Positions 1 to 33,282 of a stretch of DNA of 33,282 nt are shown in pieces (within the stretch, counting starts at the first letter, position 1; each line of letters starts with the position of its first letter). The notes beneath the pieces were generated by a model, which was not told the origin of the DNA, did no database searches, and was given only the letters and a program-made list of their open reading frames with translations. Position numbers and translations under genes: made by a program. Origin of the DNA: Bacteroidota bacterium (GTDB taxonomy: Bacteria > Bacteroidota > Bacteroidia > Palsa-948); the NCBI GenBank assembly GCA_023251625.1, contig JAHEYK010000013.1:1-33282 (forward strand), given 5' to 3'.

Positions 1-50
1 TTATTCAAACCCAAACCTAAAACAGGCGCCTGGTAAAGCGGGAACGTATT

Positions 51-1247
51 TTATTTCAGCAACTCCTTGATCTTTTCTTCCAGTGCGGGTCCTCGCAGGT
101 TTTTTCCGGCAATGTTTCCGTTCTTATCAAGCACGCAGGCAAAGGGAATGCCGCTGAAGCCGTAAAGCGCTACCACCGGTGATTGCCATTGCTTCATATC
201 GCATACGTGGTTTTTCCACGTGAGCTTATCCTGTGCTATGGCGCCCAACCAGGCATCTTTTTTGAAATCGAGCGATACGCTGAAGATGTCAAGTCCTTTA
301 TCCTTGTATTTGTTGTAGAGCGAAACCACAAAAGGGTTTTCTGCACGGCAGGGCTTGCACCACGATGCCCAGAAATCAACGATCACCACTTTTCCTTTCA
401 TGGACGAAAGAGAAAGTGGCATGCCGTCTTTATCGTTCATGGTTATTTCAGGAGCGGGCATTCCGACAGAAAGACGTTTTTCTCCATCCACATAAGCTTT
501 AAACCCTTTAAGCGTTTCAATGGTTGGATATTTTGTCGTAAGCGCATCAGCCACTTTTGAGAAATAGACGATGTCTTTGTCAGGGTTCAGCATCTGTACT
601 GCGGCAAGGCAAGCAAACGAAGAAGTATTCTCGTCAATGAATTTTTTAATGTACACGCTTACTTCATCCGCCAGTTTTCGGTATTTGTCAGAGTAAGAAT
701 TGAATATGGGCTCCAGCGATTTTGAGAACGCATTTACGGTGATCGAATCTTTGGTGGTGTTCATATACGCCTCAAACACCCGGCGTATGGAATCCTGCTG
801 CATGCGCACAGCTTCCATTTCTTTGAATGTTTTTTTTGTTGAGCTGTTAAATACTGAAAACAATTCGGAATCTTTTGAGCCGCTTGCTTTGCAGCTCTCG
901 CTTAGGTGTTTTGCATCGCCTTCAATGGTTATTTTCTCTGTACTGTCGGCAATAATGGTGGCGTAATTAGAAACGGAGATCTGCAGGCTGTAAAATCCTT
1001 TTTCCGGAACTTTTTTTGTGAAAATAAATTCTCCGTTCTCATCCACTTTGGCCGAATCAATAGTTTTCGGTTGGTTGGAATTCACATTCACAAGCGAAAT
1101 AAATTCACCTGCGCTATTTGTGAGTTTTCCTTTTATCTGGAAGCTGTCATTGTTTTTATTTCCACAGGAAAGAAACAGAAGCCAGAAGCATAGAGCCAGT
1201 CCATAAGGACTCCTTCGGAGAAGCCAGAAGCGGGATTTGTTTTTCAT
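51..1247 (-). CDS. TlpA/AhpC-TSA family thioredoxin-like lipoprotein with N-terminal DUF4369-like domain
   Basis: 398 aa ORF; lipobox-like ...FLSCGNK; C-terminal 'VVIVDFWASWCKPCRAENPFV' thioredoxin CxxC motif; N-terminal 'FQIKGKLTNSAGEFISLVNV' typical of Bacteroidota TlpA-like proteins. Confidence 0.9.
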   Translation of the reverse strand: MKNKSRFWLLRRSPYGLALCFWLLFLSCGNKNNDSFQIKGKLTNSAGEFISLVNVNSNQPKTIDSAKVDENGEFIFTKKVPEKGFYSLQISVSNYATIIADSTEKITIEGDAKHLSESCKASGSKDSELFSVFNSSTKKTFKEMEAVRMQQDSIRRVFEAYMNTTKDSITVNAFSKSLEPIFNSYSDKYRKLADEVSVYIKKFIDENTSSFACLAAVQMLNPDKDIVYFSKVADALTTKYPTIETLKGFKAYVDGEKRLSVGMPAPEITMNDKDGMPLSLSSMKGKVVIVDFWASWCKPCRAENPFVVSLYNKYKDKGLDIFSVSLDFKKDAWLGAIAQDKLTWKNHVCDMKQWQSPVVALYGFSGIPFACVLDKNGNIAGKNLRGPALEEKIKELLK

Positions 1248-1251
1248 AATA

Positions 1252-2769
1252 TTAATTTTTATCCAACATTTCTTTTACAATTTGATTTGCAATTTTCGGA
1301 TCTGCTTTTCCTTTGGAGAGTTTCATTACTTCTCCCATGAACAGGCCTATCAATCCCACTTTTCCGGTTTTGTATTCCGCTACTTTCTCAGGGTATTTTG
1401 CAATAGCTTGCTTTGCAAATTCAGTGAGTGAGCCGGAATCACTTTCCTGGATAAGGTTCATCTCTTCGGCAATTTTTATAGGAGATTTTTTTGGATCGAC
1501 AACAAGGGCCGGAAATATTTTTTGGGAAGCGGCCGAGTGGCTTACTTTTCCATCTTCCACAATTTTTATCAGCTCAGAAAGTTGTTCTGTTGATAGGGGG
1601 AACTGATCGATCTCCACCGCTTTTTCATTCAGGTATGATTTTACAGAACCTGTCACCCAGTTTGAGGCTTGCTTGTAATTACTCGTGTGTGAAACAAGCT
1701 TCTCAAAATAAAGGGCGATCTCTTTTGTATCCGTAAGCACTCCGGCATCATAATCTGAAAGCCCGAATTCCTTTGTATATTTTTTGAAAAGCGCATCGGG
1801 CAGGGGAGGAAGATTTTTTCTTACCTCATCAATATAATTCTGCTCAACCAGAACGGGCTGCAGATCCGGCTCCGGAAAATAACGGTAGTCGTGCGCCTGT
1901 TCTTTAGAGCGCATAGAGAACGTAGTGCCTGTTGTGGCGTCAAAACTTCTTGTTTCCTGTTCAAAATCTTCTTTTCGTTCTGCAAGATCAATCAGTCTTT
2001 TTATTTCATGATCGATCGCTTTCTGCACATTGCGTATGGAGTTCATGTTTTTTACTTCCACACGTTTTCCGAATTCTTTCACACCCTTCAATCGTACCGA
2101 AATATTCGCATCGCATCGCAGGCTTCCTTCTTCCATGTTTCCATCGCAGATATCGAGGTAGCGGACCAGCTTTCTTACTTCCGTTAAATATTTGTAGGCT
2201 TCTTCTCCCGAAGCAATTTCAGGTTCGCTCACCATTTCCAGTAGCGGAACACCGGCACGGTTCAGGTCGATCAGTGTATTTTCGGGATCCTGGTCATGCA
2301 TGCTTTTTCCGGAATCTTCTTCCCAATGAATGCGTGTGAGGTTGATGCGTTTAGCCCCCCCGCCCCCCGAAGGGGGGATATTCGTGTGTGCTCCACTCTC
2401 AGGCTTCCCCCCTTTGGGAGGATTGAGGGGGGCCGGTAATTCTATCCATCCTCCCGTACAGATCGGAGTTTTATCTTGTGTGATTTGATAGCCCTTCGGC
2501 ATATCCGGATAAAAATAATTTTTGCGTGCGTACTGGTTTTCTCGTGTGATGTTGCAGTTGCAGGCAATCCCCAATCTCACAGCAAACTCAACCGTTCTTT
2601 TATTTGCCCTCGGCAAGGTGCCGGGATGCCCGAGCGTGATGACGCTTACGTTCGTATTTGGCAACGATCCGTACTCGGTAGAATCAGAAGAATATGCTTT
2701 GCTTTTGGTAAGCAGTTGGATGTGCACCTCCAGACCTATGACGGGTTCGTATTTATCGTAAACAGACAT
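1252..2769 (-). CDS. gatB: Aspartyl/glutamyl-tRNA(Asn/Gln) amidotransferase subunit B
   Basis: 'YEPVIGLEVHIQLLTKSKAYSSDS...HPGTLPRANKRTVEFAVRLG...NYFYPDMPKGYQITQ...EEDSGKSMHDQDPENTLIDLNRAGVPLLEMVSEPEI' is diagnostic of GatB; start placed at MSVYDKYE rather than the ORF-track MNLYLQ; contains a repeat-derived insertion. Confidence 0.96.
   Translation of the reverse strand: MSVYDKYEPVIGLEVHIQLLTKSKAYSSDSTEYGSLPNTNVSVITLGHPGTLPRANKRTVEFAVRLGIACNCNITRENQYARKNYFYPDMPKGYQITQDKTPICTGGWIELPAPLNPPKGGKPESGAHTNIPPSGGGGAKRINLTRIHWEEDSGKSMHDQDPENTLIDLNRAGVPLLEMVSEPEIASGEEAYKYLTEVRKLVRYLDICDGNMEEGSLRCDANISVRLKGVKEFGKRVEVKNMNSIRNVQKAIDHEIKRLIDLAERKEDFEQETRSFDATTGTTFSMRSKEQAHDYRYFPEPDLQPVLVEQNYIDEVRKNLPPLPDALFKKYTKEFGLSDYDAGVLTDTKEIALYFEKLVSHTSNYKQASNWVTGSVKSYLNEKAVEIDQFPLSTEQLSELIKIVEDGKVSHSAASQKIFPALVVDPKKSPIKIAEEMNLIQESDSGSLTEFAKQAIAKYPEKVAEYKTGKVGLIGLFMGEVMKLSKGKADPKIANQIVKEMLDKN
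2353..2434. repeat. Two-armed G/C palindromic repeat (family 'P'), in frame inside gatB
   Basis: agcccccccgccccccgaagggggg...cttcccccctttgggaggattgaggggggcc: two hairpins in inverted orientation; encodes PLNPPKGGKPESGAHTNIPPSGGGGAK. Confidence 0.85.
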
Positions 2770-2834
2770 CTGCAAATATAAGTTCACGAAGATAGAAATT
2801 TATTGGGGTGGTTTTGTAGGGAAACCAACTAGCG

Positions 2835-2989
2835 TAGTGGGTCAGTTTGGTTCTCTCTGTGTTCTCTGCGTGTATTTTCTCTGTGCTCTCGGCGGTTTCT
2901 GTATTTTTAACAGCCTTTAACCGCAGAGCACGCAGAGATGCAGCCCACAGAGGTCGCACAGAGAATACGAAATCGTAACTGACCCGTTA
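2835..2989. repeat. Intergenic repeat element with imperfect terminal inverted repeats TAGTGGGTCAGTT / AACTGACCCGTTA
   Basis: Ends match 11 of 13 nt as inverted repeats; interior has inverted 'CTCTGTGTTCTCTGCG' / 'CGCAGAGCACGCAGAG' words. Confidence 0.7.
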
Positions 2990-3065
2990 TCCTAACAAGA
3001 ATGCACTTTAACACTTTTTAACTATTACTGTTTTAATGCAGGTTATCCTCATCAGTAATTACCTT

Positions 3066-3073
3066 TATCTTTG
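3066..3073 (+). promoter_or_regulatory. Bacteroidota -7 element TATCTTTG upstream of M1 peptidase
   Basis: TATCTTTG matches TAnnTTTG, ~22 nt before ATG 3095. Confidence 0.5.
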
Positions 3074-3094
3074 TTAACCACCAAAACGTCTTCG

Positions 3095-6000
3095 ATGAAA
3101 AAAAATCTTCTGCTTTTTTTTGCATTTGTATTTCCATCAGCCTTCTGCCATCAGCCATCTGCCTTTGCGCAGGATGCGCGTCCTTACTTTCAACAGGAAG
3201 TTAGTTACAAAATAAATGTTACGCTAAATGATAAGAAGCATGAGTTGGCTGCTGATGAAAGTTTAGAGTATATCAACAATTCCCCCGATGATTTGACCTT
3301 TATATGGTTTCACCTTTGGCCAAACGGATACAAAAACAATAACACTCCACTCGGAATACAATTAACCGAAGAAGGAAACAAGAAATATTATTTTGCTTCT
3401 CCCGGAGATCGGGGCTATATCGATCAGCTTGATTTTAAAGTGAACGGACAGTCCGTAAAAACAGAAAACGGCCCGAGCATTGATATGTGCAAATTAATTT
3501 TGAACGAGCCGCTCAAACCCGGAGCAAAAATTACCATCACCACTCCTTTTCATGTAAAAGTACCCATTGGAATTTTTTCACGGCTGGGACACATTGGTCA
3601 GCAGTACCAGATCACGCAATGGTATCCCAAACCTGCGGTGTACGATAAATACGGATGGCACAACATCCCTTATTTAAATCAGGGAGAATTTTATTCCGAG
3701 TTCGGAAGTTTTGATGTGAGCATCACCCTGCCTAAAAATTATGTGTTGGGTGCAACCGGTACGATGGTGAACGGGGAAGAAGAAACAGCCTGGCTGATGA
3801 AAAATGCCGAAGAAACAAAAGCGATAGAAAAATATAATCCGCATGATACTGCCACTCCGGCCTCTTCTCCCGAAATGAAAACACTTCGCTTCCAGGCTTC
3901 CAATGTGCATGACTTCGGGTGGTTTGCCGACAAACGTTACCATGTGCTGCACGATGTAGTTGAGCTTCCGCATTCAAAAAATAAAGTGGATACCTGGGTG
4001 ATGTTCACAAATCTGTATGGTGAATACTGGAAGAAGGCTGCCAAGTATGTGAGCGATGCGGTTTATTATTATTCTTTGTGGAATGGTGATTATCCCTATC
4101 CGCATGCTACTGCCGTTGATGGCGCTTTGAGTGCCGGAGGAGGAATGGAATATCCGATGATCACGGTGATTGGTGGCGCAGGAAGTGATAATGAACTTGA
4201 CCGGGTAATTGCACACGAAGTAGGGCACAACTGGTTTTACGGAATTCTTGGCTCGAACGAGCGCGACCATGCTTGGATGGACGAAGGAATAAATTCTTTC
4301 AACGAGAATCGCTACATGGAAAAAAAGTATCCCAAAGATTCTGTTAAGTCTGACATGCAGGCGAATATAGGCGGACTTCCGATCAACATCGGAAAGCTTT
4401 TGGGAGTTCCGAACCTGGACGAATCTACGCTATTTGATCTCGGATATAGGTTTAATGCTGTGAGAAAACTCGATCAACCCGTGGATATGACTTCGAGTGA
4501 ATACACATCTATCAATTACGGTACGATCGTATATGGAAAAACAGCTGTGATACTGGCTTATTTGCAGGCTTATCTTGGAGAAGAAATGTACGACAAATGC
4601 GCGCAGGCCTATTTTGAAAAATGGAAGTTCCACCATCCTTATCCTCCTGACATTAAAAAGGTGTACGAAGAAGTTTCAGGAAAAGACCTGAGCTGGTTCT
4701 TTAAAGATATTATACAGACAACGAATCAGGTGGATTATAAAATTTGCTCTGCAAAAAAAATAGACGACAAAAATTTGGAAGTGAAAATAAAGAACAAAGG
4801 AAAAATAAGTTCACCTTTCAGCCTTTCAACCACTAAAGACGGAAAAATTATTTCTACACAATGGTATGATGGTCTTAAGGGAAAGAAAACTATAAACTTT
4901 TCCCTCCCTGGAGGGGAGGGTCAGGGTGGGGCTCTTGATATCTTAAAAATTGACGCTCAAAACAAAATACCCGACATCAACCGCCAGAATAATACCCTGA
5001 AGATGAAAGGCCTTTTCAAAAAGATGGAGCCATTGAATATCCACATGTTTGGTGTGGTAAACAACACGGATAAAACGCAATTGTTCTGGGCGCCCGTTGT
5101 TGGATGGAATGAATACGATCACTTTATGTTTGGTGCTTTGTTCTACAATAACCTGCTGATTGAGAAAAAACTGGAATGGCAACTTATGCCCATGTACAGT
5201 TATGCCAATAAAGACCTGGCAGGTGGGGCAAGCATTCATTATAATATTCATCCGAACAGTATTTTTCAAACGATCCGTTTTGGTGTGAATGGGGAACGCT
5301 ATGCATATAGTCGGTATGATCTTCCCAATTTAAATTTTAACAAGATCACTCCCGATCTCACATTTGAGCTCAAGAGAAAACATTTGAGAAGCACCGTAAA
5401 GCAAACTTTACGAATCCGTCAGGTCAATATTTTTAAAGAGGTTTCGGTTGGAGATTATTCTTTTTCACCTCCTGTTTACCAGTATGACACTACACACGTA
5501 GTAATTAATGATTTTACGTATTCTCTGAACGATACTCGGAAAATATATCCTTATAATGTGGCGTTGAATGTTCAGGAAGGAGAGAGTTTTGTGAAAAGCG
5601 CTGTTACAGCAAATTATAAAATAACATTCAAAAAGAAGGACAAAGCACTCGATATTCGTTTTTATGCAGGATATTTTATCGATGCAACTAAATTGAATGA
5701 CGGCAATTATTTTTTTAACGCAAGCGGCTCAACAGGCGCACACGATTATTTATATGATAATGTTTTCTTAGGCAGAAGTGAAGCGAGCGGATTTATGTCT
5801 CATCAGTTTGTGGAAGCAGAAGGCAATATGAAAGTATATACTCCACTCGGCAAGACCAACCAATGGCTCGGAGCAATAAACCTCAAATGCCCCTTGCCGG
5901 GGAAACTTCGCTTCAAGTTGTTTGCCGATATAAATATCATCCCGCAGAAAGCCGCTCTTCGTGAAGATGTATTATACGATGCTGGAATTTATCTCCCGAT

Positions 6001-6211
6001 CATAAAAAATTATATCGAGGTGTACATCCCGTTGCTGATGTCCAATGACATGCGTGATGTATTTTATCTAAACAATCCTGATCTGGCTACTCCTCCCAAT
6101 GGAGATGACCCTGATAAATACGGATTAAAACGTACGTTAAGAATGATCCGCTTTACATTCAATATTCACCAGATGAATCCGTTCAACCTGGTGAGGAATT
6201 TATCTTTGTAA
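3095..6211 (+). CDS. M1 family metallopeptidase (secreted)
   Basis: Signal peptide; 'GGMEYPMITVIGG' and 'VIAHEVGHNWFYGILGSNERDHAWMDEGINSF' (HEXXH-X18-E gluzincin); start at MKKNLLL downstream of the -7 element rather than at the ORF-track TTG 3071. Confidence 0.93.
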   Translation: MKKNLLLFFAFVFPSAFCHQPSAFAQDARPYFQQEVSYKINVTLNDKKHELAADESLEYINNSPDDLTFIWFHLWPNGYKNNNTPLGIQLTEEGNKKYYFASPGDRGYIDQLDFKVNGQSVKTENGPSIDMCKLILNEPLKPGAKITITTPFHVKVPIGIFSRLGHIGQQYQITQWYPKPAVYDKYGWHNIPYLNQGEFYSEFGSFDVSITLPKNYVLGATGTMVNGEEETAWLMKNAEETKAIEKYNPHDTATPASSPEMKTLRFQASNVHDFGWFADKRYHVLHDVVELPHSKNKVDTWVMFTNLYGEYWKKAAKYVSDAVYYYSLWNGDYPYPHATAVDGALSAGGGMEYPMITVIGGAGSDNELDRVIAHEVGHNWFYGILGSNERDHAWMDEGINSFNENRYMEKKYPKDSVKSDMQANIGGLPINIGKLLGVPNLDESTLFDLGYRFNAVRKLDQPVDMTSSEYTSINYGTIVYGKTAVILAYLQAYLGEEMYDKCAQAYFEKWKFHHPYPPDIKKVYEEVSGKDLSWFFKDIIQTTNQVDYKICSAKKIDDKNLEVKIKNKGKISSPFSLSTTKDGKIISTQWYDGLKGKKTINFSLPGGEGQGGALDILKIDAQNKIPDINRQNNTLKMKGLFKKMEPLNIHMFGVVNNTDKTQLFWAPVVGWNEYDHFMFGALFYNNLLIEKKLEWQLMPMYSYANKDLAGGASIHYNIHPNSIFQTIRFGVNGERYAYSRYDLPNLNFNKITPDLTFELKRKHLRSTVKQTLRIRQVNIFKEVSVGDYSFSPPVYQYDTTHVVINDFTYSLNDTRKIYPYNVALNVQEGESFVKSAVTANYKITFKKKDKALDIRFYAGYFIDATKLNDGNYFFNASGSTGAHDYLYDNVFLGRSEASGFMSHQFVEAEGNMKVYTPLGKTNQWLGAINLKCPLPGKLRFKLFADINIIPQKAALREDVLYDAGIYLPIIKNYIEVYIPLLMSNDMRDVFYLNNPDLATPPNGDDPDKYGLKRTLRMIRFTFNIHQMNPFNLVRNLSL
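4901..4934 (+). repeat. Family 'P' half-element, in frame inside M1 peptidase
   Basis: TCCCTCCCTGGAGGGGAGGGTCAGGGTGGGGCTC: hairpin followed by G-rich arm; encodes SLPGGEGQGGAL. Confidence 0.8.
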
Positions 6212-6221
6212 AAAAATATCG

Positions 6222-9119
6222 ATGCAGTTCTATCGAAATTCCGGACTGGCTTTTTTGCTTATTTTGATTTCTTTTTCTGTTTTCGGGCAAACATTTCCTT
6301 GCGATAACGGACAACGCTTGTACTTTTTTCAGGAAACGGGTGCGCAGTACGGCTCGCTTTCGTATATAACGAATTATACGACCGCTACGCCAAGCGTTAC
6401 TGTCATGTTTCCGATGAGCACCCAGCAGCATAACGGGCTTGGTGCAAACCCTATCGATCATTACTTATATTATAAGGATTGGAATGTGCTCAAGCGAATT
6501 ACATCGGCAGGATCTGTTACAACAGTATGCACTTTGGCCGGACAAAGTTTGTATGGGTGTTTTGATCATCTGGGAAGATACTGGACGATCCAGACCGGAC
6601 AACTGGTTGCATATAATATTTCATCTTGCACAGTGGTGAAGGGACCATATCCTTTGAATATTGTAAATGGTTTTCTGGATGTTGTTTTCAATCCGAAAGA
6701 TTGTCATTTGTATATCGGAGATATGAAGGTCGATACGAATGGAGTGGTTGACCCCGGCTACCCGGGCACAGTATTTCTGCCTTCGGGAACCTACGGTGGA
6801 GCTGCCGTTGGTTCGGATGGAAATATTTACGGAACCGGTGGATCAACCACCACGGGTGACCTGTCGGTGATTGATCTGACGACTAACTCATCGCACCTGG
6901 TCTCTTCCTTTGCTCCCGGCCCCGTGTTCAGCAAAAGTGATATGGCCTCTTTTCCGTGTTTCAATGTGCAGGCCCTCTTCAGCGATTCACTGACCTCTTG
7001 CAATTCACTCACTGTCTTTTTTACGGATAGCAGTTCCGGCCCTGTAGGAAACTGGAGCTGGAATTTTGGAGACCCTGCTTCGGGGGGCGCAAACACCTCC
7101 GCGCTTCAGGACCCTTCACATACTTTTTCAGCTGCCGGAACCTATACCGTTACGCTGATCGTATCGACAGGAAATAATTTGTGTTACGCGTCTTCTTCAG
7201 ATACTGCCACGATGGTAGTTACCATTTCTGCTTCTTCGGGCTTTTCCGTTATACCTGCACAGTCGAATATTTTATGCAATGGTTCTTGTACTGGCTCTGC
7301 CTCCGTAACTGTTAGCAGCGGAACTTCTCCTTATTCTTATTCCTGGAATTCCGGACAGACTACAAATACTATCAGTAGTTTATGTTCCGGCACTTACACG
7401 GTTTTGATAACTGATGCGGGTGGCTGCAGCGCAACGCAAACCATCAGCATTGCGCAGCCGGCAGCATTGAGTGCAACTACCACTGCCACTCAGGCAAGTT
7501 GCGGAAGCAGCGTAGGTTCAGCGACAGTCACGGTAACTGGCGGCACATCCGGATATACTTACGCATGGTCACCAACGGGTGGAACAAATAACATTGCAAC
7601 CGGACTTGGAATTGGGAATTATACCTGTGTGCTTACCGATGCTAACGGCTGTATGAAAGTTGCAACGGTAAGTATTACAAATTCCGGAGCCCCGTTCGTT
7701 TCTTTGGCAGGCCAGGCAAATGTCTTATGCAGCGGGGGAAATTCCGGCTCGGCTTCTGTCACAGCCAGCGGAGGAACGCCCGGTTATACGTATAGTTGGT
7801 CTCCTTCGGGAGGTACGACCTCCGCGGCTACCGGACTTAGCGCAGGAAATTATTTTGTTACGGTGACCGATGGAGCCGGCTGCAGCAATATTCAGGCAGT
7901 TACAATTACAGAACCGGCAGTGTTGTCATACAGCATTTCATCTTCTCCATCGGGATGTGCCGCGGGCACAGGCGCTGCATCGGTTGTTCCTTCGGGAGGA
8001 ACATCCCCTTACACCTATTCGTGGTCACCAATTGGCGGAACAAACGCGGCAGCTACCGGCCTTGTAGCAGGAAATTATTCTGTGATAGTTCAGGATGCAA
8101 ACGGTTGTACACAAACGGCAACGGTGAGCGTTGCTTCAACGGGAAACCCATCCGTAACTATTGCGAACCAGGCAAATATTTTATGTAATGGGATTAATAA
8201 TGGCAGTGCAGGTGTTGCACCTTCCGGTGGAACTTCACCGTATACATATGCTTGGTCACCCTCTGGAGGAACAAACGCTTCGGCCTTTGGTTTATCGGCC
8301 GGCACTTATTCTGTATTGGTTACTGATGCTTCGGGATGTACTGCCCTGCAGATGATCTCGATCACCCAGCCACCTATTATTACAGCGGTTCCTTCGTCTT
8401 TGCCTTCTGCATGTAACGCCAGCAGCGGTTCTGCCTCGGTGTTGGCATCAGGCGGCACTGGCGCTTTTTCCTATTTCTGGGATCCGGTCTCGCAGACAAG
8501 TTCAGCAATTTCGGGATTGAGTTCCGGAAGTTACACCGTAACTGTTTCAGATGCGAACGGATGTACGCAAACAGCAACGGTCATGGTAAGCTCAGTTGGA
8601 GGGCCGACTATAACGGTCTCATCCGATCTGACCATCACAGCAGGAGATTCCGCAACGCTGACCGCATCCGGAACCGGCAATTATTTATGGAACACCGGTG
8701 AGACAACTTCGTCCGTCACGGTGGCCCCTTCGGCAACCACCACGTACACGGTTGTCATTACAGATGCCTCAGGATGTACCGGCCTGGATTCTGTAACTGT
8801 TTTTGTTGAACTGCCGGATCCTTGCACCGGTATCAACGTTCCTGCCTTTTTTATCCCGAGTGCTTTTTCACCTAATAAAGACATGGAGAACGATGTTCTT
8901 TGCCTGCAGGGAATTACGGATTGTATTGATGAATTCACTATCAGGATTTATAACCGATGGGGCGAAGAGGTGTTTGTATCGGCCGACAAAACTTTTTGCT
9001 GGGATGGAACGTACAAGAATGATTTACTAAACACCGCGGTGTTTGTGTACTACCTCGAGGCGGTATTGAAAAATGCAGACCAGCTGAAGAAAAAAGGTAA
9101 TGTGAGCTTAATTCGGTAA
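6222..9119 (+). CDS. PKD and SprB-repeat surface protein with gliding motility (T9SS type B) C-terminal domain
   Basis: PKD 'GNWSWNFGDPASGG...HTFSAAGTYTVTLIV'; six SprB-like repeats; C-terminal 'FFIPSAFSPNKDMENDVL...IRIYNRWGEEVFVS...WDGTYKN...VFVYYLEAVLKN...KKGNVSLIR'. Confidence 0.93.
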   Translation: MQFYRNSGLAFLLILISFSVFGQTFPCDNGQRLYFFQETGAQYGSLSYITNYTTATPSVTVMFPMSTQQHNGLGANPIDHYLYYKDWNVLKRITSAGSVTTVCTLAGQSLYGCFDHLGRYWTIQTGQLVAYNISSCTVVKGPYPLNIVNGFLDVVFNPKDCHLYIGDMKVDTNGVVDPGYPGTVFLPSGTYGGAAVGSDGNIYGTGGSTTTGDLSVIDLTTNSSHLVSSFAPGPVFSKSDMASFPCFNVQALFSDSLTSCNSLTVFFTDSSSGPVGNWSWNFGDPASGGANTSALQDPSHTFSAAGTYTVTLIVSTGNNLCYASSSDTATMVVTISASSGFSVIPAQSNILCNGSCTGSASVTVSSGTSPYSYSWNSGQTTNTISSLCSGTYTVLITDAGGCSATQTISIAQPAALSATTTATQASCGSSVGSATVTVTGGTSGYTYAWSPTGGTNNIATGLGIGNYTCVLTDANGCMKVATVSITNSGAPFVSLAGQANVLCSGGNSGSASVTASGGTPGYTYSWSPSGGTTSAATGLSAGNYFVTVTDGAGCSNIQAVTITEPAVLSYSISSSPSGCAAGTGAASVVPSGGTSPYTYSWSPIGGTNAAATGLVAGNYSVIVQDANGCTQTATVSVASTGNPSVTIANQANILCNGINNGSAGVAPSGGTSPYTYAWSPSGGTNASAFGLSAGTYSVLVTDASGCTALQMISITQPPIITAVPSSLPSACNASSGSASVLASGGTGAFSYFWDPVSQTSSAISGLSSGSYTVTVSDANGCTQTATVMVSSVGGPTITVSSDLTITAGDSATLTASGTGNYLWNTGETTSSVTVAPSATTTYTVVITDASGCTGLDSVTVFVELPDPCTGINVPAFFIPSAFSPNKDMENDVLCLQGITDCIDEFTIRIYNRWGEEVFVSADKTFCWDGTYKNDLLNTAVFVYYLEAVLKNADQLKKKGNVSLIR
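7253..8610 (+). repeat. Three tandem copies of a ~455-bp (about 150 aa) double SprB-like repeat
   Basis: NILC(N/S)G starts at about 7263, 7713 and 8170, alternating with a second module containing xxxC and 'DANGC.QTATV'. Confidence 0.8.
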
Positions 9120-9165
9120 TCCCATAGATGAGGTAACGGAGTCTGGGGAATTTATGTAAAATAAG

Positions 9166-9173
9166 TATCTTTG
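9166..9173 (+). promoter_or_regulatory. -7 element TATCTTTG upstream of glycine-rich protein
   Basis: TATCTTTG about 42 nt before ATG 9215. Confidence 0.45.
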
Positions 9174-9214
9174 AAAAGATAAAACCTGTAGCTGGTGTCG
9201 GTTTAATTTCTCTT

Positions 9215-10615
9215 ATGAAAAGATTGCCCCAAATAATTTCAGTGATCTTGACAGTTCTAGTCAACTGCAACTCATTGCTTGGGCAGAATATCGGCATCAA
9301 CACAGATGGAAGTACTGCCGAGAGCGGGACCCTGCTGGATGTGAAAGGGAGCAATTCAAAAACCAGTACAAACGTTCTTCAGAATATTTTTCAGATCAAA
9401 TCGCTGGATGCCAGTACCGATGCACTTAAGCTCCGACTTGGATTGTACACGAACAGCGGTACGCTTGCAAATCAATACGGTGTGATTGATGTGCCTGAAT
9501 ATTCCGGGGGAAGTATACTTGCTTACCGCCATCTTGCTTTGCAGCCGCTGGGTGGCAATGTGGGCGTTGGGACAGTTACTCCTGGAAAGACTCTGGACGT
9601 TGCGGGCACAGGAAGATTTTCTTCTGACCTTTTTGCAGAGACGAAAATTGTTTTTAACAGCAATGCAGCCTGGTATTATATCGGGGGTGGAGTCGCGAAT
9701 GGTTACATCGCGCAAACATGGGATGAGATACGTTATAAATTCGGAGGGGGCGGAGCTGACATTACCTTCAAGAATGGAAATATCGGAGTGGGAACGATCA
9801 CCCCTGCTGCTAAAATAGAAGTAGATGGTACCTCCGGCTCCACGATAAAAATTGTAGATACGAATCAGGGCCTTAATAAAGTTCTTACGTCTGATGCAAA
9901 TGGTCAGGGGAGTTGGCAAACACTTACTTCCATCGGTGGCGGTGGGTGTTTTACTAATTGGCAACTGTTCAGCGCCAGTGGAACTTTTACTGTTGCAGCA
10001 GGAGTAACTGTTATCAAAGTTGAGGTTTGGGGCGGTGGTGGTGGCGGTGCTACTGCGGCCGGCCTTGGAAATCGTGGTGGTGGCGGTGGTGGTGGTGGTG
10101 GTTACGCAGAAGGAACCTATACCGTGACGCCTGCTGCCACCCACGCGGTAACTATCGGAACGGGAGGAGCGGCAGGAACACCCGGAGTTGCCGGCGGAAC
10201 TACGAGCTTTGGCTCGCCTACCGTGATATCAGCAACCGGAGGAACTGGTGGTTTTGGCACTGGAGGAACGAGTGGTGGTAATGGCGGGGCGGGTGGTTTA
10301 GGAAGTGGTGGATATTTAAATAGCACACTGGGCTCTGGTGGATCGGGCGGATATAGTGCGGGTGCGAGCCCGGCCCAGACGAACTCTGCTACAAACGGAG
10401 CTGGAGGTGGCGGAGCGGGTGGGGTGATGGCCGGCACAGTCGCCGCCGGTGGTGGTGGTGGTGGAATTGGTGGAGGCAACGGTGGAGGGTTCGGTAGTAC
10501 CAGCGGGCAAAATGCAATCGTGAATACAGGGGCCGGTGGCGGAGGATCTTGCGATAGCGGAACGGGTGGAACTGGTGGAGCGGGAGCTGCCGGCCAAGTA
10601 ATAGTATTTTGGTAA
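9215..10615 (+). CDS. Secreted fibre-like protein with C-terminal glycine-rich domain
   Basis: Signal peptide; 'GNVGVGTVTPGKTLDVAG' and 'GNIGVGTITPAAKIEVDG' tail-fibre-like repeats; 'FTVAAGVTVIKVEVWGGGGGG' followed by ~180 aa Gly-rich region; no T9SS C-terminal domain visible. Confidence 0.8.
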   Translation: MKRLPQIISVILTVLVNCNSLLGQNIGINTDGSTAESGTLLDVKGSNSKTSTNVLQNIFQIKSLDASTDALKLRLGLYTNSGTLANQYGVIDVPEYSGGSILAYRHLALQPLGGNVGVGTVTPGKTLDVAGTGRFSSDLFAETKIVFNSNAAWYYIGGGVANGYIAQTWDEIRYKFGGGGADITFKNGNIGVGTITPAAKIEVDGTSGSTIKIVDTNQGLNKVLTSDANGQGSWQTLTSIGGGGCFTNWQLFSASGTFTVAAGVTVIKVEVWGGGGGGATAAGLGNRGGGGGGGGGYAEGTYTVTPAATHAVTIGTGGAAGTPGVAGGTTSFGSPTVISATGGTGGFGTGGTSGGNGGAGGLGSGGYLNSTLGSGGSGGYSAGASPAQTNSATNGAGGGGAGGVMAGTVAAGGGGGGIGGGNGGGFGSTSGQNAIVNTGAGGGGSCDSGTGGTGGAGAAGQVIVFW

Positions 10616-10651
10616 GCAATTTTTCCTTTTCATTCCCGTTGGTAAATCTTC

Positions 10652-11440
10652 ATGATATCAAGAAACTTATCTTTGCGATCTGTGGCTAACATTTATTTTC
10701 TATCCGACTTCCACCTGGGTGCACCCGACTATGAAAAAAGCCTGGTTCGCGAAAAAAAGATCGTTGCCTTTCTCGATTCAATAAAGAAAGATGCGTCTGA
10801 AATTTACCTGATGGGTGATGTATTTGACTTTTGGTTTGAATACGGCAAGGCAATTCCCAAAGGGTTCGTCCGTTTGCTTGGAAAGTTGGCAGAACTTAGT
10901 GATTCAGGAATAAAACTTCATTACTTCACAGGCAACCATGATATGTGGGTGTTTGATTATTTGCCGAAAGAACTCAATCTGACTATTTACCGAAAACCAA
11001 TTACGAGAGAAATAAACGGAAAAAAATTTTATTTGGCACATGGTGATGGCCTTGGTCCGGGAGATTATGGTTACAAATTCATCAAAATGGTTTTTGCAAG
11101 TAAAATATGCCAATGGTTATTTGCACGCATCCATCCCAATCTTGGAATGAGCATAGCTCAGTTCTGGTCAGGGCAAAGCCGTAAGCTCACACAGGAACTA
11201 CATTTTCATGGAGAAGAGGAGTGGCTTGTTACCTATTCAAGAGAAGTTTTGAAAAAAGAGCATTTTGACTACTTAATTTTCGGTCATCGTCATCTTCCTG
11301 TGGATTACGCCTTGGCTCCTTCCCCTTCGGGGAAGGCGGGGGAAGGGGTGTCCCGTTACATAAACCTCGGCGAATGGGTCAACTACTTTTCGTATGCAGT
11401 TTTTGAAGGGAAAGACATTCAGCTGAAATATTATAAGTAA
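10652..11440 (+). CDS. lpxH: UDP-2,3-diacylglucosamine diphosphatase (LpxH-like metallophosphoesterase); true start may be GTG 10682
   Basis: 'IYFLSDFHLGAP', 'GDVFDFWFEYG', 'TGNHDMWVFDYL', 'AHGDGLGPGDYGYKFIK', 'FGHRHLPVDY...YINLGEW' metallophosphoesterase motifs. Confidence 0.88.
   Translation: MISRNLSLRSVANIYFLSDFHLGAPDYEKSLVREKKIVAFLDSIKKDASEIYLMGDVFDFWFEYGKAIPKGFVRLLGKLAELSDSGIKLHYFTGNHDMWVFDYLPKELNLTIYRKPITREINGKKFYLAHGDGLGPGDYGYKFIKMVFASKICQWLFARIHPNLGMSIAQFWSGQSRKLTQELHFHGEEEWLVTYSREVLKKEHFDYLIFGHRHLPVDYALAPSPSGKAGEGVSRYINLGEWVNYFSYAVFEGKDIQLKYYK
10668..10675 (+). promoter_or_regulatory. -7 element TATCTTTG lying inside the ORF-track N-terminus of the lpxH-like gene
   Basis: TATCTTTG 14 nt before in-frame GTG 10682. 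Confidence 0.45.
11316..11353 (+). repeat. Family 'P' half-element, in frame inside lpxH-like gene
   Basis: CTCCTTCCCCTTCGGGGAAGGCGGGGGAAGGGGTGTCC; encodes PSPSGKAGEGV between HRHLPVDY and SRYINLGEW. Confidence 0.8.
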
Positions 11441-13582
11441 ATGCGATCTCTCATCCTGTTTTTTTTCAAATATACTTTCGGGGCAGAAAACAAAAAAATA
11501 TTTTGCTTTTTATATTCATGTTTTTTTCTCTTATCAATTTCTGAACAAACATCGGCTCAAGGCACCTGGGCCGCAAAAACAAATTTTCCGGGAGCAGGAA
11601 GAAACACTGCGGTGGCATTTACGATCGGTGCCAAAGGATATTTCGGGACAGGATTCGGCAATGCAGGTGTTTATTTCCAGGATTTCTGGGAATATGATCC
11701 TACTTTAGACACCTGGACACAAAAAGCAAATTTTGGTGGAGGAGTAAGAGGATATGCGGTTGGGTTTTCCATAGGAAATTTTGGTTATGCCGGAACCGGG
11801 CAAGATGCTGCCGTAAAGAATAATGACTTCTGGAAATACGATCCGGCAGCAAACACTTGGTCACAAGTTGCAAACTTTGGCGGAACGGCACGGGCAATAG
11901 CCAGCGGATTTTCTGTAGGTAATTTTGGATATGCCGGTACCGGAGATGATGGCACTGTTCAGAAAAAAGATTTTTGGAAATATGATCCTGCTGGAAACAC
12001 CTGGACACAAATGGGAAATTTCCCCGGAGGAGTCCGCTCAGATCTTGACCGTGCTAATTTTGTGATCGGTAATTTTGCCTATTGGGGAACAGGCGCCAAT
12101 GGATGGAACGATCTCTGGCAGTATAACCCCACAACCGATGCATGGACACAGAAAGCAAATTTTCCAGGAGCGGGCAGATACGGAGCAACAGGTTTTTCTC
12201 TCTGCGGAATGGGGTATTTAGGATTAGGCACAGACGGCTCAGGAGGATATTATAATAATTACTGGCAGTATGATCCGGTGGCGAATTCATGGAGTACGAT
12301 ATCAGCACTTCCGGCTATCGGAAGATGTGATGCTCCCGCTTTTGTAGTGAACAACAAGGCCTATCTGGGCACAGGATATAGCCTGGGCAATGTTTTTCAT
12401 AATGACTGGTGGGAATTTTCTATGGGTAGTTCAACTACCATCACCGCAACAGCAAGCAGCACAACTATCTGCGCAGGAAATTCTGTAACGCTTACCGCGT
12501 CCGGAGGCAGCAGTTATACATGGAGCACAGGAAGTTCAGCAACATCCATTATTGTTTCTCCTACTTCTTCAACTTCTTATTCAGTTATGGATACTTCCAG
12601 CGCATGCGGGGGGTCTGCAATGATCTCCATTATGGTGGATGTGCAGCCAACAGTTTCGATCTCTTCGGGGGTAACTATCTGTTCAGGAAGTTCTGCAGCG
12701 TTGGCTGCTTCGGGAGGAGGAAATTATTCCTGGAGTACAGGGGCAACCAGCAGTTCGATCATCGTGTCGCCAACGGCAACCACTTCTTATTCTGTCAGTG
12801 TGACAAATTCCTGCGGGACAAGTACTGCATCTTCTTCAGTTATTGTGACTGCAAAAGCTACGGCAGGCATCTCATGCCAGAATGTTTGTTCGGGGAGTTT
12901 GGCAACGCTCACGGCATCCGGGGGCGGAACATATTCATGGTCAACCGGCTCAACCAATTCTTCTGTCAGCACCTCCGTGCCCGGTACTTATTCCGTCATC
13001 GTTTCTCTGGGTGCTGGCTGTTCGGATACCGCTTCCTGTACAGTGAGTGTTTTTGCCAATCCGCTAGCGGATGCAGGCCCTGATGTTACTATCTCCAACG
13101 GATCTTCTGTTACGCTTACAGCAAGTGGTGGAATTAATTATTCATGGAATACAGGCACTAGTTTGGCGGCCATCGTTGTTTCACCGGCAATCACATCCAC
13201 GTATACCGTTCTTGTTTCTGATGTAAATGGATGTTCGGCTACAGATACAGTGCATGTTTTTATTATGAATGATACAACAGACTGCTCGTATTCATCGCCA
13301 GACCAATTTTTAATTCCGAATGCATTTTCTCCCAATGGTGATAATGAGAATGAGACATTGAAATTGTTTTTCAAAAACTTTTCTTGTATAAGCGATTATG
13401 AATTTTACATCTATGACCGCTGGGGAGAAAAAGTATTTGAAGCGATCAATCCTATCAGTGAATGGGATGGCTCTTACGGGGAAAAAAAACAGAATACAGC
13501 TGTCTTTGCCTATTATATGAAAGCAACTCTACTGAACGGAGAACAAATAATCAAAAAAGGCAACATAAGTTTGTTCCGATGA
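11441..13582 (+). CDS. Six-bladed kelch protein with Ig/SprB-like repeats and T9SS type B C-terminal domain
   Basis: Repeated 'DFWKYDPAANTWSQVANFGGTAR...GFSVGNFGYAGTG'; C-terminal 'FLIPNAFSPNGDNENETLKL...FYIYDRWGEKVFEA...KKGNISLFR'. Confidence 0.9.
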   Translation: MRSLILFFFKYTFGAENKKIFCFLYSCFFLLSISEQTSAQGTWAAKTNFPGAGRNTAVAFTIGAKGYFGTGFGNAGVYFQDFWEYDPTLDTWTQKANFGGGVRGYAVGFSIGNFGYAGTGQDAAVKNNDFWKYDPAANTWSQVANFGGTARAIASGFSVGNFGYAGTGDDGTVQKKDFWKYDPAGNTWTQMGNFPGGVRSDLDRANFVIGNFAYWGTGANGWNDLWQYNPTTDAWTQKANFPGAGRYGATGFSLCGMGYLGLGTDGSGGYYNNYWQYDPVANSWSTISALPAIGRCDAPAFVVNNKAYLGTGYSLGNVFHNDWWEFSMGSSTTITATASSTTICAGNSVTLTASGGSSYTWSTGSSATSIIVSPTSSTSYSVMDTSSACGGSAMISIMVDVQPTVSISSGVTICSGSSAALAASGGGNYSWSTGATSSSIIVSPTATTSYSVSVTNSCGTSTASSSVIVTAKATAGISCQNVCSGSLATLTASGGGTYSWSTGSTNSSVSTSVPGTYSVIVSLGAGCSDTASCTVSVFANPLADAGPDVTISNGSSVTLTASGGINYSWNTGTSLAAIVVSPAITSTYTVLVSDVNGCSATDTVHVFIMNDTTDCSYSSPDQFLIPNAFSPNGDNENETLKLFFKNFSCISDYEFYIYDRWGEKVFEAINPISEWDGSYGEKKQNTAVFAYYMKATLLNGEQIIKKGNISLFR

Positions 13583-13672
13583 TGCTTCTTTCACCCCTTC
13601 AGTAGGGTGAATCCCTTAGCGTATTGACTTGCATAGTTTTTTCTTTCAGGATATATTTGAAGAAAAAACATT

Positions 13673-16117
13673 GTGAGCAGGCAGAAGCATGAGGTCTCCA
13701 TACTGATTTCCGCATTGGTGCTGTTAAGTTTGCTGGTGACTTTCTGTGCACATGCCCAGAAGAACAGTATTCCTCATCCGTATGCTGCCTGTTCTGACAT
13801 GGGAGGAGAGAACGGCTGGGGTTCGTGGATGGCACTCGAGGGGGCCAATAATTATAACACGGCCGGCATCCCTATTTTCCTTACTCCTGTAACAACTCCT
13901 GCAGCTCCACGTTTCACGCTCACGAGCGGCACCGCTATAGATCCGTGCACACCGGGAACAGCTCCCGGCTCCCCTAAGATCCCGGTTGTATGCCCTTTTC
14001 CCGGGTTTGGAAATGCTTCGATCGTGATTGGCGAACCCAAGGTAGACGGTGTTGCCGGTGGGTGTGCTTCACCGCCTTATCCTCCCAATCCTCCGATTGT
14101 GGCATCGGGCAATGGATGTGTGGAGCGTTTGATATATCCGCTCACGGTAACACCGCAGGATACAAATTTTGTTTTTGCCTATGCGATCATCATGGAAAAC
14201 CCATCGGTTCCGTATCCGCACACCCATGCGCAGCAACCGTACGTGGAATTTATGATACTGGATTCGAACGGAGATACCTTGCCCTGTTCTTATTTTTATT
14301 ATTCGGGAGATTCCAACTCACCGGATTTTTATCCGGGTGTTTGCGGAAGTAATCCCACCCCGCTTTATAAACCCTGGTCAGTATCAGCGGTAAATCTTTC
14401 CAAGTATGTCAATCAAACTGTCACGATCACCATCACGAATTCTGATTGTGCGTTGGGCGGGCATTATTCCTACGCATATTTTGATTTTGCCTGTCTGCCG
14501 GCAGCAAATCCTCCTGTGAGTTTTTGCCCCGGGAATACAATTTCACTTTGTGCACCGTTTGATACTGCGCAGGGTTTTTCGTACCAATGGTTTCAGAATG
14601 GAAGCCTGATCCCGGCCGGAAATACCCAGTGCATCAATCATATTGCACAACAAGGAGATACTTTTTCGGTAGCTATTTCACAGCAATCGGGATGCAGTTT
14701 TTATATGAAGTTCGTTCTTCAGCCTCTGGCGATCAACGCAAGCTTTACGCAGGCGGGTTCATGCGGTGCTATGGTCTTTCAGGATAACAGCACCTCGCCC
14801 GATCCCCAAAATCCCATCATCACGTGGAGCTGGAATTTTTCCGGTGGAAATCCATCCACGTCCAACTCTCAAAACCCCGGAACGGTCACATTTCCGCCCG
14901 GTTCGTATACGGTTACACTGAATGTTTCTACTGCTATGGGCTGTTCTGCTTCTGCTCAATACACATTTTCGATCAATGGAATGCCTACGGCTGCTTTTTC
15001 GCCAACTACTCCGTGTTTAGGCAATTCTACTTCCCTGAATGATGGTTCACTTCCTCCTCAGGGCGATCCGATCACATCATGGAACTGGAGTATTCCCGGT
15101 GGAAATCCCGCGTCTTCTGCCAACCAAAATACATCCACCATTTACGGCACAGGTGGAGCTCATATGGTTACATTAATTGTAACCACTCAGTCAGGATGCA
15201 AGGATACCATCACACAACAAGTACTGGTGTATAATCCTCCCGTTGCAAATTTTTCGGGGCCAATAGCCGGGTGCCTTCCTGTTTGTAACAACTATTCGGA
15301 CCTGTCCACTTGTTCCGATGGGACTATTATTTCATGGGACTGGAATTTCCCCGGAGGAAATCCTGCTTCATCTGCTATGCAGAGCCCTCAGAACATTTGC
15401 TACAACACAGCCGGCTCGTATGCTGCTTCAGTCATCATTACTTCCAGTTACGGTTGCAAGGATACGCTGGCAATGCCCGTGGTGAACGCATATCCATGGC
15501 CGAAGGCGGATTTTTGCGTGTCTCCGGATAAAGCGCCTGCTACTAACCCGGTCTTTAATTTCTGCGATCAATGGTCATCCGATGTCTCGCAGTGGACCTG
15601 GCATTTTGGCGATGGAGATACGGACATTGTAAGCACGGATCCCGTACATTCTTATTCGCTCAGTGCTTATGCAAACGATTATTATTCGTATAACATCTGC
15701 CTGAATGTTGAGAACCAATATGGATGTTGGGATACTGTTTGCCACTCCGTGGAATTGATTCCCGAATTCACTTTTTATATTCCGAACACATTCACTCCCA
15801 ACGCTGACGGTATGAACGAAATTTTCTTCGGTAAGAGCCGTGGCGTGAAAGATTATAATATCTGGGTGTTTGACCGCTGGGGAAATCTTATCTGGAAATG
15901 CCATTATGAGGGAAAAAATACAAGCTGGGATTATGCCGGGCAAGACGGCATGTCATCGGCCTGTAAATGGGATGGAGTGGTGCAGGATCATGGCATTGAT
16001 ATGAACGGCAACAGCAAACAGCTTTCGCAGGAAGATGTGTATGTGTGGAAGGTGGAGCTGACGGATATTTTCGACAAAAAACACAATTACATAGGGCACG
16101 TGAACATAGTCAGATAA
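13673..16117 (+). CDS. Multi-PKD surface protein with T9SS type B C-terminal domain (GTG start)
   Basis: Repeated 'ITWSWNFSGGNPSTSNSQNPGTVTFPPGSYTVTLNVSTAMGC' PKD units; C-terminal 'FYIPNTFTPNADGMNEIFFGKSRGVKDYNIWVFDRWGNLIW...HNYIGHVNIVR'. Confidence 0.9.
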   Translation: MSRQKHEVSILISALVLLSLLVTFCAHAQKNSIPHPYAACSDMGGENGWGSWMALEGANNYNTAGIPIFLTPVTTPAAPRFTLTSGTAIDPCTPGTAPGSPKIPVVCPFPGFGNASIVIGEPKVDGVAGGCASPPYPPNPPIVASGNGCVERLIYPLTVTPQDTNFVFAYAIIMENPSVPYPHTHAQQPYVEFMILDSNGDTLPCSYFYYSGDSNSPDFYPGVCGSNPTPLYKPWSVSAVNLSKYVNQTVTITITNSDCALGGHYSYAYFDFACLPAANPPVSFCPGNTISLCAPFDTAQGFSYQWFQNGSLIPAGNTQCINHIAQQGDTFSVAISQQSGCSFYMKFVLQPLAINASFTQAGSCGAMVFQDNSTSPDPQNPIITWSWNFSGGNPSTSNSQNPGTVTFPPGSYTVTLNVSTAMGCSASAQYTFSINGMPTAAFSPTTPCLGNSTSLNDGSLPPQGDPITSWNWSIPGGNPASSANQNTSTIYGTGGAHMVTLIVTTQSGCKDTITQQVLVYNPPVANFSGPIAGCLPVCNNYSDLSTCSDGTIISWDWNFPGGNPASSAMQSPQNICYNTAGSYAASVIITSSYGCKDTLAMPVVNAYPWPKADFCVSPDKAPATNPVFNFCDQWSSDVSQWTWHFGDGDTDIVSTDPVHSYSLSAYANDYYSYNICLNVENQYGCWDTVCHSVELIPEFTFYIPNTFTPNADGMNEIFFGKSRGVKDYNIWVFDRWGNLIWKCHYEGKNTSWDYAGQDGMSSACKWDGVVQDHGIDMNGNSKQLSQEDVYVWKVELTDIFDKKHNYIGHVNIVR

Positions 16118-16150
16118 AAAATCAAACATTCATATTTAAAACCAACCACA

Positions 16151-17197
16151 ATGAAACATCTTAACAAAGTATTTTCAGTTTTGTTTTTTCTGTTTTGCTC
16201 CGGTATTGTTTCCGCTCAGCAAACCGGACATTTTGATATAACCATATCTTTCAGTTCTCCGAGCAAGCCCAATCAAACGAGAACACTTTCTTTTAATGTT
16301 CCTGCAAATTATTCTTCGTCAAAAAAATATAAGCTGTTTGTTGGTTTGCATGGACAAGGTTCAAGTCCGCAGAATTTTTGCGGCATGCCCATTGAGAATG
16401 GATTTTTAGGCGATGTGATTCTGGTGTGCCCCAGTGAGGGAGGATCTATGTCCGGATTTTGTGATAACACCGGCGAAGATGATGGCATTCTGGATGCTGC
16501 AGTTCTGAAAGCGGAAAACATGTACAACATCGACACGAAGTATATTATTATCACTGGATTTTCTTTTGGAGGAAGATGCGGCTTGCGTTACGGACTCAAC
16601 GATTTTCAGAAATACCGCGGCATGATGTTGTTCGCTCCTGCGGTGAACAGCATTGCGCACGCGCAGAACAATCCCTATGAATGGAATTATCCCAACGCAA
16701 AAAAAATTCCGCTTTGCATGGTCACCGGTTCTACTGATCAATATGCGCCCATCGACCAGGAAGTAGCGAATCAGTATGGCATTGCCGGAGCAGGAAATAT
16801 GGTTTCGTATACAATCATTCCCGGGATGGGCCACGCGGTTCCGCCTGCAGCATCCTATTATGTGGATTGTATGAATTTTATTGACGCACATCCCGGCAGC
16901 ACCACGGGCATTAACGATCCGGGTACAGGAGAGAATGCCGGATACATGCATGTTTATCCCAACCCCATAGTTGATGTTGCACAGGTTGGATATGAACTTA
17001 ATTCTCCGCTTGCCGGAAATTCTGAATTGATATTAACAGATATGCTTGGAAGAACCCTTGAGAGCATTGAGCTATATGGGCAAACAGGAATAGTTCAGCT
17101 AAATTCGATTGGGCAGAAAGGAATTTATTTGCTCAGATTATTTAACAACGGAAAAGAAATTTCAGAGCCTGTGAAGATTATAAAGATTGGACAATAG
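16151..17197 (+). CDS. Secreted alpha/beta hydrolase (PHB depolymerase/feruloyl esterase-like) with T9SS type A sorting domain
   Basis: 'KLFVGLHGQGSSPQNF', 'IITGFSFGGRCGLRYG' nucleophile elbow, 'MGHAVPP' His; C-terminal 'MHVYPNPIVDVAQVGYEL...LTDMLGRTLESI...GIYLLRLFNNGKEISEPVKIIKI'. Confidence 0.87.
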   Translation: MKHLNKVFSVLFFLFCSGIVSAQQTGHFDITISFSSPSKPNQTRTLSFNVPANYSSSKKYKLFVGLHGQGSSPQNFCGMPIENGFLGDVILVCPSEGGSMSGFCDNTGEDDGILDAAVLKAENMYNIDTKYIIITGFSFGGRCGLRYGLNDFQKYRGMMLFAPAVNSIAHAQNNPYEWNYPNAKKIPLCMVTGSTDQYAPIDQEVANQYGIAGAGNMVSYTIIPGMGHAVPPAASYYVDCMNFIDAHPGSTTGINDPGTGENAGYMHVYPNPIVDVAQVGYELNSPLAGNSELILTDMLGRTLESIELYGQTGIVQLNSIGQKGIYLLRLFNNGKEISEPVKIIKIGQ

Positions 17198-17265
17198 AGG
17201 TTGGTTACATACTCCTAGTGGTGTGGGAGGGGGAAGAAGGTATTAATGCGCGGTGTGGACGTGCT

Positions 17266-18261
17266 TTAAGAGATCTTCCCCACCAACTCTGCTAACCGGT
17301 TGGAATAACCCATCTCATTATCATACCAACCTATCACCTTTACCATTCTGCCTACCACAGAAGTGAATTCGGCATCTAAAACGCAGGAGTAAGGATTGCC
17401 TACAATATCAATGGATACGAGGGGCTCTTCAGTATATTGTAAGATCCCTTTCAGGGATGTTTCAGCAGCCATTTTAAATGCGGCATTAATTTCTTTTACG
17501 GTCGTATCTTTTTTCAGGATGATGGAAATATCCGTGAGCGATCCGTTCGGTACCGGAACACGCATGCCGCAGCCTCCGATCTTTCCTTCGAGGTGCGGAA
17601 ATATTTTTGTGATCGCTTTTGCAGCTCCTGTAGAAGTCGGAATGATGCTCAGCGCTGCCGCCCTGGCCCTGCGCAGATCTTTATGCGGTGCATCGTGCAG
17701 GCGCTGATCTCCGGTATAAGAATGTATTGTAGAAATATAAGCATCTTCAATTCCCCAGTTCTCGTCCAGCACTTTGATCATGGGCGCTGCACAGTTGGTG
17801 GTGCAGGAAGCATTTGAAATAATTACATCGTCTTTACTTAGAATGCTGTCGTTCACTCCAAGTACCACGCTTTTTACGTTATCTTTTGCAGGAGCTGATA
17901 TGATCACTTTTTTTGCTCCTGCCTTTATATGTTTGCCGGCACTTTCCTTGTCCAAAAAATGCCCGGTAGATTCAATAACAACATCCACATTCAGATCTTT
18001 CCAGGGAATATTTTCCGGATCTTTTTCCGAGAACACCTTTATTTCCTGGCCGTTAATGGAAATGGAATCTTTTCCGGCTTTTACTTCTCCTTGAAATATC
18101 CGGTGAACAGAATCGTACTTAAAAAGATGCGCCAGTGTTTTCGGGTCAGCCAGGTCGTTGATGCCGACAATTTCAATACCACTCCCTGAGCTGTTAGCTA
18201 CACGGCAAAACGTACGGCCGATCCTCCCAAAACCGTTTATCGCAACCCGTATCTTTTTCAT
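17266..18261 (-). CDS. gap: Type I glyceraldehyde-3-phosphate dehydrogenase
   Basis: 'KIRVAINGFGRIGRTFCRV', 'SNASCTTNCAAPMIKVLDENWGI', 'TIHSYTGDQRLHDAPHKDLRRARAAALSIIPTSTGAAKAI', 'WYDNEMGYSNRLAELV'. Confidence 0.98.
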   Translation of the reverse strand: MKKIRVAINGFGRIGRTFCRVANSSGSGIEIVGINDLADPKTLAHLFKYDSVHRIFQGEVKAGKDSISINGQEIKVFSEKDPENIPWKDLNVDVVIESTGHFLDKESAGKHIKAGAKKVIISAPAKDNVKSVVLGVNDSILSKDDVIISNASCTTNCAAPMIKVLDENWGIEDAYISTIHSYTGDQRLHDAPHKDLRRARAAALSIIPTSTGAAKAITKIFPHLEGKIGGCGMRVPVPNGSLTDISIILKKDTTVKEINAAFKMAAETSLKGILQYTEEPLVSIDIVGNPYSCVLDAEFTSVVGRMVKVIGWYDNEMGYSNRLAELVGKIS

Positions 18262-18266
18262 AGATG

Positions 18267-18274
18267 CAAAAGTA
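18267..18274 (-). promoter_or_regulatory. -7 element TACTTTTG upstream of gap
   Basis: caaaagta on + strand = TACTTTTG on - strand, close to the gap start. Confidence 0.4.
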
Positions 18275-18362
18275 TTAAATCAAATCAAAAAATACGTTAA
18301 ATCGATAATCAGTATTTGACTGTATATTTGTACATTCGTACCGATTCGTTATTTGTAGAAGT

Positions 18363-19394
18363 ATGCCTAAAATCGCTGAAGCGAAAAAAAGTACATCGAA
18401 ATCTTCCTCAAAATTTACCAGGGAAACTTATACTTTCTGGTATGAGCAGATGCTTTTGATGCGAAGGTTCGAAGAAAAGACAGGCCAACTCTATATCCAG
18501 CAAAAGATTCGTGGATTTTGTCACTTATACATAGGACAGGAAGCCATTGCTGCGGGAGGAGAAACAGCGATCCGTAAAACAGATAAGATAATCACTGCTT
18601 ATCGTGATCACGCGCACCCGATCGTTCGCGGCCTGCATCCCAAATATGTGATGGCTGAACTTTACGGGAAAGCTACAGGCTGTTCCAAAGGAAAGGGAGG
18701 CTCTATGCACATGTTCAGTAAAGAACATAACTTTTTTGGAGGACATGGCATCGTGGGCGGACAAATCCCCATGGGAGCAGGAATTGCGTTTGCTGATAAA
18801 TACAACGGCACGGATGATATCACTCTTTGCCTCATGGGTGATGGTGCCGTTCGTCAGGGAGCGCTTCATGAATCCTTCAACATGGCCATGACCTGGAAAC
18901 TACCGGTGATATTTATTATTGAAAATAACAATTATGCCATGGGAACTTCTGTTGAAAGAACTTCTAATGTGCATGATCTTTATAAGATCGGTTCGGGTTA
19001 TGAAATGCCATCCTTTCAGGTTGATGGAATGCGTTGCGAAACAGTTCACGAAGCCATTGCATCGGCAGCGGAGCGTGCAAGAAAAGGGGAGGGGCCTACT
19101 CTTCTTGAAATAAAAACATACCGTTACCGCGGGCATTCGATGTCTGACCCCGGAACATATCGTACAAAGGATGAAGTAGAGGAATATAAAAAATTAGACC
19201 CGCTTGAACAGTGTCTTGCTGTAATGAAAGAGAACAAATGGATTGATGATAAAGGCATTGAAGCAGCAGAAGCAAAAGTGAAAGCATTGGTGGAAGAAAG
19301 TGTGAAGTTTGCTGAAGAATCTCCTTACCCCGATCCGAGTGAAATTTATAAAGACGTTTACGTTCAGAGTGATTACCCTTATATAAAAGAATAA
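18363..19394 (+). CDS. pdhA: Pyruvate dehydrogenase E1 component, alpha subunit
   Basis: 'YEQMLLMRRFEEKTGQLYIQQKIRGFCHLYIGQEA', 'GDGAVRQGALHESFNMAMTWKLPVIFIIENNNYAMGTSVERTS' (ThDP motif), 'YRYRGHSMSDPGTYR'. Confidence 0.96.
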   Translation: MPKIAEAKKSTSKSSSKFTRETYTFWYEQMLLMRRFEEKTGQLYIQQKIRGFCHLYIGQEAIAAGGETAIRKTDKIITAYRDHAHPIVRGLHPKYVMAELYGKATGCSKGKGGSMHMFSKEHNFFGGHGIVGGQIPMGAGIAFADKYNGTDDITLCLMGDGAVRQGALHESFNMAMTWKLPVIFIIENNNYAMGTSVERTSNVHDLYKIGSGYEMPSFQVDGMRCETVHEAIASAAERARKGEGPTLLEIKTYRYRGHSMSDPGTYRTKDEVEEYKKLDPLEQCLAVMKENKWIDDKGIEAAEAKVKALVEESVKFAEESPYPDPSEIYKDVYVQSDYPYIKE

Positions 19395-19430
19395 AACAAC
19401 TGCTTACTAATTAACGAATAAGCAACCAAT

Positions 19431-19471
19431 GTTACGAATGAAAACCAAGCCCTGATTAGTAATATTCGTAA
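19431..19471. repeat. Inverted repeat GTTACGAAT / ATTCGTAAC between pdhA and pdhC
   Basis: 9-bp perfect stem with 23-nt loop. Confidence 0.65.
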
Positions 19472-19521
19472 CAGATTCGTTATTGGTAACCAGGAAAAGC
19501 ATTAAATAATTTAAGAAACAC

Positions 19522-20820
19522 ATGGCAGAGATAGTTAGAATGCCCAAGCTCAGTGACACGATGACGGATGGAACCGTGTCCAGGTGGCTGAAGAAGGTTG
19601 GAGATAAAGTAAAATCGGGCGAGATCCTTGCTGAGATCGACAGCGACAAAGCCACGATGGAGTTTGAAAGTTTTTACGATGGAGTGCTGCTGTATATTGG
19701 TATTCCTGACAAAAAATCTGCTCCGGTAAATGCTATTCTTGCAATAATTGGAAATGCAGGAGAGGACGTTGCAAAGATCCTGGAAACTGAAAAAAATTCC
19801 ACACCCGTTAAAAAGGAAGAACCAAAGCCCGCTGCAAAAAAAGAGGAACCTAAAAAGGAAGTTGTTGTCGCAATAAAAACAGATACTGCGGCTGTTCATC
19901 AACATGCAGCCCTCCCCCTGCAGGGGGGAGAAGGAGGGGGGTCTTCCCGCATCAAAGCATCTCCTCTTGCAAAAAAACTTGCCAAAGATCAAAACCTGCG
20001 CATCTCATTGATCGGAGGAAGTGGTGATGGCGGCAGGGTAATAAAGAAGGACATTGAGAATTTCCTGCACTTTGGAAACGGTAAGTCCGGTGCGGTCATG
20101 AAGGAAAGCTATACCGAGGAATCTGTTTCTCAAATGCGCAAGACCATTGCAAAGCGTTTGAGCGAAAGCAAGTTCACTTCTCCGCATTTTTATCTCACTA
20201 TGGAAGTGAGTGCAGAAGAGATGGTCAAAATGCGTAGTACGATCAATGAAGTTTCGTCAACCAAACTTTCCTATAACGATCTTATTATCAAAGCCACCGC
20301 TGCCGCCCTGCGTGAACATCCCAAAGTGAATGCATCCTGGCTGGGTGATTCTTCGACAGGCTCAGAAGGGCCTGTGATACGCTACAACAATCATATTCAT
20401 ATCGGTGTTGCTGTTGCGGTAGAGGAGGGGCTGTTGGTTCCTGTAATTAAATTTGCCGATGGAAAAACACTTTCTCAGATTGCATCCGAGGTGAAAGGTT
20501 TTGCACAGAAAGCAAAAGAGAAAAAGCTTCAGCCCAAAGATTGGGAAGGAAACACATTCACGATCTCAAATCTCGGAATGTACGGCATCGAAGAATTTAC
20601 TGCTATCATCAATCCTCCCGATGCATGTATTTTAGCAGTAGGGGGAATAAAAGAAGTCCCTGTGGTGAAAGAAGGCAAAGTTGTTCCCGGAGTCATTATG
20701 AAAATGACCTTGTCCTGCGATCACAGGGTAGTGGATGGAGCGTTAGGCTCGGATTTCTTGCAAACATTAAAAACATTGTTAGAGAATCCGGTACTATTTT
20801 TAGGAGCAAGCTCAATTTGA
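19522..20820 (+). CDS. pdhC: Dihydrolipoyllysine-residue acetyltransferase (E2 of pyruvate dehydrogenase complex)
   Basis: Lipoyl domain 'AEIDSDKATMEFES'; peripheral subunit-binding domain 'SPLAKKLAKDQNLRISLIGGSGDGGRVIKKDIENF'; catalytic 'CDHRVVDGALGSDFL'. Confidence 0.96.
   Translation: MAEIVRMPKLSDTMTDGTVSRWLKKVGDKVKSGEILAEIDSDKATMEFESFYDGVLLYIGIPDKKSAPVNAILAIIGNAGEDVAKILETEKNSTPVKKEEPKPAAKKEEPKKEVVVAIKTDTAAVHQHAALPLQGGEGGGSSRIKASPLAKKLAKDQNLRISLIGGSGDGGRVIKKDIENFLHFGNGKSGAVMKESYTEESVSQMRKTIAKRLSESKFTSPHFYLTMEVSAEEMVKMRSTINEVSSTKLSYNDLIIKATAAALREHPKVNASWLGDSSTGSEGPVIRYNNHIHIGVAVAVEEGLLVPVIKFADGKTLSQIASEVKGFAQKAKEKKLQPKDWEGNTFTISNLGMYGIEEFTAIINPPDACILAVGGIKEVPVVKEGKVVPGVIMKMTLSCDHRVVDGALGSDFLQTLKTLLENPVLFLGASSI
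19911..19944 (+). repeat. Family 'P' half-element, in frame in the pdhC linker
   Basis: CCTCCCCCTGCAGGGGGGAGAAGGAGGGGGGTCT; encodes LPLQGGEGGGS. Confidence 0.8.
20351..20374 (+). repeat. In-frame repeat-word insertion CTTCGACAGGCTCAGAAGGGCCTG in the pdhC catalytic domain
   Basis: Encodes SSTGSEGPV between 'NASWLGD' and 'IRYNNHIHIG', a position I expect to be nearly contiguous in Bacteroidota E2 proteins. Confidence 0.55.
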
Positions 20821-20869
20821 TATTTGTATTAACTTTAAACTGCAGATTACAAACTTTAAACTTCTTTTT

Positions 20870-21052
20870 ATGGAATCACACGGAGAACACAAAAGAGACA
20901 AATCACTTCTTGTCTATTGGATCGTGATTGGTCTTGGTCTTGGGATCATTATCGGAGCCTCTACCAAAGAATGGGGTCTCGGACTTCCAGCCGGTATTGT
21001 TATGGGAGTTTTGATGGCGATTTTTGCCACCAAGCCCGGAGTAGACCAGTAA
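20870..21052 (+). CDS. Small membrane protein (60 aa, two predicted TM segments)
   Basis: 'SLLVYWIVIGLGLGIIIGASTKEWGLGLPAGIVMGVLMAIFATK' hydrophobic with Gly-rich pattern; short distance from pdhC. Confidence 0.65.
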   Translation: MESHGEHKRDKSLLVYWIVIGLGLGIIIGASTKEWGLGLPAGIVMGVLMAIFATKPGVDQ

Positions 21053-21053
21053 A

Positions 21054-21173
21054 CCACCCCTCTCCAGCTCTCCCCAAAGGGGAGAGAGACACGCGTGAAA
21101 ATGAGCTGCGCTCGCAACCTACGGTTGTCCTTGGGGGAGCCTGCCTGCGGTAGGCAGGGATTTAGGTGGGGTG
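21054..21173. repeat. Full two-armed family 'P' element filling the convergent gap
   Basis: ccacccctctccagctctccccaaaggggagagag...agcctgcctgcggtaggcagggatttaggtggggtg; inverted arms plus internal hairpins GAGCtgcGCTC and CAACCtacGGTTG. Confidence 0.8.
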
Positions 21174-22211
21174 TTATTTCCTCACTTCACAACCCGGCAC
21201 TGCCTTCTGGAAATCTCGTGTTGATATTTTAGTACCGGTTACATCCAGCATTTTCAGATTCGTTAGTTTGTTGAATCCTTCAGGGAGCGATTTTAAATTC
21301 CCGCATTTAGAAAGATCAAGTGTTTCAAGTTTCGAAAGCTCCCCTATCTGTGCCGGGAGTTCGAGCAGCGCATCGCAATTTGAAATATTCAGCTCTTTCA
21401 GATTTTTCAGAGCACCGATAGTGGGCGAGATAGCTGCGATAGGATTGTTTTCAAAATTCAGGACTTCAAGGGCAGAATATTTTGTGATCAGTTCCGGAAA
21501 TTGCTGAAAATTATTTTTTCCCAGATTCAGGATTTTCATATTCTTCAGATTTTCCATTTCGTTGGGAAGTGCGGTGAGTTTATTCAGGCTTGCGCTCAGG
21601 GAGGTTAATTTGCTGAGTTTGCCCAGTTCAGGTGACAAACCGGTGAGGAGGTTTATATCCAGCGAAAGAGATTCGAGATTTGTAAACTCTCCGATCTTTG
21701 AACTTAATTTTTTATAGTCCGCCCCTATGACCAGGCTTTTTTCAGCAACATTGTATTGCAGGCTGTTCAGGTTCAGAGTGAAAACATTTTCTTTGTTCTC
21801 AAGCGCGTCTTTGATATTTGTGTAATTGCTCTCTGTGCAAACCAAACTGCCGTCATCGATCTTGAAATGCTGGTTTCGTTTTGCGGGGTTCAATGCATTG
21901 ATGCTGATCACATCGGCAATTGTATTGTCCACCTCGGCTACGTTTACTCCAATGGAGTAATTCCCATAAGGGAACTTTTCAAACTTAAAACTTCCTGTGC
22001 TGTCTGCACTTGTTGAATCAACTGCCGTTTTCAGCTCCGGCCATTGCAGGTAAACCCTTCCTGCCTTAAGCGGAGTGCCATCACTTTTATTGATCTGCCC
22101 ATGCAGGCAAGTGTTATTTTGTGAGAATGCCGGATTATATTTGGCATAGAATGCTATCAGGGGGATTGCTAATAAATATTTTCCTGAAAACATTTTTTTA
22201 ATTTGAGTCAT
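21174..22211 (-). CDS. Secreted leucine-rich-repeat protein with N-terminal carboxypeptidase-regulatory-like domain
   Basis: LRRs 'LSKLTSLSASLNKLTALPNEMENLKNMKILNLGKNNFQQFPELI...'; N-terminal 'CLHGQINKSDGTPLKAGRVYLQWPELKTAVDSTSADSTGSFKFEKFPYGNYSIGV'. Confidence 0.88.
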   Translation of the reverse strand: MTQIKKMFSGKYLLAIPLIAFYAKYNPAFSQNNTCLHGQINKSDGTPLKAGRVYLQWPELKTAVDSTSADSTGSFKFEKFPYGNYSIGVNVAEVDNTIADVISINALNPAKRNQHFKIDDGSLVCTESNYTNIKDALENKENVFTLNLNSLQYNVAEKSLVIGADYKKLSSKIGEFTNLESLSLDINLLTGLSPELGKLSKLTSLSASLNKLTALPNEMENLKNMKILNLGKNNFQQFPELITKYSALEVLNFENNPIAAISPTIGALKNLKELNISNCDALLELPAQIGELSKLETLDLSKCGNLKSLPEGFNKLTNLKMLDVTGTKISTRDFQKAVPGCEVRK

Positions 22212-22391
22212 AGTCGTATATTTACAACAAACTTATGGGTTTTATCGTTTGGGACAATTGTTGACAACGTGTTAAGTGCTGTTGATAATAGACCCATTAC
22301 TAAGCAATGGATTTTAGGCCCACACCGGAAATATTGATGACACTTGCGACCCGAAAATAAATAAAGACATACACATCAGATTTTTTAGATA

Positions 22392-23891
22392 ATGGACGAA
22401 AGAAAAGATACCCGCGACACTCGTAAAAGAAATAAGTCTACGATAACTCCACAACAACTTATTGAACTCGGTAAGCTTCCTCCTCAGGCAGTGGATCTTG
22501 AATCAGCGGTATTGGGTGCTTTGATGCTGGATAAAGATGCACTCTCCAACGCGATTGATATTTTAAAGCCGGAAGCATTTTATAAAGAATCGCATCAGCG
22601 CATATTTGCCGCTATACAAAGCCTGTTCACAAAAGCAGAACCTGTAGATATTCTCACCGTTGTTCAGGAGCTTAAAAGATCAGGCGAACTCGAAATAGCG
22701 GGCGGAGCCTTTTACGTTACCCAGCTTACAAACCGTATTGCTTCTTCTGCCAACGTAGAGATGCACGCGCGCATTGTACTTGAAAAATATCTGCAGCGAG
22801 AACTTATCCGCATTTCTACGGATACACTTCAGCATTCTTATGAAGACACTTCGGATGTGTTTGAACTCTTGAATAAAGCTGAACAGAATTTATTTTCTAT
22901 CAGCCAGACCAATATCCGCAAAGACTTTGAGCACATTCAGCAGATCATGGGCCGTACGATCAATGAGATCGAAGCAGCCCGTAATCATGAACTGAGCGGA
23001 GTGCAAAGCGGTTTCACAAGCCTGGATAGAATTACCGGTGGATGGCAGCGCTCTGATCTTATCATTCTGGCAGCACGTCCGGGTACCGGTAAAACTGCAT
23101 TCGTGGTCACGATGGCCAGAAATGCAGCTGTTGAATTTAAAAAGCCCGTTGCGATCTTCTCTCTTGAAATGACCTCCAACCAATTGGTAAGCCGTTTTAT
23201 TTCGGGTGAGACAGAACTGCCTGCTGATAAACTCCGCAAAGGCGAACTTCGTGAGCATGAATACCAGCAGCTCAACAGCAAAATATCCCGCCTGGTTGAT
23301 GCACCTATATTTATTGATGATACTCCGGCTCTTTCCATTTTTGAATTTCGTGCAAAGGCAAGAAGATTGAAAGCTCAGCACAATATTTCCATGATCATTG
23401 TGGATTATCTGCAGCTCATGGTTTCGGGGCAAGAAGGAAAATTTTCGCGCGAACAGGAAGTGAGCATGATCTCGCGCTCACTCAAAGCAATTGCCAAAGA
23501 ACTGGATGTGCCGATCATTGCACTTTCACAGCTCAGCCGTGCAGTTGAACAGCGAGGAGGTAGTAAGCGCCCTCAACTTTCAGATCTGCGCGAGTCTGGT
23601 GCTATTGAGCAGGATGCAGATATTGTTATGTTCATTTACCGCCCTGATATGGCCGGCATTACGCAGGATGAAAATGGAAATTCCACCGAAGGCATGGCTG
23701 AGATCATTATCGCCAAGCACCGTAACGGAAGGATCGATTCGGCCAACCTGATGTTCATAGCACACCTGGCAAAATTTGTAGAACCCAGTTCTTCTATTGC
23801 ACCGCTTGCAGATACCCGTGCCGATGAGTTCAATGCAGATAATACCATTATTCGCGGCTCAAAGATGAATGATATCGAGGAGGATCTGTAA
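22392..23891 (+). CDS. dnaB: Replicative DNA helicase
   Basis: 'GKLPPQAVDLESAVLGALMLDKDA', Walker A 'ILAARPGTGKTAFVVTMARNAA', 'MIIVDYLQLM', 'ALSQLSRAVEQRGGSKRPQLSDLRESGAIEQDADIVMFIYRP'. Confidence 0.98.
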   Translation: MDERKDTRDTRKRNKSTITPQQLIELGKLPPQAVDLESAVLGALMLDKDALSNAIDILKPEAFYKESHQRIFAAIQSLFTKAEPVDILTVVQELKRSGELEIAGGAFYVTQLTNRIASSANVEMHARIVLEKYLQRELIRISTDTLQHSYEDTSDVFELLNKAEQNLFSISQTNIRKDFEHIQQIMGRTINEIEAARNHELSGVQSGFTSLDRITGGWQRSDLIILAARPGTGKTAFVVTMARNAAVEFKKPVAIFSLEMTSNQLVSRFISGETELPADKLRKGELREHEYQQLNSKISRLVDAPIFIDDTPALSIFEFRAKARRLKAQHNISMIIVDYLQLMVSGQEGKFSREQEVSMISRSLKAIAKELDVPIIALSQLSRAVEQRGGSKRPQLSDLRESGAIEQDADIVMFIYRPDMAGITQDENGNSTEGMAEIIIAKHRNGRIDSANLMFIAHLAKFVEPSSSIAPLADTRADEFNADNTIIRGSKMNDIEEDL

Positions 23892-24253
23892 ATTTAATTC
23901 TCGGTTTTATCATTCGGTTCTTCTTCAAGATTGAAGATGTGGAACATCTTTTTACTTTTCTTTCTTTGAAAATACCCACCGTCGGGCACCAAATAATTTT
24001 GACAAATATGTATTCCAGTACTTGGAATTGCAAAGCCTGCATTATACCTTCGGGCATATAAATGGTGAAATCTTGCAGGTATGTGCCTATTTATGTAAAA
24101 ATGAAGAGTTTTCATAGTTCAGTAGGGTATAAATATTGGATATAATTATTGACTTTGGGATTTCAATACTATACCTTCGGTCATTGTTTATATAGATTTT
24201 TTTGTTACAAAATAGTATGCTCCTAAGAATCAACACCAAACAATATATATAGA

Positions 24254-25738
24254 ATGAAAACAAAAACTTTACTCTCCTTATTTTGCATCTTGTTTTCTTT
24301 TTCCTCATTTGCCCAATCATGGACACTAAAATCCCCTTTGGGTAAGTCGCGCGGATCGTCCGCTTTCTCCATTGGTACTAAAGGGTATATCGGAACCGGT
24401 GACCGTGGAGGAGCTTTTGCCACATCTGATTTCTGGGAATGGGACCAGGCCACGAACGTGTGGACACAAAAAGCAAATGTAGGCTCTCCCTATTGGCTGG
24501 GAGTTGGTTTTTCCATTGGCACTAAAGGGTATATTGGTGCCGGAGATGGTGGCGGTTTTCAAGGTACGAACACGTTATGGGAATGGGATCAGGCAACTAA
24601 TGTATGGACTCAAAAGGCAAACATGGGTGGTCCTGCGCTTAGAGAACAAGCAGCCGCTTTTTCTTTAGGAGGTTTTGGATATATTGGAACAGGAACGGAT
24701 AAATATGTTTGTCCGGGAAGCACCAACACTTCTTATAAAGATCTGTGGCAATTTAACCCGGGAACAAATGCCTGGACACAAATGGCAAACCTGCCCGGAA
24801 GCGCACGCTACGGCGCTACGGGTTTTTCTATCGGCACTAAAGGCTATATTACAAACGGACAAGATCAAACTTTAAATTTCTTTTCAGACCTGTGGGAATG
24901 GGACCAACCTTCAAACACCTGGTCGCAAAAAGCAAATTGCCCCGGAACTGCCCGCAGCGGCTTGGTCAGTTTTTCAATTGCAACTAAAGGCTACATGGGA
25001 ACCGGGGTAGATAAGGCCGGCAACAATATGAATGATTTCTGGCGATGGGATCAAGCCGTAAATACCTGGAAACAAATGCCCAACTTTGGAGGTAAAGGAA
25101 GATACTGGGCTGTTGGTTTTTCTATTGGCAACAAAGGATATGTTGGTACAGGTGACAGCGGACCTGTTTGTAATGATGCTCAAAAAGTGGAGGAAACCGA
25201 TTTCTGGGAATTCTCAGATACCACTTGCTTGGTTACCGCAGCCACATCCTCCGACCCTTCAATTACAGTTTGCAAAGGCTCTACTGTTTATGTAAGTGCC
25301 TCCGGAGGCGGAACCTATTCCTGGAATACAGGGCAAACAACCTCTTCTATCATTGTATATCCTGTGGTCACTACTACTTATTCGGTAACAGTAACAAACA
25401 CAAGCGGATGCAGTGGAGTTGTAACAATAACAATTCCTGTAGATACCAGTTGCTGGGTAACTACAGGTATAGCTCAGCTTAATACCGAGCACCATGTAGA
25501 CATTATGCCGAACCCGATGAGCGAATCATCTCTGTTGATTGTTTCAGGGGTAGAAGCTTCAGAACCCTACGAGGTGAAAATTTTGGATATGCTCGGTAAA
25601 GAAGTGAGAAGCATCAATCTTTCCGGCAGACAAAATACGATCGAGAGAGGCGGGCTCAATGAGGGTGTGTATTTTTATAAGATCATCTTCAGGAACAAGA
25701 GCAGCTCTTCGGGAAAAATTATTATAAGCAGGCAATAA
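24254..25738 (+). CDS. Six-bladed kelch protein with T9SS type A sorting domain (paralogue 1)
   Basis: Six 'FSIGTKGYIGTG...DFWEWDQATNVWTQKAN' units; C-terminal 'VDIMPNPMSESSLLIVSG...VKILDMLGKEVRSINL...YFYKIIFRNK'. Confidence 0.9.
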   Translation: MKTKTLLSLFCILFSFSSFAQSWTLKSPLGKSRGSSAFSIGTKGYIGTGDRGGAFATSDFWEWDQATNVWTQKANVGSPYWLGVGFSIGTKGYIGAGDGGGFQGTNTLWEWDQATNVWTQKANMGGPALREQAAAFSLGGFGYIGTGTDKYVCPGSTNTSYKDLWQFNPGTNAWTQMANLPGSARYGATGFSIGTKGYITNGQDQTLNFFSDLWEWDQPSNTWSQKANCPGTARSGLVSFSIATKGYMGTGVDKAGNNMNDFWRWDQAVNTWKQMPNFGGKGRYWAVGFSIGNKGYVGTGDSGPVCNDAQKVEETDFWEFSDTTCLVTAATSSDPSITVCKGSTVYVSASGGGTYSWNTGQTTSSIIVYPVVTTTYSVTVTNTSGCSGVVTITIPVDTSCWVTTGIAQLNTEHHVDIMPNPMSESSLLIVSGVEASEPYEVKILDMLGKEVRSINLSGRQNTIERGGLNEGVYFYKIIFRNKSSSSGKIIISRQ

Positions 25739-25758
25739 GCACCTGTAAATTTTTCAGG

Positions 25759-25797
25759 GAACCTCTCCGGTGTTAACATGGGAGAGGTTCTTTTTTT
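25759..25797 (+). terminator. Rho-independent terminator
   Basis: GAACCTCTCC-(12 nt)-GGAGAGGTTC then T7: 10-bp perfect stem. Confidence 0.9.
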
Positions 25798-25818
25798 ATT
25801 TGGTACCTTTACACATAG

Positions 25819-27600
25819 ATGAAAAAAAATATTTTCCTTTTTTTTCTTTTGATGATTTCTGTGCTGTCAGGGGCGCAGAGTTTTTACGATTCAACCTATA
25901 CTCACATTCCCGACACGAACAAAGTTTGTATTCTTATAAACATTTCAGGGCTACCTACTAAGATCGATACTGACTTTGGACTTGATTCTGTTTGCCTGAA
26001 CATTACACACACCTTCGATCAGGACCTTGTCATTCATTTGATATCGCCCGATGGAAGTGTGATCACTCTTGCCGGAGGAGTAGGCAATCATGGCCATGAT
26101 TTTATTAACACCTGTTTTGCTGAAAATGGGGCGAGTGGTTTAATTGCCTCCGGATCCGCTCCCTTCACCGGGACATTTATTCCGCAGCAGTCGTTGAATT
26201 TGCTCAACAACGGACAAAACCCCAACGGCACCTGGAAACTGTGCATCAGCGATACATATTTTGCCGACACCGGTTCGTATCACAATTCTAAAATTACTTT
26301 CTCTGCTAATCCTCCGCCCACGCCACCACCACCACCGGTTATTTGTACTTACTGCACCTGCCCGAATGCAAAAGATACCTGTGATCTGCTTCCCGATATT
26401 ATCACCTCCGCATTGTGCATTCAAAATCATCACACAGAATATCATGACTCTATTAAGATCGCCAACTCAACAGCCAATATCGGTAGGGGACCGATGGAGA
26501 TCCATGGCATTGACACTTGTTTTTGCGATACTGTTCCTGTTCCTTGTTCTACTATCTGTCCTCCCGGAAAAGAGTTGAATCACCTCGTGACACAGCGTAT
26601 TTATCAAAGGCATGGAACAGACTCACTTTCCTATTATGACCGCGTGGCAGGTAAAATGTCCTTTCATCCTACACACCATCATATTCATCTTGATTATTGG
26701 GGCGATTATTCTCTTCGCCTTCAAACACCCGATCCTAATCCTACCACCTGGCCCGTTGTAGGTTTTTCTACCAAACAAAGTTTTTGCCTGATGAATTACA
26801 GTAATTGTACCGACTCGTTAGGCTTCTGTCAGGATTCAGCCGGCAACACCATCACGATGAACGATATTCCAAATGCAGGATTTGGTTTATACTCGGGATG
26901 CGGATTGGATCAGGGAATTTATCCTGGATATCTCGACATATACATTGAGTATCTCAACGATCCCATCATCCTCAATAATATTTGTGACGGCACATACTAC
27001 ATTGTTTCAATTGTGGACCCCAAAAATAATTTCCTGGAATCAAATGAAACCAATAACTGGGCTTCCGTACCGATCACGCTTACGAAACAAGGCACTCCTT
27101 CGGGAGTTTCTTCTTTCAATTATGCCCTGAATGGACTGCAGGCATCATTTACCAACACTTCCCCTGCAGGATCTTACCTCTGGAATTTTGGAGACGGAAG
27201 CTGGGATACTCTTTACAACCCGATTCATACCTACACCGCTGCCGGAACTTATACTATATCACTTGTTTCACGCAACCAATGCTATGGTATGGGAACGCAG
27301 GTAATAACGATCACCGGCATCAACGAATACAATCACCAGGACCTGAATCTACATACCTATCAAAATCCAATAACTGAAAATTCATTCATTACCTATTTTC
27401 TTCCCCAAAGAACAAATGTGAAAATCGAGATAATTGATATGCTTGGAAAAGAAGTTACCCTTCTAGTTTCAGAGAAACAACAACCTGGTTTACAAAAATA
27501 CCCCCTTAGTGATTTAGCCCTGTCGCCCGGAGCTTACCTCTTAAAACTAACCGCTGAAGGGCTTGGAATTAATGCAGTTAAGTTGATCCGTACAAAATAA
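25819..27600 (+). CDS. Lysyl oxidase-like protein: proprotein convertase P-domain + LOX catalytic domain + PKD + T9SS type A
   Basis: P-domain 'LVIHLISPDGSVITL...NGTWKLCISD'; 'FHPTHHHIHLDYWGDYSL' Cu motif; 'STKQSFCL'; 'QGIYPGYLDIY...CDGTYYIVSIVDPKNNFLESNETNNWASVPI'; PKD 'SYLWNFGDGSWDTLYNPIHTYTAAGTYTISLV'; T9SS tail 'IIDMLGKEVTLL...YLLKLTAEG'. Confidence 0.88.
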   Translation: MKKNIFLFFLLMISVLSGAQSFYDSTYTHIPDTNKVCILINISGLPTKIDTDFGLDSVCLNITHTFDQDLVIHLISPDGSVITLAGGVGNHGHDFINTCFAENGASGLIASGSAPFTGTFIPQQSLNLLNNGQNPNGTWKLCISDTYFADTGSYHNSKITFSANPPPTPPPPPVICTYCTCPNAKDTCDLLPDIITSALCIQNHHTEYHDSIKIANSTANIGRGPMEIHGIDTCFCDTVPVPCSTICPPGKELNHLVTQRIYQRHGTDSLSYYDRVAGKMSFHPTHHHIHLDYWGDYSLRLQTPDPNPTTWPVVGFSTKQSFCLMNYSNCTDSLGFCQDSAGNTITMNDIPNAGFGLYSGCGLDQGIYPGYLDIYIEYLNDPIILNNICDGTYYIVSIVDPKNNFLESNETNNWASVPITLTKQGTPSGVSSFNYALNGLQASFTNTSPAGSYLWNFGDGSWDTLYNPIHTYTAAGTYTISLVSRNQCYGMGTQVITITGINEYNHQDLNLHTYQNPITENSFITYFLPQRTNVKIEIIDMLGKEVTLLVSEKQQPGLQKYPLSDLALSPGAYLLKLTAEGLGINAVKLIRTK

Positions 27601-27836
27601 TTTCAGAACAATTTTAAGCCTTGCCCTCGCCTCGCTTTTACTTGGTTTATTTATATTTGAAAATATAATTTACATCTAACATTTATTAATTTAATCCATT
27701 AATATTGACTTATTTCAGTCAAAATATCCATTTTGGATATGTAATATAAAAAAAATTTGAACCCTGTTATTCTTGCGAATGATGGTAAGCCGGAGTAAAT
27801 TTGTATAATAAATCATTATAAACAAAAACCCTTCGC

Positions 27837-29303
27837 ATGAAAACAAAACTCTTCTTTTTCATCACCGTCTTCAGTTTTATCAGCATGATTGTTGGCGCAA
27901 CCGCAACATGGACCCAGCAGGCAAGTTTCCCCGGCCCCGGCAGAACGTATCCTATTGGTTTTTCTATCGGCACTAAAGGGTATATAGGCACAGGAACTAT
28001 TGGAACCAGTACGTATACCGATGATTTTTGGGAATGGGATCAGCCTACCAATGTCTGGACCCAAAGAGCCAATGTTCCTGGCGGGCCGAGAACAGAGGCA
28101 ATTTCTTTTTCCATCGGCAATAAAGGGTATGTAGCTCTCGGTGCTACTTCAGCGGGAGGGCTTGTGCAGGATTTATGGGAATGGGACCAGGCAACAAATG
28201 TATGGTCGGCAAAAGCAAATTTTACCGGCGCATCAAGGTTGTGGTCTGTAGGATTTTCAATAGGCACGCATGGATATATTTCAACAGGAAACAGTGGCCT
28301 CGCCTGGTACAACGATCTATGGGAATGGAATCAGACAAACAATGTATGGACACAAAAAGCCAACCTTGCCGGACCTGCAAGAATGGGAGCCGTAAGCTTT
28401 GCCATTGGCACGAAAGGATATATTGGAACAGGATGCGTCATGGGAAGCAATACTTTTAAAGATTTCTGGGAGTGGGATCAAACAACAAACATATGGACCC
28501 AAAGGGCAGATCTCCCGGGAACCGCAAGAACTTTTGCTGCTGGATTTTCTATTGGCAATAAAGGCTTTATAGGTACAGGAGCTGATAAAACCGGAGCACC
28601 CCTTAAGGATTTCTGGAAATGGGATCAGGCAACAAACACATGGATACAAGGCCCTGATTATGGGGGTGGACCCATACGCGATGGAGTGGGTTTTGCCATT
28701 GGCAATTCTGGCTATATCGGAGCAGGAAGTCCAAATGCAAATAAGAGCAATCCTGTAAGCACATTCTGGCAATATGCGGATTCTACTTGTAAAATCTCGC
28801 CTGTTATATCTTCAGACCCGGGTTCAGGAACAACTCTTTGTGTTGGCCAAACTGTTTATGTGAATGCTTCAGGTGGAATTACTTATTCATGGAGCAACGG
28901 TGCTTCGGGTGCCAATATCACGCTGCATCCTACAACTACTACGGTGTATTCAGTATTTGTAACAAATGCCAATGGGTGTACAGGTACCAGCAGTATTACT
29001 CTTATTGTAGATACGAGTTGTACGGCAACAGGAGTGTCTTCCATTTATCCGGATCCTGTGCAAGCGACTATTTTTCCAAGCCCTTTTAATCAATCAGCAA
29101 CACTTATTATGACAGGTACTGGAAATTTAGAGCAAGAGATGAAAATTTTTGATATGTTGGGAAAAGAGGTGAGAAACGTTAAATTCTCCGGACAGGAACT
29201 AAAACTCGATAGAGGAAGCATGATGGATGGAATTTATTTATACAAAATAATTTCGAAGGATCAAGTCATTGCCGCTGGCAAATTCATCATTGGTAAGTTA
29301 TAG
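27837..29303 (+). CDS. Six-bladed kelch protein with T9SS type A sorting domain (paralogue 2)
   Basis: Same kelch unit as 24254-25738; C-terminal 'ATIFPSPFNQSATLIMTGTG...KIFDMLGKEVRNVKF...IYLYKIISKDQ'. Confidence 0.9.
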   Translation: MKTKLFFFITVFSFISMIVGATATWTQQASFPGPGRTYPIGFSIGTKGYIGTGTIGTSTYTDDFWEWDQPTNVWTQRANVPGGPRTEAISFSIGNKGYVALGATSAGGLVQDLWEWDQATNVWSAKANFTGASRLWSVGFSIGTHGYISTGNSGLAWYNDLWEWNQTNNVWTQKANLAGPARMGAVSFAIGTKGYIGTGCVMGSNTFKDFWEWDQTTNIWTQRADLPGTARTFAAGFSIGNKGFIGTGADKTGAPLKDFWKWDQATNTWIQGPDYGGGPIRDGVGFAIGNSGYIGAGSPNANKSNPVSTFWQYADSTCKISPVISSDPGSGTTLCVGQTVYVNASGGITYSWSNGASGANITLHPTTTTVYSVFVTNANGCTGTSSITLIVDTSCTATGVSSIYPDPVQATIFPSPFNQSATLIMTGTGNLEQEMKIFDMLGKEVRNVKFSGQELKLDRGSMMDGIYLYKIISKDQVIAAGKFIIGKL

Positions 29304-29324
29304 CTTAATGCAAAGTAGTATACT

Positions 29325-29363
29325 AAACCTCCCTGGATTCGAAAATCAGGGAGGTTTTTTTAT
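29325..29363 (+). terminator. Rho-independent terminator
   Basis: AAACCTCCCTG-(11 nt)-CAGGGAGGTTT then T-tract: 11-bp perfect stem. Confidence 0.9.
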
Positions 29364-29448
29364 TTGTTATTTGTCCGCAAAGAAAATTCCCCCTATATTT
29401 GTTCAACAATTTTATTGTCTTTGCATCGTTTTTGATGTGTAAAATAAC

Positions 29449-30720
29449 ATGAAGAAGATATTCTTGATATTCCTTTTGACTTTTAACTTTTGTCTTTTGA
29501 CCTGGGCTTCCTCCATTTTAATTCCTATGGATGAATCCCAAAAAAATCATCTCAAAGCCTATGGTATTACCTATTGGATATTACAACAAGGAGGAACTGC
29601 ACAGTGGCTTTTGAATTACAGGGGCGGAAGTTTTATGTTTGACTATAATAAGGAGGTTGAAAAAGAATGCACCATCCGTGGAATATCTTATGAAGTGATA
29701 GCCGATGCAAAAGCAAATTCAATTCTTACTGAGATCGGCAGCCCTGAAGCAAACATGGATGCAGTGAAATTGGAGAAATGCCCGAAGATCGCAGTATACT
29801 CACCTAAGACAAAACAGCCCTGGGATGATGCAGTAACGCTCGTGCTCAAATATGCAGAGATCCCGTATGAAGTTGTGTTTGATGATGAAGTGATGGGTGA
29901 TAAATTAGTTACGTATGATTGGCTTCACCTGCATCACGAAGATTTTACCGGGCAGTATGGACGGTTTTGGTTCCAATACCGAACTGCGGCCTGGTATCAG
30001 AATGAAGTAAAAGAAGCCGAAGCCACAGCACAAAGATTTGGATTTACAAAAGTATCGCAGCTGAAACTGGCGGTCGCAAAAAAGATCCGTGATTTTGTAA
30101 CAGGCGGTGGGTTTTTGTTTGCCATGTGTTCAGCGACTGATTCGTACGACATCGCCCTGGCCGCTGAAGGCGTTGACATCTGTGAAAGTATGTTCGACGG
30201 TGACGGTGCTGATCCTAACATGAATAAGAAAATTGATTACTCAAAAGGATTTGCATTCCGTAATTATACACTCAATGCAAATCCTATAGAATACGAGTTT
30301 GCCAACATTGATACCTATCATACGCGTGTTCCGAAGTATGGGGTCGCTGAACCTACTGATCTTTTTACTTTGTTCGAGTTCTCAGCAAAGTGGGATCCTG
30401 TTCCAACCATGCTCTGTCAGAATCATACAAATGTTATTAAAGGTTTTTGGGGACAAACAGTCGCCTTCGATAAAACATTTGTAAAGCCCGATGTGCTGGT
30501 GATGGGCGAGGCAAAACAGTTGAACGAGGTACGATACTGCCATGGAGATTTTGGAAAAGGTTTCTGGACCTTTTACGGTGGCCACGACCCCGAAGATTAT
30601 CAGCACCAGGTTTCAGATCCCCCAACAGATCTTTCCCTTCATCCGAATTCTCCCGGCTATCGCCTGATATTGAATAATATTCTTTTCCCTGCAGCAAAAA
30701 AGAAAAAGCAGAAAACGTAA
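29449..30720 (+). CDS. Conserved secreted Bacteroidota protein, often annotated 'asparagine synthetase B'
   Basis: 'ILIPMDESQKNHLKAYGITYWILQQGGTAQWLLNYRGGSFMFDY' signature; signal peptide; no GATase/AsnB catalytic motifs seen. Confidence 0.7.
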   Translation: MKKIFLIFLLTFNFCLLTWASSILIPMDESQKNHLKAYGITYWILQQGGTAQWLLNYRGGSFMFDYNKEVEKECTIRGISYEVIADAKANSILTEIGSPEANMDAVKLEKCPKIAVYSPKTKQPWDDAVTLVLKYAEIPYEVVFDDEVMGDKLVTYDWLHLHHEDFTGQYGRFWFQYRTAAWYQNEVKEAEATAQRFGFTKVSQLKLAVAKKIRDFVTGGGFLFAMCSATDSYDIALAAEGVDICESMFDGDGADPNMNKKIDYSKGFAFRNYTLNANPIEYEFANIDTYHTRVPKYGVAEPTDLFTLFEFSAKWDPVPTMLCQNHTNVIKGFWGQTVAFDKTFVKPDVLVMGEAKQLNEVRYCHGDFGKGFWTFYGGHDPEDYQHQVSDPPTDLSLHPNSPGYRLILNNILFPAAKKKKQKT

Positions 30721-30730
30721 CTGGCTGTTT

Positions 30731-30765
30731 CTCCCTCTCCTTGAGGAGAGGGTTGGGGAGAGGCT
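30731..30765 (+). repeat. Family 'P' half-element in the convergent gap
   Basis: CTCCCTCTCCTTGAGGAGAGGGTTGGGGAGAGGCT; hairpin plus G-rich arm, running into the stop codon of the downstream - strand gene. Confidence 0.8.
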
Positions 30766-32722
30766 AATCAAAAAACATCCACCTGAACCCGAAATTAAAG
30801 GTCATATCCGGCCCGGGCATATGGGGGGCGAGGTAGTAGTTTGATCCTGAGAATCCGGCATTCGCATGATCGAACTTGATGAGGAACACCGCATGCCTCA
30901 CTTTCATGTTGAAGAAAAAATCTATAAACGGATAATTGCCTATCATTTTTTTGTCCTGAAGATAATATTGTCCAAGTGCAGGCATGTATGCATCACCGTA
31001 GTAAGAAGTACAATAGGCAATGTCAATGCCTAATTGTATGTCAGTTACTTTTCTGAACCACCTTCCCTGATAATAAAGAGAATGGTTCGTTACAAATTGC
31101 GGAAGGTGGATCACATCGGACTTTGTATTTTGCCACACAACCTTCGTGTTGAAATGAAAATGTCCCAGCCTGAAATTTTTCTGAATAAATGCAGAGTAAA
31201 TATTGATCGTGCTGTCGAACTGCCTTGGAGTAAATGTGCTGTCAAAATAAACATAGCCGTTTACCTGATCCATCTCTGCACCGAAAGAGAATTTATGCAT
31301 TGGGTCGAAGTAATATAATTTACCCCTCAGATCCGAAATTTTATCGAATGTATTCCTCCACCAAAAATGATTGGAAGTATAATTCGAATAAATAAATGGC
31401 ACACACCGATAGTCGTTTAATAATTCAAAAAATATTTTTTTATCATTTTTAAGAGAAGCAATAAGGCCAAGGTTCATGGAGTAATCCCCTTTGTTGCTTC
31501 CACTTGTAATGTAGTTGTAGTTCACATTCCAATAAAACCCGGTTGCATGATAGCTGTCCATTCTTTTTCTCAATTCAAAATGAATGATCTCATCCTTCAT
31601 CAGGCTGTCTGTTGCCAGGAAAGAATCTCGTTTGGTCTGGGCGATACGCATCGCTTTTTGCGAGAAAGAAATTTCGGCAGTTATTTTTTGCAGAAAAGTA
31701 CTTTTCCAGGATACAGCATGCTCAAACGTAGAAAGGTGTGTGGAGTCGAGTGTTTTCTTTTTGCTGAAAAAAGTATTTTCATAATAGTTGGTGTCCGGGG
31801 TGGTTTCGGTGTATGCAAACATATCCTCCACCGCATAAAAAGAGTAAGAAAGAGAGTGGGTTGGATGTATAAAAGAAGAAACAACAGAATCCCCTTTCAT
31901 AATATTTTCTTTTCCGCCAGAGGACGGATCTTCGCCGTGGCGGGATTTTCCGAAGTGCAATGATTGTTTAACATAAACCCCGCGATGCAGTCTTTTTGAT
32001 CTTGTATTTAATAAGTTCACCGGCAAAAGCATTTTATCTGCAAAAAGATTATTCTCAAAACTCGAATCGTTCCGAATCCCGCCATTCTCATCTGCTTTGA
32101 CAGAGCAGGCAAAACCATTTGCCAAAAGAGAGTATCGTTTATTCTTTGATAGGTAGTTGGTCGATGCTGAAATATTGTTGTCTGTACATACCTGGCCATG
32201 ATAAAATCCTTCGCTCCGTATCCGCATCATGTTCAGAGCTATGTTCCATTGTTGGGTAATATTTTGTGTGTGAAATAATTTTACCTGCTGCTCTTTTTTT
32301 CCTCCAAACATCGGGAACACCTCTGTGAAAGGAGTTCGTGTGTGATAATATCGCATCTCTTCTTTATTATAACCGAACAGATCAAGAGGGTCAAAACCGG
32401 TTCTGAACCCGATCTCCGGGTCAGATTGAAAAATTAATTTTCTATTTGCTAATCCCAGTTGAAAAGGAAAATTGTTCGGAAAATATCTTTGTACACCGTC
32501 CATCGAAGTGTCAACAGGTGTATGCAAAGACCCGTTAGGTGAAAAATCCTTTTCCAGGCAATATTCTGCAAACGGATATTTTATTTTTGATTTGGACGAA
32601 TCCACTACTTGTGCCTCCAGGGCGCAGCAGCAAAAGCAGAGCATTGATATGGACAGATACTTCTTCAATTTCAGGCAAATATAGCATAGAAATAATAATT
32701 GATTTAAATACTTGTATTTCAA
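30764..32722 (-). CDS. Putative porin / outer-membrane beta-barrel protein (Bacteroidota 'putative porin' family)
   Basis: Signal peptide; 'NNFPFQLGLANRKLIFQSDPEIGFRTGFDPLDLFGYNKEEMRYYHTRTPFTEVFPMFGGKKEQQVKLFHTQNITQQWNIALNMMRIRSEGFY' and aromatic-alternating barrel strands through the C-terminus. Confidence 0.75.
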   Translation of the reverse strand: MKYKYLNQLLFLCYICLKLKKYLSISMLCFCCCALEAQVVDSSKSKIKYPFAEYCLEKDFSPNGSLHTPVDTSMDGVQRYFPNNFPFQLGLANRKLIFQSDPEIGFRTGFDPLDLFGYNKEEMRYYHTRTPFTEVFPMFGGKKEQQVKLFHTQNITQQWNIALNMMRIRSEGFYHGQVCTDNNISASTNYLSKNKRYSLLANGFACSVKADENGGIRNDSSFENNLFADKMLLPVNLLNTRSKRLHRGVYVKQSLHFGKSRHGEDPSSGGKENIMKGDSVVSSFIHPTHSLSYSFYAVEDMFAYTETTPDTNYYENTFFSKKKTLDSTHLSTFEHAVSWKSTFLQKITAEISFSQKAMRIAQTKRDSFLATDSLMKDEIIHFELRKRMDSYHATGFYWNVNYNYITSGSNKGDYSMNLGLIASLKNDKKIFFELLNDYRCVPFIYSNYTSNHFWWRNTFDKISDLRGKLYYFDPMHKFSFGAEMDQVNGYVYFDSTFTPRQFDSTINIYSAFIQKNFRLGHFHFNTKVVWQNTKSDVIHLPQFVTNHSLYYQGRWFRKVTDIQLGIDIAYCTSYYGDAYMPALGQYYLQDKKMIGNYPFIDFFFNMKVRHAVFLIKFDHANAGFSGSNYYLAPHMPGPDMTFNFGFRWMFFD

Positions 32723-32837
32723 TTACTTATATAGTTAACCCTGATATGGTTTTAGGATTGGGGCAAACTATTGGCAGTGCATACAGATCCGTTTGGATTT
32801 ACCCCAAACAATCCTTTAAAAATAAATGAAAATAAAT

Positions 32838-32866
32838 TTTGTCGTATCGAAAACTTATTACCTTTG
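32838..32866 (+). promoter_or_regulatory. rRNA operon promoter (TTTG ... TACCTTTG)
   Basis: -33-like TTTG at 32838-32841, 17-nt spacer, TACCTTTG at 32859-32866 upstream of 16S. Confidence 0.75.
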
Positions 32867-32911
32867 CGTCCCTTTTGAAGGGTAGTTCTTATTAAAATAT
32901 TGATTATAGAA

Positions 32912-33002
32912 TCCGGTTTTCACAGGGAAAATCTTGAAAGCCGGACTAAAAAATATTGTGTCTGCGAGGCATATTTTGCAGGCACGTTCGTTCTTTGAAA
33001 AT
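32912..33002 (+). promoter_or_regulatory. rRNA leader with two hairpins and boxA-like sequence
   Basis: TCCGGTTTTC/GAAAGCCGGA (32912-32945), GTGTCTGC/GCAGGCAC (32958-32985), GTTCTTTGAAAAT boxA-like (32990-33002). Confidence 0.5.
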
Positions 33003-33192
33003 ATTGAAGGCTAAATTGAAGCAGCAAACGGCCCTTAAAGTCATGAACTTTTAGTTCAAGTCAATTAAGTGGAAGAAACAAATCTCAATTTTTTATATAG
33101 CAGCCCTCTCTTAGTCCTAGGGTTGTCTTAGCAATAAGGCAGCCTCTCTGTGAAAGCAGAGATTAGGAGATGAGGCACTAAAGATTAAACTT

Positions 33193-33282
<90 letters not shown>

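Follow-up and report, generated by a model that had tools for sequence, protein, structure and literature searches.

An in-frame palindromic element in gatB and its repeat family in a genus of Bacteroidota

Most palindromic elements known to lie in frame within genes come from Rickettsia and Wolbachia, and intragenic REPs have been seen here and there in other bacteria. In the genome of an uncultured Bacteroidota bacterium (G000), a gene for a tRNA amidotransferase subunit is read straight through a two-armed palindrome, which raises the question of what this palindrome is, how it came to be there and whether the protein still works. The window, i.e., the whole stretch of 33,282 nt that was analyzed, carries the gene together with further palindromic units (Table 1).

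Table 1. Positions in the window of gatB, its palindromic element and other units of the repeat family
Feature	Position	Strand	Remarks
gatB, Asp-tRNA(Asn)/Glu-tRNA(Gln) amidotransferase subunit B	1252..2769	-	ATG at 2769, stop ends at 1252; NCBIfam and PDB matches; broken in frame by the palindromic element
Whole palindromic element	2353..2434		two inverted C/G hairpin units, G-rich tails outward; ~27 gatB residues
Hairpin unit 1	2363..2377		CCCCCC-GAA-GGGGGG; encodes IPPSGG
Hairpin unit 2	2407..2421		CCCCCC-TTT-GGGAGG, one imperfect pair; encodes PPKGG
Single unit in peptidase-like ORF	4902..4920		SLPGGEGQGGA
Single unit in LpxH-like ORF	11318..11336		APSPSGKAGEG
Single unit in PDH E2 ORF, linker region	19912..19930		ALPLQGGEGGG
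Intergenic unit	21068..21086		CTCTCCCC-AAA-GGGGAGAG
Intergenic unit, second variant	30733..30752		downstream of ORF 29449-30720

The insert in GatB

The gatB product matches GatB profiles over its full length and above curated cut-offs (NF004014, 617.5 bits against 414; TIGR00133, 522.8 against 314.8), and the PDB chains 3h0l_B and 2df4_B align to it with a gap at the insert. The first-pass annotation had described a two-armed palindromic element here, translated without stop or frameshift. Both points were borne out: the minus-strand translation reads ...TPICTGGWIELPAPLNPPKGGKPESGAHTNIPPSGGGGAKRINLTRIHWEEDSGK... across the element with neither, and the element, about 82 bp long, is a two-unit inverted palindrome of two C/G hairpins whose outer arms are complementary to each other (GCCCCCC at about 2354-2360, GGGGGGC at 2427-2433); G002 has a corresponding insert. 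The insert peptide, PLNPPKGGKPESGAHTNIPPSGGGGAK, is placed between the conserved GatB motifs TPICTGG and TRIH.EED.GKS. When folded as single-stranded DNA, the plus strand pairs the two units together in a single long hairpin (-22.1 kcal/mol, z -2.63, with 2 of 200 shuffles equally good), and the minus strand gives a z of -1.65; since the units can pair in this way, the two separate hairpins are one of two possible folds.

GatB loci were retrieved from 29 relatives in related genomes. The loop is a short canonical turn of about 6-8 residues in 27 of them, as the annotation had expected of GatB, and at L015 the loop could not be parsed; the remaining relative, G002 of the same genus, has a two-unit insert at the matching position with a different spacer (reading GGYITIKAPPPPKGGHPGDTSSKIPPSGGGGASKRINL). 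Thus the close relatives have short loops and the one long loop is itself a repeat, which disposes of the objection that similar-length, non-repeat loops might be usual here. G006, also of the genus, has a plain loop, GGFITIKNSDGSEKKIYL. G002 groups with G000 as its sister species (bootstrap 100), and the two-unit copy was most likely gained before they split. The earlier figure of some 27 added residues holds for what the element encodes, whereas on balance GatB is longer by about 21 residues in G000, 28 replacing the NSDGSEK of G006, and by 20 in G002.

An additional scan of genome contigs yielded 80 GatB relatives, the best at 68% and none near enough for genus membership, and the alignment for structure modeling drew on a subset of these. 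The AlphaFold2 model (32 sequences) has a mean pLDDT of 82.1, but residues 116-137 fall below 50 and are flanked by strands 108-111 and 140-151, and the insert is accordingly predicted to be a disordered extension replacing a 7-residue β-hairpin turn, a few residues ahead of the invariant IH.EED.GK motif. The model thereby supports, short of proof, the surface exposure that had been supposed.

Within the genus, gatB is present in G000, G002 and G006 and absent from G001, G003, G004 and G005. All four gatB-less genomes have glnS above cut-off, and glnS was undetected in the three gatB-bearing members among the seven searched. The distribution of gatA equals that of gatB, apart from a weaker amidase match below cut-off in G003, and asnS is present in all seven. 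As G000 is a MAG of 178 contigs and 79% complete, the missing glnS there would by itself be no evidence; the genus-wide pattern is. Confinement of gatA and gatB to the members with no detected glnS indicates that GatB is probably essential, and GatCAB likely serves Gln-tRNA(Gln) synthesis there as the sole route. The annotation had called the amidotransferase essential; its identity is secured by the profile scores, and its essentiality gains indirect support from the glnS/gatA pattern. Gene content and conservation together suggest that GatB with the insert works, and the insert is presumably neutral to the protein. The mutual exclusivity of gatA/gatB and glnS within one genus, with three GatCAB species and four glnS species, also suggests that one route to Gln-tRNA was recently exchanged for the other.

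A repeat family inside and between genes

A strict hairpin scan (pyrimidine 5' arm of at least 6, loop of 2-5) was run on 414 kb of G000, sampled as contigs already known to contain a pattern match, and found 60 C-rich hairpins compared with 0 in the reversed-sequence control. Over the whole G000 genome, CTCCCCN{2,5}GGGGAG occurs 66 times against 0 in the control; the counts for G001-G006 are 6, 107, 27, 127, 77 and 21, and those outside the genus range from 0 to 16 except in G052 (53) and G059 (33). The aligned units consist of a hairpin and, after it, a G-rich tail, often with GGCT ahead of the hairpin (19 of 60), and carry C/T on one arm and G/A on the other. Two variants were distinguished, CTCTCCCC-TTT-GGGGAGAG-TTGGAGAGGGGTG and CCCCTCTCC..GGAGAGGGG-TTGGGGGTGAGG, and every detected dimer (11/11) is inverted with its tails outward. 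A specific unit-plus-tail pattern was matched in one of 297 phylum genomes, the window's own, in a draw that excluded other genus members; a slightly shorter version was matched in six of the seven genus members as well as in G052 and G013. Four hairpins of the family lie inside ORFs of the window. An Rfam scan of the window gave no match to a palindromic element, its sole match being the 5' end of a 16S rRNA (RF00177) at 33193-33282 on the plus strand, cut by the contig end.

In the 414-kb sample, 44 of the 60 hairpins (36 of 49 elements) lie inside ORFs of at least 100 aa, and 28 of 298 such ORFs, ~9%, bear them. This intragenic share is below the coding fraction of 92.5% obtained, like the gene calls, with a greedy ORF rule (depletion P = 5e-5), which points to some selection against copies in genes, far weaker than in the usual extragenic distribution of REPs. 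Units inside genes have on average 5.1 of 6 frames open against a background of 4.05, and when the anchor is fixed, each of the six combinations of orientation and frame is occupied (12, 7, 7, 7, 6 and 5); an apparent frame bias was an artifact of anchoring on variable-length arms. Intrinsic terminators within coding sequence were also considered and rejected, none of the 44 intragenic hairpins being followed by a T-run. Hosts matched in NCBIfam, in a scan that excluded a FtsY-like ORF, comprise an IscS-type cysteine desulfurase (four units), HisF, ApbC/Mrp, glycyl-tRNA ligase, dihydroorotase, ThiC, riboflavin synthase, an rRNA methyltransferase, an LpxH-like protein and PDH E2; some of these ORFs fall below strict equivalog cut-offs, as expected with broken-up alignments.

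We consider the gatB insert, with a probability of about 0.86, to be a tolerated copy, lying in frame, of a mobile palindromic repeat of REP/RPE-like type whose family is spread across the genus. The unit is a short hairpin of either variant with its G-rich tail, occurring singly or as two inverted units with their tails outward, foldable into one long hairpin, and copies lie in coding and non-coding DNA alike, presumably inserted by a trans-acting enzyme. Because the unit is stop-poor in all six frames and encodes a Pro/Gly/Ser-rich peptide, copies that keep the frame by their net length and land in surface turns can persist in working proteins. In gatB, a two-unit copy took the place of the β-hairpin turn, leaving a disordered peptide in a protein that probably remains functional.

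Same loops in different species and competing explanations

Five genes with eight filled sites in G000 were compared across the genus, and seven of these sites hold a copy in one or more of the other species. In the cysteine desulfurase, three sites (1, 3 and 4) carry copies in G000, G002 and G005 and none in G001, G004 and G006; G003 shares the filled site 1. The GlyRS site is occupied in G000 and G004, whereas G002, although the sister species of G000, has no copy there; the HisF site is filled in G000 and G004, and the Mrp site in G000 and G002. On the tree, several shared sites would need independent gains or several exact losses. Empty loops retain canonical residues that filled loops have lost, which favors gains over losses; since internal branches beyond G000+G002 have weak support (45-80), independent gains are suggestive rather than proven. 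As to the marks of a MITE, the outer arms are complementary, and the comparisons of filled loops established neither a target-site duplication nor a clean empty site. A duplication would not be visible where the ancestral residues are gone, and their loss implies that deletion or drift accompanied or came after insertion. As separate observations, the cysteine desulfurase ORF (L079:6046-7359) carries four separate palindromic insertions, three of them at sites also filled in G002 and G005, and a single loop of gatA is occupied differently in three species, by a palindrome in G000 (L215), by a different palindrome in G002 (L213) and, in G006 (L214), by a tandem CAGTTGGCAGTCGG repeat unrelated to these.

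An assembly error was the other objection foreseen for the insert, and the fragmentary state of the G000 MAG would allow for it or for a binning or sequencing artifact. The matching insert with a diverged spacer in G002, an independent MAG of a different species, rules out an assembly error, and with the frame intact and similar inserts in many genes of several genomes, an artifact of any kind has a negligible probability. It is also very improbable that the loop merely lengthened through low-complexity Pro/Gly drift: the peptide is rich in Pro and Gly and loops are free to vary, but the underlying DNA is a two-unit palindrome of an architecture found genome-wide and in all reading frames, and the copies between genes refute such drift. 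More weight attaches to the proposal that selection at the DNA or RNA level, for mRNA structure, pausing or a protein-binding site, keeps the hairpin beyond mere tolerance, which we nevertheless judge unlikely. Between G000 and G002, GatB is 85% identical and four-fold sites in gatB agree at 46.5% (86/185), yet in the arms of the element 12 of 14 four-fold codons match; the P of about 0.003 is only indicative, given that these codons were hand-picked after the alignment had been seen, and the spacer is unalignable. Similarly, the first half of the GlyRS element is near letter-identical in G000 and G004 despite 41% identity at four-fold sites overall. Such arm conservation would, however, arise alike from structural selection, from enzyme recognition, from conversion between copies, from recent independent insertion or from interspecies exchange, and the gatB hairpin is absent from G006 and from relatives outside the genus, while the intragenic hairpins lack T-runs and the element has no Rfam match. 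Rather less firmly than the tolerated-copy reading itself, one may picture the family as currently mobile, repeatedly entering, or replacing copies in, a few same protein loops across species, so that it effectively homes to translation-tolerant sites and its hairpins are kept by recognition or conversion while nearby synonymous sites saturate; this picture strikes us as rather unlikely.

Nested within the tolerated-copy reading is a REPIN mechanism, in which Y1/HUH (RAYT-type) transposases of the genome would mobilize the element; this is possible but on present evidence not the likelier course. The inverted two-unit architecture resembles REPINs, and in the genus the numbers of Y1_Tnp genes track those of hairpins (rho 0.89-0.95, n=7, for genomes that are not phylogenetically independent), with G001 low in both (0 Y1 genes, only 6 hairpins). 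Across the class, on the other hand, the two counts correlate weakly (rho 0.33-0.38), and G035 combines 12 Y1 genes with 0 hairpins. C-rich hairpins show no enrichment near Y1 genes, lying within 1.5 kb at 4 of 20 loci, no more often than general density predicts, with the nearest about 0.3 kb away, and most Y1 genes with parsed flanks (7 of 19 loci were not parsable for gene ends) have hairpins of their own that differ from the unit. GTAG occurs within 22 nt of 4 of the 60 hairpins (6.7%, against a background of 13%) and CTAC at 3.3% against 15.4%, and no REPtron, the association of GTAG REPs with a flanking RAYT gene, was found at the Y1 loci examined. Neither the copy-number correlation nor the Y1 flanks thus tied a mobilizer to the unit. 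Among the small Y1 (IS200-like) genes, L085, L090, L092 and L102 adjoin their own 9-bp-arm hairpins, which differ from gene to gene.

Relation to known palindromic repeats

According to the available descriptions, RPEs lie in frame in conserved Rickettsia proteins, solvent-exposed and often at the same site in orthologues (Ogata 2000 via PMC2229807, PMC3767692), and measure 105-146 bp (PMC2229807). The present family, compared with these descriptions, is likewise a palindromic repeat in frame within conserved ORFs, often at the same orthologue site; it differs in phylum, in size (a unit of about 45 bp and a dimer of about 80 bp) and in having about three quarters of its copies inside ORFs. REPs of the GTAG and CGTC classes are also known within genes, some of them in tRNA synthetases; the CGTC class has been reported in Bacteroidetes and has no known dedicated transposase (PMC3733652). 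As in these classes, short stem-loops occur here singly or as inverted dimers, some within genes including those of tRNA synthetases; unlike them, mostly intergenic as they are, the family is mostly intragenic, and neither tag is enriched. Its C/G-rich hairpins lack the CGTC tag that is a feature of rickettsial REPs: CGTC was seen at 2 of the 60 hairpins, below background, and the arms, C/T on one side and G/A on the other, differ from the stems of that class, which begin with A/T pairs. One unit variant has GAGG at its end, complementary to the CCTC tag that is reported as a variant in CGTC REPs, so that a distant link to these, judged by motif, may exist. REPIN or BIME dimers are described as going with RAYT transposases (PMC6006769); the family shares with REPINs the two inverted units able to form one long hairpin, and differs from them in that no REPtron was found and the Y1 genes of the genus have other hairpins. 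In its working the family resembles RPEs and REPIN dimers, from which the lack of both tags, the size and the intragenic share keep it separate, and we found no published description of it in the open-access literature.

The genus thus adds a case in Bacteroidota in which about 9% of sampled ORFs, including presumably needed enzymes, carry in-frame palindromes. With seven sequenced species whose loops are empty, filled or differently filled, how selfish DNA becomes protein sequence can now be asked, as can which loops tolerate insertion and whether insertion is targeted.

Elsewhere in the window, three ORFs with Kelch-like repeats (11441-13582, 24254-25738 and 27837-29303) share a common internal repeat of 144-150 bp and have, by eye, sorting-type C-terminal ends. 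The ORF at 9215-10615 has a long Gly-rich C-terminal half, over part of which the antisense strand is open for 262 codons.
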